Shown here: piece after piece, positions 1-64,000 of the stretch | Numbering within the stretch: position 1 is the first letter of the stretch | Layout: every line of letters starts with the position of its first letter | Assembly: GCF_022410465.1 (NCBI RefSeq) | Contig: NZ_JAJSON010000009.1 | Coordinates: 1-64,000 of the forward strand | Source: Christiangramia crocea | GTDB taxonomy: Bacteria > Bacteroidota > Bacteroidia > Flavobacteriales > Flavobacteriaceae | Direction: 5' to 3' | Length of the DNA stretch: 64,000 nucleotides | Notes under the pieces: model-generated | The model's input: the letters and a program-made list of their open reading frames with translations, nothing else | Told to the model about the DNA's origin: nothing | Databases searched by the model: none | Program-made: the position numbers and the translations under genes

Positions 1-15
1 TATATCCATTTTCAA

Positions 16-855
16 CTATTTCAATTCGTTAACAGACACCTTATCCATATCTCCATAATCCAGATTTTCACCAGCCATTCCCCAGATGAACGTATAATTA
101 GAAGTTCCTGATCCCGCATGGATAGACCAGGGGGGTGAAATAATTGCTTCATGATTCTGCATCCAGATGTGTCTTGTTTCCTGGGGTTGTCCCATAAAAT
201 GGCAAACGGATTGCTCTTGAGGTACATCAAGGTAGAAATATACCTCCATGCGCCTATCATGTACATGAGCCGGCATAGTATTCCAAACACTACCTTTCTT
301 AAGCTCTGTCATCCCCATTTGCAATTGGCAAGTAGTTACAATTTCTCCTATAATCATTTGATTCACGGTTCGGTCATTAGCTGTTTCTAGCGACCCCAAT
401 TCTAATTTATTTGCTTGGTCTAGGCTAACTTTCTTTGTAGGATAGCTAGTATGCGCAGGAGCGGAATTCAGATAAAATTTAGCAGGTGAATCAGTAGCGT
501 TACTTTTAAAGACCACTTTTTTTGTTCCCTGGCCTATATATAAAGCATCTTTATGTTGCAGATCATATGTGGTTCCATCTACAATTACAGTTCCACTATC
601 ACCTACATTTATAATTCCAAGCTCTCTTCTTTCTAAAAAATATTCCGCTTTTAACGGATTAATGGTTTCCAACTCAAGAGGTTCTTCTGGAACGGCTGAG
701 CCCACTATAAATCGATCATAGTGAGTGTAAATAAGACTTATCTTTCCTGTCTCCATAAGATTGTCAATTAAAAACTCCTCCCTTAGTTGGGAGGTATCAT
801 ATTTTTTTACCGTTTCTGGAGAAGAAGCATACCTTGTTTCAAAAAATGTTGACAT
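16..855 (-). CDS. kduI: 5-dehydro-4-deoxy-D-glucuronate isomerase (KduI)
   Basis: Cytosolic isomerase that turns 4-deoxy-L-threo-5-hexosulose uronate, formed from unsaturated uronates released by lyases, into 3-deoxy-D-glycero-2,5-hexodiulosonate. At 279 residues it matches the family length. The cupin metal site is intact: H197, H199, E204 (motif HVHDRRME) and H246 (WSIHAG) correspond to the zinc ligands known for E. coli KduI. It is the third gene of a leftward operon, 28 bp after uxuA, and lies at the window edge, so more uronate genes probably follow. It complements the GH88 gene at 13939, whose product would supply its substrate. The identification is firm; the source glycan is not shown. 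Confidence 0.95.
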   Translation of the reverse strand: MSTFFETRYASSPETVKKYDTSQLREEFLIDNLMETGKISLIYTHYDRFIVGSAVPEEPLELETINPLKAEYFLERRELGIINVGDSGTVIVDGTTYDLQHKDALYIGQGTKKVVFKSNATDSPAKFYLNSAPAHTSYPTKKVSLDQANKLELGSLETANDRTVNQMIIGEIVTTCQLQMGMTELKKGSVWNTMPAHVHDRRMEVYFYLDVPQEQSVCHFMGQPQETRHIWMQNHEAIISPPWSIHAGSGTSNYTFIWGMAGENLDYGDMDKVSVNELK

Positions 856-883
856 ATTATTTTTTTTAGTTCTACTTTGTTAT

Positions 884-2068
884 TTAGAATTTGGATTTTC
901 TGATCCCTAATTCTAGTCCTCTTAATTCAGCCAAACCCCTCAAACGACCTATAGCGGAATAACCCGGATTAGTCTTCTTTTTTAGGTCATCCAGCATTTT
1001 ATGGCCATGATCAGGCCTGAAAGGCATTCTGGTATCTTTTCTTCCGGAGCGTTGTCTTTTTTCCTGTTCTGCAATTAGAGCCTCCATTACAGCATACATA
1101 TCTACATCTCCTTCCAGGTGGTTGGCTTCATGAAAATCACCTTCCTCATCTCTTTTAGTACTTCTTAGATGAATAAAATGAATTCGGCTGCCAAGTCTTT
1201 CAATCATTCCAGGGAGATCGTTATCCTTTCGTACTCCAAAAGATCCAGTACAAAATGTTAATCCATTATTTGGACTATCTACAGCCTGATATAGTTCTTT
1301 AATATCTTTTTCGGTACTTACTACTCGGGGTAATCCTAAAATAGGATAAGGAGGATCATCAGGATGAATGCACATTAATATACCTGCCTTTTCAGCAGTG
1401 GGAATGATTTGTTTTAAGAAGCTAAAGAGATTATTTTTAAGTTTATTAGAATCGATATCATCATAAGTGGTGAGGATTTTATTAAAGTCTTCAAGAGAAT
1501 AACCTTCTTCTGCACCAGGTAAACCGGCAATTATGTTATTAACTAATTGTTCTTTTTCATTTTGGGTCATTTTTTCTGCTAAAGCTTTTGCCCGTGATAC
1601 TTCTGCTGCAGAATAATTATGTTCAGCTCCAGGCCGGTTAAGCAGAAATAATTCAAACAAGGCAAATGCCGTCACATCAAAACGTAAACCTGTAGATCCA
1701 TCCTCTAATTCATACTCTAGATCGGTTCGTGTCCAGTCCAAAACCGGCATAAAATTGTAGCATACAGTGTCAATACCACATTTTCCCAGATTTATAAGAG
1801 TTTGATTATAATTATTAATGTACTGTTCAAAGTTCCCTGATCGGGTTTTAATATTTTCATGAACAGGAACGCTTTCAACAACAGACCAGTTAAGTCCTGC
1901 AACTTCAATTTGTCGCTTGCGTTCTTTGATTTCTGCTTCTGTCCATACATCTCCGTTTGGAATGTGATGAAGGGCGGTAACAACTCCCGTGGCTCCAGCC
2001 TGTTTTACGTCAGAAAGTGAAACAGGGTCATTAGGCCCATACCATCTCCAAGTATTTTCTAAATTCAT
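884..2068 (-). CDS. uxuA: Mannonate dehydratase (UxuA)
   Basis: Dehydrates D-mannonate to 2-keto-3-deoxygluconate in glucuronate catabolism, in the cytosol. The 394-residue length and the TIM-barrel start ([13 protein letters not shown], then [15 protein letters not shown]) are typical of UxuA, as are the metal-site segments [20 protein letters not shown] and [10 protein letters not shown] and the C-terminal [10 protein letters not shown]. All key histidines and acidic residues in these motifs are present. It lies 15 bp downstream of the SDR gene and 28 bp upstream of kduI, so the three genes are almost certainly cotranscribed. Having UxuA beside KduI suggests that the imported glycan yields both saturated glucuronate and unsaturated uronate. 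Confidence 0.95.
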
Positions 2069-2083
2069 TTTATATATTTTTAT

Positions 2084-2911
2084 TTATACACCACTATAGG
2101 CACTAAATCCTCCATCTATAGGCACAACCACTCCGGTTACGAAAGAAGACCTTTTATCACACAACCATAGTGTAGTACTGATTAGGTCTTCCGGTTTTCC
2201 AAATCTTCCCATTGGCGTTTGTTCTATTATTAGATTTCCTCTGGGGGTAAGGTCTCCATCTTCCTTTGTAAGTAAAGTACGGTTCTGTTCAGTTAGAAAA
2301 AATCCTGGAGCTAATGCATTTACGCGAATCCCTACCTTGGCAAAATGAACAGCCAGCCACTGAGTAAAATTTGAAACAGCAGCTTTTGCTCCACTATAAG
2401 CAGGTATTTTTGTTAGGGGTGTAAAAGCATTCATAGAAGAAATATTTAAAATAGAGCAGTCTTGTCTTTCTACCATATCTTTAGAAAAAATCTGAGTAGG
2501 AAGAAGAGTTCCTATAAAGTTGAGATCAAAAACGAATTTTATCCCATCTATATCCAGATCAAAAAAAGTTTTAAAATCCGACTCCTCCCTTTTCAGATCT
2601 TCTAAATTTAAAGAGCTCTGGGAGGTAGTGCCCTTCGGATGGTTTCCGCCGGCACCATTAATCAGAATATCACATTCCCCAAATTGCTGAGTTATCTTTT
2701 CTCTGGCTTTGATAAGTGAAGTCTTATCCAACACATTAGCTTCCACAGCTAAAGCCAATCCTCCAGACGATTCAATTTCAGTAACAACTTTATTAGCGGC
2801 TTCTTTGCAAAGGTCTAGCAGGGCAATTTTATGCCCCTCTTTTGCTAATGCTTTTGCCAAAGCGCTGCATAATACTCCCCCTGCTCCTGTTATCACAATT
2901 ATTTTGGACAT
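2084..2911 (-). CDS. uxuB: SDR-family D-mannonate (fructuronate) oxidoreductase
   Basis: Short-chain dehydrogenase, 275 residues, expected to reduce D-fructuronate to D-mannonate with NAD(P)H. Visible features are the nucleotide-binding motif TGAGGVLCSA (residues 8-17), NGAGG (85-89), a catalytic Ser in ISSM (157-160), and Y172/K176 in PAYSGAK. An extended segment around residues 91-125 matches the longer SDR branch that includes Bacillus subtilis YjmF (UxuB), unlike the classical long-chain E. coli UxuB. It is first in the operon before uxuA, which fits that role. An alternative is KduD-type 2-keto-3-deoxygluconate dehydrogenase, also an SDR, but KduD is shorter. Start is the ATG at 2911. 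Confidence 0.75.
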   Translation of the reverse strand: MSKIIVITGAGGVLCSALAKALAKEGHKIALLDLCKEAANKVVTEIESSGGLALAVEANVLDKTSLIKAREKITQQFGECDILINGAGGNHPKGTTSQSSLNLEDLKREESDFKTFFDLDIDGIKFVFDLNFIGTLLPTQIFSKDMVERQDCSILNISSMNAFTPLTKIPAYSGAKAAVSNFTQWLAVHFAKVGIRVNALAPGFFLTEQNRTLLTKEDGDLTPRGNLIIEQTPMGRFGKPEDLISTTLWLCDKRSSFVTGVVVPIDGGFSAYSGV

Positions 2912-3006
2912 ATATCTTTTGTATTAATTATTGTATTGATTCAAATATCCTTTTTTTAAGTAATACATTGATTGACATAAAAAGGAAAATAGTACAAGTT
3001 TTGGGG

Positions 3007-3044
3007 ATGTAAAATACAATCGACGGATTTACAGTATTTTACAT
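3007..3044. promoter_or_regulatory. Inverted repeat in the divergent uronate-PUL intergenic region
   Basis: A perfect 11-bp inverted repeat, ATGTAAAATAC at 3007-3017 and GTATTTTACAT at 3034-3044, with a 16-bp spacer. It sits between the leftward uxuB-uxuA-kduI operon and the rightward lyase gene. A 12-bp half-site copy (TATTTTACATTT) recurs at 4974-4985, just before the sensor gene. This suggests a dimeric regulator site, perhaps for the AraC-type domain of the hybrid sensor at 4995. The rest of the 362-bp gap 2912-3273 is A+T-rich with no credible gene; promoters for both directions must lie here, but no clear TAnnTTTG box was found. Confidence 0.45.
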
Positions 3045-3273
3045 TTATTGAGATAGTTGACATACCTATTGTTACCTAATATGGACAGGTATTCATGGTT
3101 GGCCATAGGTTTTAATTAGAACCGGGATTAGATGTACAATAACACTCCATTTTCGAATAATTCTTCCCTAAAATTCTGTTAAATTGACCTTTATTAGATT
3201 ATGTTTTATTCATAAAATGAATTATGACATTTTTGAATTTATTTTCTTTTAAAAATCATCTTGAAATAAGCTT

Positions 3274-4938
3274 ATGAGACTACCAATCGATTTTTTTGTC
3301 TTTTTATTTATTGGAATGAGTTTAATTTTTTTGAGTCCCCTAAGAGCTCAGACCTTACCAAAAATTATTGAAAAGGAAGAAATCATAAAAGAAAATTATT
3401 TACCAGATTTTAGTTACGCTGGATATCATTATGGAGAAGATGATATCCCAGATGTAAATGAAATAATAATTTCAGCTGCTGATTATGGTGTAAAAGCAGA
3501 TGATGGATTAGATGATTCTAAAGCCCTTTTAAAAGCTATATCTGAGACAAAGGAAATGTCCGGTTCCATAGTGTTACAATTACCCCCTGGAAGATTGATT
3601 TTAAGTGAAGTGCTTTTTATTGAAAGAAGCAATTTTGTACTAAGAGGTGCCGGTGTTGGTAAAGGAGGAACTGAAATTTACTGTCCTAGACCAATGATGT
3701 ATATGGAAGACCCCCAATCCTTAAAGGAGTTACGTGAGTATCTGGTCAAGCATAAAAAGCGACAAATAGAAAAGGAGAACAATATAGATTTACCTTTTTC
3801 TCAATATGCATGGTCAGGAGGGATTATATGGACGCAAGTTCCAGGGGAAAGAGTGAAGTCTTATATGATGGAATACGAAAAACCATCAACAACGCTTGCT
3901 AAAGTAGAAGGGGGACAAAGAGGGGAACATATTTTAAAGGTATCAGATGTAGGTGCAATAAAAAAGGGAGATGTTCTCCAACTAGAGTTGTTTAATAAAG
4001 AAGGAAAGGATGGTGTTATAATTGAAGATTTGTATAAAGGAGCCGATGTTAAGGTTGGATCTCATCATTGGAATTTTCCTGATCTTCCTATAGTACGACA
4101 GCAAGTAGAAGTTATATCTGTTTCTCCTGACGAAATTAAAATTAAAACACCTTTGACAATATCTGTCAAAAAAGCTCATCAGGCCAGATTGATCAAGTGG
4201 AAACATTTAGAAGAAGTAGGAATAGAAAACTTTAAGATTTCTTTTCCTCAATATCCATGGGTAGCTCACCATGTAGAGCCTGGATTTAATGGAATATATT
4301 TAACCAGGTTATTTAATAGCTGGGTTAAAAATGTTGTAATTGTAAACGCAGATAGTGGAATACTTACAGAAGAAATAGCAAATGTCACCATTGAAAATAT
4401 CCTCACTAAAGGCAGTAATACTGCCCATTATACTGTTGCAATGGGTGGCGTGCATAATGTATTGGTAAAAAATCTAAATGTATATAATGAAGCAGTACAT
4501 CCGTTGAGTTTCAATACCTTTTCCACCAAAAGTGTTTATAAGGACTGTGAGGTTTTCGTAAAACCTGTATTGGATCAACATTCAGGGGCAAATCATCAAA
4601 ATTTATTTGATAATATTAGAGTTCATGTAAACCCTGGTAATGATGGTATTTACCCTTTGTTTAGAGGGGGAGGGGCCGGTTATTGGAAACCATCCCACGG
4701 AGCTTATTCTACTTTTTGGAATATAGAAGTTCATTTTTTGGGCGGCTTAAATATTAAAAGTCCATTTTTACTTAATGGAATGAATGATGGTCCTCATGCA
4801 AGGTTAATCGGTGTACATGGTAATCATGACATAGAATTGAATTATGGACCTGGTGCATTTGTAGAAAAGACAAATTCTAATTTAGAAAATATTCCTTCTT
4901 TATATGAATATCAATTAAATGCTCGATTGAAAAAATAA
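3274..4938 (+). CDS. Secreted right-handed parallel beta-helix protein, candidate polysaccharide lyase
   Basis: 554 residues with an N-terminal signal peptide (hydrophobic stretch ending LRAQ, about residues 1-26). The segment SAADYGVKADDGLDDSKALL, then LQLPPGRLILSEVLFI and LRGAGVGKGGT, is the classic opening of pectate-lyase-superfamily beta-helices. Later parts show short helical-rung repeats (NVTIENILTKGS, NVLVKNLNVYNEAVH) and conserved-looking H, N and D residues (DQHSGANHQNLFDNIRVH). No Pfam-level catalytic motif is recognised with certainty, so the cleavage chemistry is inferred. Next to a GH88 gene and kduI, an eliminase acting on a glucuronate-containing glycan is the best guess; a GH28-like hydrolase or a binding protein is possible. 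It stands 56 bp upstream of the hybrid sensor. Confidence 0.6.
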   Translation: MRLPIDFFVFLFIGMSLIFLSPLRAQTLPKIIEKEEIIKENYLPDFSYAGYHYGEDDIPDVNEIIISAADYGVKADDGLDDSKALLKAISETKEMSGSIVLQLPPGRLILSEVLFIERSNFVLRGAGVGKGGTEIYCPRPMMYMEDPQSLKELREYLVKHKKRQIEKENNIDLPFSQYAWSGGIIWTQVPGERVKSYMMEYEKPSTTLAKVEGGQRGEHILKVSDVGAIKKGDVLQLELFNKEGKDGVIIEDLYKGADVKVGSHHWNFPDLPIVRQQVEVISVSPDEIKIKTPLTISVKKAHQARLIKWKHLEEVGIENFKISFPQYPWVAHHVEPGFNGIYLTRLFNSWVKNVVIVNADSGILTEEIANVTIENILTKGSNTAHYTVAMGGVHNVLVKNLNVYNEAVHPLSFNTFSTKSVYKDCEVFVKPVLDQHSGANHQNLFDNIRVHVNPGNDGIYPLFRGGGAGYWKPSHGAYSTFWNIEVHFLGGLNIKSPFLLNGMNDGPHARLIGVHGNHDIELNYGPGAFVEKTNSNLENIPSLYEYQLNARLKK

Positions 4939-4994
4939 TAAATCCTATGAGGATTTTATTTAATTACGTATAATATTTTACATTTTACTTCTTT

Positions 4995-7900
4995 ATGCTG
5001 AGAATATTTTTTATAACAATAATATTTCTGATTTTTTATCCAACCATTCCTTATGCTCAGGAGAAGAATTATATATTTAAAAAATTAACTTCAGCAGATG
5101 GTCTATCTCAAAGTTCCGTAATTAGTATCCATCAGGATAAGTTAGGGCAGATGTGGCTTGGCACCCGTGATGGTTTAAATAAATTTGATGGAAGCAAATT
5201 TACGGTCTATAAAAATGTTCCCGATGATTCTTCGTCTATTAGTAATGATGATATATTATCTATTGAAGAAGATGAAGATGCCTTCATCTGGATTGGCACA
5301 TATAATGGTTTAAATCAATATAATCCTGAAACTAATAATTTCAAAACTTATTTTCACTCTAATAATAAGAATTCCTTAAGCAATAATACCATATGGAGTA
5401 TTGAAGTGATAAATAATGGAGAAATATGGCTTGGAACTACAAATGGACTTTCTATTTATCATAAGAATACTAAAGAATTTCAGAATTTGTTCCACTTTTC
5501 AAAGGATCCTACCAGCCTTCCCGATAACCATGTGCTTAGCATATTGCAAACCAAGAGAGGTGATATTTATGTTGGTACGGCAAATGGACTTGCCAGAGCA
5601 ATAAAAAGAGATGGGTCTTATTCTTTCAGAAGCTTAAAAAGGAATTTATATGTTCAGGATCTTATTGAAGATAGAGAGGGAAATGTTTGGGTGGCAACAA
5701 AAAATAAAGGTTTGTTTAAACTTTCCAAAGGAGCAGACAACCTTAATACCTTCAAAACTTCACAGGGAAATATAATTGATAATGATATAAGGTCTCTAAC
5801 AATTGATAATGCTGGAAGAATGTGGTTGGGAACTTATGAAGGCCTCAGAATTATCAATAGTGGAGGTAAAGTGGATAAAGTACTAAATAATCCATATAAA
5901 AATACAAGTCTAAGCAGGAATACAATCAAGTCTCTATATACAGATAGAAAGGGCTCAGTATGGATAGGGACATATTACGGGGGCATAAACATTTGGGATA
6001 ATGCCAATTCTAATTTTATTACTTATACTCAAGATGGGAGTAAAAATCAGCTTAGCTACGATGTAATAAGTTCAATTGAAAAAGATATATCTGGAAATCT
6101 TTATTTTGGAACTGAGGGAGGAGGTATCACCGTATTAAATAATAATAATGCAGAATATATTACTTCTTTTAAATTTAATAAATTACCCAGTGATAATATC
6201 AAAAGTCTGCTGGTTACAGGTCAAAAAATGTGGATTGGTACCTTTAACCAGGGTTTAGCAATATTTGACTTAAAAACTAAAAAATTCTTAAACGGTATAA
6301 TTTCAGAATCATTAAATGAATATTTAGCTGAAACGGGGGTATATACTATTAAAAGAGAGAATAAGGCTATTTTTTGGATCGGAACTTTTGGTAAGGGGGT
6401 TATTAAGTTCGATTCTATAGATAAAAGCTTTAGAACTTTTACAAGTGATTCAGATAACACCTATACTCTTACTAGTAACCAAGTAAGAAATATTTTAATA
6501 GACTCCAATAATTCGATCTGGATTGCAACAGAAAAAGGTCTCAATAAAATTGTATTTAATGATAATGAGGATAAATATATTATAGAGCATTTTTTTTATG
6601 ATAGTAAAGCTAATTCAGGAGAAGATATTCTTACTATTTTCGAAGATACCAAAGGTAGAATATGGATTGGCACAAAATCTAAAGGGCTCTTTTTACATAA
6701 TAAAAATTCGTTTCACTCTACTGGGATAAGAATCGATTCCGGGCCATTGGCTTCTCCTATACATTCCATACTTGAAGACGAAAGTAACACTCTTTGGATT
6801 AGTACAAATCACGGAATCGTAAATTATGATCCGGAAACCAAATCTGCAAATCTTTACAATCAGAATGAAGGACTTATAAGTAATGAGTTCAATAATAATG
6901 CGAGCTTAAAATTAAATTCCAGGCGATTTTATTTTGGAGGTCCTTCAGGGGTTTCTTCTTTTAATCCCCAGAATATAGTTACTAATAATTATTCGCCTCA
7001 GGTGCTTTTGACAGATTTCAGGATTAAAAGTGAATCTGTAGATGCTGATCAAAGAATATTGGATAGGAGTATTACCTATACCAAAGCAATAGAGCTGGCT
7101 TATGATGAAGCTAATTTTACTATAACATTCGCGATTCCTAATTATATAAATTCTACTAGCAATCAGTATGCATACAGGCTTGCGGGATTAGAAGAAGAAT
7201 GGAATAAAACCTTTAATAATGAGGCTAGCTATACTATACAGAATGCGGGGACTTATACCTTTGAAGTAAAGGGTGCAAATAATGATAATGTCTGGAATTC
7301 TCAGCCGACTAAATTACAAATTGATGTTCGACCAGCACCTTGGAAGAGTTGGTGGGCATTTGTAATTTACGCAGCTCTTATTGCTTTAGCCTTATATGGA
7401 TTAATTTGGATTATGAAATCCAAAACAAGATTGAAACATGAGCTAGAACTTGAACAGTTGGAACGGGAACGTAATAAAATGGCTAATAAAGCCAAATTAC
7501 AATTTTTCACCAATATTTCTCATGAGTTCCGAACTCCACTCACTTTGATTTTAGGTCCATTACAACAACTCCTTTTAAATTATAAAGGCAGTAATAAAAT
7601 GTATAAAAAGCTATTGGTCATAGAAAGTAATGCGCATCATCTACTACAGCTTATAAATCGATTAATGGATTTTAGAAAATTAGAAAATGACCAGTTTAAG
7701 ATAGAGGCAGCAGAAGGTAATATTGTTAAGTTCATAAAAGAAATTTATCTCTCGTTCAAGGAATTTGCCAACATTGGCAATTATAATTATACTTTTCATA
7801 CTTCAGATGATGAGATACTTGTTTTTTATGACAGGAGAAAACTGGAAAGAGTATTTTATAATCTTATTTCCAATGCTTTCAGGTACACTCCAAAAGGAGG

Positions 7901-9083
7901 GGATATTACCATAAGGATTATAAAAAATCTTGAGAATATTGAGATTGCGATTGAAGACTCCGGAATTGGAATTACAAAAGAGAATCAGGCAAAAGTCTTT
8001 GATCGATTTTATGAAATTGGAAAGAACACACAGACTAAAGAACCGTATAATCAAGGCACTGGTATTGGATTGTCTATCGTAAAAAACATTGTAAAGCTGC
8101 ATAAGGGTTGTATTAAGCTATATAGTGAAGGTGAAAATAAAGGATCCATTTTTAAGGTTGAATTACCTCTCGGAGAAGATCATTTATCAGATAGTGAAAT
8201 AATAAGAGACTTCAGGTTTAGTGATGATGTTTCATTATATAAGAATCAATTAAAGAATAGGGAGCTAACCTTTGATAAGGGAATGAATGAACTGTTGCAG
8301 GATAAAAACAGACCTAGTGTTCTGATAGTGGAGGATAATGAACCTCTGCGTTCGTTTATAGTTAATTTACTTAAGGAGGATTATAATATTCTAGAAGCTG
8401 AAAATGGAAAAATTGCAATGGAAAAGGCATTAAAGCATATTCCGGATCTAATAATAAGTGATGTTATTATGCCTGAAATGGTCGGAACTGAACTTTGTGC
8501 TAAGATTAAGAAGAATCTCAAAACCAGTCATATTCCTGTAGTCCTGCTTACATCTAGAAGTTCCCTTATCTATAAATTTGAAGGGCTGGAAAGTGGTGCA
8601 GATGATTATATAAGCAAACCATTTAATGTCAGGGAGTTCACACTAAGGGTGAAGAATTTATTAGAGTCAACCCACAGGCTAAAGAACAAATTTAGCAATG
8701 AAAATAAACTTAGTCCTTCAGATCTTACGGTTTCTTCTATGGATGAGAAATTACTGGAAAGAGCATTGCAAATTGTGGAAAACAATATTGATAATGAACA
8801 GTTTAATATACCTACTTTTAGTTCAGAACTTGGGGTGAGCCGTACTATGTTATTTACGAAAATTAAAGCATGGACAAATTACACACCTAATGAATTCATT
8901 ACTGAAATAAGAATGAAAAGAGCAGCCCAGTTATTGGAACAGGGTAAAATAAATGTTTCACAAGTAAGCTATAAGGTCGGATTTAAAAACCCTAAATATT
9001 TCACGAAATGTTTTCAGAAAAAATTTGGATTAACTCCCTCTCAATATTCCAATAAATTCTACGATGATGTCCCATCTTTTTAA
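4995..9083 (+). CDS. Hybrid two-component system sensor/regulator (HTCS) of the uronate PUL
   Basis: 1362-residue inner-membrane regulator combining sensor and transcription factor. In order: signal peptide (1-22); about 14 propeller repeats of the W-x-G-T-x-x-G-L type (two seven-bladed propellers, about 25-640), which bind the glycan oligomer in the periplasm; a Y_Y_Y domain (about 700-775); one membrane helix (about 785-805, in WWAFVIYAALIALALYGLIW); HisKA with phospho-acceptor H843 in NISHEFRTP; HATPase (NLISNAFRYTP, GIGLSIVKNIV); receiver with phospho-acceptor D1156 in ISDVIMPEM; AraC-type DNA-binding domain at the C-terminus (about 1250-1355). All key residues are intact. It likely activates the SusCD operon that starts downstream. 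A half-site of the inverted repeat at 3007 lies just before its start, suggesting autoregulation. Confidence 0.95.
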   Translation: MLRIFFITIIFLIFYPTIPYAQEKNYIFKKLTSADGLSQSSVISIHQDKLGQMWLGTRDGLNKFDGSKFTVYKNVPDDSSSISNDDILSIEEDEDAFIWIGTYNGLNQYNPETNNFKTYFHSNNKNSLSNNTIWSIEVINNGEIWLGTTNGLSIYHKNTKEFQNLFHFSKDPTSLPDNHVLSILQTKRGDIYVGTANGLARAIKRDGSYSFRSLKRNLYVQDLIEDREGNVWVATKNKGLFKLSKGADNLNTFKTSQGNIIDNDIRSLTIDNAGRMWLGTYEGLRIINSGGKVDKVLNNPYKNTSLSRNTIKSLYTDRKGSVWIGTYYGGINIWDNANSNFITYTQDGSKNQLSYDVISSIEKDISGNLYFGTEGGGITVLNNNNAEYITSFKFNKLPSDNIKSLLVTGQKMWIGTFNQGLAIFDLKTKKFLNGIISESLNEYLAETGVYTIKRENKAIFWIGTFGKGVIKFDSIDKSFRTFTSDSDNTYTLTSNQVRNILIDSNNSIWIATEKGLNKIVFNDNEDKYIIEHFFYDSKANSGEDILTIFEDTKGRIWIGTKSKGLFLHNKNSFHSTGIRIDSGPLASPIHSILEDESNTLWISTNHGIVNYDPETKSANLYNQNEGLISNEFNNNASLKLNSRRFYFGGPSGVSSFNPQNIVTNNYSPQVLLTDFRIKSESVDADQRILDRSITYTKAIELAYDEANFTITFAIPNYINSTSNQYAYRLAGLEEEWNKTFNNEASYTIQNAGTYTFEVKGANNDNVWNSQPTKLQIDVRPAPWKSWWAFVIYAALIALALYGLIWIMKSKTRLKHELELEQLERERNKMANKAKLQFFTNISHEFRTPLTLILGPLQQLLLNYKGSNKMYKKLLVIESNAHHLLQLINRLMDFRKLENDQFKIEAAEGNIVKFIKEIYLSFKEFANIGNYNYTFHTSDDEILVFYDRRKLERVFYNLISNAFRYTPKGGDITIRIIKNLENIEIAIEDSGIGITKENQAKVFDRFYEIGKNTQTKEPYNQGTGIGLSIVKNIVKLHKGCIKLYSEGENKGSIFKVELPLGEDHLSDSEIIRDFRFSDDVSLYKNQLKNRELTFDKGMNELLQDKNRPSVLIVEDNEPLRSFIVNLLKEDYNILEAENGKIAMEKALKHIPDLIISDVIMPEMVGTELCAKIKKNLKTSHIPVVLLTSRSSLIYKFEGLESGADDYISKPFNVREFTLRVKNLLESTHRLKNKFSNENKLSPSDLTVSSMDEKLLERALQIVENNIDNEQFNIPTFSSELGVSRTMLFTKIKAWTNYTPNEFITEIRMKRAAQLLEQGKINVSQVSYKVGFKNPKYFTKCFQKKFGLTPSQYSNKFYDDVPSF

Positions 9084-9112
9084 ATCCATCAACACTTTAA
9101 ATTACTGGTAAT

Positions 9113-9143
9113 AAGGGTAGTGTATTTTTTTATACCCTTTTTT
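9113..9143 (+). terminator. Rho-independent terminator after the HTCS gene
   Basis: A 7-bp stem, AAGGGTA at 9113-9119 and TACCCTT at 9133-9139, followed by a T run to 9143. It lies 30 bp after the HTCS stop and separates sensor transcription from the SusCD operon. Confidence 0.6.
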
Positions 9144-9176
9144 GAATAATTACTTCTCACATCTTTGTTAGGTTTG
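9141..9176 (+). promoter_or_regulatory. Putative promoter of the SusCD operon
   Basis: TAGGTTTG at 9169-9176 fits the Bacteroidota -7 consensus TAnnTTTG. TTTG at 9141-9144 could be the -33 element, though the 24-bp spacer is longer than usual. Transcription would start around 9182, right at the small ORF. Confidence 0.4.
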
Positions 9177-9181
9177 GGTTT

Positions 9182-9274
9182 ATGAAATTTAATAGGAAAA
9201 GAATAAAAACCCTTGAAGTATTACTGGTGGCTATTGTCATCACACTGGGACTTTTAATTATTTATTTCATTTAG
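9182..9274 (+). CDS. 30-residue single-pass membrane peptide upstream of susC
   Basis: ATG at 9182 opens a 30-codon frame ending in TAG at 9274: a basic N-terminus (MKFNRKRIKTLE) followed by a hydrophobic stretch (VLLVAIVITLGLLIIYFI). It would insert as one membrane helix with the basic end inside. It begins only about 5 bases after the putative -7 box and ends 24 bp before susC. It may be a real small membrane protein, a leader ORF tuning susC translation, or chance. Function unknown. Confidence 0.4.
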   Translation: MKFNRKRIKTLEVLLVAIVITLGLLIIYFI

Positions 9275-9298
9275 CAAGAACTAACTAAAATCTCATTT

Positions 9299-12200
9299 AT
9301 GTTTACACAAAGAACATTAAAATTCTTAAGCTATATTTTTATATGCTTAATTTTTATTACTGGGTATTCGGCCCAGGCTCAGCAACGCACGGTTACTGGA
9401 AAAGTAACTTCTAAAAGTGATGGTGTACCAATTCCTGGGGTGAATATATCAGTTGCAGGAACTTCAACAGGGATAGTTACAGACTTTGACGGCATGTATA
9501 GCATAGAAGTATCGGGTAGCGATGCTGTTTTGGTATTCAGTTACCTGGGATTTCTTTCACAAAGAGAAACCGTAGGAGATCGCAATGAAATCAATGTTGC
9601 TCTTGAAGAAGATATAAGCGCTCTGAATGAAGTTGTAGTCGTAGGTTATGGAACGCAAAAGAAGAGCGATATTACTGGAGCAGTGTCTTCAGTTGCATCA
9701 GAAGAATTAACGGCTTTTCCAGTTTTAAGTGGGGAGCAGGCCTTGCAAGGTAGAGCGGCAGGTGTGGCCGTTCAATCAAATAATGGAGGAGAACCCGGGG
9801 CTCCAATAAAAATAAGAATTCGTGGAGGTACTTCGATTAATGCTAGCAGTGATGCTCTGGTAGTGGTAGATGGTTTCGTAGGTGCTTCTATGCCTCCTCC
9901 AGAAGATATTGCCTCTATGGAGGTTTTAAAAGATGCATCGGCAACAGCGATCTATGGTTCCAGAGCTTCAAATGGAGTTATTCTGGTAACTACAAAAAGG
10001 GGGCAGATAGGCAAGGTCTCTATTGAACTGAATTCCTCTTATTCTATTCAGGAGGTAAATAATACACTGGACCTTTTGGATGCAGATGAGTTTGCTGATT
10101 ATAGATCATCTTATAGCGATGATTTTACGCCTGGGAATGCAAATACAGATTGGCAAGATGTTATATATAGGCAAGGAAGTATTGCAAGTCATCAGGTTTC
10201 CTTTTCTGGAGGAGGAGAGTCAGCCAGGTATTATGTATCCGGTACTTTCTTCGACCAAAAAGGAGCTATTATTAATTCAGATTTAGAGCGATTCTCTTTC
10301 CTGGCCAATATTGATCTGGATGTAACCGATAATTTTAAGGTAGGTTTAAACACATTTGGTAGAAGAAATTCAACTAATGGTGTCTCAACACAGGCAGCTA
10401 GTGGTGGTGCTGGAAGTGCTGGAGTGGTTTCTTCAGCTTATAGATTCGCTCCTGATTTAGGTATCTATGACGCAAATGATGAATTTACTATTAATTCACT
10501 TGGGGATGATATTGACAACCCTTTTGCTACTGCTACGGAGAAGGTGAATGAAAGAGTAGCTGATCTATATCGGGCTAATTTCTTTGCCGAATATTTTCTG
10601 TTAGAAAACTTATCCTTTAAAACTACCTTAGGGTTTAGCACTTACAATGCATTGAGAGGTACTTTTATACCTACTACCTTAATAAGTGGAGCTGGGGTTG
10701 GAGGCGAAGCTACGGTAGAAAATAGTAGAGATACCGATATAATTACAGAAAACTACTTGACATATAATGAAGAAATAGGTAAAGCTGAATTTAAATTTTT
10801 AGCCGGATATTCTTATCAAAAAAGTAAGGGCGAGGATTCTTTTGCCGGTGCGAGGGAGTTTGTAACCAATTCCGTTTCTTATAGAAATTTGGGAGGTGGT
10901 TCTACCTATTTAAAGCCTGAATCATCCTTGACCGAAAGAGAACTAATTTCCCTTTTTGGTAGAATTAACTTTGATTGGGACGATAGATATTTGCTAACCT
11001 TTACTGCTCGGAGAGACGGTTCTTCTTCCTTCAGCAAGAATAATAAGTATGCATTCTTTCCTTCGGGAGCTATAGGGTGGAATATGGGGAATGAAGCTTT
11101 TTTAGAAGATAGTGAACTCATATCGGCCTGGAAATGGCGTGCCAGTTACGGTGTAACTGGAAACCCCTCAATACCTGCATATGGTACCTTAGCAAGATTT
11201 TCAGAAATATATTCTGTAATTAATGATGAAATAACCAATGCTGTTGCGGTAACTGTTTTAGCCAATGATAATTTAAAATGGGAATCTTCTTACCAAACGG
11301 ACTTTGGAGTGGATATAGCACTTTTTAAAAATAGGCTGAATCTTACAGCAGATTATTATAAAATTCAAACAAAGGATCTTCTTTTTGCCAGACCCTTGCC
11401 AGAGTATGTAGGGCTGGCCAATCCTTATCAAATTCAGAATATTGGTGAACTTGAGAATAAAGGTTTTGAGTTTACTTTGTTCAGCAGAAACTTTGTAGGT
11501 GATAATTTTAAATGGAATACTCGCTTCAATTTTGCTACAAATAAAAATAAGGTTGTAAAGCTTCCCAATGGAGATGATATAATTATAGATTCCACCCCGG
11601 GACATTTTTTACAGGATGAATCCCAAATTCTTCGGGAAGGTGAGCCAGTTGGATCATTTTATGGGTACGTTTACGAAGGGGTTATCCAGGAAGGGGATGA
11701 TATCCCTGAAGGTTTTGAGAACGAGCCTGGAGGAGAGCTTTTTGCCGATTTAAACGGTGATGGGCAGATCAATTCTGATGACAAAACAATAATCGGAGAT
11801 CCCAATCCGGATTATACAGCAGGACTCAATAATGAATTTCTCTATAAGAATTTTGACATGAATTTGTTCTTCCAGGCTTCTGTAGGGGGTGATATTCTGA
11901 ATTATACACTTCTCGAACTTGCGTCTGGGGACTCAAATGCCACAACTGATGTTTTAAATGCATATACACCCAGCAATACCAATACTAATATCCCAGCTGC
12001 GGCCGTCAGAGAAAAGAGGGTTACTTCGAGGTATGTGTATGATGGAAGTTATATAAGACTGAAGAATCTTTCGGTAGGGTATTCATTGCCTAATGATATT
12101 ATAGAGAGATTCGGCTTCCAAAAAGTACGGTTTTCCCTCAGCGGGCAGAATTTGCTGACTTTTACGGATTACCCGGGAGTAGATCCTGAAGTGAATTACC

Positions 12201-12301
12201 GTAATAATAATAACGAAAGAAGTAATACCAATTTAGGGCTGGATTATGGAAGTTATCCAAATGTAAAATCCTACACCCTTGGTGTTAATCTGAAATTTTA
12301 A
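9299..12301 (+). CDS. SusC/RagA-type TonB-linked outer-membrane oligosaccharide importer
   Basis: 1000-residue TonB-dependent transporter that pulls glycan oligomers across the outer membrane with its SusD partner. Signal peptide about 1-28; carboxypeptidase-regulatory-like domain (about 30-110: VTGKVTSKSDGVPIPGVNIS); the hallmark EVVVVGYGTQKKSDITGAVS at the plug start (about 112-130); plug to about 225 (YGSRASNGVILVTTKRG); beta-barrel to the C-terminal aromatic strand YTLGVNLKF. The length fits the family and no lesion is seen. It is followed by susD after 16 bp. Its cargo is inferred to be a uronate-containing oligosaccharide from the flanking GH88, GH2, lyase candidate and kduI. It is distinct from the second SusC at 36682. 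Confidence 0.95.
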   Translation: MFTQRTLKFLSYIFICLIFITGYSAQAQQRTVTGKVTSKSDGVPIPGVNISVAGTSTGIVTDFDGMYSIEVSGSDAVLVFSYLGFLSQRETVGDRNEINVALEEDISALNEVVVVGYGTQKKSDITGAVSSVASEELTAFPVLSGEQALQGRAAGVAVQSNNGGEPGAPIKIRIRGGTSINASSDALVVVDGFVGASMPPPEDIASMEVLKDASATAIYGSRASNGVILVTTKRGQIGKVSIELNSSYSIQEVNNTLDLLDADEFADYRSSYSDDFTPGNANTDWQDVIYRQGSIASHQVSFSGGGESARYYVSGTFFDQKGAIINSDLERFSFLANIDLDVTDNFKVGLNTFGRRNSTNGVSTQAASGGAGSAGVVSSAYRFAPDLGIYDANDEFTINSLGDDIDNPFATATEKVNERVADLYRANFFAEYFLLENLSFKTTLGFSTYNALRGTFIPTTLISGAGVGGEATVENSRDTDIITENYLTYNEEIGKAEFKFLAGYSYQKSKGEDSFAGAREFVTNSVSYRNLGGGSTYLKPESSLTERELISLFGRINFDWDDRYLLTFTARRDGSSSFSKNNKYAFFPSGAIGWNMGNEAFLEDSELISAWKWRASYGVTGNPSIPAYGTLARFSEIYSVINDEITNAVAVTVLANDNLKWESSYQTDFGVDIALFKNRLNLTADYYKIQTKDLLFARPLPEYVGLANPYQIQNIGELENKGFEFTLFSRNFVGDNFKWNTRFNFATNKNKVVKLPNGDDIIIDSTPGHFLQDESQILREGEPVGSFYGYVYEGVIQEGDDIPEGFENEPGGELFADLNGDGQINSDDKTIIGDPNPDYTAGLNNEFLYKNFDMNLFFQASVGGDILNYTLLELASGDSNATTDVLNAYTPSNTNTNIPAAAVREKRVTSRYVYDGSYIRLKNLSVGYSLPNDIIERFGFQKVRFSLSGQNLLTFTDYPGVDPEVNYRNNNNERSNTNLGLDYGSYPNVKSYTLGVNLKF

Positions 12302-12317
12302 TTAAAAAGTTACTGAT

Positions 12318-13838
12318 ATGAAAAATATAAAACTATTACTTATTGCTGCATTACTGGTGGTAAGTTGTTCAGATTTAGAAGAGGAACCTGTTGGAATACT
12401 AGCTCCTGAATCTTTTTTTAAGACCATAGATGATTTACAGGCAGCAGCGAATGGGAGTTTTGCTTATATGGCTTCCGAGAAATACTGGGGTAGAAAGCTC
12501 ACATTGAGTTTGTTGCTTCGTGGCGATATGGCAGACATAGGGGATTTAGGTACTTCTGGTCGGCGACGAGATGTAAACAACTTTGAAATGACAGATGATA
12601 ATGGAATGATAACGGCTTTTTGGCCTCAGTCATATGCTATCATAGGAGCTGCTAATCAAGCTATTGCCGGAGCAGAGCGTTTAGATGGAAATCAAGAGAA
12701 GATAAACGAAGTGGCCGCACAGGCTTATTTCAGTAGAGCTTTTACATATTACCATCTGGTACGTATTTTCGGAGATATCCCTTATATTGATATGGCCGTT
12801 GCCGACGTCTCAACAGTAGATAATATATCTAAAACACCCGAAGCAGAAGTTTATGAGAATATAATAGCCGATCTGGAATTTGCCAAGGAAATGTTGCCTG
12901 ATACTCAACCTACTCGCTCCCTGCCTTCTAAAGCTACTGCTGCTGCTTATCTTGCATCAGTTTACCTGACGTTAGAAGAATATCAAAAGGCTTATGATGA
13001 ATCCAAATATGTAATTGATAATAAGGGAACTTTCAATCTTGAACTTGAGTCAGACTTTCAGAATTTGTTTATTCCAGACAACGCCGGAGCCTTAAAAGAG
13101 CCCTTATTTACTATAGATTTTATTGGGCAGTCGAGAGATGGAGATCTTGGTCAGGATTATCTTGCTCCATTAACAGGAATTAGAGAAGATGAGACAGGTC
13201 GCTCAGAAGGTGGAGGCTGGACGGTAGCCGTACCTACCTTAAATGTATATGATGATTGGAATGGAAGGGATTATAGGAAAAGAGTAAGTTTAGATACTAC
13301 AGCTATTTTCAATGGAGAAGTTCATCCATTTACTGAGTTTGCAGATTTTTCAGACCGGGGTGTAAACAGGCCACATATAGCGAAATATTATAGGTATCCT
13401 GGTGTAAGTGGTAGTAATGGTAGGGAGTCCAGTCATAATTTTATTACTATGCGATACGCGGAGGTTTTGCTTATTGCAGCGGAATCGCTAAATGAAATTA
13501 ATGGTGGCTCTTCTGAAGCTATTGGATATATTAATCAGCTTAGAGAAAGGGCCAGAAATAGGGACGGGGAGATCGCTAATTTTCCAGAAGATGTATCAGC
13601 AGGAGTTTCCCAGAGCGAATTAAGAGATATCATAATCAGGGAAAGGAGACTGGAACTGGCTTTTGAATTTAAAAGATGGTATGATATTAAAAGATTGAAA
13701 ATAGGAGAACAGGCCTTTGGGCCCAATGGTTTGGAACCTCACCCTAATTTTGATCCTAACCGTGATTATTTATTTCCCTTACCTGGAGATGAATTATCCA
13801 GAAACCCAAATTTGCAGCCCAATAATCCGGGTTACTAA
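12318..13838 (+). CDS. SusD/RagB-type surface glycan-binding lipoprotein
   Basis: 506-residue outer-membrane lipoprotein that caps the SusC channel and binds the glycan. The lipobox ends at C17 and is followed by acidic residues (CSDLEEEP), the Bacteroidota surface-export signal. The body shows the SusD pattern: helical TPR-like repeats (AAQAYFSRAFTYYHLVRIFG), a central variable region, and the C-terminal motif RERRLELAFEFKRWYDIKRL, ending in PNNPGY. It is cotranscribed with susC (16-bp gap). A 100-bp gap follows before the GH88 gene, with no terminator seen, so read-through is likely. Confidence 0.95.
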   Translation: MKNIKLLLIAALLVVSCSDLEEEPVGILAPESFFKTIDDLQAAANGSFAYMASEKYWGRKLTLSLLLRGDMADIGDLGTSGRRRDVNNFEMTDDNGMITAFWPQSYAIIGAANQAIAGAERLDGNQEKINEVAAQAYFSRAFTYYHLVRIFGDIPYIDMAVADVSTVDNISKTPEAEVYENIIADLEFAKEMLPDTQPTRSLPSKATAAAYLASVYLTLEEYQKAYDESKYVIDNKGTFNLELESDFQNLFIPDNAGALKEPLFTIDFIGQSRDGDLGQDYLAPLTGIREDETGRSEGGGWTVAVPTLNVYDDWNGRDYRKRVSLDTTAIFNGEVHPFTEFADFSDRGVNRPHIAKYYRYPGVSGSNGRESSHNFITMRYAEVLLIAAESLNEINGGSSEAIGYINQLRERARNRDGEIANFPEDVSAGVSQSELRDIIIRERRLELAFEFKRWYDIKRLKIGEQAFGPNGLEPHPNFDPNRDYLFPLPGDELSRNPNLQPNNPGY

Positions 13839-13938
13839 TGAAATTTTTGAACAAACCTACCAGATATAAATCGTTGTGGAATTAGGTTTTACCATGAATA
13901 CTATTTAATGATCTAACGCATATTCAAATGAATCATAT

Positions 13939-15144
13939 ATGAGGATTGGAATTAGCCTTCTTATTATTATCTCTGGGTTTACAAGTCTTTTTTTAGGTTG
14001 TAAACCCAGGGATAAATCTCAAGAAACAAGAGAGAATAACGAGATTTCTTCACTGCTAGAGAAACGGTACCAGAATCTGAAGGATTATTCTGTAGATTCC
14101 CTTGCATTTCCCCGGAGTTTTGACTTAGTCTCCGGAGAGATAAAAAAGGTGCCTTCCAAAGATTGGACCAGTGGATTTTTCCCGGGTAATCTTTGGCAGT
14201 TGTATCTACTAACAGGAGATAAAGATTTTAAGGAAAAAGCACGTCAATGGAATGCCTTTATAGAGAAGGAAAAATTCAATGATGGAACTCATGATATGGG
14301 CTTTAAAGTTTATGGAAGCTTAGGGAAGGCCCTTCAGGTTGAAGAAAATAACCATTATAAAGATGTGATTCTAGAGAGTGCAAAAACTTTGAGTACTCGT
14401 TTTAACAAAACAGTGGGGTGCATACGTTCTTGGGATTTCAATAGAGATGTATGGGAATTTCCTGTGATTATTGATAATATGATGAATCTGGAACTTTTAT
14501 TTGAAGCTACTCAGATGTCCGGTGATAGTACTTATTTCAATATAGCCGTCTCTCATGCTAATACAAGCCTTGAAAACCACTTTCGAGATGATCATAGCTC
14601 TTATCATGTGGTGGTATATGATACTGTTACAGGGGCAGTAAAAAATAAGCTTACCCATCAGGGGTTCAATGATGAATCTTCATGGGCACGGGGCCAGGCT
14701 TGGGCTGTATATGGTTACACAATGTCTTATAGATATACTAAAAGAAAGGAATATTTGAATCAGGCAGAATCAAGCGCGAATTACTTTCTGGATAACAACC
14801 ACTTACCTCAGGATGGTATTCCTTATTGGGATTTTGATGACCCCCAGATTCCGAAATCACCAAGGGATGTCTCTGCTGCAACCATTATGTCTTCAGCATT
14901 GATTGAACTATTTGAAATAACAGGAAAGGAAAAATATTTGAAATATTCAGATAAAGTTATTAAATCCTTGATGAGTGAAGAATACATAATTTCAGAAGAT
15001 ATAGAAGCACCTTTTATTCTTGATCATAGTACCGGAAATTGGCCCAAAAATGATGAAATAGATGGACCTATTGTATATGCAGATTACTATTTTTTAGAAA
15101 CCTTATTAAGGAGAAGAGCCCTAAAATCAAAACCTAATAAATGA
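13939..15144 (+). CDS. GH88 unsaturated glucuronyl hydrolase (lipoprotein)
   Basis: 401-residue enzyme that removes the 4,5-unsaturated uronate left at the non-reducing end by a polysaccharide lyase; the released sugar feeds KduI. The fold is an (alpha/alpha)6 barrel. D119 (in GTHDMGF) and D179 (in IIDNMMNLELL) match the two catalytic aspartates of characterised GH88 enzymes; GFNDESSWARGQAWAVYGY is also diagnostic. The lipobox ends at C21 and is followed by basic residues (CKPRDK), so a periplasmic rather than surface location is likely. It overlaps the GH2 gene by 4 bp (ATGA), showing translational coupling. This gene is the strongest sign that the PUL uses lyase chemistry. Confidence 0.92.
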   Translation: MRIGISLLIIISGFTSLFLGCKPRDKSQETRENNEISSLLEKRYQNLKDYSVDSLAFPRSFDLVSGEIKKVPSKDWTSGFFPGNLWQLYLLTGDKDFKEKARQWNAFIEKEKFNDGTHDMGFKVYGSLGKALQVEENNHYKDVILESAKTLSTRFNKTVGCIRSWDFNRDVWEFPVIIDNMMNLELLFEATQMSGDSTYFNIAVSHANTSLENHFRDDHSSYHVVVYDTVTGAVKNKLTHQGFNDESSWARGQAWAVYGYTMSYRYTKRKEYLNQAESSANYFLDNNHLPQDGIPYWDFDDPQIPKSPRDVSAATIMSSALIELFEITGKEKYLKYSDKVIKSLMSEEYIISEDIEAPFILDHSTGNWPKNDEIDGPIVYADYYFLETLLRRRALKSKPNK

Positions 15145-17558
15145 AGCTAGATAAGTATTTAATTACATCCATTTCCTTATTCCTACTTTTAGGAGTAAAA
15201 GGATATGGATTTGGAAGTGACGATGAATTAAGAAACAAAACAAATATTAATAAAAATTGGTATTACTTAGAAAGAAATCTTGAAAATCCGGAGGAGGCCA
15301 ATAATGCAGAGACTTGGGTGCTTTTAGATTTACCCCATACCTGGAATGCTGAGGATGTAGTAGATGCTTATCCAGGGTATCGCCGTAGTGGGAGCTGGTA
15401 TAAAAAAGAATTAAATTTTGATCAAATCTCAGAAAATAAACTGTACAAATTATACTTTGAGGGGTCTAATATTACTACCGAAGTGTATGTTAATGGACAA
15501 AAAGCCGGGGAACATATTGGGGGTTATCTTGGTTTTGAAATAGATATTACAGAGTTTATTACTGAAGGTAGCAATGAAGTTTTAGTAAAGGTGGATAATA
15601 GCTACAATCCTGAGGTGATTCCATCTCAGAAAAATGATTTCTTTATTTATGGGGGAATTACAAGAGATGTTTGGTTATTAGAAATACCTCAGAAACATAT
15701 TAGTGAGTTTAAAATCATGACTCCAGAGGTTTCTGTGGAGAGAGCTTCTTTAGAAGCAGTCCTGAAATTTGAAAATCTTAGAAGAAAATCAGAATATCTA
15801 GTGAGGGGAATCCTGGTTGATCCTAATGGAAGAGTTGTGTCTGAAAAGGAAGTTGAAATAAGTGAAAAGAAAAAGATCCTCTCTTTCGATGATATAATGA
15901 GTCCAAAACTTTGGGATACAGATAATCCAAATCTCTATTCCCTATCTGTTTTACTAATAGAAAATGGAGAGATACTGGATAAAATGCAAAATCCTGTTGG
16001 ATTTCGGTGGTTTGAATTTAAAGAAAATGGCCCTTTCTATTTAAATGGTGAGCGATTATTACTAAGGGGGACTCATAGGCATGAAGAACACGCTGGTGTT
16101 GGAGCGGCAATGTCAAATAAGCAGCACCGCCATGACATGGAAAGTATTAAAGAAATGGGAGCAAATTTTGTAAGATTAGGACATTATTCACAGGATCCCG
16201 AGATATATAAAGCTTGTGATGAACTGGGAATATTAGTTTGGGATGAGCTACCTTGGAGTCGGGGCGGCCTGGGAAATGAAAATTGGAAAACCAATACCAG
16301 GAACTTGCTTAAAGGTATGATTGAACAAAATTTTAATCATCCAAGTATTATAATATGGTCTTTAGGCAATGAAATCTACTGGTTGCCTGATTTTGAGGAC
16401 GGAGATAATACAGAAAAATTAAATGAATTTTTAAGTGAGTTGGATGAGATTGCTCATGAAATGGACCCCTCAAGGAAGACAGCCATCAGGAAATACTACG
16501 AAGGTTCCCATATTGTGGATGTGTTTTCTCCCTCAATTTGGTCAGGATGGTATTCGGGGAGCTATAAGAGTTATCAAAAGGCAATAAATAAATATAAACA
16601 GGAATATGATCATTTCTTACATGCTGAATATGGGGGTTCCAGTCATGTTGGGCGACATACCGAAAATCCGGTTACGGGTGAGGGTATAATTAAATCTGAT
16701 GGCTGGGAGGAGGAAATTGTGCAAACAGAGGTGCAAAATATAGCACAAATTGGAGACTGGAGTGAAAATTATATTGTTGACCTTTTTGACTGGCATCTAC
16801 GTATTTCTGAAACCGATTCCACTTTTGTAGGTAATGCGCAATGGGCGTTCAAAGATTTCGGAACGCCTTTGAGGCCTGAAAATGCAATCCCTTATATGAA
16901 TCAGAAAGGGCTTGTAGATAGAAATGGAAATCCTAAAGATGCTTATTTCGTTTTTAAAAGTTATTGGAGCGAAGATCCTTTCGTTTATATAGAATCCCAT
17001 ACATGGGAAGAACGTCAGGGTCCAGAAGGTTTGGCACGTACGGTTAGTATCTATAGTAACCTTGAGGAAGTTGAGTTGTTTCATAATGGAAAGAGCTTGG
17101 GAGTAAAGAAGAAAGACATTAATAAATTTCCGGCATCAGGATTGACATGGGATGTTCAATTTAGGAAGGATGAAAATTACCTCATTGCACGTGGAATAGA
17201 TGAGAACGAAAAAATAGCCGATACAATCAAGGTTAATTATCGTTTCGAAAAAAATACTACGGCAAAAGCTATTGTTTTAGAATATGAAAAGATGAACGAT
17301 AATTACCTTGTTACTGCAACAGCCATTGATGATAATGGATTACGTGCTCTGGATTACGAGGAACGTGTTTATTTTCAGGCCCTACAGGGCGGAAAAACCA
17401 AGAATAATCAGGGTACGCCAACAGGGAGTGAGATCATAGAAATGGCTAATGGTAAAGCTAGTATCGAAGTAATACCTGATAAAAATGCAGAGTATATTGA
17501 AATGACTGTTTTGAACCAAAGTTTTAAGGGAACTTATCTTGAGATTCCCTTGCATTGA
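15141..17558 (+). CDS. Glycoside hydrolase family 2 (beta-glucuronidase or beta-galactosidase type)
   Basis: 805 residues, exported (signal peptide about 1-22). Domains: sugar-binding jelly roll (about 35-195: YRRSGSWYKKEL, VYVNGQKAGEHIGGYLGFEIDIT), immunoglobulin-like domain (about 200-305), TIM barrel (about 305-600) and a C-terminal domain. General acid/base E411 lies in IIWSLGNEIYW and nucleophile E496 in HAEYGGSS, so both catalytic residues are present. The AEYGG nucleophile motif is closer to glucuronidase-type than to LacZ-type GH2, but substrate cannot be settled from sequence. It is the last gene of the SusCD operon, overlapping GH88 by 4 bp and followed by a terminator at 17632. It likely acts in the periplasm on imported oligomers. 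Confidence 0.9.
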   Translation: MKLDKYLITSISLFLLLGVKGYGFGSDDELRNKTNINKNWYYLERNLENPEEANNAETWVLLDLPHTWNAEDVVDAYPGYRRSGSWYKKELNFDQISENKLYKLYFEGSNITTEVYVNGQKAGEHIGGYLGFEIDITEFITEGSNEVLVKVDNSYNPEVIPSQKNDFFIYGGITRDVWLLEIPQKHISEFKIMTPEVSVERASLEAVLKFENLRRKSEYLVRGILVDPNGRVVSEKEVEISEKKKILSFDDIMSPKLWDTDNPNLYSLSVLLIENGEILDKMQNPVGFRWFEFKENGPFYLNGERLLLRGTHRHEEHAGVGAAMSNKQHRHDMESIKEMGANFVRLGHYSQDPEIYKACDELGILVWDELPWSRGGLGNENWKTNTRNLLKGMIEQNFNHPSIIIWSLGNEIYWLPDFEDGDNTEKLNEFLSELDEIAHEMDPSRKTAIRKYYEGSHIVDVFSPSIWSGWYSGSYKSYQKAINKYKQEYDHFLHAEYGGSSHVGRHTENPVTGEGIIKSDGWEEEIVQTEVQNIAQIGDWSENYIVDLFDWHLRISETDSTFVGNAQWAFKDFGTPLRPENAIPYMNQKGLVDRNGNPKDAYFVFKSYWSEDPFVYIESHTWEERQGPEGLARTVSIYSNLEEVELFHNGKSLGVKKKDINKFPASGLTWDVQFRKDENYLIARGIDENEKIADTIKVNYRFEKNTTAKAIVLEYEKMNDNYLVTATAIDDNGLRALDYEERVYFQALQGGKTKNNQGTPTGSEIIEMANGKASIEVIPDKNAEYIEMTVLNQSFKGTYLEIPLH

Positions 17559-17631
17559 ATCATTAGATAATATTTATGATCTGAATGGTTCATATATATA
17601 TTCCTGGTGAGGCTACAATAGAACTTAAAAG

Positions 17632-17661
17632 AGCTCTGGATGAATTTCAGGGCTTTTTTTT
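17632..17661 (+). terminator. Rho-independent terminator of the uronate PUL operon
   Basis: AGCTCTG (17632-17638) pairs with CAGGGCT (17648-17654) with one G-U pair and is followed by a run of eight Ts. It ends the SusC-SusD-GH88-GH2 transcript. Confidence 0.75.
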
Positions 17662-17823
17662 ATACTATTTTCCCTTTCTAAAATTTCAATCATTATTGTT
17701 ATAAAGCCGGGTAAAATTCGTAACTTTCTTACACTAAGAGCTTAGGTTAACTACTTCAATCTAAGCCGGTTTATTCCCCCATCTCAGACCGGTACTTTCC
17801 CTTTTTTTTAAATAAATATCATC

Positions 17824-20562
17824 ATGGAAACACTAGTTAACCAAAAGGCCAGGATATTCAGGTTCGGTAATAAAACTGCCGACGGAGGGAAAAACATGAA
17901 AAACCTTTTAGGAGGAAAAGGTGCCAACCTTGCGGAGATGAGCCGGATAGGCATCCCTGTTCCACCGGGTTTTACCATTACTACAGAGGTTTGTACAGAA
18001 TATCATCAGATAGGCAAAGAGGCTTTAATAGACCTGTTAAGGCCTGATGTGGAGGAAGGAGTTCGCTATATTGAGGATATTATGGGCCGTAAATATGGAG
18101 ATAATGAAAATCCCTTGCTTTTGTCGGTGAGGTCTGGAGCCAGAAAATCCATGCCCGGAATGATGGATACCGTTCTTAACCTTGGGTTGAATGATGAAGT
18201 AGTGACCGGTTTGGTAAAGAAGACTAATAATGAACGCTTCGTTTGGGACTCCTACAGGCGTTTTGTACAGATGTATGGAAGTGTTGTGCTTGGAATGAAG
18301 CCGCACACAAAAGAAGATGTAGATTCTTTTGAAGAGGTCATGGATGATCTCAAGGAGAAAAGGAATATAAAGCTGGATATCGAATTCAGCGTACAGGATC
18401 TTAAGGATCTGGTTAGAGAATTTAAGGAAATAGTTAAAAAACGTACGGGGCAAAGTATTCCATCCGATCCATGGGAGCAGCTTTGGGATGCAACCATGGC
18501 CGTATTTGATAGCTGGAATGGTAACAGGGCTGTTTATTACAGAAAGATACATGGATATCCTTCAGATTGGGGCACTGCTGTAAATGTGCAGGCAATGGTA
18601 TTTGGAAATATGGGCGATAACTCGGCAACCGGAGTTTGCTTTACCAGGGATGCCGGAAGTGGAGAAAACGTGTTTAATGGTGAATATTTAATGAATGCCC
18701 AGGGTGAAGATGTGGTGGCCGGTGTAAGAACACCCCAGCAGATCACAAAACTGGGTTCCCAGCGCTGGGCAGAACTGGCTAAGGTGGATGAAAAGCAAAG
18801 GCTGGAAAAATATCCCTCACTGGAAGAACTGCTTCCTTCATTATATGCGGAACTGGATGAATATCAGAAAAAAATTGAAAATCATTACCGGGATATGCAG
18901 GATATGGAATTTACCATTCAGGAGGGGCGGCTATGGATACTCCAGACCAGGGATGGAAAGCGTACCGGGACGGCAATGATCAAAATTGCAGTTGATTTGC
19001 TTAAGGAAGGATTGATAGATCAGAAAGAAGCCATTATGCGTATTGAACCCATGAAGCTTGATGAATTGCTGCATCCTGTTTTTGATCCTGCTGCATTGGA
19101 AAAAGCTCATATAATCGCGCAGGGCCTTCCTGCTTCTCCGGGTGCTGCCACAGGACAGATTGTTTTCTTTGCAGATGAAGCCGATAAGTTTAAAAACTCA
19201 ATTCTGGTGCGTATAGAAACTTCTCCTGAAGATTTGGAAGGTATGAACATAGCCCGTGGAATATTAACGGCTCGTGGCGGAATGACCTCACATGCAGCCG
19301 TGGTTGCCCGTGGCATGGGAAAATGTTGTGTTTCAGGTGCTGGAGCTTTGAACATCAACTATAAACGCCGGAATATGACAGTGGGCGATAAGGAATATCA
19401 TGAGGGTGACTGGATCTCGCTGAATGGAAGTACCGGTAATATAATTGAGGGAAAAGTGGCAACGGTCGAGCCGGAGCTAAGTGGTGAACTGGCAGAAATT
19501 CTGGAATTATCTGATAATTTCTCAACGATGGAAGTAAGGACCAATGCTGATACACCTAAGGATGCTGTTGCAGCACGGAATTTTGGCGCTTTGGGTATAG
19601 GTTTGACCAGAACCGAACATATGTTCTTTGGGCAGGATAGGATCAGGGCTATGCGAGAAATGATCCTGGCAGAAAGCAGAAATGGAAGAAAAAGAGCCTT
19701 ACAGGAGTTGCTTCCCATGCAACGGGAAGATTTTGAGGGTATTTTTGAGGCCATGCAGGGGTTGCCCGTCACCATCCGGCTTTTAGATCCGCCTTTACAT
19801 GAATTTGTGCCTCATGAACTGGCACAGCAAAAAGAACTGGCCAAAGACATGCATATTTCAGTAAAAGCTGTAAAGAATAAAGTGGATGAACTTAAGGAAT
19901 TCAACCCTATGCTTGGTCACCGTGGCTGTCGTTTAGGCAATACCTATCCGGAGATTACTGAAATGCAGACCCGGGCCATCATTGAAGCTGCATTGAACCT
20001 GAAAGCACGGGGGATTGAAGTTAAGCCTGAGATAATGGTGCCTCTGGTAGGGACATTAAAGGAATTCATTCTTCAGGAACAGATAATAAGGAGAGTTGCA
20101 GATAAGGTCTTTTCAGAAAGAAATGAAAGTATTGAATATCTGGTGGGTACCATGATAGAAATTCCTCGGGCAGCACTTACTGCCGATGCTATTGCGATAC
20201 ATGCAGAATTCTTTTCGTTCGGTACTAATGATCTTACTCAGATGGCATTTGGATATTCACGTGATGATATTGGGAAATTCCTGCCTGTGTATTATGAGAA
20301 GGGAATATTAACAACAGATCCTTTTGAAACCCTGGATCAGGAGGGTGTGGGGCAGTTAGTAAAAACCGGGATAGAGAAAGGCAGAAGCACCAATCCAAAA
20401 TTAAAGATAGGTATATGTGGTGAACATGGAGGAGAACCTTCTTCCATTGAATTCTTCTACCGAGTGGGGATGGATTATGTGAGCTGTTCCCCTTTCAGGG
20501 TGCCTATAGCACGGGTCGCTTCCGCACAGGCGGCTATTATTAATACAAAAGAGATTGTCTGA
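17824..20562 (+). CDS. ppdK: Pyruvate, phosphate dikinase
   Basis: 912-residue enzyme interconverting pyruvate, ATP and phosphate with phosphoenolpyruvate, AMP and pyrophosphate, at the glycolysis/gluconeogenesis junction. N-terminal ATP-grasp domain (GGKGANLAEMSRIGIPVPPG, SVRSGARKSMPGMMDTVLNL); phosphohistidine domain with catalytic H490 in GGMTSHAAVVARG; C-terminal PEP/pyruvate TIM barrel with RTEHMFF, FSFGTNDLTQM and catalytic C888 in MDYVSCSPF. Length and all key motifs fit the bacterial family. It stands alone, 265 bp after GH2 and after a terminator, and converges on the SMP-30-like gene. Its base composition is clearly less A+T-rich than the PUL to its left. Confidence 0.97.
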   Translation: METLVNQKARIFRFGNKTADGGKNMKNLLGGKGANLAEMSRIGIPVPPGFTITTEVCTEYHQIGKEALIDLLRPDVEEGVRYIEDIMGRKYGDNENPLLLSVRSGARKSMPGMMDTVLNLGLNDEVVTGLVKKTNNERFVWDSYRRFVQMYGSVVLGMKPHTKEDVDSFEEVMDDLKEKRNIKLDIEFSVQDLKDLVREFKEIVKKRTGQSIPSDPWEQLWDATMAVFDSWNGNRAVYYRKIHGYPSDWGTAVNVQAMVFGNMGDNSATGVCFTRDAGSGENVFNGEYLMNAQGEDVVAGVRTPQQITKLGSQRWAELAKVDEKQRLEKYPSLEELLPSLYAELDEYQKKIENHYRDMQDMEFTIQEGRLWILQTRDGKRTGTAMIKIAVDLLKEGLIDQKEAIMRIEPMKLDELLHPVFDPAALEKAHIIAQGLPASPGAATGQIVFFADEADKFKNSILVRIETSPEDLEGMNIARGILTARGGMTSHAAVVARGMGKCCVSGAGALNINYKRRNMTVGDKEYHEGDWISLNGSTGNIIEGKVATVEPELSGELAEILELSDNFSTMEVRTNADTPKDAVAARNFGALGIGLTRTEHMFFGQDRIRAMREMILAESRNGRKRALQELLPMQREDFEGIFEAMQGLPVTIRLLDPPLHEFVPHELAQQKELAKDMHISVKAVKNKVDELKEFNPMLGHRGCRLGNTYPEITEMQTRAIIEAALNLKARGIEVKPEIMVPLVGTLKEFILQEQIIRRVADKVFSERNESIEYLVGTMIEIPRAALTADAIAIHAEFFSFGTNDLTQMAFGYSRDDIGKFLPVYYEKGILTTDPFETLDQEGVGQLVKTGIEKGRSTNPKLKIGICGEHGGEPSSIEFFYRVGMDYVSCSPFRVPIARVASAQAAIINTKEIV

Positions 20563-20605
20563 AAGCCCCGGTTATTTTAAGAATCCACTAGTTAGATTTC
20601 ATATG

Positions 20606-20640
20606 TCGGGTCCTGAAATGAATTAAGGATCAGGTCCCGA
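20606..20640. terminator. Bidirectional hairpin between convergent genes
   Basis: TCGGGTCCTGA (20606-20616) and TCAGGTCCCGA (20630-20640) form a near-perfect stem between the ends of ppdK and the SMP-30-like gene. The flanking T runs are short, so it may act as a bidirectional terminator or an RNA 3'-end stabiliser. Confidence 0.5.
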
Positions 20641-20679
20641 TTACGGGTATTATTCAAACAATCTCTTTTTAGAAAGCAC

Positions 20680-21654
20680 TTAGTCTACTTTAAGTATTTT
20701 GAATTCATCGGTAGAATCTCCCCTTAGCAGGATGTCCAGATTAGCTGAAAGAACATATGGGGTATTTCTTTTAACGGTTACCGTGGTAAGAAAATCCCCG
20801 GGAACAGGAAATTCACTTTTCAGATAGGCAGTTTTCCAGCTGTCTCTTGTTCCGAAGGTTTGTACCCGCGAGTTTTCCCCACCAAAATCGTTGCTTACAA
20901 CGATGAGTTCATTCGGGTTGTCCAGATACAGTCCATCCGGACTGAAAAGTGCTACCGGAATATCAACTACTGAATAATTCCCTGGATCCTCAATTGGAAA
21001 TTTCAGGATTGTATTGTTCTGAATATGGCTTACCAGTAGAAAACCTCTGGGGTCATAATCAATTCCGTTAAGTCCGAAATTGCCGGGTGAAGGCGCCAGA
21101 TCCTGATCTTCAAAGAATACAGAGGCATTTCCGGAAGGATCAACTTTATAAAGGATTCCAGAGTAACTATCGGTTACATATGCATTTCCATGATTATCGG
21201 TTGTTACATCATTGGAAAAATGGCCGCCTTCAGTTAGTCCGCCAAGATCGGCATAGAATATATTTTCTCCGGAAAGGTCATATGTGGCCAGTTGCGCAAA
21301 ACTTCCATCAATACTGGTATTGGTTACCAGCAGTCTTTTGGTGGTATGATCTATATGAATACCCAGGCTAGAAACAAGGTTTTCATCGCTAATGAACACC
21401 GAATATTCCCCGTCAATTACCTGGCCTATATCACCTCTTGTGATTGAAGAAAGCAGGAAGCGGTTATTCCTAATATCGTATTCGATACCTTCGGGATAGA
21501 GGTCGGTTTCATTGATAATAATTTCCCAGTCATTATGGGCTTTTGCTATGCTAAGGTTTAAATTTTCAACTGTATCTGCTGGACTTTCAGAGGAACAGGA
21601 ATAGTTGGATAGGATCAGGCAAATGACAAAACCGGTAAGAATTAAATTTTTCAT
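20680..21654 (-). CDS. SMP-30/gluconolactonase-like beta-propeller lipoprotein
   Basis: 324 residues. The lipobox ends at C20 (SNYSCSSES) with acidic residues close behind, so it is an exported lipoprotein. The body is a six-bladed-propeller pattern (YPEGIEYDIRNNRFLLSS, HFSNDVTTDNHGNAYVTDS, GLNGIDYDPRGFLLVSH, SPDGLYLDNPNELIVVS) as in SMP-30, gluconolactonase and strictosidine-synthase-like proteins. Acid and Asn residues in the blade loops could bind Ca2+, but activity cannot be assigned. It is monocistronic, converging on ppdK. An NHL-type sugar-lactone hydrolase is one option and a structural propeller another. Confidence 0.7.
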   Translation of the reverse strand: MKNLILTGFVICLILSNYSCSSESPADTVENLNLSIAKAHNDWEIIINETDLYPEGIEYDIRNNRFLLSSITRGDIGQVIDGEYSVFISDENLVSSLGIHIDHTTKRLLVTNTSIDGSFAQLATYDLSGENIFYADLGGLTEGGHFSNDVTTDNHGNAYVTDSYSGILYKVDPSGNASVFFEDQDLAPSPGNFGLNGIDYDPRGFLLVSHIQNNTILKFPIEDPGNYSVVDIPVALFSPDGLYLDNPNELIVVSNDFGGENSRVQTFGTRDSWKTAYLKSEFPVPGDFLTTVTVKRNTPYVLSANLDILLRGDSTDEFKILKVD

Positions 21655-21792
21655 GAGATAAAGATTTAAGTTATTACAAAGGGGGGAGTATTAGCCTTAC
21701 TTAAACCCATAGCTCCTGATAACAGGAAGGTAAATTGCAGAATCGGAGTTAAAACATTGAAAATCAGGTTTTAAAATTAAACAAATTATTCT

Positions 21793-21831
21793 AAAGCAGG
21801 AAGTTTATTGTTCAAAATGACCTCCTGCTTT
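21793..21831 (-). terminator. Terminator at the end of the TPP-riboswitch operon
   Basis: AAAGCAGGA (21793-21801) pairs with TCCTGCTTT (21823-21831). Read leftward it comes 22 bp after the last operon gene. A short A/T-rich tail follows, so it is moderately convincing. Confidence 0.5.
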
Positions 21832-21852
21832 TAAATTTGATTCAGGGAGAAT

Positions 21853-22131
21853 TCAGGATTCTTTCATGGCTGTAAGCCGGAAATTCTCAACAGATTTTCC
21901 TTTTAAGTGTTTTTTCCACTGATCCAGGAGGGGCTTTTCCAGTTCAAGTTCCCTGTATTCGTCAGGATTCATGATGGGGATCCCCTTAACTATAGGGTAG
22001 ATCCTTTGGCATTCTTTACAGCTTAAAAATCCTTCGATAATATTATCATCAATATCCTTTGTGATAACGGTCAATTCTATATCGGCCTTGTCAAATGGGC
22101 AGCAAATTTTTTCTATGGTCTTTAGTTTCAT
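21853..22131 (-). CDS. Trm112-like zinc-binding protein
   Basis: 92 residues. An N-terminal Cys pair (C10, C11, in ICCPFD), then C38 and C41 (SCKEC), followed by YPIVKGIPIM, is the pattern of the Trm112/YcaR family of small zinc-ribbon proteins. In eukaryotes and archaea Trm112 is the activating partner of several class I methyltransferases. The first gene of this operon is just such a methyltransferase, so a physical partnership is a reasonable inference. In the usual CPxC motif the last Cys appears as Asp (D14), but the extra C10 could substitute. It starts 3 bp after the stop of the ThiE-like gene and is last in the operon. Confidence 0.75.
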   Translation of the reverse strand: MKLKTIEKICCPFDKADIELTVITKDIDDNIIEGFLSCKECQRIYPIVKGIPIMNPDEYRELELEKPLLDQWKKHLKGKSVENFRLTAMKES

Positions 22132-22134
22132 TTT

Positions 22135-22767
22135 CTACAGGTTTAAATTTTTCAAATAATTCTGAATGGCTTCCTGTGGTCTGTCGGAATTCATGATGCC
22201 AGATACCACGGCCACTCCTTCATAATCCAGTTCGTTGAGTTTATTTATATTCTCAGGATTTATTCCACCAGCAAGGAATACCGGTAAAGAGCTTTTTTCT
22301 TTTGTTTTTCTAATAGTCTCGAAATCCACCAGTTCACAACTGTTGCTGGTGGAAGAGGGGAATATTGAGCAAAAGGAGATATAATCAAAACGGTTCTTTT
22401 CTGCCCAGCTAAGCCAGCTCAGATCATTATTGCAGGTTAACCCGGTTAAAAACTGTTTTCCGATCTTACGTCTTATCTTTTTTATGTCTTGAGGAATTTC
22501 ATCGAAGTGAACTCCATCAAGTGGAGCTTCTCCAAGCAGTTCCCATTGGTTGTTTATGAATACAGGAACGTCCCTGGAATGGCATAACTCACATATTTTA
22601 TCTATGAGTGGAATTATCTTTTGTCCTGCTTGAAAATTATCCCAGACCTGTACAGCCACAATTTTCTCCTGAAGTGCCTGTTCTATTCGTTTTAAAAGAA
22701 CAGTTTCTTCCATGGACGGGTCTACCACAAGGTAGATGCCTTTTTGTATGTTGTTCTTTATTTCCAT
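22135..22767 (-). CDS. Non-canonical ThiE/TenI-fold protein
   Basis: 210 residues of the thiamine-phosphate synthase/TenI TIM-barrel superfamily: DGVHFDE (84-90), YISFCSIFPSST (129-140, the F-P-[ST]-x-[ST] phosphate loop), FLAGGINPENI (164-174) and GVAVVSGI (184-191). Residues used by true ThiE are altered. The Q-x-R-x-K motif that binds HMP pyrophosphate reads QVWDN (40-44), and the Mg-binding I-N-D reads INN (71-73). It is therefore unlikely to be an ordinary thiamine-phosphate synthase. It could be a TenI-like isomerase, bind a related thiazole or pyrimidine, or do something new. It overlaps the AIR-synthase-like gene by 10 bp under TPP-riboswitch control. Confidence 0.75.
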   Translation of the reverse strand: MEIKNNIQKGIYLVVDPSMEETVLLKRIEQALQEKIVAVQVWDNFQAGQKIIPLIDKICELCHSRDVPVFINNQWELLGEAPLDGVHFDEIPQDIKKIRRKIGKQFLTGLTCNNDLSWLSWAEKNRFDYISFCSIFPSSTSNSCELVDFETIRKTKEKSSLPVFLAGGINPENINKLNELDYEGVAVVSGIMNSDRPQEAIQNYLKNLNL

Positions 22768-23801
22768 CCTGCATTCAAAGCTTTAAAAAAGGCTGCCCAG
22801 TATGGGTCAGTTTCATAATATCTCATTTTACCTACCTCTTCCTTTTTTGCCAGGTTAATACTGCCATCTGTGAACTCACCTACCCTGGTACACTGTATAT
22901 TCGCCCGCTTCAAACTTTCAATAATCTCATCTTCACTACCATTTTTACAGGCAATGATCATTGAGCCGGCCCCTATACAATACCTGGGGTCCAGAGAGAA
23001 AATTTTACACACTTCATTTTGAAGACGGCCTACCGGAAGCTGTTCATCATACACCATCACACCATTGTTTGAGGCTACGGCCATTTCATAAATCGCTCCT
23101 AAGACCCCCCCTTCAGTTACGTCGTGCATTGCGGTGACGTTTTCAGCATGGGCTTCCATGACCGTCAGGGCATCTTTTAATGAACTTGTATCATAGAAGG
23201 TTTCACAGGTTCTTTGATAGGTTTCCGCTCCGGCTCTGTTCTTTACCGTTTCAGGGAAACTCATTGCCAGGATCGCAGAAGATGAGATTGCACAGGATTT
23301 GGTTACCAGGATAGAATCTCCGGGTTGTGCATATTTGGAAATTTTGATCTTTTCTTTAGGAGCAATTGTAGTGAAAGTTCCTCCCCCGGCTATAGTGGAA
23401 TTCTGCCCTTCGATAAATCCGGTATGCCCGCCGGTTATGGCGAGACCTATTTTTTCGCAGAAATGATGGATATGATCCCAGTAGATCTGAAAATCTTTTC
23501 TGGAGAATTTCGCCGGCAGATTGAGTACAAACTGACCGAACATAGGCGCGAAACCGGTGGTAGCCATATCATTGGCCATAAGTTGCACAGAAAGCCAGGC
23601 AGACTCTTTCAGGCCTAAGGTTGGGATCAGTGATAGCGGGTCGCTGGTCATTGCCATGGCCATATTTCCCGGCAGATCAACCAGAGATACATCTACTCCA
23701 AATCCCGGCCCCACCAGAACATCATCCCTTTTATAGCCGCATTTATCCTTTATGAAATCATCTACCAGTGACCGGTCTATTTTGCCTGAAATTTCACCCA
23801 T
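22758..23801 (-). CDS. AIR-synthase/HypE/ThiL superfamily protein
   Basis: 347 residues of the PurM-like ATP-binding superfamily (PurM, PurL, ThiL, HypE, SelD). The N-terminal half has GPGFGVDVSLVDL (31-43), ESAWLSVQLMANDMATTGF and ITGGHTGF; the C-terminal half has MHDVTEGGVLGAIYEMA and a GAGSMIIAC-like strand. The overall shape is nearest to HypE and archaeal AIR-synthase-related proteins, not to ThiL in detail. These enzymes phosphorylate or activate a substrate carbonyl or phosphate with ATP. Its start overlaps the methyltransferase stop by one base (TGATG). Thiamine-phosphate kinase is one candidate because of the TPP riboswitch, but the substrate is unknown. No hydrogenase gene is present in the window. 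Confidence 0.75.
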   Translation of the reverse strand: MGEISGKIDRSLVDDFIKDKCGYKRDDVLVGPGFGVDVSLVDLPGNMAMAMTSDPLSLIPTLGLKESAWLSVQLMANDMATTGFAPMFGQFVLNLPAKFSRKDFQIYWDHIHHFCEKIGLAITGGHTGFIEGQNSTIAGGGTFTTIAPKEKIKISKYAQPGDSILVTKSCAISSSAILAMSFPETVKNRAGAETYQRTCETFYDTSSLKDALTVMEAHAENVTAMHDVTEGGVLGAIYEMAVASNNGVMVYDEQLPVGRLQNEVCKIFSLDPRYCIGAGSMIIACKNGSEDEIIESLKRANIQCTRVGEFTDGSINLAKKEEVGKMRYYETDPYWAAFFKALNAGWK

Positions 23802-24523
23802 CAGTCTATGTCATTAAACTGTATGTACAATCCAAAGAAATCTCCTATTGGTACATTCCATTGTTGAACAGGGAACCATTTTGGCAGGCCGGTACATTTC
23901 CATCTTATTGTGTATTCTCTTCCCTTAAGGGCTTCATGGATTATAGCAGTAAGTTTTTCCGGTGTATAGAAAGTGGCCGTAAGGTAAAATGGGTTCTTTC
24001 CAAATATCTCCTGTATCCTTCTTCTCACCACTTTAGGAGAATTCCGGTTCATCATTCCCATTGCGATCCCATATTTGCCAACTCTTGCAGCTTCCCTTAT
24101 CACCTTCACCGGATCTTTATAATATTCAAAAGTGGTAATAAAAGCAAGTGAATCAAAAGTATGATCCTTGAATGGCATGTGGTGTGAATCTGCCATCACC
24201 AGGTCTCCGTCAAAAAGATGAATGGCCTGCGAAAGCATCAGTGGTGAAATATCACCGCCGGTAGCTTCGATTCCTATTTCTTTCCACCAGCGGGTAAATC
24301 TTGTTGTGCCGCAGCCAAATTCGAGTAGGGTTTTTACTCTGGTATCGGCAGAAACGAGTTCTTCCATTACTTTTTTCTGCCAGACCTCGGCCCGTTTATA
24401 ACGTCCTTCATACCACTGTTCATAAGTGTCTGTATGTTCGCGATTAAAAAACCATTCCGGACGGTTCTGCCAGTTCTGCTGACTTTGAGGAATAAGGCCT
24501 TTTTGAGATTCTTCTATTTTCAT
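23801..24523 (-). CDS. Class I SAM-dependent methyltransferase, first gene of the TPP-riboswitch operon
   Basis: 240 residues with a Rossmann-fold methyltransferase core. Motif I is LLEFGCGTTRF (67-76), acidic residue D91 in GGDISPLML ends strand 2, then MADSHHMPFKDHTFDSLAFI (motifs II-III) and a post-core segment typical of Methyltransf_11 proteins. The N-terminal 60 residues are polar and Trp/Tyr-rich, possibly for substrate. It begins 77 bases downstream of a TPP riboswitch and is followed with one-base overlap by the AIR-synthase-like gene. A Trm112-like protein closes the operon. The substrate cannot be read from the sequence; a thiamine-related small molecule is suggested by regulation alone. 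Confidence 0.8.
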   Translation of the reverse strand: MKIEESQKGLIPQSQQNWQNRPEWFFNREHTDTYEQWYEGRYKRAEVWQKKVMEELVSADTRVKTLLEFGCGTTRFTRWWKEIGIEATGGDISPLMLSQAIHLFDGDLVMADSHHMPFKDHTFDSLAFITTFEYYKDPVKVIREAARVGKYGIAMGMMNRNSPKVVRRRIQEIFGKNPFYLTATFYTPEKLTAIIHEALKGREYTIRWKCTGLPKWFPVQQWNVPIGDFFGLYIQFNDID

Positions 24524-24531
24524 ATTGATTG

Positions 24532-24580
24532 CTTTAAAAACAAAACTTCATTTCATTGGATCATCCAACCGAAATGAAGC
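24532..24580 (-). terminator. Attenuator hairpin: expression platform of the TPP riboswitch
   Basis: Read leftward: a stem of CTTCATTTC (24579-24571) and GAAATGAAG (24554-24546) with an inner TTGG/CCAA pairing, followed by a U-rich tract (24545-24532) just before the methyltransferase start. It is the expected terminator arm that would form when TPP is bound. Confidence 0.8.
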
Positions 24581-24599
24581 ATAAAAAATAGATCTCTAG

Positions 24600-24680
24600 G
24601 CGGCATCCCTACGTTGGCATTATCCAAATCAGGTCGCGGGTGTATTCTCAGCCACGCTTTGACGTGGCACCCCGTGCATT
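24600..24680 (-). promoter_or_regulatory. TPP riboswitch (THI element)
   Basis: On the minus strand the conserved TPP-aptamer blocks appear in order: GGGGTGCC, a P3-like hairpin (CCACGTCAAAGCGTGG), GCTGAGAATACACCC, the CCTGAT pyrimidine-sensing loop, GGATAATGCCAACGTAGGGA, and a closing P1 strand (GCAC with GGATGC). The match to known aptamers is near-complete. It lies between a TAnnTTTG promoter and an attenuator hairpin, so thiamine diphosphate should shut off the four-gene operon 24523 to 21853. As the aptamer precedes no recognisable thiC, thiG or transporter gene, it marks the operon as an unassigned thiamine-linked function. Confidence 0.95.
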
Positions 24681-24688
24681 ATGTTTTA

Positions 24689-24719
24689 CAAACCTAGCTA
24701 ATTTTTTACAGCAAATCAA
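24689..24719 (-). promoter_or_regulatory. Promoter of the TPP-riboswitch operon
   Basis: Read leftward: TTG at 24719-24717, a 20-bp spacer, then TAGGTTTG at 24696-24689. This matches the flavobacterial TTG/TAnnTTTG promoter. Transcription would begin about 6 bases before the aptamer. The rest of the 502-bp gap 24524-25025 shows only A+T-rich sequence and the palindrome at 24993. Confidence 0.75.
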
Positions 24720-24992
24720 TTTATTTCCAGGTTCTGTTTAATCAATACTAAAATTAAAATATCAGGTAAATCCGTTGAAAATTACACAACTGAACATGCT
24801 CTTCTAAGAAATAAATCATAAGCTTAATTAAATGAATTCACAGGCCGATGTAAGCAGATTGCGGTCATAATCCAAAATTGTTAATAGCTTGGTTAAAAAC
24901 TATTTACAACTTACTCAGTTTTGAGTCTTATCTCTTATTAATTTGCATATACCCAAATTTTGACCCTACGTATGATTATGGATTTGTAATTA

Positions 24993-25009
24993 ACAGTAAA
25001 ATTTACTGT
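24993..25009. promoter_or_regulatory. Perfect 17-bp palindrome before a small ORF
   Basis: ACAGTAAA-A-TTTACTGT, odd-centred and perfect, ending 16 bp before the ATG at 25026. It looks like a dimeric operator, but no regulator is known. Confidence 0.4.
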
Positions 25010-25025
25010 CAAAAAGACGTCCGTC

Positions 25026-25223
25026 ATGAAAGTATTGTCGCCCCAGATCAGGATTTTTGAAAGGATCAACCTTTTTAGCTCTCTATTTAAGGTTCTTCTA
25101 ATTTTGGTAATTGCTTTGCTGGTGTTTTTTTTAACTTCACGAACAGGAATGCAATCGTCCTTCGGAAGTAGCCAGGAAGCTTCATCTACAACATGGCAAA
25201 GCGATCCACCTGCACCCTACTAG
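25026..25223 (+). CDS. Hypothetical small membrane protein, 65 residues
   Basis: ATG at 25026 opens a 65-codon frame with a basic amphipathic start (LSPQIRIFERINLFSSLFK), one hydrophobic segment (VLLILVIALLVFFL) and a polar Ser/Gln/Pro-rich tail ending DPPAPY. It stands alone between the TPP operon and the His-rich lipoprotein and has a perfect palindrome just upstream. The pattern of a single-pass protein is credible, but no family is recognised and it may be a chance frame. Confidence 0.4.
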   Translation: MKVLSPQIRIFERINLFSSLFKVLLILVIALLVFFLTSRTGMQSSFGSSQEASSTTWQSDPPAPY

Positions 25224-25287
25224 TACATTTAAATATTTCTCGCTTAACCTGGCATTCTTCTTTTTTAAAGAATGAATTGAACTGAAA

Positions 25288-25683
25288 TCAGGCACAGGAT
25301 ACAGTCACATTATGAGTATGGCCTCCATCAGATGATGAGGTTGCTATGATCTGATTATTGTTCTTCAATGTATTAAACTGGTCCTGTGTGATTGTCACTT
25401 CGTGTATATGCTGATCGGTACTGGCCTGACTTAGCGTATAGGTTTTTTCTTCTCCGGCATCCACATCTTCTTTTGAAACCGTAAGGTTATGGCCATGATT
25501 GGCAGAAATTGAAGTGTTCGTTCCATTCTCAAGGCAATTTGCACTGGGGTCCGGATCAGGATCGGGGTTCGGATTAGGATTACCACCACCATCATCAGAA
25601 CCTGAACAGGCAGTTAATGAAAGTAATGGAATTCCTATAATAAGTCCTGCTGAGGTCTTTTTGATAAACGATTTTCTGTCCAT
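25288..25683 (-). CDS. Small His-rich lipoprotein
   Basis: 131 residues. The signal peptide starts MDRKSFIKKTSAG, resembling the Tat/lipoprotein leaders of Bacteroidota, with lipobox Cys C26 (SLTAC). A Gly/Asn/Pro/Asp linker (NPNPNPDPDPDPS) follows. The mature part carries three spaced His motifs, NHGHNL, DQHIHEV and GGHTHNV, and Cys residues near both ends (NCLEN, VSCA). This suggests a small metal-binding beta-sandwich, possibly copper or zinc, but that is inference only. It lies 60 bp after an ECF sigma factor gene and may share its transcript. The Pro-Asp linker is encoded by a short simple-sequence DNA run. Confidence 0.75.
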   Translation of the reverse strand: MDRKSFIKKTSAGLIIGIPLLSLTACSGSDDGGGNPNPNPDPDPDPSANCLENGTNTSISANHGHNLTVSKEDVDAGEEKTYTLSQASTDQHIHEVTITQDQFNTLKNNNQIIATSSSDGGHTHNVTVSCA

Positions 25684-25743
25684 GACTAAAGGTTTTAATT
25701 AATATTGATTTTTGCCGGGGGGAATTTTATACTGACTCGCTGG

Positions 25744-26487
25744 TCATGCTCTTCCATTCGGTCTACTCATGAATCCTAATAACCACTTTTTTAGGTTGAT
25801 AAGATTTGAAAAGGCTGCAGATTTACTTTTTTGAGGCAGTCTGCTAAATACATTTTCCACAATTCGGTTACAATAGATCAAATTGAATTCAAAGATCTCT
25901 TCTGGAGAATACATTTTCTTTATTTCGGTTTGCAACATGGATTTAGCCCTTTTTAGTCGCACCTTGACATTTGATTCTGAAATGTCAAGCGCATGGGCGG
26001 TTTCCTTTGTACTCATTCCATTCAGTTCACGAAGTGTAAAGACCATCCGATAGTTTTCGGGTATCTGGACTATTGCATTTTCAAGAATATGTCTCAGTTC
26101 ATTATTCATGACGGTTTTAGAAGTATTTGAAGGCTTTTGATTAAACATGGGGGCCTCACCGCTATTCTCTATAGAATCTGAAGGGAATTCATTCTTATAA
26201 CTGAATTTTCGTTTTTTATGATAACAGGTATTGAGCATTATTCTAACCAGCCAGGTTTTAAGCGAAGAACGGTGCTCAAAATTATTCAGATTTGTATAAG
26301 CATTTATAAAAGTTTCCTGCATCAGGTCTTCGGTATCTGGCTGGTTAAATCCATAGCTTCTTCCAATTTTGAATAAATAAGGATTATATCTTCTAATTAT
26401 TACTTCATACATGGCAGTATCTCCCGAAAGCACCCGCGAAGTGATCTCGGCATCTGATAATTTTTCGAATTTTTGTATGTCTATCAT
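25744..26487 (-). CDS. ECF-type RNA polymerase sigma factor with a C-terminal extension
   Basis: 247 residues. Sigma region 2 spans about 25-95 (NPYLFKIGRSYGFNQPDTEDLMQETFINAY, split here as a core plus DLMQETF motif) and region 4 about 130-190 (IPENYRMVFTLRELNGMSTKETA, with the HTH ALDISESNVKVRLKRAK). Both are intact. About 60 further residues after region 4, ending in basic SRPNGRA, are unusual for a minimal ECF factor and might respond to a signal. No anti-sigma gene is adjacent; downstream is the His-rich lipoprotein and upstream, 92 bp away, is a sugar dehydrogenase lipoprotein. The order suggests that these three form one unit. Confidence 0.9.
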   Translation of the reverse strand: MIDIQKFEKLSDAEITSRVLSGDTAMYEVIIRRYNPYLFKIGRSYGFNQPDTEDLMQETFINAYTNLNNFEHRSSLKTWLVRIMLNTCYHKKRKFSYKNEFPSDSIENSGEAPMFNQKPSNTSKTVMNNELRHILENAIVQIPENYRMVFTLRELNGMSTKETAHALDISESNVKVRLKRAKSMLQTEIKKMYSPEEIFEFNLIYCNRIVENVFSRLPQKSKSAAFSNLINLKKWLLGFMSRPNGRA

Positions 26488-26579
26488 CTAACCTGAATTT
26501 AAATATGAACAATAACACAAGCCGGTATGAAAACAGGAACATTCCAGTCTTGTGCCAATGCAATCTCAAATGAGGATCA

Positions 26580-28043
26580 CTAAAGATTTTCCTGTTTTTT
26601 TGTCCAAACCAGTTTAAAGATTTTTCCTGTTTCTCCCTGCGGTCCGAGCTGAGATGAGACAGTTAAATATATCTCACCTTCCATGTCCTGCCCAAAACCT
26701 TTTAGATAATAACCAATATTATCAGGGCTGCTTTCCAGTTCTATTTCATAAAAAGGCCATAATCCAGGGCCGGCAGGATTAGCTACAAATATTTCTCCCG
26801 TTGGCGCGAAATCACTGGAGAAAGAACCAAATATATATTTACCCTGTAATCCTGGAATATCATTTCCCCGATATACGTTACCTCCAATTATTGTAACAGT
26901 TCTACCACCATCAGGGTTTGCCGAATTTGCCATCTCTATAACCGGATCCTGAAGTTTGTTTCCGTACACATCAACATCTGGACAGGAAGGCAATACTTCA
27001 TGGGCATCTGCCGCATTAAAACAATGTGTACCTTCCTTGACGTTCCAGCCATAATTTCCTCCTTTTTCAACAACGCTAATTTCTTCCCATAAATGTTGTC
27101 CTGCATCACCCACAAAAAGTTTTCTTGAACCACTCATATCAAATGAAAAACGGAATGGATTACGGAATCCGTAGGCATATATTTCATCCAGACCTGGTTT
27201 GTCCACGAAGGGATTATCGGCAGGAATTCCATATGGATTTCCACTGTTGATATCTATTCTCAGAATGTTTCCCAGTAGATTTGATTCTATATCCTGTCCG
27301 TTTCCTCCTTCGTTTACCTCGTACCAGTCTTCAACATGGCCGGGGGCTACATCATGTGCGGCACCTCCATCTCCAATGGAAATGTATAAATATCCATCTG
27401 GGCCAAATGCAATTGTTCCTCCTTCATGGTTTCCCTGAGGCTGATCAACTTCGAGAATGATCTTTTCAGAGGCGGCGTTGGCTTTGGTAGGATCTGAAGA
27501 AACACTAAACTCTGATATCCGGCTTAGATTATTCCAGCTAGCGCCGGGTTCAGGTCCTCCAGGGTTTGGTGGTGCAGTATAGTATACAAAAAAGCGTCCG
27601 TTCGTGGCATAATCGGGATGAAAAGCAAGTCCTAGTAATCCACGTTCATCATATCCGGGATTAAGGCTTACCATTCTATCGGTCACATCGAGAAAGGGCT
27701 CTTCCAGTTTTGTGCCGTTTCCATCGATCAGCCAGATTTTCCCAATTTGGTCGATAACGAACAGGTTTCCAGTTTCATCATTGGCTTCCACCAAACCAAG
27801 AGGAGAAACCAGACCTTCTGCCACCAGCTCCATATCGATTGATTTGATATTAACTGCTGCTTTTGTTTGTGCGTCAGCAGATTTCATATTCTCCAGGTTA
27901 CTTTCTATGTCTGTTTCACAACTATACAGCATCAGACTTCCCAGGATGGAAATACCAAACAGGATAAGCCCTGTATTAATGGTCTTCCTTAAAGCAGTAC
28001 GGGTCCCTAAATAAATTTTTCTACAATAGTTTTTTGTCTCCAT
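26580..28043 (-). CDS. PQQ-dependent sugar (aldose) dehydrogenase-like lipoprotein
   Basis: 487 residues; long basic N-terminus, then a lipobox ending at C42 (LYSCETDIE) with acidic residues that favour surface export. The body is a six-bladed propeller of the soluble glucose/sorbosone dehydrogenase family: ERGLLGLAFHPDY, EGGTIAFGPDGYLYISIGDG, YAYGFRNPFRFSFD, GDAGQHLWEEISVVEKGGNY and GWNVKEGTHCF. In this family a quinone (PQQ) and Ca2+ sit in the central cavity and sugars or alcohols are oxidised in the cell envelope. No PQQ synthesis gene is in the window. It is upstream of the ECF factor, possibly one operon. Alternative: a Hhip-like propeller without catalytic role. Confidence 0.8.
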   Translation of the reverse strand: METKNYCRKIYLGTRTALRKTINTGLILFGISILGSLMLYSCETDIESNLENMKSADAQTKAAVNIKSIDMELVAEGLVSPLGLVEANDETGNLFVIDQIGKIWLIDGNGTKLEEPFLDVTDRMVSLNPGYDERGLLGLAFHPDYATNGRFFVYYTAPPNPGGPEPGASWNNLSRISEFSVSSDPTKANAASEKIILEVDQPQGNHEGGTIAFGPDGYLYISIGDGGAAHDVAPGHVEDWYEVNEGGNGQDIESNLLGNILRIDINSGNPYGIPADNPFVDKPGLDEIYAYGFRNPFRFSFDMSGSRKLFVGDAGQHLWEEISVVEKGGNYGWNVKEGTHCFNAADAHEVLPSCPDVDVYGNKLQDPVIEMANSANPDGGRTVTIIGGNVYRGNDIPGLQGKYIFGSFSSDFAPTGEIFVANPAGPGLWPFYEIELESSPDNIGYYLKGFGQDMEGEIYLTVSSQLGPQGETGKIFKLVWTKKQENL

Positions 28044-28139
28044 AATTCAATAATGTTTTATTAACAGGGGGTGACCACCAAATAACGTTAAGTAGAAAGA
28101 ACATTATTAGATTTGTTAATGGAGCAGGACTTTACTCAT

Positions 28140-28200
28140 GGGATTGCCCATTATGGGAATCCCCCTTTTATATAATGGAGTACTTATAACCACTATAAGT
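28140..28200. promoter_or_regulatory. Two inverted repeats in the divergent intergenic region
   Basis: First, GGGATT-G-CCCAT-T-ATGGG-AATCCC at 28140-28163, an 11-bp stem with one bulged G. Second, ACTTATA-accac-TATAAGT at 28182-28200. They lie between the divergent sugar dehydrogenase and SYLF genes (28044-28358, otherwise A+T-rich and without genes). They may be operators or RNA hairpins. TAAATTTG at 28333-28340 fits a -7 box for the SYLF gene. Confidence 0.4.
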
Positions 28201-28358
28201 TACAAAAACTCTGGAATTATTTATTAAAAATCTCATAATCAGTTTTTTAACAGATAACCTCCATAATGCTAATAAGCTGTGAAATAACACCTGATTAACA
28301 TTTATAGCCCGGTCTTTTAGGTAAATTCAATATAAATTTGACCAAAAAGCAGATTATT

Positions 28359-28952
28359 ATGAAACTAAAGAACGGATTGATATCCTTATTGATGATGTTA
28401 TTCTTTTTCTCGGGTAGTCTCATCGCTCAGACCGATGATGACGACTGGGATGAAAAGGAAGAAAATGAGATCATAGATTCCGATAAAAGGGATAAACTTA
28501 TCAGCGACGCTGAATATGCAGAAAAAGCCTTCAAAAGGAACAACAAAGAATTAGCCAGCCTGTTTGATTCAGCTTATGGTTATGCTATTTTCCCGAATGT
28601 TGGGAAAGGAGCTTATATCCTGGGTGGCGCAGCCGGAAATGGAGTAGTCTATGAACAGGGTAAACTTATTGGATTTGCTGAACTAAGACAGGTAGATATT
28701 GGTCTGCAAATTGGCGGACAGGCGTTTCGTCAGGTTTTGTTGTTTAAGACCAAAGAAGCCCTTGAGGAATTCAAAACCGGCGATTATGAACTAAGCGGCA
28801 GTGTTTCAGCAGTTGTGGTAGAAGAAGGAGAGGCAAAGAGCATACGCTTTAAAGATGGTGTCGCTGTGGCTACTATGCCTAAAGCCGGTGCAATGGTAGA
28901 GGTTTCGGTTGGCGGACAGAAGTTTGAGTATGCCGATGACTGGAAGAACTGA
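28359..28952 (+). CDS. Exported SYLF (DUF500) domain protein
   Basis: 197 residues from the ATG at 28359. The upstream in-frame TTG (28338) falls inside a likely -7 promoter box, so the ATG is preferred and gives a proper signal peptide (LLMMLFFFSGSLIAQ). After a short acidic stretch (DDDDWDEKEENE) comes the SYLF domain: FDSAYGYAIFPNVGKGAYIL, GNGVVYEQGKLIGFAELRQ, QIGGQAFRQVLLFK and VSVGGQKFEY. SYLF domains bind lipids in eukaryotes; bacterial members are periplasmic and uncharacterised. It is monocistronic, divergent from the sugar dehydrogenase, and is followed by a palindromic repeat element. Confidence 0.88.
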   Translation: MKLKNGLISLLMMLFFFSGSLIAQTDDDDWDEKEENEIIDSDKRDKLISDAEYAEKAFKRNNKELASLFDSAYGYAIFPNVGKGAYILGGAAGNGVVYEQGKLIGFAELRQVDIGLQIGGQAFRQVLLFKTKEALEEFKTGDYELSGSVSAVVVEEGEAKSIRFKDGVAVATMPKAGAMVEVSVGGQKFEYADDWKN

Positions 28953-28981
28953 TAGGTTGTAGATATATAGAATATATTTAG

Positions 28982-29109
28982 GAAGCTGTCTAAGACTATA
29001 AATTTCGTCAAGCTGAACTTGTTTCAGGTTCTTGGTAACTTTTTTTCAATAGGTAAAGATCCTGAAACAAGTTCAGGATGACGGTTTAGAAAAGTTTTTA
29101 GACAGCTTC
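28982..29109. repeat. 128-bp palindromic repeat element (MITE/REP-like)
   Basis: The ends are inverted copies (GAAGCTGTCTAA at 28982-28993 and TTAGACAGCTTC at 29098-29109). The interior is also inverted: GTCAAGCTGAACTTGTTTCAGG (in two blocks, 29008-29029) mirrors CCTGAAACAAGTTCAGGATGAC (29060-29081) with two mismatches. The whole unit could fold into one long hairpin. The TGAACTTGTTTCAGG core is familiar as a dispersed intergenic palindrome in flavobacteria (recollection, not checked). It has no coding capacity and sits between the SYLF and HAD genes, where it may act as a terminator. Confidence 0.7.
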
Positions 29110-29126
29110 TTTTTTATCTTATAACC

Positions 29127-29810
29127 ATGAAGAGACCTGAAGTTATAATATTTGATGTCAATGAGACCCTGCTGGATCTGGAACCCCTGAAGAACAGTGT
29201 CAATTCAGCTTTAAAAAATGATCAGGCCTCTGATACCTGGTTTGCTCAATTACTTCACTATTCACTGGTGGAAACCGTTAAAGGAACTTATAATGATTTT
29301 AGTGAAATCGCTGCTGCGGTATTCAAAATGAATGCTGAAAAACATGATCTGTCCTTTACAGAATCTGAAATCAAGGAAATCCTTAATCCTGTAAGTGAAC
29401 TTAAACCATATGATGATGTGATACCGGCTTTAAAAAGGCTCCGGTCAGCAGGTATGAAACTGGTTGCTTTCAGCAATGGAAAACCCGGGGTGCTTAAAGA
29501 TCAGTTGGAATTCGCTGAAATTGACCATTTCTTTTCCAGGATCCTTAGTGTGGAAGCCTGTAAAAAATATAAGCCACATCCCGAAGCATACAAATATGCT
29601 TTGAAGGAAATCAATTGCTCTGCTTCTGATGCAATGATGGTAGCAGCCCATGGATGGGATATTGCCGGAGCCCGGGAAGTAGGTATGAGCACTGCTTTTG
29701 TAGAGAGGCCCGGAAAAAGCTTGTATCCTTTAGCCTCTGCACCCCATCTAAAACTAAAAAAATTAACCGGACTGGCTGAGGTTTTCAACGAGACCGGTTC
29801 TCAGCATTAA
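29127..29810 (+). CDS. HAD-superfamily hydrolase, type II haloacid dehalogenase-like
   Basis: 227 residues. Nucleophile D10 in IIFDVNETLLDL (motif I with the FDVNETLLD form typical of type II L-2-haloacid dehalogenases), S116-N117 in AFSNGK (motif II), K149 in KKYKPHPEAY (motif III) and D178 in AAHGWDIAGAR (motif IV) are all present. The cap domain follows motif I (about 20-95). Activity on 2-haloacids is suggested by the motifs, but a phosphatase role cannot be excluded. It starts 17 bp after the palindromic repeat and ends 5 bp before the convergent 1206-residue gene. Confidence 0.9.
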   Translation: MKRPEVIIFDVNETLLDLEPLKNSVNSALKNDQASDTWFAQLLHYSLVETVKGTYNDFSEIAAAVFKMNAEKHDLSFTESEIKEILNPVSELKPYDDVIPALKRLRSAGMKLVAFSNGKPGVLKDQLEFAEIDHFFSRILSVEACKKYKPHPEAYKYALKEINCSASDAMMVAAHGWDIAGAREVGMSTAFVERPGKSLYPLASAPHLKLKKLTGLAEVFNETGSQH

Positions 29811-29815
29811 GCTTA

Positions 29816-32800
29816 TCAAAATTCAAAGTTGAAAGTGAAGTTTAGCCTTCCACCTTCATCTCCTACATAATATCCAAGGTTTCCTGTGAATGCACGAAAA
29901 GTATTTATGAAAATAGACCCCCCATAATTTGTATGCCATTGGTCAGAATTATCATTTTCTTCCCATACCCTACCGTAATCAAAACCTGCACTCAGGCCAA
30001 TAGCCATTGGAATAAAATTGGTTTTGAACCTGACAATACCTGACCTAAGATCGATATTCTGGAAAAAGGCATATTTACCATTGAAGCGTTCATTCCGGTA
30101 GGCTCTGAGGCTGTTTTTGTCGCCACCTCCCAAAGTAGCTCCATGGTAAAACTCATAATTATCACCAATGATGGCAGTACCGCCAACTTTAGTCGCTATG
30201 GCGGCCAGACCACTTGGATGAAGTGGATAGTCTATACTTAAAATAGGATTTACATATCCAAATTTGTTGATTCCTCCATCTATATTAGATCTGTAACCGG
30301 CCGTAAGGTCAAGCTCCATTCCCTGGCTCGGGAAGGCAGGATTGTTCTTGTTGTAGTAATTATAATTCACTTCTCCTCCTGCATATACCTGACTTTCGAA
30401 CACATCATTCTCGGGCGAGAAAACTTCGCTTATATACCCGCCTTCATCATAAGCGATTTTGAAGGATTCTACCATGGGTTTAAAAGTGAAGCTTACCATA
30501 TCATTTTTACGATAGATGAGGGAAGGGGCAAAACGCCATTGCTCTATCCTAACACGGTTATAATCTTTTGAGTTTTCATCGGGATCATATTCCGTGTCGT
30601 TTCCTATCCCGAAGAAATTGATCACGTATTTTGGATTAGAATAATATGCATCAATTCCCAGGTTCCATTTGTAAAAAATATGTGCGAATTCCCCTGTATA
30701 TCCAACATCGAAACCTTTGGTGGCGAAATAATATCGGGAGGTAATATTATGCCTGGCGGTAAACGGATTTCTAACCAGTCCTTTTATAGTATAGGTATTA
30801 CTAACACCTAAACTAAAACCCTGGTCTGAATTATAATTACCGCTTGGCATAAATGTGTATTGCCTTATTTTTTTCTTTACGGGATCGTAGTTGTTGATGT
30901 CGTATGAATCTACCAGCATTTTGCGGGCACCGGGAGTTTTAATAGTGTTTTTCTTGCTTTTATAATCGTAAAGCTTGGCTCTCCTTTTATTCTGAAAATC
31001 ATAAATATCGTTTTCCTCACCTCCCAGGATCTTTAATGGAACAAGGGAATTGCCATCTCCTTCAATCCTGAATTTATCATCCCCGTCAAGTCCATAAACC
31101 CATACCTCACGTGTTATATCAGAGTTATATGTTTTTTCGGCAAGTATTTCGTTGTCTTCTCCTTTCAGCTGGATGCTTGTAATTCCATTAGGTTTCCGGG
31201 TTATGAGGAAGTCATCATCTTCATCGGTACCTATGAACACATCAAATTCTTCCAGATGTTCATAATATTCCCGGGCGATCTGTTCCATATTACCTCTTCT
31301 GGCCTTCAGTTTAGACTTGATTTCAGCTACGTAAGCATCCTTTTCGATACCTTCGGGTAATACTGCAAAGGCTTCTTCAATCACTTCATCGGTAATATTT
31401 TCCTGAATGTACTCTACCTGTTCTTTCCAGTCTTCCCAGTCTGCATTTCTAATGAAAGCCTTATCCATGGGATAACCGGCAATATTGAACCATTTAGGCT
31501 GCTCTATCATCTCATCAAAGGTCTGCATAGCCCTGAATTGCGGAAATCCTAATTTCAGGAATGCCAGGGCAAGCCCGTCATATTTTGAGAAAACCTGGTC
31601 ACGGTCTTTTGCAATAGGTACATATTTTTTCTTTCCGTTTTCCTGCTCAAATTCCGCCCATTCATACTGTCCGCTATGCCTATCCCAGTCTCCCATCAGC
31701 ATATCCAGTAATCTTGCCCTTATGAACATGTCTTCATCTACGTATACATCCTTAGTTTCCCTGATCTCCAGAAAGAGATCGGCTGTATTGAGGATATCGT
31801 CCGCATTTCCGAAAATGTCCAGGTCTTTATTCTCTCCCCCCACATGGGCTTCAAACATATAAAGTTCATTCCCGTGTTCCAGGTTATGAATTCCAAGGGC
31901 TTCCTGTTTTGGAACATAATACAGTTCTGAATTTGGATGATAAATATTTACAGCGTCCATAAGTCTGCCGGCAGGAAAAGTTCCATAAGGGAAGGCAGTG
32001 GTATAGAAGTCTTTCACATAACGCTCTGCTACGGTATTATCCAGTAGATCTTCTATATAATGTGTAGTAATCACAGTGCTTTGCAGGAATCTTATCGCAC
32101 TTTTCTTTAGAGCCCTTAAAGTATATTCATGGTCGTCTTCATCCTTAAAATCAAGTGTTCTTGACTGGTGGCCACCTCCTGCACCTAAAACCTCTAGTCC
32201 TCCTTTTACAGTATCAAGGTAGAGTACGGGAAATTCGAATTTTTCGCTGTAAAGCGGCCTGTAATGTTCACCCCAGATTGCCTTGTATAGCCAGTCTTTG
32301 TCGGTTTCCTTTTCCGTATAAACCGACGAGATCGCCGTTGGACCCATTTTTTGTTCCGGCCAGCTTACATCTTCAAGTTTTGGCCGCTCTCTTGTTATCT
32401 GTGTGGAGAAGATCTGCCGGGTACCTGTAGGAGTAACTTTAAATAGTTCTACATTAGAACTGCCGTCATTGAAAATATTCATTTTTCCATAGCCGAGATC
32501 GTAAGCAGCGAAGTGTCCATCTTCTTTCTCGGGTCTTGCCTTTTCAATATCTTCTGTAACCCCGCTTATGATCTGTTCTATGCCATCATCCTGGACGAAC
32601 TGTAGATTCCTGTCGTTACCGGATAGGAATATCACGTCAGTATACTGGCTTGCCAGCGTTTCCAGGGTTCCCATAAGTTCCTGTAGTTGTGGATTCCTGA
32701 CAGACTGGGTCCTGGCCCCGATAATTTTTTCGAAGAAACCAAGTTTTGTCTGCGTCAATACCGGATGGTGCACGGCTACCAGGATTGTTTTGTTCTGGTT

Positions 32801-33436
32801 GTCCTCAAGTTCATCGTCAAATTCCTCTCTGAACTGTGCCCTGGTCTTAAAATCACATTTATTGTTGATGTACGGATGGTCGTCCCAATCTTCTATGTAC
32901 CATTGAGAATCTACCATTATTAGATAAACATCGTCAGATAGATCCTCCCCTTCGATGGGGCAGCCGTCATTAGGCCAAAACTTTCCACGGCTGTTATCCT
33001 GTAAAAATGATTCAAGATCATCAATATTGTCAGGGGCATCTTTTTGCCATTCATTCACACCCGGGGTAAAAATCACCCTACCCTTAAAATCTTCAATATG
33101 GGATAAGAGATTCTCTTTAAGGTATGCTTGTGTCTGCTCCCTGCCATCATCTTTGTTTGGGTAGCCCTCTTCAGGAACAAGATTGCCAATGATCACCAGA
33201 CTGGATGAATCCTCTTTTTTAGAAGCCTCAACTATCTGCCTTAAAAGCTGTTGATTATTTTCGTTGCTTCTAATCCCCGTATTTGCCGTGAAATATACCG
33301 AGTATACAACGTCCTTGGTTGTTTCTAAAGAGTTCTGGCCATTAGCAGTAAACACTGAAAGAATCAAACAACTAGGTAAAAAAAGAAACTTCGTAAATGA
33401 AAAGGTATAGTGTAGTAGTTTGTTTATTCTGTTCAT
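29816..33436 (-). CDS. Envelope fusion protein: degenerate metallophosphoesterase, kinase-like middle, Omp85-like barrel
   Basis: 1206 residues with a signal peptide (about 1-33). The N-terminal third (about 45-340) resembles the metallophosphoesterases of Bacteroidota, but nearly all metal motifs are changed: N52 in ANTG for the first Asp, N85 in IIGNLVP for G-D, V127-N128-E129 for G-N-H-E/D, and N274-D275-R276 in SGNDRNLQ for G-H-x-H; only H223-H224 (AVHHP) remains. The middle (about 400-680) has a Gly-rich loop (GAGGGH, 418-423), K444/K445, GDWDRHSGQ (582-590) and AKDRDQVF (609-616), resembling the ATP-site motifs of HipA/FAM20-type kinases. The last third (about 850-1206) is an Omp85-like barrel (LRAYRNERFNG, terminal NFTFNFEF). 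An outer-membrane protein with an envelope role is inferred. Confidence 0.75.
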   Translation of the reverse strand: MNRINKLLHYTFSFTKFLFLPSCLILSVFTANGQNSLETTKDVVYSVYFTANTGIRSNENNQQLLRQIVEASKKEDSSSLVIIGNLVPEEGYPNKDDGREQTQAYLKENLLSHIEDFKGRVIFTPGVNEWQKDAPDNIDDLESFLQDNSRGKFWPNDGCPIEGEDLSDDVYLIMVDSQWYIEDWDDHPYINNKCDFKTRAQFREEFDDELEDNQNKTILVAVHHPVLTQTKLGFFEKIIGARTQSVRNPQLQELMGTLETLASQYTDVIFLSGNDRNLQFVQDDGIEQIISGVTEDIEKARPEKEDGHFAAYDLGYGKMNIFNDGSSNVELFKVTPTGTRQIFSTQITRERPKLEDVSWPEQKMGPTAISSVYTEKETDKDWLYKAIWGEHYRPLYSEKFEFPVLYLDTVKGGLEVLGAGGGHQSRTLDFKDEDDHEYTLRALKKSAIRFLQSTVITTHYIEDLLDNTVAERYVKDFYTTAFPYGTFPAGRLMDAVNIYHPNSELYYVPKQEALGIHNLEHGNELYMFEAHVGGENKDLDIFGNADDILNTADLFLEIRETKDVYVDEDMFIRARLLDMLMGDWDRHSGQYEWAEFEQENGKKKYVPIAKDRDQVFSKYDGLALAFLKLGFPQFRAMQTFDEMIEQPKWFNIAGYPMDKAFIRNADWEDWKEQVEYIQENITDEVIEEAFAVLPEGIEKDAYVAEIKSKLKARRGNMEQIAREYYEHLEEFDVFIGTDEDDDFLITRKPNGITSIQLKGEDNEILAEKTYNSDITREVWVYGLDGDDKFRIEGDGNSLVPLKILGGEENDIYDFQNKRRAKLYDYKSKKNTIKTPGARKMLVDSYDINNYDPVKKKIRQYTFMPSGNYNSDQGFSLGVSNTYTIKGLVRNPFTARHNITSRYYFATKGFDVGYTGEFAHIFYKWNLGIDAYYSNPKYVINFFGIGNDTEYDPDENSKDYNRVRIEQWRFAPSLIYRKNDMVSFTFKPMVESFKIAYDEGGYISEVFSPENDVFESQVYAGGEVNYNYYNKNNPAFPSQGMELDLTAGYRSNIDGGINKFGYVNPILSIDYPLHPSGLAAIATKVGGTAIIGDNYEFYHGATLGGGDKNSLRAYRNERFNGKYAFFQNIDLRSGIVRFKTNFIPMAIGLSAGFDYGRVWEENDNSDQWHTNYGGSIFINTFRAFTGNLGYYVGDEGGRLNFTFNFEF

Positions 33437-33616
33437 ATAAGATCAGATTGTTTGATTTAGTTCAATTTCATTGAAAAATAAGATAATAACCTTCAAAAAA
33501 ATTCAATATTCTTAGGATGACATAGGTCTTTATAATATTTTAACACCCAAGCCTAAAAATTTTACTAATAAGATCAGGTCTGAATTGTTACTAAACTCTG
33601 GCTTTATTTGTCATTC

Positions 33617-36439
33617 ATGCATAACTTTCGCCTTTCTAATTTGAGATGCATTTTGAGTAAGAACCTCTTTATACTGTTTTTCTTTTTTAGCCTCTTTACC
33701 ACCGCGCAGGAATTACCTCCCGTGGTGAACTATGGTCCCAATCAATATGCAGCAGGGAACCAGAACTGGATGGTCTCTCAGGCGGGGAGCGAGAACTTTT
33801 ATTTTGCCAATAGTACAGGCCTTTTGGAGTATAATGGTGAGAACTGGAATATTTACCCGGTTCCCAATAAAACTATAGTTCGGTCGGTAAAAGTTGTTGG
33901 AGACAGGATATATACCGGGGCTTATATGGAGGCCGGCTACTGGGAACGTGATAAATTCGGGAACCTTCAATACACAAGTCTTTCAACTGATTTCTCTGAT
34001 CTTATTAGCGATGGAGAACAATTCTGGGATATTGAATTTTTAGACGGGATGGTAGCTTTCCGCAGTTTTGGGGGGATATATTTTTATGACCCAGAAAAGG
34101 GCAGCGTCTCAAAGATGGATAATCCATTGGGGCGACCTATATCAGCGATGTTCCTTCTAAATAAAGAGCTATACTTTCAACTGGTGGGTAAGGGACTTTA
34201 TAGAATAAAGAATGGGGTTCCTCAACTTGTCATACCTTTTGAAGATTTTCAGGAGGTGGCAATAATGCACCTGTATACCAAAGAAGATAATCTGTGTTTT
34301 GTTTCAGGTAACTCAGAGTTCTTTAAATGGGATGGAAAAAAACTTATAAAATTTAATCAGAGCCTTAGTCTGGAAATAGGCTATCCTAATATTCTATCTG
34401 CGTTGAACCTCTCAGATGGATCGGTGATCCTTGGTACCGTGGGAAGTGGAATTCTTCAAATTAACCCGGAGGGAAAGCTTGTGAACACTTTCAATCAGGA
34501 AAATGTCCTTTTTAATAATACGGTACTCGACCTTTATTCTGACGATTCAGGCCATATCTGGGCGGGTCTGGATTATGGAATAAGTATGATAGACCTTCAT
34601 TCTCAGTTTGGCTCTTTTCAGGATAATAAAGGGGAAATAGGATCGGTCTACTCTTCTTATGAGGAAGATGGCAAGCTTTACCTGGGAACAAACCAGGGAT
34701 TATACTTAAGAAATAAGGGTGAAGGCAGCTTTTCACTTATAGAAGGGACAAAGGGACAAGTATGGTTTATAGCGAAAGTTGGTGGACATATCTTTTGTGG
34801 TCATGACACCGGGACGTTTCTTATTGAAGGGGATAAAGCTCGTAAGATTTCTAACAGGCTGGGTACATGGATGGTAAAGGAATATGAAGAAGGAGTGTTT
34901 ATTCAGGGGCATTATAATGGAATTAGTTTTTTACGGGAGAAAGAAAGCGGAATCAAAGAACTTCCCATGCTTCAGGAATTTCCTCATTCATCAAAATTCA
35001 TAGAGATTGATGAAAACCGGAATGTATGGGTGAGTAATGAACATAAAGGGGTTTTCAGGATGAAACTTGATGATTCCCTTTCCCTCCCCCCAGTGCAAAT
35101 AAAAAACTATAAATTTCCGAATGAATCTGGAATTACTTCAAGTATTTTCAGGTTTCATGATACACTCTATTATAGTTCCAAACAGAACATCTATCAGTAT
35201 GATGAAAAAACTGACAATTTCGACAGGGATAATCGCCTAAATGAAATTATAACCTCGATAGACCGGATTTCAGGAAAAATGATCAGCGAATCCCAGGGTA
35301 GTAAGATATGGGGATTTGCCAGTGAAGGAATATTTTATCTGGAACCCGCACAACTTAACGAGGATTACACCTGGGATTTTATCTATATAGATCAGTATTT
35401 CAGGAATATTGCAATAGGTTATGAGAATATTGCTGGAATAGGCGACGACGAATATGTGTTGGGCGTCTCCAACGGCTATGTAAAATTTCATCTTCCACTG
35501 GAAGAATGGGAAATTAATAAAATAAGATTGCATCAGGTTAGCGTAAACAGGCTGGATAATCCGGCAGAGAATGTTGAAATTGCTAAGGCAGGATCTTTTG
35601 ATTATAAGTATAATAACATCTCATTTCAATATAGTGTTCCGGTATACGAGAAATATTTAAAAGCTGTTTACAGTTATCGACTGCTTGGTTTCAGCCCAAA
35701 TTGGAGCGAATGGGAAGCTAACCCGGTTGCCAGTTTTAAGAATCTTGATTTTGGAGATTATACTTTTGAAGTCAGGGCTAAGATTGGGGATACAGTGAGC
35801 GAAACGCTTACATATGACTTTAGGATAGAGCGTCCATATTACTTAAGCAATCTGGCCATTGCACTGTATGTTTTACTGCTCATGCTTATCATCTTTTCAG
35901 TTCACTTCCTGTATAAACGACATCACAAGAAAGTTGCAGCCGAAAATGAGCGCGCTCTTAAATTAAAGAATCTTGAAGCTGAAAGGGAGATCATTAAACT
36001 GAAGAATGAGAAACTCGAACAGGATATGGCCAATAAAAACCGGGAGCTGGCTGTTTCCACAATGAGCCTGATCAAAAAGAATGAGTTCCTGACCAGTATT
36101 AAAAAGAAACTTAAGGACTCTGAGGAATCCCCGAAAGTGAAGTCGGTAATTAAAACCATAGATAAGGATATTAGCGAAGAAGATAACTGGAAATTCTTCA
36201 AAAAGGCCTTTAGTAATGCCGATAAGGATTTCTTTAAAAAGATTAAGGCTCAACATCCTGATCTAACTGCAAACGATCTAAAACTGTGCGCTTACCTGCG
36301 ACTCAATCTTTCCTCTAAAGAGATCGCTCCACTTCTAAATATTTCGGTAAAAAGCGTCGAAATAAAACGATATCGTTTGCGGAAAAAAATGAATTTAGAC
36401 AGGGATACCAACCTTACCGATTATATCCTCGCTCTGTAG
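33617..36439 (+). CDS. Membrane-tethered propeller/Y_Y_Y/LuxR-type transcription regulator of the laminarin PUL
   Basis: 940 residues from the ATG at 33617 (an upstream TTG at 33608 adds only three residues and is less likely). Signal peptide to about 34 (FILFFFFSLFTTAQE). A periplasmic propeller region (about 35-660) is followed by a Y_Y_Y domain (about 665-755), one membrane helix (about 763-785, in LAIALYVLLLMLIIFSVHFL), a coiled coil (about 790-845), and a C-terminal LuxR-type HTH (LCAYLRLNLSSKEIAPLLNI then SVKSVEIKRYRLRKKM). There is no histidine kinase or receiver domain, so it is a one-component, membrane-spanning sensor. It stands directly upstream of the SusC-SusD-GH operon and probably controls it. 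Confidence 0.88.
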   Translation: MHNFRLSNLRCILSKNLFILFFFFSLFTTAQELPPVVNYGPNQYAAGNQNWMVSQAGSENFYFANSTGLLEYNGENWNIYPVPNKTIVRSVKVVGDRIYTGAYMEAGYWERDKFGNLQYTSLSTDFSDLISDGEQFWDIEFLDGMVAFRSFGGIYFYDPEKGSVSKMDNPLGRPISAMFLLNKELYFQLVGKGLYRIKNGVPQLVIPFEDFQEVAIMHLYTKEDNLCFVSGNSEFFKWDGKKLIKFNQSLSLEIGYPNILSALNLSDGSVILGTVGSGILQINPEGKLVNTFNQENVLFNNTVLDLYSDDSGHIWAGLDYGISMIDLHSQFGSFQDNKGEIGSVYSSYEEDGKLYLGTNQGLYLRNKGEGSFSLIEGTKGQVWFIAKVGGHIFCGHDTGTFLIEGDKARKISNRLGTWMVKEYEEGVFIQGHYNGISFLREKESGIKELPMLQEFPHSSKFIEIDENRNVWVSNEHKGVFRMKLDDSLSLPPVQIKNYKFPNESGITSSIFRFHDTLYYSSKQNIYQYDEKTDNFDRDNRLNEIITSIDRISGKMISESQGSKIWGFASEGIFYLEPAQLNEDYTWDFIYIDQYFRNIAIGYENIAGIGDDEYVLGVSNGYVKFHLPLEEWEINKIRLHQVSVNRLDNPAENVEIAKAGSFDYKYNNISFQYSVPVYEKYLKAVYSYRLLGFSPNWSEWEANPVASFKNLDFGDYTFEVRAKIGDTVSETLTYDFRIERPYYLSNLAIALYVLLLMLIIFSVHFLYKRHHKKVAAENERALKLKNLEAEREIIKLKNEKLEQDMANKNRELAVSTMSLIKKNEFLTSIKKKLKDSEESPKVKSVIKTIDKDISEEDNWKFFKKAFSNADKDFFKKIKAQHPDLTANDLKLCAYLRLNLSSKEIAPLLNISVKSVEIKRYRLRKKMNLDRDTNLTDYILAL

Positions 36440-36441
36440 AA

Positions 36442-36481
36442 CTTTACATCCCCTCAGAAAAACTCTACATGACCTCTACAT
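36442..36481. promoter_or_regulatory. Helically phased direct repeats before the second susC
   Basis: Three copies of CTYTACAT at 36442-36449, 36463-36470 and 36474-36481; starts are 21 and 11 bp apart, about two and one helical turns. An inverted partner (CAGATGTAGA) lies at 36595-36604. They sit between the LuxR-type regulator and susC, so are candidate binding sites. Confidence 0.45.
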
Positions 36482-36681
36482 TATATGTATTCTTCTTATA
36501 ATCAACGGACTTTCTAAAAATTATCAATTTCTCTATAAAGGCCTGATTGCATTGGTGTATTGATAATTTCAAATATAAAATACTGGCAAATTCCCAGATG
36601 TAGATTTTTTGTAAAGGTGCTTTTCCGGTTTTCTTAATCTTCTGTTAATAAATTGGAAAAACAATTTTAACAACTAAAAAC

Positions 36682-39600
36682 ATGAGGAAATTTACCTGTC
36701 TTTTGATTGTATTTCTAAGCGGGTTATTCGCCGGTTACGCGCAAACATTTTCGGTTAGCGGTAAGGTGGCCGATGAGAACAACATGCCATTGCCGGGCGT
36801 TAATGTAATCGTTGAAGGGGAAGCACGGGGTACTACCACCGATTTTGATGGCCTTTTTACAATAGATGATTTAACGGCCGGAGACGCACTTCTGTTCAGT
36901 TATGTAGGTTTCATACCTCAGCGAATAACCGTGAATAATTCACAATCGCTTAACGTTCAATTGCAGACCGATTCAGAAGCACTGGATGAAGTGGTCGTGA
37001 TTGGGTACGGAACCCAGTCTAAAAAGGAAATCACCGGTGCAGTAAGTGTAGTAGATTCAGAGACTATCGAAGAACAGAACCCGGCCAGGGTCGAACAGGC
37101 ATTGCAGGGGCGTGTCGCAGGGGTGAATGTAACCTCTACTTCTGGATCACCGGGTAGCGGATCTACCATAAATATTAGAGGGATTAGTACCAATGGGAAT
37201 AATGCGCCGCTTATTCTGGTAGATGGTAACGTGATCGAAGATCTAAGTGTTATCAACCCTAATGATATTGAGAGCATCAACGTTCTAAAGGATGCTACAG
37301 CGGGTATCTATGGTGTAAGAGCGGCAAACGGTGTAATTCTTATTACTACCAAGTCTGGAAAGCTATCATCAGATCTTAAGGTTAATTTTGATGCTTATAC
37401 CGGCCTGCAGGAAACTTCGAGAAAGCTTCCTGTACTTAATGCCACTGAATATGCTGTGATTGTAAATGAAGCCTATGCTGCTGCGGGTGAAATCCCGCCA
37501 TTTGCTAATTTCAGGGATTTCGGCGTGGGAACTGACTGGCAGGAGGAAGTCTTTAAGACAGCTCCTATTTCCGATATAAACCTTAACCTTTCAGGCGGGG
37601 GTGAGAAAACCACCTATGCAGGGGGTGTTGCTTATTTCAACCAGGATGGTATCGTTGGAGGTGGGAAAGCCAATTATAACAGACTCACTGCCCGGGCAAA
37701 TTTCACTTATGAGATCATTGAGGATCTAAAGGTTAACCTGTCAGGGATCTATACTAATTCAAACCGTAACACTCTTTCAGAAAATGCATTGGGATCGGTA
37801 TTGTTCAATGCAGTGAACATGGATCCTACTTTAAGTGTTTTTGATGGGAATGGTGATTACACCCTGGCTGAAGGTTTGGGGAACGAAGTAATTAATCCAC
37901 TTGCCCAGGTTGCGAATACATATAATGATACCGAAGTGAATAAGATCAGTGGTGTTGGAGGTCTGGAATATACTTTCTTTGATAAACTAACGGCGAAGAC
38001 ACAGTTCCAGTTCAATTATTCGGAAGTGGATGGGAAATATTTTTCTCCGGAAGCTTTTTACGGGTCGGGGAAGGTATTCAATGTAGACAGGAATAGTATA
38101 ACCGAGAACTTTGATATCTACCGTGATTATACCTGGGATAACTTCCTTACATATAATGATGAGTTCGGAGATCATAATCTTACAGCCCTTCTTGGTATGT
38201 CGGTTTTTAAAACAACCGGTGACTTATCATCGTTTACGGGTTTCGAAATTCCAGGGAATTCATATGAAAATGCGAGTATAGTCAATGCTATAGATGTGGT
38301 AGATAACTACCAGAATGGCGGTAATTTCTTTGACGCCAGACTGCTTTCCTATTTTAGCAGGATTCAGTACGATTATAAGGGAAAATATCTTTTGTCTGCT
38401 CTTATTAGACGTGATGGATCTACCAAATTTGGTCCTGAAAATAAATTCGGTTGGTTTCCTTCAGCCTCGGCGGGTTGGGTAGTTTCTGATGAGAATTTCT
38501 TTACGAACAACAGCTTTGTTAGCTTCCTGAAATTAAGAGGTAGTTACGGTATTATTGGTAATGACCGAATTCCGGATTTCAGATATGTTTCGCTGCTTAA
38601 TGGAGAGGGAACTTATGTCTTTGACGATGAGCTTGTGTACGGAAAAGCGAGCGGAGCGCTGGCTAACCCGGAGATCAAATGGGAGAAGCAAAAAACCCTG
38701 GATATCGGGCTGGATATGAGATTACTCGATTCAAGGGTAGATATCACTGCAGATTACTTTAAACGAAGAACAGAAGATCTGCTGGTTGTTTCACAGGTAT
38801 CTGGGATTCTTGGTTCGGGGGCGCCGGGAGCAGCACCACCGGTGATCAATGCCGGAATTGTGGAAAACAAAGGATTTGAATTCTCCATTGGCTACAACCA
38901 GATGGTGAATGATGACTTTAAGCTCAACATCAACTATAACTTCACCACCCTGGAGAATGAGGTTCTTTTTGTAAATAGCGAAAATGGGTTTATTCCTGGA
39001 GGAGCATTTGGGATTGGTCTTGAGCCACCATCAAGAATGGAAGCAGGGCAACCTATAGGTTATTTTTACGGACTGGAGACAGACGGAGTCTTCCAAACTC
39101 AGGAAGAAATAGATAATCATGCTGAGCAGGCTAATGCCGCTCCTGGAGATCTGAGATTTGTGGATCAGAATGGAGATGGGGTAATAGATCCGAATGACCG
39201 TGTGAATATTGGAGATCCTATCCCCGACCTTACCATGGGACTTAATTTAGGTTTTACCTGGAAGAATTTTGATTTTGCCGCTTACGCTTTTGCTTCAGTA
39301 GGCAATGATATCATTAGAAATTATGAGCGTAATCAGCCCAATACGAACAAACCTCTTACTTACCTTAACCGATGGACAGGGCCGGGATCTACTAATGAGT
39401 TTCCAAGAGTAACCATCGGAGCAAATTCAAATAATCTGTTATCAGATTATTACGTGGAAGACGGTTCCTATCTGAGACTTCAGAACATCCAGTTTGGTTA
39501 TAATCTTAGCCCTGAAGTGCTTTCCAATACAGGGGTTGAAAAATTAAGGATGTATGCCTCAGTGAATAACGCATTCACTTGGACCGAATATAACGGGTTT

Positions 39601-39702
39601 GATCCTTCCGGGTCTACTGGAGCTCCTATTGGAGGAGGAATAGACCAGGGATTCTATCCGGTGCCCAGAATTTATATGTTAGGAATTAATTTGAAATTTT
39701 AA
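36682..39702 (+). CDS. SusC/RagA-type TonB-linked transporter, laminarin PUL
   Basis: 1006 residues. Signal peptide about 1-21 (ending AGYAQ); carboxypeptidase-regulatory-like domain (VSGKVADENNMPLPGVNVIV, about 25-95); the SusC hallmark LDEVVVIGYGTQSKKEITGA at the plug start (about 100-118); plug to about 225 with YGVRAANGVILITTKSG; beta-barrel to the C-terminal strand YMLGINLKF. Family length is normal. It is 242 bp downstream of the regulator gene and 4 bp upstream of susD. The downstream GH16, GH3, GH16 set suggests import of beta-1,3-glucan (laminarin) oligomers. Base composition is less A+T-rich than the first SusC at 9299, and the two are clearly different proteins. Confidence 0.95.
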   Translation: MRKFTCLLIVFLSGLFAGYAQTFSVSGKVADENNMPLPGVNVIVEGEARGTTTDFDGLFTIDDLTAGDALLFSYVGFIPQRITVNNSQSLNVQLQTDSEALDEVVVIGYGTQSKKEITGAVSVVDSETIEEQNPARVEQALQGRVAGVNVTSTSGSPGSGSTINIRGISTNGNNAPLILVDGNVIEDLSVINPNDIESINVLKDATAGIYGVRAANGVILITTKSGKLSSDLKVNFDAYTGLQETSRKLPVLNATEYAVIVNEAYAAAGEIPPFANFRDFGVGTDWQEEVFKTAPISDINLNLSGGGEKTTYAGGVAYFNQDGIVGGGKANYNRLTARANFTYEIIEDLKVNLSGIYTNSNRNTLSENALGSVLFNAVNMDPTLSVFDGNGDYTLAEGLGNEVINPLAQVANTYNDTEVNKISGVGGLEYTFFDKLTAKTQFQFNYSEVDGKYFSPEAFYGSGKVFNVDRNSITENFDIYRDYTWDNFLTYNDEFGDHNLTALLGMSVFKTTGDLSSFTGFEIPGNSYENASIVNAIDVVDNYQNGGNFFDARLLSYFSRIQYDYKGKYLLSALIRRDGSTKFGPENKFGWFPSASAGWVVSDENFFTNNSFVSFLKLRGSYGIIGNDRIPDFRYVSLLNGEGTYVFDDELVYGKASGALANPEIKWEKQKTLDIGLDMRLLDSRVDITADYFKRRTEDLLVVSQVSGILGSGAPGAAPPVINAGIVENKGFEFSIGYNQMVNDDFKLNINYNFTTLENEVLFVNSENGFIPGGAFGIGLEPPSRMEAGQPIGYFYGLETDGVFQTQEEIDNHAEQANAAPGDLRFVDQNGDGVIDPNDRVNIGDPIPDLTMGLNLGFTWKNFDFAAYAFASVGNDIIRNYERNQPNTNKPLTYLNRWTGPGSTNEFPRVTIGANSNNLLSDYYVEDGSYLRLQNIQFGYNLSPEVLSNTGVEKLRMYASVNNAFTWTEYNGFDPSGSTGAPIGGGIDQGFYPVPRIYMLGINLKF

Positions 39703-39706
39703 AAAG

Positions 39707-41170
39707 ATGAGAACGAAACTATATACACTCAAATACATGCTCACATTTGCCTTTCTGGTATTAGCGGGCTGTAGTGATGATTTTGTTTATGTAGACGGGC
39801 AGGATGAAAATTCCGAAGATTATTTCAATACACCGGAAGATTATGAGCTCGCCCTAGTAGGAGCATATGACCTTTTACAGGCTACCTATTTAAATGTGAT
39901 GCTGGGCGAGATCGCTTCCGATAATACACTTGCGGGAGGAGAAAGCGCCACAGATGTACCAGGTATTCAGGAAATCGATGATATGGTACACACCCCTGTT
40001 AATCAGCAATTACGTGATATCTGGAGCTGGATGTATGCCGGTGTTAATCGTGCCAATTATATCCTTGAATTTCAGGATAAGATAGATTTTGAAGGGAAGG
40101 AAGAGATCATTGCTCAGGCAAGATTCCTTCGTGCTTACTACTATTTTGAGCTTGTTAAATGGTTCGGTGATGTGCCATTGGCAGTAGACAGGCGAATTCA
40201 GTTTGGTGATCAGTTCGATATCCCAAGAACACCCAAAGCAGAAGTTTATTCACTTATTGAAGAAGACCTTAAGTTTGCGGCGGCCAATCTGCCCGCTACC
40301 CAGGAAGAGGAGGGGCGTATCACTTCTGGTGCCGCGCAGGCATTATTAGGAAAAGCCTATTTGTACCAGAAAGAATTTGCTGAAGCCGCCACCGCTTTTG
40401 AACCTGTAATAAACGGTCCTTATTCCTTGGTTGAGGATTATGAGAGCATATTCGAGCCCGAAGGTGAGAATAATGAGGAGTCTGTTTTTGAAGTTCAGTA
40501 CACCGATAAGGAAGGAGCCGGATTTGGATGTCTTCAGTGTAGTGAAGGTAACGTGGCCGTTGGATTTAACGGGATAAGAAATTACACGGGGCCAAAATTC
40601 GAATCAGGATTTAGCTTCAATGTTCCTGTTCAGGAAGTAGTTGACCTTTTTAGCGGGGATGATATTCGTAAGGATGTAGCCATTCTTGATATTGAAGCGT
40701 GGGCGGAAGAAACAGGAGCCACCTATTCTGAAGGATATGAGCATACCGGTTATTATAACAGAAAATATATCTCAAGACAGGGAGATCTTAATACCGGCGA
40801 TGCGAACCTTACAAACCCAAATAACTACAGAGCCATAAGGCTGGCCGATGTACTGTTAATGGCTGCTGAGGCTAATCTCAAAAAACCGTCTCCGGATGAA
40901 GAAAAGGCCAGAAGATATCTGAATTTGGTAAGGGAACGTGCAGAGCTTGATCCTGTAACCCTCTCAGAGGATGATCTTCTGGAGCAGATATATGAGGACA
41001 GAAGGCTGGAACTGGTAGGAGAAGGACATCGTTTCTTTGACCTTGTAAGAACAGAAAGAGCTGCCGATGAGATCGATGGCTTTGTTTCCGGAAAACATGA
41101 ATTATTCCCAATCCCTGCTATAGAAATACAATTGGCAGGAAACAACTGGGAGCAGAATCCAGGATATTAA
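39707..41170 (+). CDS. SusD/RagB-type surface lipoprotein, laminarin PUL
   Basis: 487 residues. The lipobox ends at C22 (FLVLAGCSDDF) with Asp-Asp just after it, the surface-export signal. SusD features: NRANYILEF, AQARFLRAYYYFELVKWFGD, GAAQALLGKAYLYQKEFAEA and the C-terminal IYEDRRLELVGEGHRFFDLV, ending NPGY. It partners the SusC 4 bp upstream and is followed after 23 bp by the repeat-containing lipoprotein, so one transcript is likely. Confidence 0.95.
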   Translation: MRTKLYTLKYMLTFAFLVLAGCSDDFVYVDGQDENSEDYFNTPEDYELALVGAYDLLQATYLNVMLGEIASDNTLAGGESATDVPGIQEIDDMVHTPVNQQLRDIWSWMYAGVNRANYILEFQDKIDFEGKEEIIAQARFLRAYYYFELVKWFGDVPLAVDRRIQFGDQFDIPRTPKAEVYSLIEEDLKFAAANLPATQEEEGRITSGAAQALLGKAYLYQKEFAEAATAFEPVINGPYSLVEDYESIFEPEGENNEESVFEVQYTDKEGAGFGCLQCSEGNVAVGFNGIRNYTGPKFESGFSFNVPVQEVVDLFSGDDIRKDVAILDIEAWAEETGATYSEGYEHTGYYNRKYISRQGDLNTGDANLTNPNNYRAIRLADVLLMAAEANLKKPSPDEEKARRYLNLVRERAELDPVTLSEDDLLEQIYEDRRLELVGEGHRFFDLVRTERAADEIDGFVSGKHELFPIPAIEIQLAGNNWEQNPGY

Positions 41171-41193
41171 AAAAATAATTAAAACGAATAAAG

Positions 41194-43368
41194 ATGAAAA
41201 TATTCAAATTTTTAGCGATGCTTACCGTCTCCGTCCTTTTATTCACGGGCTGTGCAGATGATGATATTACTAACTACGCCTTCGCAGAAGTCTCTGCTCC
41301 TTCAAATGTGAGTGCAGACTTTGACATTACCCAGGATGATACGGGAACGGTTACCATTACTCCGGCGGGCGAGGGAGCACAAATGTTTGAAGTTTATTTC
41401 GGGGAGACCGAAAATGAAACTCCTGTTGAAGTTGCTGCAGGAGAAAATGTAACACATGTTTATGGGGAAGGGGAATACGACGTTAAGATCGTTGCAATTG
41501 GATCTAGTGGTTTGACAAGTGAATATAATCAAAACCTTGTTGTTTCTTTTAAAGCTCCTGAAAATCTGCAGGTAATTGTAGATCAGCCTGCTACGAATCC
41601 TAAGAAGATTACTGTAAGTCCATCTGCAGATTATGCTACATTATTCGAAGTATATTTTGGGGATATGGAAGATGAGGAGCCAACTCAGGTGATGCCAGGC
41701 GGAAGTGTGGATTACACTTACGATCCAGGGGTGTACGAGATAACTGTAATTGCTAAAGGGGCAGGGAGGGCCACTACGGAAGAAGATGCGATCGTTATTA
41801 TCCCTGAGGCTACAGATCCTTTGAAGCTGCCTATTACTTTTGATATGGGAACGGTAAGTTATGCCGCAGAAACTTTTGGTGGGGCCAGCTATGAAGTGGT
41901 TACAAATCCGGATGTATATAGATCACATACTACCGAATCTAATGTTGGAGCCATTACCAACTCAGGAGCCGAATGGGAAGGTGGTTCTTTCTCTTTAGGT
42001 GAACCAGTTGATTTTAGTGGAGATGATAAACAGATTACCATGAAAATGTGGTCTGATGTTGAAGTTTCAGTTCTTATGAAGTTTGAAGGAGGAATTGATG
42101 ATGCAAGAGCTAACGAAGTGAAAGTTACCCACAGCGGGACAGGTTGGGAAAGTCTAACCTTTGATTTTGCTACCAATGCTACAAAAAGTTTTATTGATGG
42201 AAATCAGGGTGTAGGAGAGCCTTTTGTTCCAACCGGGCAGTATGAAATATTAACCTTATTCATCGATGGAGGTGGATTTACTACAGGTACATTCTATCTA
42301 GATGATATTGCCCAACCTAGTGCTTTACCTAATTGTGTTCCTGAAACAGAAGAAAATATAGATGCCGCCAATGGTCCTATCAACTGGACTTTTATGACAA
42401 ATGATCCAGACCATGAATTTGATCAGTTTGGAAATATTGAAACATATATAGTAGGTAATCCTAAAACCGATGGAATTAATGCAAGTTGTAGAGTGCAGAA
42501 AGTAGTGAAAACCGATCCATGTGAAACCTGGTCTGGAGTAGGACAGGAATTACCTACCGCTATCGATTTCTCTACTACAGATAAAAAAGTATTTACCATG
42601 AAGGTGCTTGCAGAAACCCAGGCTTCTGAAGTTACCCTTAGACTTGAACGTCTGCCGCATCCAAATACAGACCCGGCATACGATAGGGTGGCTACAATCA
42701 CTGAAGTAGGTGAATGGCAGTTATTGACTTTCGATTTTTCAGATGTTTCGGAAGGTACCTTTAAGAGTATGATCATTTATTTTGAAAGAAATGCAAACTG
42801 TGATGGGGACATCTATTACTTTGATGAAATCAAACAGGTTGCCCCTGTGCCTGCTGCCTGTATGGCTGAAACAGAAGAGAATATAGATGCCGCCAACGGT
42901 CCTATTAACTGGACTTTTATGACAGATGATCCAGACCATGAATTTGATCAGTTCGGAAATATTGAAACAGATATTGTAGACAATCCTTCAATCGAGCTCG
43001 TTAATACCAGTTGTAAGGTGCAGAAACTTATAAAAACCGATCCCTGTGAGACCTGGTCAGGTCTGGGACAGGAATTACCAACAGCTATTGATTTTTCTGC
43101 TACAGATAAGAAGAAATTCAAGATGAAAGTATTTGCAGAAACCCAGGTGTCTGAGGTAACTCTTAGATTGGAACGTCTTCCTCATCCAAATGTTGATCCG
43201 GCTTACGATAGAGTGGCTACGATCACACAGGTAGGAGAATGGCAGGAATTGACCTTTGATTTCTCAGATGTTTCGGAAGGAACCTTTAAGAGTATGATCA
43301 TATATTTTGAAAGAGGTGCTAACTGTGATGGGGATGTCTATTATTTTGATGATATCGTGCAATTTTAA
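41194..43368 (+). CDS. Surface lipoprotein with internal duplicated carbohydrate-binding-like domain
   Basis: 724 residues. The lipobox ends at C20 (LLFTGCADDDI) with three Asp, so surface display is expected. The N-terminal part has two PKD/Fn3-like domains (about 28-110 and 112-205), then a jelly-roll-like domain (about 208-378). The C-terminal half is a tandem duplication of about 175 residues (381-555 and 556-724), each with four spaced Cys and motifs NWTFMT, KTDPCETWSG, LRLERLPHPN and DVSEGTFKSMIIYFER. This position after SusD is where surface glycan-binding proteins (SGBPs) are encoded in PULs. A laminarin-binding SGBP is the inferred role; no catalytic motif is seen. It is followed by GH16 after 51 bp. 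Confidence 0.8.
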   Translation: MKIFKFLAMLTVSVLLFTGCADDDITNYAFAEVSAPSNVSADFDITQDDTGTVTITPAGEGAQMFEVYFGETENETPVEVAAGENVTHVYGEGEYDVKIVAIGSSGLTSEYNQNLVVSFKAPENLQVIVDQPATNPKKITVSPSADYATLFEVYFGDMEDEEPTQVMPGGSVDYTYDPGVYEITVIAKGAGRATTEEDAIVIIPEATDPLKLPITFDMGTVSYAAETFGGASYEVVTNPDVYRSHTTESNVGAITNSGAEWEGGSFSLGEPVDFSGDDKQITMKMWSDVEVSVLMKFEGGIDDARANEVKVTHSGTGWESLTFDFATNATKSFIDGNQGVGEPFVPTGQYEILTLFIDGGGFTTGTFYLDDIAQPSALPNCVPETEENIDAANGPINWTFMTNDPDHEFDQFGNIETYIVGNPKTDGINASCRVQKVVKTDPCETWSGVGQELPTAIDFSTTDKKVFTMKVLAETQASEVTLRLERLPHPNTDPAYDRVATITEVGEWQLLTFDFSDVSEGTFKSMIIYFERNANCDGDIYYFDEIKQVAPVPAACMAETEENIDAANGPINWTFMTDDPDHEFDQFGNIETDIVDNPSIELVNTSCKVQKLIKTDPCETWSGLGQELPTAIDFSATDKKKFKMKVFAETQVSEVTLRLERLPHPNVDPAYDRVATITQVGEWQELTFDFSDVSEGTFKSMIIYFERGANCDGDVYYFDDIVQF
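42334..43368 (+). repeat. 525-bp in-frame tandem duplication in the SGBP gene
   Basis: Unit one is 42334-42858; unit two starts at 42859 and is complete but for about 15 bp at the stop. Both translate to closely matching domains, with differences scattered and a cluster of change near NPKTDGINAS versus NPSIELVNTS. This is a recent domain duplication. Confidence 0.9.
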
Positions 43369-43419
43369 AGTGATTTCTTTTACTCAACATTTCTGTAAAA
43401 AGAATTTGAAAATAAAATT

Positions 43420-45054
43420 ATGATGAAAAGTTTTAAAATAATTATTGGCTTAATGTTTTCGGTAATGCTGTTTACCAGCTGCCAGGAAGACGATCTGGGC
43501 CTGGATACTATCGTAGTGCCCAGTAATATAACGGTGTCTACCATTGTTAGTGAGGACGGTTCCGGGATAGTTGAGTTTGATGCTAGGGCAGATAATGCGA
43601 TAACCTATAAATATGTCTTTGGCAATGGAGAGACTAAAGTTGCACCGGGCGGTGCATATAGCCATGCTTTTTCTGAGAGTGGTGATTATACTGTTAGCGT
43701 AGTTGCTTATGGAACTGGAGGAACTTCCAGTTCCACCACTGTTGATGTAAGTATTTTTGTGGCCTATGAACCACCACAGGATCTTATTGATAAACTGGTT
43801 GGAGATGGATCCAAGGAATGGAGAATTTATGCTGAAGTTCCAAAGCATTTTGGGCTTGGTCCTATAGATGATACTGAGATTGCACAGTATTATGGGGCTC
43901 CTTCAAATGATAAATCTGGAACCGGTATGTATGATGATCGATATATATTTAGGGAAGATGGAACTTTTGTCCATATCACTGATAATACGAACGATGAACC
44001 TGAAACAAATCCTGAAGGAACTGTATTTGGAAGAATTAATTTTATTGATGAACTGGGTGGTTGTGCCGATTGTGAAGTTCAGGGTGCTGACGTACTGAAT
44101 ATTCCTTATAATGATTATACTGAAAACTGGGCTGTGATCGCACCCGGAGGAGCAGAAACAATAGCGCTTACCGGTCGTGGCTTTATTGGTTATTATACGG
44201 GAGGGGATCATAGATATGAAATTTATGATGGCTCCATACCTAATCAGTTAATTCTTAGGACTACTGATGGTAATAATGAGTTTGACTGGTGGTTTATTCT
44301 TACTTCTGAAGATGAAAATGCAGAAGGAAGCGAAGGAGAAGAAAGCTTCCAATCACAATTTTCTACCGAGGTATGGGCAGACGAATTTAACGGAGACGCT
44401 CTTGATACCGATAAATGGAATTACGAAATAGGTAATGGAACTAACGGCTGGGGGAATGGTGAAGCTCAGTATTACACAGATTCTGAAGATAATGTAAAGG
44501 TTCAGGATGGAAACCTTATCATCACAGCTAAAAGAGAAGCTGAGAGTGGTTTCAACTTTACTTCGGCAAGGATCACTACAAAAGATAAATATGAATTTAC
44601 CTACGGTCGCGTAGAGGTTCGGGCCAAGCTTCCTGCCGGAAGCGGTACCTGGCCTGCGATCTGGATGCTGGGAGCTGAATGGCCCGAAGAAGCCTGGCCG
44701 GGAGTTGGCGAAATGGATATTATGGAATTTGTCGGGAATAACCCGAATAGAATTTCATCAGCCTTACATTTCCCTGGAAATTCAGGGGGCAGTGCCATTC
44801 TAGGTGAAAATACAGAGGTTACAGATGTTACCTCAGAATTTCATGTTTACGAAGTGGAATGGACCGAAGATAAGATTACATTCCTTATGGATGGTGAAAG
44901 CCATTTGGAATTTGATAATTCAGATGCCACTCCATTCAATGACGATTTCTATCTTCTTTTAAATGTGGCTATGGGAGGATCTCTTGGAGGTTCTATAGCC
45001 GATGATTTTCAGGAATCATCAATGGAAATTGACTACGTAAAAGTATTTCAATAG
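43420..45054 (+). CDS. GH16 beta-1,3-glucanase (laminarinase), surface lipoprotein with PKD domain
   Basis: 544 residues. The lipobox ends at C21 (LFTSCQEDD) with acidic residues, so surface export is predicted. A PKD domain (about 35-115: KYVFGNGETKVAPGG) precedes a domain of unknown fold (about 118-300) and the GH16 jelly roll (about 308-544). The catalytic signature is GEMDIMEFVG, with E431 nucleophile, D433 and E436 acid/base. WADEFNGDALDTDKWNYEIG and NLIITAKRE are typical of bacterial laminarinases. It would cut laminarin on the cell surface before import by SusCD. The start could be either of two adjacent ATGs. Confidence 0.93.
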   Translation: MMKSFKIIIGLMFSVMLFTSCQEDDLGLDTIVVPSNITVSTIVSEDGSGIVEFDARADNAITYKYVFGNGETKVAPGGAYSHAFSESGDYTVSVVAYGTGGTSSSTTVDVSIFVAYEPPQDLIDKLVGDGSKEWRIYAEVPKHFGLGPIDDTEIAQYYGAPSNDKSGTGMYDDRYIFREDGTFVHITDNTNDEPETNPEGTVFGRINFIDELGGCADCEVQGADVLNIPYNDYTENWAVIAPGGAETIALTGRGFIGYYTGGDHRYEIYDGSIPNQLILRTTDGNNEFDWWFILTSEDENAEGSEGEESFQSQFSTEVWADEFNGDALDTDKWNYEIGNGTNGWGNGEAQYYTDSEDNVKVQDGNLIITAKREAESGFNFTSARITTKDKYEFTYGRVEVRAKLPAGSGTWPAIWMLGAEWPEEAWPGVGEMDIMEFVGNNPNRISSALHFPGNSGGSAILGENTEVTDVTSEFHVYEVEWTEDKITFLMDGESHLEFDNSDATPFNDDFYLLLNVAMGGSLGGSIADDFQESSMEIDYVKVFQ

Positions 45055-45081
45055 CTATTTTTTAGCTAAATTGTTAGATTT

Positions 45082-45102
45082 CCGGGGGCCTTCGGCTCCC
45101 GG
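45082..45102 (+). promoter_or_regulatory. Stable hairpin between GH16 and GH3 genes
   Basis: CCGGGGGCC-TTC-GGCTCCCGG, a 9-bp stem with one G-U pair and a 3-base loop, in the 65-bp gap. It has no T run, so it looks like a transcript-stabilising or processing hairpin instead of a terminator. Confidence 0.55.
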
Positions 45103-45119
45103 TATTAATCTCCTAAACC

Positions 45120-47402
45120 ATGAAAATTATATTCAAGACCATAGCATTCCTGTTTGTTGGAACCGGAAGTCTTTTTGCTCAATCTGATGCGATTCCCAGT
45201 TCAGTGAAGAATGTGGAAACCAAAGTGGACTCTGTAATACAGCTTATGACCCTCGAAGAGAAAGTCGGGCAGATGGTACAGTATAATGGAAGCTGGGATT
45301 TGACAGGTCCGGCTTCGGGTACTGATAATAAGCAGAAAGAGGAAAGGCTGAAAAAGGGACTGGTTGGTTCTATGCTTAACGTTATTTCCGTGAAAGCCAC
45401 TCGTGAAGCTCAGCGTTTGAATATGGAGAATTCTCGCCTGAAGATACCTCTTATCTTTGGTTACGATGTGATCCATGGATATAAAACCATCTTCCCGGTT
45501 CCACTTGGAGAAACGGCAAGTTGGGATCTTGAAGCCATGGAAAGATCGGCGCGAATTGCTGCACTGGAATCGGTTGCAGATGGTATTAACTGGACCTTTT
45601 CTCCTATGATCGATATTTCACGCGATGCCCGTTGGGGCCGAATCATGGAGGGATCGGGTGAAGACCCGTTTTTAACCTCAAAGGTGGCAGTAGCAAAAGT
45701 CAAAGGTTACCAGGGATCTGATCTTTCAGACCCTAAAACGATAGCCGCCACAGCTAAACACTTTGCTGGTTACGGACTTGCGGAAGGAGGTAAGGATTAC
45801 AACGCGGTAAATATTGGTGAAAACGAACTTCATAATGTTGTTTTGCCTCCATTTCATGCTGCGGCCAAAGCCGGGGTAGCCACTTTTATGAACTCCTTTA
45901 ATACTATTGATGGCGTTCCGGCTACCGCAAGTGAAAGACTTCAACGCGAGATCCTGAAAGGTGACTGGAACTGGAATGGATTTGTAGTTTCAGACTGGGG
46001 GTCAATAGCTGAACTGATTCCTCACGGTTTTGCCAGGGATAAGGTACATGCGGCCGAAATTGCTGTAAAAGCTGGTAGTGATATGGATATGGAAGGTGGT
46101 GCTTATGAAGCAGGACTTCAGAAACTGGTGGATGAAGGGAAGATAGATGAAACGCTGATAGACGATGCTGTAAGAAGGATTCTTAGGGTAAAATTCAAAA
46201 TGGGGCTTTTTGAGGATCCTTACCGTTATATGGATGCTAACCTGAACAGTTCATTATCTTATGATGAACACAGGAAAACTGCCCGCGACATCGCGAAGAA
46301 GTCCATCGTTCTTTTAAAAAATGAAAATGGTCTGCTCCCATTAGGTAAATCGGTAAACAAAATAGCGGTTATAGGTCCGCTAGCGGATGACACTGATACC
46401 CCAATCGGGAACTGGCGTGCCCAGGGAGAAGCCAATTCGGCGGTCTCAGTCCTGGAAGGATTGAAGAATACCGTACCTGAAAGCACCCAGATCACTTATA
46501 GCAAAGGCATTAGCCTGGGAGAAGGAGAACGAAGTTTCCTTATGCCCCTGAAAATTAATGAAACTGACAGGTCTGGAATTCAGGATGCTGTAGAAAAGGC
46601 TAAGCAAGCCAATCTGGTGGTTATGGTTCTTGGAGAAGACGCATTTCAGTCTGGTGAAGGGCGTAGTCAGGCAAATGTTGGCCTTGCAGGACTGCAGATG
46701 GAATTGCTGAAAGAAGTTCAAAAAGTAAACAAGAACATTGTCCTGGTACTTATCAACGGCCGGCCACTCGAGATAACCTGGGCTTCCGAAAATATTCCTT
46801 CTATCGTGGAAGCATGGCAGCTTGGTACCGAAAGCGGTAATGCCATTGCCGATGTGCTTCTGGGGAAATATAATCCTTCAGGTAAACTGCCGGTTTCTTT
46901 TCCACGCGCAGTAGGGCAGGAACCATTATATTATAATCATTTGAATACCGGAAGGCCATATAGTGAGGAACATGTGACCTATGCACATTATACCGATATT
47001 GAAAATGGTCCCTTATATCCATTTGGTTATGGTTTAAGCTATACCGATTTTGAATATGGAAAACCTGAGCTTTCTTCCTCCAGTCTTAATACAGGAGAAA
47101 CGGTGACGCTTAGTGTTAAGCTTACAAATACCGGTAAAGTTGCCGGGAAAGAAGTAGTACAGCTTTATTTAAGGGATCTGGTTGCCAGCCTTGCCAGGCC
47201 TGTAAAAGAACTGAAAGGCTTTAAACTTGTTGAATTACAACCGGGAGAGACTAAAACAGTAGAATTCAAAATTGATGAGGAAATGCTTAAATTTTACTCC
47301 GCATCAGGAAAATGGGAAGCCGAAAATGGTGAATTTGAACTTATGCTCGGCGGAAATTCTGAAGATATTCAGTCAGTAAAATTAAATTACAGAAAATCAT
47401 GA
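45120..47402 (+). CDS. bglX: GH3 beta-glucosidase (BglX-like)
   Basis: 760 residues, signal peptide about 1-21 (ending SLFAQ) and no lipobox, so periplasmic. N-terminal TIM barrel with the GH3 signatures IPLIFGYDVIHGYKTIFPVP, AATAKHFAGYG and nucleophile D292 in FVVSDWGSI; then the alpha/beta sandwich domain with GEDAFQSGEGRSQANVGL (acid/base region) and the C-terminal fibronectin-III-like domain. The length and order match BglX. It would release glucose from laminari-oligosaccharides after import. It overlaps the downstream GH16 by 4 bp (ATGA), so the two are translated together. Confidence 0.93.
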   Translation: MKIIFKTIAFLFVGTGSLFAQSDAIPSSVKNVETKVDSVIQLMTLEEKVGQMVQYNGSWDLTGPASGTDNKQKEERLKKGLVGSMLNVISVKATREAQRLNMENSRLKIPLIFGYDVIHGYKTIFPVPLGETASWDLEAMERSARIAALESVADGINWTFSPMIDISRDARWGRIMEGSGEDPFLTSKVAVAKVKGYQGSDLSDPKTIAATAKHFAGYGLAEGGKDYNAVNIGENELHNVVLPPFHAAAKAGVATFMNSFNTIDGVPATASERLQREILKGDWNWNGFVVSDWGSIAELIPHGFARDKVHAAEIAVKAGSDMDMEGGAYEAGLQKLVDEGKIDETLIDDAVRRILRVKFKMGLFEDPYRYMDANLNSSLSYDEHRKTARDIAKKSIVLLKNENGLLPLGKSVNKIAVIGPLADDTDTPIGNWRAQGEANSAVSVLEGLKNTVPESTQITYSKGISLGEGERSFLMPLKINETDRSGIQDAVEKAKQANLVVMVLGEDAFQSGEGRSQANVGLAGLQMELLKEVQKVNKNIVLVLINGRPLEITWASENIPSIVEAWQLGTESGNAIADVLLGKYNPSGKLPVSFPRAVGQEPLYYNHLNTGRPYSEEHVTYAHYTDIENGPLYPFGYGLSYTDFEYGKPELSSSSLNTGETVTLSVKLTNTGKVAGKEVVQLYLRDLVASLARPVKELKGFKLVELQPGETKTVEFKIDEEMLKFYSASGKWEAENGEFELMLGGNSEDIQSVKLNYRKS

Positions 47403-48175
47403 AAAACTTTTCAAAACTAATAGTATCCGGAGGATTTCTTCTTGGAGTGGCAATTTCAGGAACAGCCCAGGGAAAGGTGATCTTTGAGGAAGATTTCAGT
47501 GGAGATAGCCTGGACATGAGTTCCTGGAGTTATGAAGAAGGAGATGGTTGTCCTAATCTCTGCGGATGGGGTAATAACGAGGAGCAGGTATACGACCGCA
47601 ATTATGTTGAGGTAGAAGATGGGAAGCTTGTGATCACTGCGGTAAAAAAAGACGGAGAGTATTATTCGGGAAAGATAAACTCCAGGGATAAGGTGGAATT
47701 TAAATATGGAGAGGTCGAGGTACGTGCCAAACTTGGAACCGGCAAGGGTATATGGCCTGCTTTCTGGATGCTTGGGACAGATATCAACGAAGTGGGATGG
47801 CCTGCCAGTGGGGAGATCGATATCCTGGAATATGTAGGCCGTGAACCTGATATGGTCTTTACTTCACTACATACTCCTGCCAGTCATGGTGAAACCATTA
47901 ATACTAAAAAAACCAGATTTGAAGATATTGAAGAAGGCTACCATACATATAAAGCAGTATGGACAAAAGACTATATTGAATTCTTTGTAGACGGGAATCA
48001 GGTATATAAGTTTACTCCGGAAAAGTATGATGACGAGCATTATCCCTTCAGAAAGGATTTTTACTTTCTGATCAATATGGCCGTAGGAGGCAATTTTGGT
48101 GGTCCCGAGGTAGACGATTCTATTTTTCCTGTGAAATATTATATAGATCACATTAAGGTAACCCAAACCAACTAA
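47399..48175 (+). CDS. GH16 beta-1,3-glucanase, periplasmic
   Basis: 258 residues. A signal peptide (about 1-24, ending SGTAQG) and no lipobox suggest a soluble periplasmic enzyme. It is only a catalytic GH16 domain, with the signature SGEIDILEYVG: E139 nucleophile, D141, E144 acid/base, plus FEEDFSGDSLDMSSWSYEEG and VRAKLGTGKGIWPAFWMLG. It overlaps GH3 by 4 bp and ends the laminarin PUL operon. Together with the surface GH16 it would give two-step cutting: large fragments outside, short oligomers inside. Confidence 0.93.
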   Translation: MKNFSKLIVSGGFLLGVAISGTAQGKVIFEEDFSGDSLDMSSWSYEEGDGCPNLCGWGNNEEQVYDRNYVEVEDGKLVITAVKKDGEYYSGKINSRDKVEFKYGEVEVRAKLGTGKGIWPAFWMLGTDINEVGWPASGEIDILEYVGREPDMVFTSLHTPASHGETINTKKTRFEDIEEGYHTYKAVWTKDYIEFFVDGNQVYKFTPEKYDDEHYPFRKDFYFLINMAVGGNFGGPEVDDSIFPVKYYIDHIKVTQTN

Positions 48176-48181
48176 CTAAAT

Positions 48182-48251
48182 AAGCGGAGCCGGCTGTTTG
48201 AAAATTGGGCTTGAATTAGCGTTCTACTAATCTATTACTAAGGTTCCGCTT
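48182..48251. terminator. Possible bidirectional terminator between the PUL and tadA
   Basis: AAGCGGAGCC (48182-48191) pairs with GGTTCCGCTT (48242-48251) with one mismatch, but across a loop of 50 bases. It overlaps the end of tadA by one base. Weak evidence. Confidence 0.35.
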
Positions 48252-48700
48252 TAATTTAGATTTCGCTTTTCAATAAAGAATCTTTTTAAAATATCCCCGC
48301 ACTCAGTTTCCATTATCCCTGATTTCACTTCGGTCTTTGGATGCAGTTGCACTCCAAACTTGCGATAGCCTCTGTTTGGGTCCGAAGCTCCAATTACCAG
48401 CTTCGGTATCTGACTCCAGTAAAGGGCGCCGGCGCACATCTGGCAGGGCTCAAGAGTAACATACATAGTACAGTTTAGAAGGTATTTCCCGCCAAGAAAA
48501 TTCGCTGCGGCGGTGATGGCCTGCATTTCGGCGTGAGCCGTTATGTCATTCAGGGTCTCGGTGAGGTTATGCCCCCTGGCAATGATCCTGTCGTTTATAA
48601 CCACGACCACCCCAACCGGAATTTCTCCTTTTTCATAGGCCATTTCGGCTTCTTCCAAAGCCTTTTTCATAAAATATTCATCGTTAAAAGGAGAAATCAT
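48251..48700 (-). CDS. tadA: Nucleoside deaminase, tRNA adenosine deaminase-like (TadA)
   Basis: 149 residues of the CDA-fold deaminases. The zinc site is complete: H56 and E58 in TAHAEMQAI, and PCQMC with C86 and C89 in TLEPCQMCAGALYWSQI. The sequence fits TadA, which makes inosine at the wobble base of tRNA-Arg; guanine deaminase-type relatives are also similar. It is divergent from dxs and converges on the laminarin PUL. Confidence 0.85.
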   Translation of the reverse strand: MISPFNDEYFMKKALEEAEMAYEKGEIPVGVVVVINDRIIARGHNLTETLNDITAHAEMQAITAAANFLGGKYLLNCTMYVTLEPCQMCAGALYWSQIPKLVIGASDPNRGYRKFGVQLHPKTEVKSGIMETECGDILKRFFIEKRNLN

Positions 48701-48777
48701 ATCCCAAATTTTAAGGAAAGATATAAATTTTGAACATTCCAGTGAACTCTCATATCCCTAATTAAGTTTTCATAATG

Positions 48778-48785
48778 TAACTTTG
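48778..48785 (+). promoter_or_regulatory. -7 box of dxs
   Basis: TAACTTTG fits TAnnTTTG and lies 6 bp before the dxs ATG. The TTG inside it would be an in-frame start but is better read as the promoter. No clear -33 element is seen. Confidence 0.4.
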
Positions 48786-48791
48786 TCGGGT

Positions 48792-50564
48792 ATGGCCGAA
48801 AAGATCCTTAGAAATATAAACAGCCCGGCAGACCTGCGAAAACTGAACAAAACTGAATTGAAGCAACTCGCTCAGGAACTGCGCCGATTTATTATTGATA
48901 TAGTAGCCACCAAGGAAGGTCATTTGGGTGCCAGTCTTGGAGTGGTTGAGCTTACCATAGCCCTGCATTATATATTTAACACCCCCGATGATCTGCTTGT
49001 ATGGGATGTTGGTCATCAGGCCTATGGGCATAAGATCCTGACCGGCCGTAAGGATATTTTTGATACTAATCGCCAGCTTGGTGGCATCAGTGGTTTTCCT
49101 AAACGAAGCGAAAGCGAATATGATGCCTTTGGAACAGGGCATTCATCCACTTCTGTCTCGGCAGCCCTGGGAATGGCAATGGCTTCAAATCTTAAGGGAG
49201 AGACAGATAAGCAACATATTGCAGTGATTGGCGATGCTTCCATAGCTAGCGGGATGGCTTTTGAGGGCCTTAATCATGCAGGGATGACCAAAGCCAATCT
49301 GCTGGTGATCCTGAACGATAACGCCATTGGAATAGATCCCAGCGTTGGCGCTTTAAAGGAATATCTTACCAAAGCCAGGGTGGGTTATAAGCCGGCTAGT
49401 TATAATATCATCGAGGCGCTTAATTTCAAATATTTTGGTCCCGTTGATGGCCACGACCTGGATGGTCTGCTGAAGGTTCTTGAGAAAATGAAGCAGATCA
49501 ATGGCCCCAAATTTCTACATGTAATTACCCGAAAGGGAAAGGGCCTGAAAAAAGCTGAAGAAGACCAGGTAAAATACCATGCTCCCGGGAAATTTGAACC
49601 GGCTACCGGAGAATTGTTAAAATATGATACCGACGGACTTCCGTTGAAATACCAGGATGTATTTGGTTTTACTCTGGTTGAGCTCGCCAGTAGTAATGAA
49701 AAGATCATTGGAATAACTCCTGCGATGCCTACGGGGAGCTCCCTGAAATATATGATGGAAGCTTTTCCTGAAAGGGCCTTCGACGTTGGCATTGCCGAGC
49801 AGCATGCCGTCACACTCTCTGCCGGGATGGCCACTCAGGGCTTTGTGGTCTATTGTGCTATTTATTCTACTTTTCTTCAGAGAGCTTACGATCAGTTAAT
49901 CCATGATGTGGCCCTACAGAATTTACCGGTGATTTTCTGTCTGGATCGTGCGGGTCTTGTAGGTGAAGATGGAGCTACTCATCATGGGGTGTTCGATATT
50001 GCCTATTCCCGGGCGATTCCAAACCTTATGATCGCGGCGCCAAGGAATGAAGTTGAACTGCGAAATTTGCTTTATACGGTGCAGCTGGGACTAGAAAACC
50101 CAATTATAATTCGATATCCAAGAGGCAGGGGTGTTCTGAAGGAATGGAAACTACCATTTGAAAAAATAAAAATTGGAAAAGGAGAATGTTTAAAGCAGGG
50201 TTCTGAGATAGCAGTGCTTAGTATTGGTAATATGGCGGGAAACGTTTCAGAAGCCATCGCTCAAATGTCTGAAAAAGAAAAGCTCGCTCACTACGATATG
50301 CGTTTTGTGAAACCACTGGATGAAGTATTACTGAAAAATATATTTAAAAAGTATAAGAAAATAGTCACGGTGGAAGACGGAGTGAAAAAATCCGGTTTTG
50401 GAAGTGCAGTTTTGGAATACGCCGCAGAGGCCGGTTTTAAAGGTGAAATTTACATTTTAGGAATACCGGATAAATTTATCGACCAAGGAAGTGTGGTTCA
50501 ATTACAAGAAATTGCAGGAATTCACGTTGAAGGAATAAGGCAAAAGCTGGAATCTATGATATGA
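48792..50564 (+). CDS. dxs: 1-deoxy-D-xylulose-5-phosphate synthase
   Basis: 590 residues from the ATG at 48792. Condenses pyruvate and glyceraldehyde-3-phosphate, with thiamine diphosphate as cofactor, in the first step of the MEP isoprenoid pathway; the product also feeds thiamine and pyridoxal synthesis. Signatures: LVWDVGHQAYGHKILTGR, the TPP-binding GDASIASGMAFEGLNHAG to NDNAIGI, and the transketolase central domain FDVGIAEQHAVTLSAGMATQ and DRAGLVGEDGATHHG. C-terminal transketolase domain is present. It is somewhat shorter than the 620-630 residues common in other bacteria but complete. DUF3078 follows after 38 bp. Confidence 0.97.
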   Translation: MAEKILRNINSPADLRKLNKTELKQLAQELRRFIIDIVATKEGHLGASLGVVELTIALHYIFNTPDDLLVWDVGHQAYGHKILTGRKDIFDTNRQLGGISGFPKRSESEYDAFGTGHSSTSVSAALGMAMASNLKGETDKQHIAVIGDASIASGMAFEGLNHAGMTKANLLVILNDNAIGIDPSVGALKEYLTKARVGYKPASYNIIEALNFKYFGPVDGHDLDGLLKVLEKMKQINGPKFLHVITRKGKGLKKAEEDQVKYHAPGKFEPATGELLKYDTDGLPLKYQDVFGFTLVELASSNEKIIGITPAMPTGSSLKYMMEAFPERAFDVGIAEQHAVTLSAGMATQGFVVYCAIYSTFLQRAYDQLIHDVALQNLPVIFCLDRAGLVGEDGATHHGVFDIAYSRAIPNLMIAAPRNEVELRNLLYTVQLGLENPIIIRYPRGRGVLKEWKLPFEKIKIGKGECLKQGSEIAVLSIGNMAGNVSEAIAQMSEKEKLAHYDMRFVKPLDEVLLKNIFKKYKKIVTVEDGVKKSGFGSAVLEYAAEAGFKGEIYILGIPDKFIDQGSVVQLQEIAGIHVEGIRQKLESMI

Positions 50565-50570
50565 TTTTTT

Positions 50571-50578
50571 TATTTTTG
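50571..50578 (+). promoter_or_regulatory. -7 box before the DUF3078 gene
   Basis: TATTTTTG fits TAnnTTTG, located just after the dxs stop and 24 bp before the DUF3078 start. No -33 element is clear. Confidence 0.35.
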
Positions 50579-50602
50579 CAAATCTGAAAACCTGAGTTAT
50601 TA

Positions 50603-51595
50603 ATGAAATTCCAAATCCTACTAGTATTTTTCTGTATTACATCCTTCAATTCCTTAGCTTCTGATTTTAAATATCATGCTGTAAATGACACTACGGCAAC
50701 TGCCGCGAAAGACACTACGGCTTCAGATACCATGATGATGTACTGGACAGAGAAAAATACTTTCGGGTTGAACCTGAGCGAAGTTGCTTTTGTTAACTGG
50801 AACTCCGGTGGTAATAATTCTGTTTCAGCTTTATTCTATTCAAACTTTGAAAGGAATTTTGAAAAAGATCTTACCATGTGGCGTAATTCTGCTTCTCTGA
50901 GATACGGAATAAATGCCCAGGAAGGCCGGGAGGTTCGGAAGACCGAAGATGAACTAAGGGTAAAATCTTCCTTTGGCTTTAGAAATGACAGTACCTCCAA
51001 CTGGTTTTACTCAGGTAAATTCAGTTTTAATACTCAGTTTTCCAATGGTTATAAATATCCGGATACCGAGGTGCCGATTTCAAAATTCATGGCTCCGGGT
51101 TATACTTTTCTGGGTGTGGGAACTGAATTTTCTCACCCCGAAGAGGATCTCCAGGTGTACCTTTCACCTATTACCTTTAAATCTACCTTTGTACTGGATC
51201 AGCGTCTTGCCGATGAAGGTATGTTTGGTGTGGAGCCTGCGGTAACCGATGAACTGGGAAATATTCTTAAGAAAGGTGAGAACCTTCGAACGGAATTCGG
51301 TTTTCTGGTCACCAGCGGGTTTAGTAAAGAGGTTTTTGATAATATAGACCTTGATAACCAGCTGAGTCTTTATTCAGATTATCTCAATAATTTCGGGAAT
51401 GTGGATGTAGACTGGCAGCTGAATGTGAACATGAAGGTGAACGACTTTGTAAAGGCCAATGTGGGCTCACATATACGCTACGACGACGATGTAAAGTTCA
51501 AGGAGGATACCAACGGGGATGGTAAACTTGAGACTTCAGGTCCGCGGATTCAGCTTAAACAAATGCTGGGCGTTGGCGTTGTTTACGAATTCTAG
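50603..51595 (+). CDS. DUF3078 outer-membrane-type protein
   Basis: 330 residues, signal peptide about 1-20 (ending SLASD). A short Thr/Asp/Ala linker (NDTTATAAKDTTASD) precedes the DUF3078 domain, which is rich in alternating aromatic beta-strands: WNSGGNNSVSALFYSNFER, YGINAQEGREVRKTEDELR, FYSGKFSFNTQFSNGY, and a closing GVGVVYEF. The pattern suggests an outer-membrane beta-barrel of Bacteroidota with no known role. It converges with dgt, the stops only a base or so apart. Confidence 0.85.
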   Translation: MKFQILLVFFCITSFNSLASDFKYHAVNDTTATAAKDTTASDTMMMYWTEKNTFGLNLSEVAFVNWNSGGNNSVSALFYSNFERNFEKDLTMWRNSASLRYGINAQEGREVRKTEDELRVKSSFGFRNDSTSNWFYSGKFSFNTQFSNGYKYPDTEVPISKFMAPGYTFLGVGTEFSHPEEDLQVYLSPITFKSTFVLDQRLADEGMFGVEPAVTDELGNILKKGENLRTEFGFLVTSGFSKEVFDNIDLDNQLSLYSDYLNNFGNVDVDWQLNVNMKVNDFVKANVGSHIRYDDDVKFKEDTNGDGKLETSGPRIQLKQMLGVGVVYEF

Positions 51596-51596
51596 A

Positions 51597-52943
51597 CTAT
51601 AAACTCTGTCCTTTATATTTTTTTACGGAAGCCACCGTCATCCCGTCGGTTAGTGAAGCCGTATATGAGCAGATGCCTATCAGATTTTCATAAACCGAAT
51701 CGTTTTTCTGTAGATGCTCTAGCTGTGGTACCGATTTCAGGACCAGTTTGGTAAAGTTTGAATCTTCAGCATTATCTCCCGGAAGCAGGGCTTTCGTGTA
51801 AATATCCAGCAAATAGGAAAGCATTCTATAGCCCGCTATTTCCTTGCTTATCACTTCTTCGCTCTGATAGATCTTTTCGATACTTATCTTGATGATATCT
51901 TTTATCTGTGCTTCGTAACTGCTTTTATCAAAAAGTGATTCGTGAAATTCTCCTTTTAAGATCGCATCTTCATTTTTCAGGAATATCTCGGCCGCTTCTC
52001 CTATGAGGGTATTAATGGCCAGAGACCTCAGGTATGCGAGTCTGTCTGCAGTATTGGTAAGGCCGTTATATTTTGTGGTATTGATATTATCCTTAACAAG
52101 TTTGATGAGGTATTCCAGTGCATAATCCTCATCGATCAGCCCCAGGTTGATCCCGTCTTCAAAATCTATGATGGTATAACAAATATCATCGGCTGCTTCT
52201 ACCAAAAAGGCCAGGGGATGTCGGCAATAACCTATGTCTTTTCCTTCTCTCGTGTTTTGAAGGCCTAATTCCTCGGCTACCTCTTCGAAAAACTGTCTTT
52301 CACTTTGGAAGAAACCGAACTTTTTATCCTCTATTTTTCTTGTGGGTTTATGCGGAAGGGATTCCTTTGGATATTTGGTAAAAGCTCCAAGAGTTGCATA
52401 AGACAGCCTTAATCCTCCTTCAATTCCTGGCCGGTGTTCGGTAAGTATTTTAAAACCGTTGGCATTACCTTCAAATTTCACGAGATCCTGGAATTCCTTT
52501 TCGGTAAGTTGATCTTTAAAACGCTGGCCGTTCCCATGGCTGAAATATTCACCAATTGCCTTTTCTCCCGAATGTCCGAATGGCGGGTTCCCGATATCGT
52601 GGGCCAGGGCCGCTGCTGCTACAATGGCTCCAAAATCGTTCATCTGGTATCCGAAAGTATCTCTGAGATGAGGATGTTTTTCCAGCAGTTTCTGGCCGGT
52701 TAGACGTCCCAGGGATCTTCCAACTACCGATACTTCCAGGCTATGAGTTAAGCGTGTATGTACAAAATCGGTCTTTGAAAGCGGTATCACCTGGGTTTTA
52801 TCCTGAAGACTTCTGAAGGCAGAAGAAAAGATGATCCTGTCATAGTCTACCTCAAAACCCAAACGGGTCTCATTCTGTTCCTTTCTTAATCTTTTATGTG
52901 TGTCTCCAAATCTTTTAAGTGACAAGAGTTGTTCCCAGTTCAT
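51597..52943 (-). CDS. dgt: Deoxyguanosinetriphosphate triphosphohydrolase
   Basis: 448 residues. Hydrolyses dGTP (or dNTPs) to the nucleoside and triphosphate. HD-domain metal motifs: HTRLTHSLEVSVVGRSLG and ALAHDIGNPPFGHSGEKAI, with later D residues in AADDICYTIIDFEDG. The start RRFRDLxD-type sequence and RTRL are of the dGTPase family. Belongs to the dNTP-balance genes clustered here with nrdAB and dCMP deaminase. The terminator for nrdA lies just upstream (53051). Confidence 0.93.
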   Translation of the reverse strand: MNWEQLLSLKRFGDTHKRLRKEQNETRLGFEVDYDRIIFSSAFRSLQDKTQVIPLSKTDFVHTRLTHSLEVSVVGRSLGRLTGQKLLEKHPHLRDTFGYQMNDFGAIVAAAALAHDIGNPPFGHSGEKAIGEYFSHGNGQRFKDQLTEKEFQDLVKFEGNANGFKILTEHRPGIEGGLRLSYATLGAFTKYPKESLPHKPTRKIEDKKFGFFQSERQFFEEVAEELGLQNTREGKDIGYCRHPLAFLVEAADDICYTIIDFEDGINLGLIDEDYALEYLIKLVKDNINTTKYNGLTNTADRLAYLRSLAINTLIGEAAEIFLKNEDAILKGEFHESLFDKSSYEAQIKDIIKISIEKIYQSEEVISKEIAGYRMLSYLLDIYTKALLPGDNAEDSNFTKLVLKSVPQLEHLQKNDSVYENLIGICSYTASLTDGMTVASVKKYKGQSL

Positions 52944-53050
52944 TTCGGTTGGTGGTTATCAGTGAATAATTCCTGGCTAAAAATAAATAAAAAAGAGGCG
53001 TTTGAAAATTTTCCGAAGGTCATCCTGAATTTATCTTATTAAAATAAAAA

Positions 53051-53074
53051 AGGGAAGTAACAGCTACTTCCCCT
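53051..53074 (-). terminator. Terminator of nrdA
   Basis: AGGGAAGTA (53051-53059) and TACTTCCCCT (53065-53074) form a strong stem. Read leftward it is followed by a T-rich tract (53050-53041), 31 bp after the nrdA stop. Confidence 0.8.
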
Positions 53075-53104
53075 TCTTAATCCAAATTTGAATTAGCCAA
53101 AATT

Positions 53105-55564
53105 TTAAGATCCGCACATCAGGCAATCGTCGCCTTCTCCTTCCCTGGACTGAGCTATGATTGCTCTAAGTTCCTCGGGTGTCAGGGCTCCTTCCTCATC
53201 GTTTTGCTGAGAAATTACCGGTTGTGACTGAGCCTGCATTTTATCTGCGGCTCTCACCGGAGCCTGAGATTCGGTCTTTACAGGTTCTTTTTTTGTTTCT
53301 TTCTGAAGCGTAAACTTGATAGCGTCTACAGCTGCTTTGGTGCGAAGATAATACATCCCGGTCTTAAGTCCGCTTTTCCATGCATAGAAATGCATTGAAG
53401 TAAGTTTGCTGTAATTAGCATTTTCCATGAAAAGGTTGAGGGACTGTGACTGGTCTATAAAATAACCCCGCTGTCTCGACATATCGATAATGTCTTTCAT
53501 ACTCATTTCCCATACTGTCTTGTATAGTTCTTTAAGATCCTGTGGAATAACATCTATAGCCTGCACCGATCCGTTATTACGCATAATGGCATTCTTAACG
53601 TCGTCTGTCCACAGATCTCTTGATACAAGATCTTCCAGTAAATGCTTGTTTACCACGATGAATTCTCCTGAAAGAACCCTTCTGGTATATATATTAGAAG
53701 TGTAGGGTTCAAAAGCTTCATTATTTCCTAATATCTGGGAGGTTGACGCGGTAGGCATAGGCGCTAGCAGCAGGGAGTTTCTAACTCCATTCTTGATTAC
53801 CTGTTTACGTAGTTTTGCCCAGTCCCACCTTCCGCTAAGTTCTTCATCTTTAACTCCCCAGAGATTGTACTGGAATTCTCCCTGGCTGATGGGAGAACCT
53901 TTAAAAGTTGAATATGGTCCTTCCTCTTTTGCCAGCTCCATGGAAGCCGTGACCGCGGCAAAATAAAGCGTTTCAAATATTTCCTGGTTCAGCTTTTTGG
54001 CTTCATCTGAAGTGAATGGCAACCTTAATTTGATAAAGGTATCTGCCAGACCCTGAACGCCGAGTCCCACCGGACGGTGGCGCATATTGGAATTTTCAGC
54101 CTCTTTTACCGGATAATAATTCCTGTCGATCACCTTATTAAGGTTCTTGGTTACCCGCTTGGTGATCTTGAACAGTTCCTTATGGTCGAACTCCTCTCCT
54201 TTAATGAACATTGGCAGGGCGATGGAGGCAAGGTTACATACAGCTACTTCATCTTCGCTGGTATATTCAAGGATCTCGGTACAAAGGTTCGAAGATCTAA
54301 TGGTTCCAAGATTCTTCTGATTTGATTTGCGATTTGCCGCATCCTTATAAAGCATGTACGGAGTTCCGGTCTCGATCTGGGATTCCATGATCTTTTCCCA
54401 TAGTTCGCGGGCTTTGATGGTTCTCCGGCCTTTGCCTTCAGCTTCATATTTTTGATAAAGCTTCTCAAATTCTTCTCCATAAGAGTCAAAAAGTCCGGGA
54501 CATTCATTCGGACACATTAATGTCCATTTTCCATCTTCCTGGACCCTCTTCATGAACAGGTCCGGCATCCACATGGCATAGAAAAGATCACGTGCGCGCA
54601 TTTCCTCTTTTCCGTGGTTCTTTTTAAGGTCGAGAAAATCGAAAATATCGGCATGCCATGGTTCCACATAGATAGCGAAAGAACCTTTTCTTTTTCCTCC
54701 GCCCTGGTCCACATAACGTGCAGTGTCGTTGAAAACTCTAAGCATGGGAACGATCCCGTTGGAAGTGCCATTGGTTCCTGAAATATAGGAACCCGTAGCA
54801 CGAACATTATGGATTGAAAGTCCAATTCCACCAGCAGATTGTGAGATCTTGGCCGTTTGCTTTAGGGTGTCGTAGATCCCGTCTATACTATCATCTTTCA
54901 TAGTAAGAAGAAAGCAGGAAGACATTTGTGGTTTCGGAGTTCCGGAATTAAAAAGTGTTGGGGTAGCGTGTGTGAAATATTTTTTAGACATCAGTTCATA
55001 GGTCTCTATGGCTGCATCCAGATCATCAATATGTATTCCTATGGAAACGCGCATGAGCATATGTTGTGGGCGTTCAGCGATCTTTCCGTTAAGTTTTAGA
55101 AGATAGGATCTCTCTAAGGTCTTAAATCCAAAGTAATCATATCCAAAGTCACGATTATATATAATGGTGGAGTCCAGTTTTTCCTTATTATCCATGATCA
55201 CCTCATAGACTTCATCTGAGATGAGAGGAGCTTTTTCGTCATTCCGCGGATTCACATACTCGTAAAGATCTGTCATTACCTCAGAGAAGGTCTTCTTCGT
55301 ATTCTTATGCAGGTTGGAGACAGAGATACGTGCGGCAAGTTTTGCATAATCTGGATGTGAAGTGGTCATTGTAGCTGCGATCTCGGCCGCCAGGTTATCC
55401 AGTTCGCTGGTGGTAACGTTGTCATACAGGCCTTCAATCACCCGCATCGCCACTTTTACCGGATCTACTAGTTCGTTAAGACCGTAACAGAGTTTTTTGA
55501 TTCTGGCGGTGATTTTGTCGAACATGACGGGCTCCTTCCTCCCATCTCTTTTAACTACATACAT
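53105..55564 (-). CDS. nrdA: Ribonucleoside-diphosphate reductase, alpha subunit (class Ia)
   Basis: 819 residues. Reduces ribonucleoside diphosphates to deoxy forms with the NrdB radical. The ATP-cone lies at 1-90 ([20 protein letters not shown]), then the catalytic barrel with [25 protein letters not shown] and [17 protein letters not shown]. The C-terminal redox pair CLMC (in GDDCLMCGS) is intact. An acidic/Gln-rich linker of about 60 residues before the tail is longer than in E. coli NrdA. It follows nrdB after 154 bp, which contain a hairpin, and ends with its own terminator. Confidence 0.97.
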
Positions 55565-55684
55565 AAGCTACAGTTTTAGTTCAGGAACACAGGAATCTTG
55601 AAAAAAGGTGCTGAGGGTCCCTGCCGGGAAAATACCCGGAATTGGAAAATTCATTAATTCGGATGAAAAATATTAAAGTCAACA

Positions 55685-55710
55685 TGCGCCGCGTTGGGGG
55701 ACACGGCGCA
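55685..55710 (-). promoter_or_regulatory. G+C-rich hairpin in the nrdB-nrdA gap
   Basis: TGCGCCG (55685-55691) and CGGCGCA (55704-55710), a perfect 7-bp stem with a 12-base loop, 8 bp after the nrdB stop on the minus strand. Probably a partial terminator or mRNA-stability element setting the NrdB to NrdA ratio. Confidence 0.5.
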
Positions 55711-55718
55711 GTTGGGCT

Positions 55719-56696
55719 CTAGAAATCAGCGTCGAAGCTGATCTCGTCTGATTCTTTATCTTTATTCATTACACCTGCCTTCTGGTATTCGCTTACGCGT
55801 TTTTCGAAGAAATTGGTTTTACCCTGCAGGTTGATCATATCCATGAAATCGAATGGGTTGGATACGTTGTATTCTTTTTCGCATTCCAGTTCCACTAACA
55901 GCCTGTCTGTAACAAACTCCAGGTACTGGGTCATAAGCTTGGAGTTCATACCAATTAGACTAACGGGGAGTGACTCAGTGATGAACTCTCTTTCAATATT
56001 CAATGCATCAACTATGATAGCCTTTATTCTTTCTTTTGGCACCTTGTTAATAAGGTGGTGATTATGCAGATGAACGGCGAAATCACAATGCATACCTTCG
56101 TCTCTTGAGATCAACTCGTTGGAAAAGGTAAGGCCGGGCATCAATCCGCGTTTCTTCAGCCAGAAGATGGAGCAGAAAGCCCCGGAGAAGAAGATACCTT
56201 CCACTGCTGCAAAAGCTATAAGTCTTTCGGCAAAGGAGTCAGATTCGATCCATTTAAGAGCCCAGTCAGCTTTTTTCTTAATGGCGGGGAATACTTCGAT
56301 GGCCTTGAACAAATTATCTTTCTCTTTGTCGTCTTTCACATAGGTGTCGATAAGAAGTGAGTAGGTTTCAGAATGTATGTTTTCCATCATGATCTGGAAG
56401 CCATAGAAAAACTTGGCTTCAGAATACTGAACTTCATTTACGAAGTTCTCTGCCAGGTTCTCATTCACGATCCCATCTGAAGCCGCAAAAAAGGCAAGTA
56501 TGTGTTTTATGAAATAGCGCTCGTCAGAATTCAGCTTGTGGTTCCAGTCGTTAAGATCCTGGTGAAGATCGATCTCTTCTGCAGTCCAGAAACAAGCCTC
56601 CATTTTTTTGTACCAGTCCCAGATATCATGATGTTTTATCGGGAAGATCACAAAGCGATCTTTATTATCCTGTAAAATGGGTTCCGTTTGCGCCAT
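55719..56696 (-). CDS. nrdB: Ribonucleoside-diphosphate reductase, beta subunit
   Basis: 325 residues. Carries the di-iron tyrosyl-radical cofactor that starts catalysis in NrdA. Metal ligands appear in [30 protein letters not shown] and [19 protein letters not shown], with family-consistent spacing. The C-terminus ends EISFDADF, the tail that docks on NrdA. It precedes nrdA (154-bp gap); the 555-bp upstream gap carries terminators but no clear promoter box. Confidence 0.97.
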
Positions 56697-57251
56697 GCTT
56701 GTTTTATTTTTTGGTCTTAGTTGGTTTTATTGAAAAGAGTTTAACAAATATTTAAAAATGAGACATATAATGAAAGATATTGGCTCAAACGTTTTCAACA
56801 AAGTTGTCAACACGAGAAACTCTATATTTTTCATAGTTTCTTGTTAAAAGAACTTATAAATAACTAAATAACAGTGGTTTATAAATTGTTAATAATTTTA
56901 TGACCAAAAAAAGGGATCCTTATTTTCCGGGTCGTCAACAATGCTCAAAATGGGGTTGAAACCCTCATAAAATAAGGGTTTTTTAAAAACGAAAAACCGG
57001 CAAATTATTGCCGGTTTTCCAGAAAACAGAATTACCTAATTCTTTGGTTGGTCCACCTATAAAATTTCTGGGTGTAGATAATCCGATCATATTTTATTAA
57101 TAGCCAGGTACATATGCCTGGGAAATATTCTTCTTTATAAAGGGGGGGGGATAAAAAAGATCGCTGATCTTTTTCGACAGAATTCCTCGACGAGGAATGT
57201 AAATATACCAAATTATTGTTGTTTAGCGCAGTTTAATGCGCTGAAAATTAA
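56697..57251. other. Non-coding 555-bp stretch rich in hairpins
   Basis: No gene is seen. It contains three terminator-like hairpins: AAACCCT/AGGGTTT with T run (56959-56985), an 11-bp AAAACCGGCAA/TTGCCGGTTTT stem (56993-57018) and AAAAGATC-GCT-GATCTTTT (57155-57174, with leftward U run). It also has a run of nine Gs at 57142-57150 and a perfect palindrome ATTCCTCG-A-CGAGGAAT at 57182-57198. The last two hairpins are the likely terminator set of the DUF3109 gene. Confidence 0.7.
57155..57174 (-). terminator. Terminator of the DUF3109 gene
   Basis: AAAAGATC-GCT-GATCTTTT, read leftward followed by a T-rich stretch, 78 bp after the gene. Confidence 0.65.
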
Positions 57252-57836
57252 TCAATTGTTGGCTTTTGTTTTTGAAATATTCGAAGCGACTTCCTCAAGT
57301 TCCCTGTACCAGTCTTCTCCGTATTTTCTGATGAGGGCATCCTTTACAAATTTGTAGACAGGTACCTGTAGTTCAGCCCCGAGGCTACAGGCATCATCAC
57401 AGATCTCCCAGCGATGGTAATTCACAGCTGAAAATGAAGAGTATTCCTGGATCCGTACTGGGTAGAGGTGGCAGGAAACGGGTTTTTTCCAGTCGATCTC
57501 CCCGGCATTATAGGCTTCCTCGATCCCGCAAAGGGCGGTGCCTTTATCGTCAAAGGTTACATAGGCACAGTCGGCATCGTCTATCAGGGGGGTTTCTATT
57601 TCTCCATTCTCACGGGTGATGTAAATCCCCTGTTTTTCAATGGCTTCAATGCCTTCCTTACGTAGATAGGGCTTTACTTTGGGGTATATCTTCTCCATGA
57701 TTGCCCTCTCTTCAGGCTCAACAGGAGCCCCTGCCTCTCCGTCTATACAGCAAGCTCCTTTACAGGCTGAAAGGTTGCACACAAAATCATTCTTGATGAT
57801 CTCCTCCGAAACTAAAGTTTTTCCCAGTTGAAACAT
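57252..57836 (-). CDS. DUF3109 cysteine-rich (YkgJ-like) protein
   Basis: 194 residues, cytosolic. It carries a Cys pattern of a metal or Fe-S site: FVCNLSACKGACCIDGEAG, then ALCGIEEAY, KPVSCHLYPVR and WEICDDACSLG. The layout fits the DUF3109 family of Bacteroidota, a relative of the YkgJ zinc/iron-chelating proteins. The role is unknown. TATCTTTG (57848-57841, minus strand) is a -7 box only 5 bp before the ATG, so a very short leader is likely. It diverges from the marC operon. Confidence 0.85.
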   Translation of the reverse strand: MFQLGKTLVSEEIIKNDFVCNLSACKGACCIDGEAGAPVEPEERAIMEKIYPKVKPYLRKEGIEAIEKQGIYITRENGEIETPLIDDADCAYVTFDDKGTALCGIEEAYNAGEIDWKKPVSCHLYPVRIQEYSSFSAVNYHRWEICDDACSLGAELQVPVYKFVKDALIRKYGEDWYRELEEVASNISKTKANN

Positions 57837-57840
57837 GCTG

Positions 57841-57848
57841 CAAAGATA
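57841..57848 (-). promoter_or_regulatory. -7 box of the DUF3109 gene
   Basis: TATCTTTG on the minus strand fits TAnnTTTG, 4-5 bp before the start codon. No -33 element found. Confidence 0.35.
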
Positions 57849-57938
57849 ATTTTCTGCCTTGTAGAACGAAGAAAAAAAGGCTGAAAAATTTACACAAATT
57901 TAACCTGGTTGGCTATGGGCAGATCAGATAAGTTGAAG

Positions 57939-57946
57939 TACTTTTG
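57939..57946 (+). promoter_or_regulatory. -7 box of the marC operon
   Basis: TACTTTTG fits TAnnTTTG and lies 24 bp before the marC ATG at 57971. It also covers the only upstream in-frame TTG, which argues against that start. Confidence 0.4.
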
Positions 57947-57970
57947 CCCGCAATTTTTAATATAGTAGTT

Positions 57971-58552
57971 ATGTTTAATTTGCTGAATTTTAGAGAAGTA
58001 TTTACTGCCGGGATGATTCTTTTCGCAGTGATCGATATTATTGGAAATATACCTATTATCATAGATCTGCGGGCAAAAGTGGGACATATTCAAAGTGAAA
58101 AGGCATCGATAGTGGCGGGGATCATTATGATAGTCTTTCTATTCGTGGGGAAGGAGATCCTAAGACTTATTGGTATAGATGTGAATTCTTTTGCTGTGGC
58201 GGGTTCATTTATCCTTTTCTTCCTTGCGCTGGAAATGATACTGGGGATAAGCCTCTATAAAGATGATGCTCCCGAGACGGCTTCCATAGTGCCGCTGGCT
58301 TTCCCTCTTATTGCGGGTGCAGGGACCATGACATCACTGGTTTCACTTCAGGCAGAATATGAAATGGTAAATATCATTGTGGCTATCATTATCAATATTA
58401 TCTTTGTATACGTGGTCCTGAAATCGTCGGCGAAGATCGAGCGGTTTCTGGGTAGCCAGGGAATCAATGTAATCAGAAAGGTTTTTGGCGTAATATTGCT
58501 CGCTATTGCCGTGAAATTGTTCGCCGAGAACATTCAGAGTTTATTTTCATGA
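57971..58552 (+). CDS. MarC family integral membrane protein
   Basis: 193 residues from the ATG at 57971. About six membrane helices, with the typical MarC segments FFAVIDIIGNIPII-like (here FAVIDIIGNIPIIIDLR), FLALEMILGI, and PLAFPLIAGAGTMTSLV. The family is conserved in bacteria with no clear substrate; early reports of antibiotic efflux are not supported. It overlaps the next gene by 4 bp (ATGA). Start ATG preferred because the upstream TTG lies in a promoter box. Confidence 0.9.
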   Translation: MFNLLNFREVFTAGMILFAVIDIIGNIPIIIDLRAKVGHIQSEKASIVAGIIMIVFLFVGKEILRLIGIDVNSFAVAGSFILFFLALEMILGISLYKDDAPETASIVPLAFPLIAGAGTMTSLVSLQAEYEMVNIIVAIIINIIFVYVVLKSSAKIERFLGSQGINVIRKVFGVILLAIAVKLFAENIQSLFS

Positions 58553-58743
58553 AATATTTTATTTATACCATTATGGCCCTATCCCTTGCTTTTATAGGGA
58601 TTAGTGCCAGTGTACTCAACTTTCAGAACCTGACGGAAGGGGAAAGCGGGAAGGCACTTATTGTAATACTCGCAAGTATTTGTGTGATCGTATTGATGAT
58701 AATTTTGCTTATTTCCCGGAGCATTTCCAAAAAACATAGCTAA
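58549..58743 (+). CDS. Small two-helix membrane protein, 64 residues
   Basis: Overlaps marC by 4 bp. Two hydrophobic segments (IMALSLAFIGISASVLNF and LIVILASICVIVLMIILLI) with a short acidic loop (QNLTEGESGK) and a basic tail (SRSISKKHS). No recognised family. Tight coupling to MarC and to the FAD protein (3-bp gap) suggests a shared role. Confidence 0.7.
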   Translation: MKYFIYTIMALSLAFIGISASVLNFQNLTEGESGKALIVILASICVIVLMIILLISRSISKKHS

Positions 58744-58746
58744 ATA

Positions 58747-59352
58747 ATGGATTTTGATGTGCTAATTATAGGAGGGGGAGCCGCTGGAATGTCCTGTGCC
58801 CTGGTCATAGGTTCGGCCATGGAAAAACCTTACGCTGAAAATAAAAAGGCAGGAATTATCCTGCATCAAAAAAGCTCTCATTTACAGTCGGCATTGCTTA
58901 AAAATGTTTTCGGGATCCGGCCGGGAACCCATGGTGCAGACTTACTGAAAAAAGGGATTTCACACCTGGAATCCCTGTATCCGCAAGTGGAGACCATTAA
59001 AAAGGAAAAAGTGAAGGAAGTAGTGGAACTGGAAGAAGGTTTCAGGGTGATTACTAATAAATCTGAATATACATCAGTGAAAATAGTGGTGGCCGTTGGA
59101 TACACCAGTCCTTTCAGGATTTCCGGACTTGAAGATTACCTGATTCCTCATAAGAAAGCAAAGCTTTCAAAAGACAGGATCCAGTTAAGAAATGAAGATC
59201 ATCTTGTAAAACCTGGACTTTATGTGGCCGGGACTCTTGCGGGATGGCGCAGTCAGTTCGCCACTGCAAGCGGAAGCGGAGCAGCCGTTGCTACAGATAT
59301 ACTTACCGAATGGAACGGAGAGCACACGAAGGTGCATGATAAATTAGCGTAG
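58747..59352 (+). CDS. Minimal FAD-dependent oxidoreductase-like protein
   Basis: 201 residues. N-terminal FAD-binding motif DVLIIGGGAAGMSCA (4-18), then C-terminal LYVAGTLAGWRSQFATASGS, as in thioredoxin-reductase-like flavoproteins (GDV-type motif). It is about 100 residues shorter than thioredoxin reductase and lacks an inserted NADPH domain and the CxxC pair. It probably keeps one Rossmann domain that binds FAD and takes electrons from a partner. Third gene of the marC operon; it overlaps the convergent gene by 9 bp. Confidence 0.8.
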   Translation: MDFDVLIIGGGAAGMSCALVIGSAMEKPYAENKKAGIILHQKSSHLQSALLKNVFGIRPGTHGADLLKKGISHLESLYPQVETIKKEKVKEVVELEEGFRVITNKSEYTSVKIVVAVGYTSPFRISGLEDYLIPHKKAKLSKDRIQLRNEDHLVKPGLYVAGTLAGWRSQFATASGSGAAVATDILTEWNGEHTKVHDKLA

Positions 59353-59646
59353 AAAGAAACACAATAGGCTTATCGGGACACTTATAACCGCAAGGATCAT
59401 AAAGCTCTGCTGGAGATTCCTGAGAATAAGAGCTCTTTTTAACTGCCTTGTGAACCGGGGGTCGTTATTGAGTCTGATCTGTTTTTTAAGAAGATCCCGT
59501 GAAACGTTGGATGAATTGATAAGTATATCTCTTTGAAGAAAAAGAGAAGTACTGTTATCCATTAGCCTGAATGCAACTGCAATTATAAAGAAAAGCAGAG
59601 GGATAAATGGCCAGAGAGTCGAAAGATATGCAATGAATTTTTCCAC
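59344..59646 (-). CDS. Hypothetical membrane protein, 100 residues
   Basis: A hydrophobic N-terminal segment (FIAYLSTLWPFIPLLFFIIAV, split by Pro), a basic cytosolic middle (DLLKKQIRLNN to RFTRQLKRALILRN), and a second hydrophobic end (FMILAVISVPISLLCFFL). No family recognised. It lies 15 bp after the S41 protease gene, so it is probably the last gene of that operon. Confidence 0.65.
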   Translation of the reverse strand: MEKFIAYLSTLWPFIPLLFFIIAVAFRLMDNSTSLFLQRDILINSSNVSRDLLKKQIRLNNDPRFTRQLKRALILRNLQQSFMILAVISVPISLLCFFLR

Positions 59647-59661
59647 TGGAAAACCAAATTA

Positions 59662-61254
59662 TTATTTTTCCTGTGACAACTCAATTACTTTTTCAATTAT
59701 TCGGTCATCTTCATTTAAATACCGTTCAAATGCATTAGTCCCGAAAAGTTGCTGTGCCATTTCGGCCTTCAAATATTTCTTAAGCAGAGGTTTATGTTCC
59801 TCTCCGTTGAGGTTTACCCTAACCCCCATTTGCCTTAGATAGCGGTCAAAACCGTTCATCATCTCTTCGGTGATCTCTATCTTTTTTCTGAACTGGTTTT
59901 TCTCAATTGAATTATAATACCTGCGATCCTTTTCCAGCAGATCAAAGACATAACGGCTCATATATCCGCCACGTAGCAGGAAAGTAAGTTTCTCTTTTTC
60001 GGAGTCGGTGTCTTTTGGCACAAAGATATCGGGGATTATACCTCCTCCTCCATAAACTACTTTTCCGCCGGGAGTAACATATTTAAGGGAGTCGTTTACC
60101 GTTATGCTATCTTCACTGTTAAGTTCCCCGTTTTGGTAACGACGCATATAATCGTTAAAATAAGACTCGTTGCCATTTTCGTAAGGTTTTTGAATGGACC
60201 TTCCTGTTGGAGTGTAATACCTGGCGATAGTGAGCCTTACCGCGCTGCCGTCACCAAGCTCCATCTCGCGCTGTACAAGGCCTTTTCCATAGGAACGCCT
60301 TCCCACTATGGTGCCTACATCGTTATCCTGAAGGGCCCCGGCAACCACTTCACTTGCGGAGGCTGAATTTTCATTGATGAGTACATAGACCTTTCCGTTT
60401 TCGAATTCTCCTTTTCGTTGTGCATAGGTCTCTTCTATTGCCCCGCTTTTGTTCTTGGTGTAGAGGATAAGTTTTTCATCCTTAATGAACTCATCGGCTA
60501 TATTGATAGCTTCAGAAAGGTAGCCACCGGGATTGTCACGCAGGTCCAGGGCGATCTGTTTCGCTCCTTTCTTCTTAAGTCCGGTTATGGCATTACTGAA
60601 TTCCTTATAGGTTGTCTCGGCAAAGCGATTGATCTTGATATACCCCAGATTCTCGGTTAGCATGTAGGCGGCATCCACACTCTTAAGTGGTACCTTCCCA
60701 CGCTTAACATCGAAGGTGAGCAGGTCTTCTATTCCCTTTCTTAAAACTTTCAGGGTGACCCGGGTATTTTCCTTTCCCTTTAAATGGCGGGTGATAGAGT
60801 CATTGCTTATTCCGCGGTTAAAAAGTTTGTTACCATCCGCATATAGTATCCTGTCTCCCCCACGGATACCCAGCTTCTCGCTTGGCCCTCCTTCCAGGGC
60901 CTTTATCACTACGATGGTGTCCTGGACACTGTAAAAGCTCACGCCTATTCCCACAAAATCACCTTTCATATTTTCGGTGACGTTGGCATATTCATCCTTG
61001 GGGATGTAGACAGAATGAGGGTCAAGGTTCTCAAGTATTTTATTCACCGTGAGATCAACAATACTGTCGGTATTCACATCATCTACATATTCATAGTCGA
61101 TATAATCTATAAGCCGGTTTAACTTTTGTTTTTTTGGATTGGCAGAGAATAGCTCATCAGAAGTGTCAAAATTAAGGCGTGCGCCAAGGATAAGCCCTAC
61201 GGCACATGCGATGCTCAGTAATAGAGGAGTGTATATTTTATTTCTACCTTTCAA
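59662..61254 (-). CDS. S41 family C-terminal processing peptidase
   Basis: 530 residues, membrane-anchored or exported (hydrophobic start YTPLLLSIACAVGLILG). A PDZ domain spans about 85-180 (KALEGGPSEKLGIRGGDRIL). The S41 catalytic domain (about 190-390) has the GYIKINRFAETTYKEF strand, LDLRDNPGGYLSEAINIADE, the catalytic Ser in NENSASASEVVAGALQ and the Lys in GRRSYGKGLVQ, so the Ser-Lys dyad is intact. A C-terminal helical region of about 130 residues follows. It overlaps the dCMP deaminase gene by 4 bp. Confidence 0.93.
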   Translation of the reverse strand: MKGRNKIYTPLLLSIACAVGLILGARLNFDTSDELFSANPKKQKLNRLIDYIDYEYVDDVNTDSIVDLTVNKILENLDPHSVYIPKDEYANVTENMKGDFVGIGVSFYSVQDTIVVIKALEGGPSEKLGIRGGDRILYADGNKLFNRGISNDSITRHLKGKENTRVTLKVLRKGIEDLLTFDVKRGKVPLKSVDAAYMLTENLGYIKINRFAETTYKEFSNAITGLKKKGAKQIALDLRDNPGGYLSEAINIADEFIKDEKLILYTKNKSGAIEETYAQRKGEFENGKVYVLINENSASASEVVAGALQDNDVGTIVGRRSYGKGLVQREMELGDGSAVRLTIARYYTPTGRSIQKPYENGNESYFNDYMRRYQNGELNSEDSITVNDSLKYVTPGGKVVYGGGGIIPDIFVPKDTDSEKEKLTFLLRGGYMSRYVFDLLEKDRRYYNSIEKNQFRKKIEITEEMMNGFDRYLRQMGVRVNLNGEEHKPLLKKYLKAEMAQQLFGTNAFERYLNEDDRIIEKVIELSQEK

Positions 61255-61682
61255 TCTTCCAGTTCTGTTATCTGTTCAAGTTCCACGCCCGCTTTTTCGA
61301 GGAAGTTCAGGCCTGAATTGTCCTTGTAGTCTATTTGATAAACAAGTCTTTTTATACCAGATTGGTGAATTAGTTTACTACATTCCTTACAAGGAGACAT
61401 GGTAATATATAAAGTAGCGTCCTTACAGGATTGTGTAGAGCCTGCTACTTTAAGGATCGCATTGGCCTCGGCATGTAAAACGTACCATTTGGTATAACCT
61501 TCTTCATCCTCACAAAAATTTTCAAATCCGGTGGGCGTACCATTGTAACCATCAGAAATGATCATCCTATCCTTTACAATTAACGCGCCAACTTGTTTTC
61601 TATTACAATGGCTTAATTTACTCCATTCTCTGGCGATTCTCAAATAAGCCTTATCGAATTTAAGCTGTTTTTTCTTATTCAT
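61251..61682 (-). CDS. dCMP/cytidine deaminase (ComEB-like)
   Basis: 143 residues. Zinc-binding motifs VLHAEANAIL (H70, E72) and MSPCKECSKL (C98, C101) with the dCMP-deaminase-type GYNGTPTGFENFCED. It makes dUMP for thymidylate synthesis, fitting the nrdAB/dgt neighbourhood. First gene of an operon with the S41 peptidase. Confidence 0.9.
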   Translation of the reverse strand: MNKKKQLKFDKAYLRIAREWSKLSHCNRKQVGALIVKDRMIISDGYNGTPTGFENFCEDEEGYTKWYVLHAEANAILKVAGSTQSCKDATLYITMSPCKECSKLIHQSGIKRLVYQIDYKDNSGLNFLEKAGVELEQITELED

Positions 61683-61772
61683 TGAAACAATAAAAGTCTA
61701 AGCTGCAGAAATTAATAATGAGCTGCAAATTAAAAGATTATTGTTAAAAATACAGGTTAAAAATATTTAATT

Positions 61773-62360
61773 CTACAGGGCCCGATAGCTTTCCTGAAGT
61801 ATGGGCAGAATGATCCCTATTACGATAGATGCAGTGACCAGTATCCAGTCCCTTCTTGAGACGTTGAAGATATTCTGAAAAATGAAACCCAGGATCATTA
61901 CCGAAAGTACCACAATTACCTGGGCCACCTCTATTCCCAGCGCAAATTCTACCAGTGGCCAGAACTTTGCATCAGAGCCGGCAGCTATCATTTTAAAATA
62001 GGACGAAAATCCAAGCCCGTGTATGACCCCAAAGAAGATGGTGGTGAAATATAGCAGGCTATAATTGCCGTTCCTGAGCTTTTTCCCTGCCGTGGCGATA
62101 TCAAAGATGGCCGTTGCCAGAATGGTCACCGGAATAAGGAATTCCACGTAATCTGTCGCTACCTTAACGATTTCGTATACGGAAAGGATTAGAGCCAGGG
62201 TGTGGCCTATAGTGAACAGGGTCACCAGCCATAAGACCTTTTTCCAGGAGTAGAAACTGTAGGAGGCAACAAGCACTATTAAAAAAAGTACATGATCGTA
62301 TGCCTGCCAGTCCAGCACGTGGTCCAGCCCAAGCCTGAAGTAGAGCCAAAATTGGGACAT
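61773..62360 (-). CDS. HupE/UreJ-like membrane protein
   Basis: 195 residues with about six hydrophobic segments. HupE/UreJ-type signatures: GLDHVLDWQAYDHVLFLIVL, LFTIGHTLALILS, and GVIHGLGFSSYFK. Members are possible nickel or metal transporters linked to hydrogenase or urease; no such genes are in the window, so the cargo is open. It stands alone. Confidence 0.8.
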   Translation of the reverse strand: MSQFWLYFRLGLDHVLDWQAYDHVLFLIVLVASYSFYSWKKVLWLVTLFTIGHTLALILSVYEIVKVATDYVEFLIPVTILATAIFDIATAGKKLRNGNYSLLYFTTIFFGVIHGLGFSSYFKMIAAGSDAKFWPLVEFALGIEVAQVIVVLSVMILGFIFQNIFNVSRRDWILVTASIVIGIILPILQESYRAL

Positions 62361-62804
62361 AATCCGGTTTTAATTAGGAAAGACCCGAATTTACAACATA
62401 TTAAGTTAATTGCAAAGGCTCTCTAAGACCGGTTTCGGCGAGTACTTCATAATCAAAGATTTATAAAAATACCTTTTTTGTGGTATTTGCCAGTTCGAGA
62501 GGAGACACTACCTTAGCCCTCCCAAATGGTATTCTATGGAAGGGGATTGGAGGAATTAGAATTTTGGGTAGGGTCAAAATTCTAAGTCGTTTTTTTGTTG
62601 GGGTAAAAATCGATGTTAATAGATCAAATTTCCAAAACTAACCGTGGATGCCGAACAGCCTCCGGATTCATTTCCGGAGGTTTTTTTGCATGAACTAACT
62701 ATATAAATTCTTCATAGGTTGGTGACATTCAGCAAAATACCCTTTTAGGGGTATTGTGCCTATAATAGGTTTATTGATATTTTGCGGCTCTAAACCTTAT
62801 TATC
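62361..62804 (+). other. 444-bp stretch with two orphan terminator-like hairpins
   Basis: No protein-coding gene is seen. TTAGAATTTTG (62556-62566) and CAAAATTCTAA (62574-62584) form a perfect 11-bp stem followed, after 6 bases, by seven Ts. CCTCCGGA (62659-62666) and TCCGGAGG (62673-62680) form a second stem followed by seven Ts. Both face rightward although no rightward gene precedes them. The region may encode a small RNA or a leader of the Kelch lipoprotein gene. No known RNA family was recognised. Confidence 0.5.
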
Positions 62805-64000
62805 ATGAATAATTACAAAGCTTTCTTTCTTAGTTTTTTACTCGCCATTATTATTGGATGTAGTAGTGAGGATCCAACTCCAGATCCAGATCCGGACCCG
62901 GACCCGGATCCCGTTTCAGAAGAGTTAACCACCGAGGAGGTTTCTTCATTTTTAACCGATAATTCTGAGTCTGTTGAGGAAGAAGGTAAAGTATGGCAAA
63001 TATCCAATGCAGAACTGATCAACGCAAGTGGAACTATAAATGTATCTTCTTTGGCGAACGTCCAGGATGATGAATTCATATTTGAAAAAGGCGCTTCAGA
63101 TAATGAAGTTATCATGACCTGGCGACCTCGTAATGATATTGATTATGATGCAACAAGTACAGAAGATGCTAAAAAGGATTATTATCTTTCTGTAGAAACC
63201 TATACAGGTACTATAGATGAAGATGATCCTTCTTTGATGGATTTTGCTGAGGGCAAAATTCAGGTAGAAATAATATCTGAAGATGAAATCGAAATTCAAA
63301 TAGGTAATTTTGAAAGTAAATCCCAGGTATCAGGAAATACCTCTAAATCTCATTTTTTCGAATTATGTAATTCCTGCTCCCTTTTAGGTACGGCAACACC
63401 CAAAACAGAAGCAGATTATGAGGCCGCTCCATCAGAATTGACTTTTACTAAGCTTCTGGATATAGAAGATGGTAATAATATGACTACCGGGGCCCCGGGT
63501 TTAACTGCTTCAGAAGCTGAGAGCAAGCTTTACTGGTCATATCGAAAGGATAATACTGACCGACTTGAGCATGTTTTAAGTTATGATCTTTCATCTGAAG
63601 AAATTGAAGACTGTAGTACAGATCAGAATAGTTTTGTTTCTAAACAGATTCATGTTTCCAGTAATGGTGTTACAGTTATAGGAGGATTGAGGATAAATTA
63701 TTATCCTAAAGATCTTGATCCTACGGCAGCTGAACCTTCTTGCAATCCTGACTCTTATGAACATGGCCTACGTCTTAGCCGATTTGGAAGTGCAGTAATG
63801 GATGGGAGTATTTATATTTTTGGCGGGGATCTCGATGAAACAAATTCTGATAAGATCTATCGCTGGGATGAAACCAATAATGTTCTTGAAATGGTAGGAA
63901 GTCTGCCCTCACCTAAATCCTGGGCTAATGGGGATATTGTAGATGGGAAACTGTATGTTTTTGGTGGACAGGCGCAGTTTTCAGGTACTCCATCTGAGGA
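62805..64000 (+). CDS. Kelch-repeat lipoprotein, 3' end beyond the window
   Basis: Open from the ATG at 62805 with no stop before the right edge (398 codons visible). Signal peptide and lipobox ending at C19 (IIGCSSEDP), then a Pro/Asp linker (TPDPDPDPDPDPV), an unassigned N-terminal domain (about 40-215, with CNSC), and Kelch-type propeller repeats (LRLSRFGSAVMDGSIYIFGG, then WANGDIVDGKLYVFGGQ). A surface or periplasmic adhesive or binding role is possible; no catalytic motif seen. It has a 444-bp upstream leader region with hairpins. Confidence 0.85.
   Translation, partial: MNNYKAFFLSFLLAIIIGCSSEDPTPDPDPDPDPDPVSEELTTEEVSSFLTDNSESVEEEGKVWQISNAELINASGTINVSSLANVQDDEFIFEKGASDNEVIMTWRPRNDIDYDATSTEDAKKDYYLSVETYTGTIDEDDPSLMDFAEGKIQVEIISEDEIEIQIGNFESKSQVSGNTSKSHFFELCNSCSLLGTATPKTEADYEAAPSELTFTKLLDIEDGNNMTTGAPGLTASEAESKLYWSYRKDNTDRLEHVLSYDLSSEEIEDCSTDQNSFVSKQIHVSSNGVTVIGGLRINYYPKDLDPTAAEPSCNPDSYEHGLRLSRFGSAVMDGSIYIFGGDLDETNSDKIYRWDETNNVLEMVGSLPSPKSWANGDIVDGKLYVFGGQAQFSGTPSE

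Follow-up and report, generated by a model that had tools for sequence, protein, structure and literature searches.

A TPP riboswitch-controlled four-gene operon without standard thiamine genes in Bacteroidota: a possible thiamine-linked pathway

Organization and conservation of the operon

The analysed window, a 64,000-nucleotide stretch of the Christiangramia crocea genome, contains four open reading frames on the minus strand (24523-23801, 23801-22758, 22767-22135 and 22131-21853). They encode a class I SAM methyltransferase (MT), a HypE/ThiL/SelD/PurM-superfamily protein (AIRS), a ThiE/TenI-fold barrel and a Trm112-like protein. In this gene order the coordinates give a 1 bp overlap, a 10 bp overlap and a 3 bp gap, confirming the tight packing described in an earlier note that was made from the sequence alone. 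Its four family assignments also held, since all four proteins scored above the cut-offs of their Pfam families (Methyltransf_11, AIRS/AIRS_C, TMP-TENI and Trm112p). Among the matches listed, none of the proteins scored high enough for the curated threshold of any named NCBIfam family, and a comparison with PHROGs gave no lead on the operon.

To survey related loci, the AIRS protein was searched against 84,980 species genomes, and the best 80 of 140 relatives returned were used. All 80 loci were from Bacteroidota by record title; AIRS homologues outside this phylum may occur among the other 60 relatives. With the window they made up a set of 81 loci, found through the AIRS protein and not through the RNA. 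The gene order proposed for conservation was indeed found across Bacteroidota, with the complete four-gene set in 80 of the 81 loci and the remaining locus cut by a contig end. Gaps were all at most 15 nt in 68 of the 72 loci where the ORF caller found all four genes, and any fifth gene cluster was common to at most 8 of the 81. The four-gene set with its TPP switch occurred in several Bacteroidota orders; its spread was patchy, and a tree, a quick build with 6 of 81 rows unassigned, mixed the orders.

A Bacteroidota-type promoter (24689..24719, minus strand) was read in the sequence, where TTG-N20-TAGGTTTG, the promoter consensus of this phylum, was found at 24719-24689 as previously noted. 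The full motif was present in 15 of the 81 operon loci, and the -7 box TAnnTTTG in 44, against 0.5 and 3.6 expected from mononucleotide shuffles, respectively. The TPP aptamer reported in the earlier note was recovered by Rfam at 24589..24684 on the minus strand, where RF00059 matched with 62.3 bits against a gathering threshold of 54.3 (E 7.7e-10), covering model positions 1-105 of 105. Plain-strand folding of the aptamer was no better than that of shuffles (z -0.41) and gives the call no support; the call is made because the covariance model supports it. The aptamer was present at all 81 operon loci (the window and 80 others), 74 by letter pattern and the remaining 7 by Rfam, and this conservation led us to reject a chance aptamer. 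Besides the window, RF00059 scored above gathering in all 21 operon loci submitted to Rfam (10 + 11), and 14 of the letter-pattern matches were checked in this way. A weak RF00059 match elsewhere in the window's genome (G000:C27:59268; 31.5 bits) was treated as chance, because no called gene of at least 100 aa lies downstream on the same strand within several kb.

Between the aptamer and the first start codon lies a putative attenuator hairpin with a T-run (24536..24580, minus strand; fold z -2.68), in which the hairpin is followed by TTTTGTTTTT. Hairpins of at least 8 pairs with a T-run were found in 48 of the 81 operon leaders, against 1.8 expected from mononucleotide shuffles. A second, terminator-like hairpin lies 3' of the operon (21788..21836, minus strand; fold z -3.17), with an inner stem of 12 pairs and a weak T-run. 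Neither hairpin was listed by a simple consensus terminator scan.

Features of the four encoded proteins

MT (240 aa; 23801..24523, minus strand) matched Methyltransf_11 (PF08241) with 61.1 bits. Its predicted partner, the Trm112-like protein (92 aa; 21853..22131, minus strand), matched Trm112p (PF03966) with 33.7 bits against a cut-off of 22, and this domain is encoded in the same operon as a matching class I methyltransferase; with Trm112_arch (NF038101) it stayed below the cut-off (61.1 versus 77 bits). The PDB sequence matches of the Trm112-like protein were 6zxw_H and 6f5z_C (6F5Z at E 1.2e-6). A Foldseek search with MT placed 1VLM on top and 6F5Z at ranks 5-6, and by sequence the match of MT to 6F5Z was weak (E 0.03). 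Both chains of the archaeal Hvo_0019-Trm112 complex (6F5Z) are matched in this way by the two operon proteins, whereas the long conserved N-terminus of MT distinguishes it from that complex. This N-terminus is conserved, yet of low confidence in the structure model, which had a mean pLDDT of 69.6 and values mostly below 50 for residues 1-43. MT also resembles Bud23, a Trm112-dependent rRNA enzyme (7wtw_q by sequence, E 1.5e-6; 7wts_q at Foldseek rank 26), and the small-molecule enzymes AtmM and RebM are further structural relatives. Identity to the window's protein was 68-86% for MT (over 31 others) and 58-84% for AIRS, and MT is more strongly conserved than either AIRS or the barrel. We infer that MT and the Trm112-like protein would form a heterodimeric methyltransferase. 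Distant MT homologues are found on haloarchaeal plasmids, where the neighbourhoods in the two of 28 records read gave no lead.

AIRS (347 aa; 22758..23801, minus strand) matched AIRS (PF00586) with 35.2 bits and AIRS_C (PF02769) with 70.4 bits, and its best Foldseek match was HypE (TM 0.77), followed by ThiL (0.70) and SelD (0.68). It has the fold of the HypE/ThiL/SelD/PurM superfamily in common, but lies below all named cut-offs, including those of ThiL (TIGR01379; 61.7 versus 184.15 bits) and HypE (TIGR02124; 76.1 versus 251.6 bits). In HypE, a C-terminal cysteine carries the carbamoyl group; none of the 81 AIRS homologues has a cysteine within the last four residues. AIRS was rejected as the cell's ThiL, as it coexists with a separate ThiL: a ThiL over the cut-off was encoded in all 80 genomes surveyed (51 with and 29 without the operon), elsewhere in the window's genome and split over two frames in one other (G177). 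Six plasmid neighbourhoods were read from 106 records of distant AIRS homologues. In all three Haloarcula plasmids read, the homologue (31-32%) adjoins thiamine-transport genes. The other three contained no thiamine gene; the homologue lies near hydrogenase-maturation genes in Acaryochloris, adjoins cobyrinate genes in Haloferax and is near neither in Halobacterium.

The barrel (210 aa; 22135..22767, minus strand) matched TMP-TENI (PF02581) with 124.3 bits and scored below the cut-offs of ThiE (TIGR00693; 115.6 versus 145.1 bits) and TenI thiazole tautomerase (NF005819; 52 versus 251 bits). In common with ThiE/TenI it has the fold and the pocket positions Gln57, GG and Ser. In contrast, the pyrophosphate/Mg residues of ThiE (R59, K61, D93, D112 and K159, B. 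subtilis numbering) are replaced. Among 80 barrel homologues, R59 corresponds to W in 79, K61 to N in 59 and H in 19, D93 to N in 73 and D in 1, D112 to P in 75, and K159 to A in 61 and S in 15, whereas all four canonical proteins used for comparison keep all five. Two additional cysteines, C133 and C144, are invariant in the 80 homologues. With the pyrophosphate/Mg residues lost, the barrel was rejected as the cell's ThiE, and the pyrimidine-handling role suggested in the earlier note cannot be assumed to extend to HMP-PP.

Thiamine genes around the operon and in carrier genomes

The operon itself contains no standard thiamine gene, as originally remarked. When 21 thiamine-gene queries were compared with all 1178 ORFs called at the 81 loci, taking about 6 kb per side where the contig allows, no ThiC, ThiD, ThiE, ThiG, ThiH, ThiF, TenA-like, ThiM-like or PnuT match was found beyond the barrel, by which a remnant of a canonical thi operon was rejected. 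The sole extras were four weak similarities of TonB type, none of them above 65 bits. Forty other TPP-switched regions of operon genomes were fetched, selected by choice among the matches listed, and 38 were read. The switch preceded a TonB-receptor cluster in 24 of them and PnuT in 8 (one member of each cluster was tested in Pfam), and no recognised thiamine gene lay downstream in the other 6.

Co-occurrence was surveyed in 51 operon genomes (50 of roughly 78 with fetched loci, plus that of the window) and 29 operon-negative relatives, all of one family. Among the operon genomes, ThiC and a ThiD-family match above 65 bits were each absent from 45, TPK from 41, and, the barrel aside, a TMP-TENI match above 40 bits from 39. 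Because ThiC, a clear ThiD and a second clear ThiE-family protein are missing at these frequencies, most operon genomes look B1-auxotrophic. Nevertheless, carriage of the operon does not depend on auxotrophy, since ThiC, ThiD and canonical ThiE occur alongside it in six genomes, nor is auxotrophy a distinguishing mark, since the operon-negative relatives are equally poor in ThiC (3 of 29). Missing thiC (gene present in 6/51 versus 3/29) and ThiL (80/80) were both rejected as explanations of operon presence. The 17 genomes of the window's genus that lack the operon carry ThiL but no TMP-TENI protein, which means that their TMP must come from elsewhere.

Possible role in vitamin B1 metabolism

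TPP-riboswitch thiamine regulons of Bacteroidota include thiSEGCHF-tenI, OMthi and pnuT-tnr3 (PMC5613172). The four-gene operon resembles these regulons in its leader TPP aptamer and tight organization, but has none of their genes and four others instead. No paper on this operon was found among the matches listed for the open-access literature, which leaves an absence of publication unproven. A TPP switch without a recognised B1 enzyme suggests that part of B1 metabolism is still undescribed. The thiamine link of the operon is strongly supported, while the new pathway raised as a possibility in the earlier note remains an inference. The suggested production, modification or removal of a thiamine-like compound may fit, but thiamine synthesis from HMP is unlikely, because 45 of the 51 operon genomes lack ThiC and a clear ThiD. 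Two outcomes that the earlier note named as refuting it did not arise, since RF00059 matches the leader and the order of the genes recurs in other Bacteroidota. The original interpretation as a whole is partly supported.

On the sequence evidence, we put at about even chances that the operon, as a self-contained four-gene cassette, encodes a pathway repressed by TPP that salvages or repairs a thiamine-like phosphate; the aptamer, gene order, conservation and residue changes were observed directly. Low TPP would turn the cassette on and TPP bound to the leader would turn it off, probably by transcription attenuation. Like PurM, HypE and ThiL, AIRS would use ATP for activating a small molecule at an oxygen or phosphate. 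The barrel, whose pyrophosphate/Mg end would now present Trp, Asp and the two invariant Cys, may isomerise, bind or redox-process a thiamine-like or thiazole-like phosphate. It keeps the phosphate-loop glycines and the pocket Gln, but with the pyrophosphate/Mg end replaced it would not join HMP-PP to thiazole. Together, the four proteins would salvage or repair a B1-related compound unusable by the ordinary pathway, mostly in cells unable to make B1. The thiamine-transport genes next to the Haloarcula homologues favour this reading, whereas the three plasmid neighbourhoods without a thiamine gene and the six TPP-switched regions that lead into no recognised one count against it. More tentatively, and at somewhat short of even chances, the operon represents a branch of vitamin B1 metabolism that is entirely undescribed and has moved as a cassette from one Bacteroidota order to another. 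For example, it may repair thiamine phosphate that has been oxidised or ring-opened. AIRS would then use ATP to activate the N-formyl oxygen and close the thiazolium ring in the manner of PurM, with the two-cysteine barrel holding both the phosphate and the thiol or disulfide, and with MT-Trm112 adding or protecting a group.

Four other explanations were weighed. The resemblance of MT to Bud23 and Hvo_0019 and its high conservation would suit a function that answers TPP shortage without having thiamine as its target, with MT-Trm112 modifying RNA or protein, the other two proteins helping and TPP-dependent steps being spared. This appears unlikely, as AtmM and RebM are also structural relatives of MT, and a ThiE-fold barrel with a kept pocket beside a ThiL/HypE-superfamily protein argues for small-molecule chemistry. 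Alternatively, a divergent ThiE (the barrel) and a divergent ThiD/ThiL (AIRS) could convert imported precursors into thiamine phosphate. In 39 of the 51 operon genomes no TMP-TENI protein other than the barrel scores above 40 bits, and all 51 contain ThiL, an enzyme that needs TMP. However, the replaced pyrophosphate/Mg residues, the genomes lacking ThiC and clear ThiD, the six in which the operon coexists with the canonical set and the 17 congeners with another TMP source all speak against it; MT and Trm112 would be left unexplained, and we regard it as improbable. A known vitamer-salvage step performed by unrecognised members of known families has a similarly small chance: known superfamilies account for all four proteins, but no named curated cut-off was reached among the matches listed, and the ThiD and ThiE that known pyrimidine or thiazole salvage needs downstream are absent from most operon genomes. 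That the operon makes a thiamine analogue, to serve as antivitamin or signal under thiamine scarcity, is very unlikely: although methyltransferases make analogues such as bacimethrin and the patchy, order-mixing distribution suits an accessory trait, no fifth gene is conserved next to the operon, and hence none for export or self-resistance.

B1 auxotrophy is commonly judged by thiC, thiE, thiG and known transporters. A 2024 coastal survey (PMC10881298) reports several Bacteroidota groups without currently described B1 synthesis and transport systems. The salvage or repair cassette proposed here, a TPP-controlled operon in carriers mostly without thiC, thiD and canonical thiE, is a testable candidate for such missing vitamer use. 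It would also provide a ThiE-fold barrel carrying a new cysteine site, as well as a metabolic context for a bacterial MT-Trm112 pair.

The TPP-switched operon and its distribution

The Rfam TPP model (RF00059) matched the minus strand of the window at 24684-24589 over the full model length, scoring 62.3 bits against a gathering threshold of 54.3, which confirmed the aptamer claimed in the earlier note. Four open reading frames of 240, 347, 210 and 92 aa lie 3' of the aptamer, and their claimed tight packing was borne out, with overlaps of 1 and 10 bp and a gap of 3 bp. Pfam assigned them, in gene order and all above cut-offs, to Methyltransf_11, AIRS/AIRS_C, TMP-TENI and Trm112p; among the matches listed, none of the four proteins reached an NCBIfam curated cut-off. 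For the attenuator and terminator proposed in the same note, a hairpin with a T-run was found between aptamer and start codon (fold z -2.68) and a strong hairpin 3' of the last gene (z -3.17), but the T-run of the latter is weak, and a consensus terminator scan listed neither hairpin.

A close homologue of the AIRS protein was detected in 6 of 149 genomes searched (the window's own and its relatives), namely the window's own genome, three others of the genus, one of the family and one of the order; presence of the operon is therefore patchy. An AIRS alignment scan of 84,980 species genomes returned 140 relatives, and the best 80 of these, all Bacteroidota by their titles, were taken as loci. 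Together with the window they gave 81 operons, 80 of which contained all four genes, while the exception (locus L086) ends at a contig end; the gene order, whose survey across Bacteroidota had been proposed, is kept. The aptamer was located just upstream by a letter pattern in 74 loci and by Rfam in the remaining seven; Rfam also confirmed 14 pattern-found loci (3 + 11). Near the approximate aptamer start, a -7 box (TAnnTTTG) occurred in 44/81 loci and the full promoter motif in 15/81 (3.6 and 0.5 expected), and a downstream hairpin of at least 8 pairs with a T-run in 48/81 (1.8 expected).

No fifth gene cluster was common to more than 8 of the 81 loci. When the operon neighbourhoods were searched with 21 queries, labelled by our own reading of their source operons (ThiC, ThiD, ThiE, ThiG, ThiH, ThiF, TenA-like, ThiM-like, PnuT and TPP-switched TonB), no clear member was found. 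Because a quick tree of methyltransferase, AIRS protein and barrel split all five orders with at least three rows, with at least seven changes for Flavobacteriales and nine for Cytophagales on well-supported branches, the sequences suggest that the cassette was transferred between lineages; duplication and loss are also possible. Two Arenibacter genomes (L016/L018 and L019/L020) carry two operon copies each, every copy with its own TPP aptamer.

Properties of the four proteins

In 80 homologues of the ThiE-fold barrel, Gln40, which we take to be Gln57 of Bacillus subtilis ThiE, was kept in all and Asn72 in 77. Five other ThiE positions were replaced: Arg59 by Trp (79), Lys61 by Asn/His (78), Asp93 by Asn (73), Asp112 by Pro (75) and Lys159 by Ala/Ser (76). 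Cys133, Cys144 and His87 were invariant and Asp89 was kept in 78. In contrast, the four canonical ThiE proteins compared, all from Bacteroidota, possess all five residues lost in the barrel and neither of its cysteines. Joining of HMP-PP and thiazole by the operon is unlikely.

The AIRS model (mean pLDDT 91.7) matched HypE best in Foldseek (3wjp, TM 0.77), followed by ThiL and SelD, and HypE alone fell below 1e-6 in a profile search of PDB sequences. The last four residues lacked Cys in all 81 AIRS homologues. In all three Haloarcula plasmids read (L107, L109 and L154), a distant homologue, an AIR synthase family gene, is arranged divergently to genes for thiamine-binding and thiamine ABC substrate-binding proteins; no thiamine-gene link was found in three other plasmids read, including one of Acaryochloris with the homologue near hydrogenase-maturation genes.

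The methyltransferase had a mean column identity of 80% (32 members). In Foldseek, its model (pLDDT 69.6) matched 1VLM best; 6F5Z, the complex of Hvo_0019 with Trm112, came at ranks 5-6, ahead of small-molecule enzymes and Bud23. Chain C of 6F5Z was the second-best PDB match of the Trm112-like protein, and chain A matched the methyltransferase with a phmmer E of 0.03.

Thiamine genes and other TPP-switched loci of the carriers

The window's genome (3.9 Mb, 100% complete) has ThiL elsewhere; a genome search found neither ThiC nor TPK, and its sole TMP-TENI match was the window's barrel. In 51 operon genomes versus 29 operon-negative relatives from one family, ThiC was present in 6 and 3, a ThiD-family match of at least 148 bits (next best 64.7) in 6 and 4, TPK in 10 and 2, and ThiL in all 51 and all 29. 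A TMP-TENI match above 40 bits beyond the operon's barrel occurred in 12 of the 51. Most carriers are therefore probably unable to make B1, which is equally true of most sampled non-carriers.

A second TPP aptamer of the window's genome (42.4 bits, below gathering) lies 5' of a TonB receptor. Among 40 other TPP-switched regions fetched, 38 of them from operon genomes, 25 belonged to a TonB-receptor cluster (24 from operon genomes) and nine to a PnuT cluster (eight from operon genomes), and six had no recognised thiamine-related gene downstream. Three genomes (G191, G194 and G197; operon loci L080, L084 and L090) showed one aptamer each under strict filters, at the operon, which may therefore be their sole TPP-switched locus.

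TPP-switched PnuT was followed by a ~340-aa protein, resembling acyl-CoA dehydrogenase by eye, near the aptamers of six operon-genome regions (L139:294-1884, L142, L143, L145, L146 and L150) and an operon-negative one (L153); the one tested in Pfam (L139) gave no match, and in L133 a homologue is split over two ORFs. A small AAA-type, NadR-like kinase (PF13521; L138, 6849-7400, minus strand) adjoins TPP-switched PnuT, and a kinase of similar appearance (L102:1559-2119) lies close to genes for a TonB receptor and a ThiE-family protein; possibly both are thiamine kinases feeding ThiL in genomes without TPK. In four Arenibacter-type genomes (L099, L100, L101 and L106), another divergent ThiE-family protein adjoins an apparent old-yellow-enzyme oxidoreductase.

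Possible roles of the operon

No description of the four-gene TPP operon was found in the open-access literature among the matches listed. A Bacteroides thiamine study (PMC5613172) names thi biosynthesis, OMthi and pnuT-tnr3 as three TPP-switched operons of B. thetaiotaomicron. In a 2013 regulon survey, with Bacteroidota represented by Bacteroidaceae, genes under TPP switches are assigned either to synthesis or to transport of thiamine (PMC3766115). A 2024 coastal survey mentions Bacteroidota groups without described B1 systems (PMC10881298); PMC9870897 concerns an alga.

The operon is tied to TPP by its control element. Its barrel and its member of the ThiL superfamily suggest that it acts on a small molecule, a thiamine-like phosphate. 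Salvage or repair is the best fit to the mostly auxotrophic hosts, a reading to which we give about an even chance, with an operon that answers low TPP without acting on thiamine as the main rival explanation.
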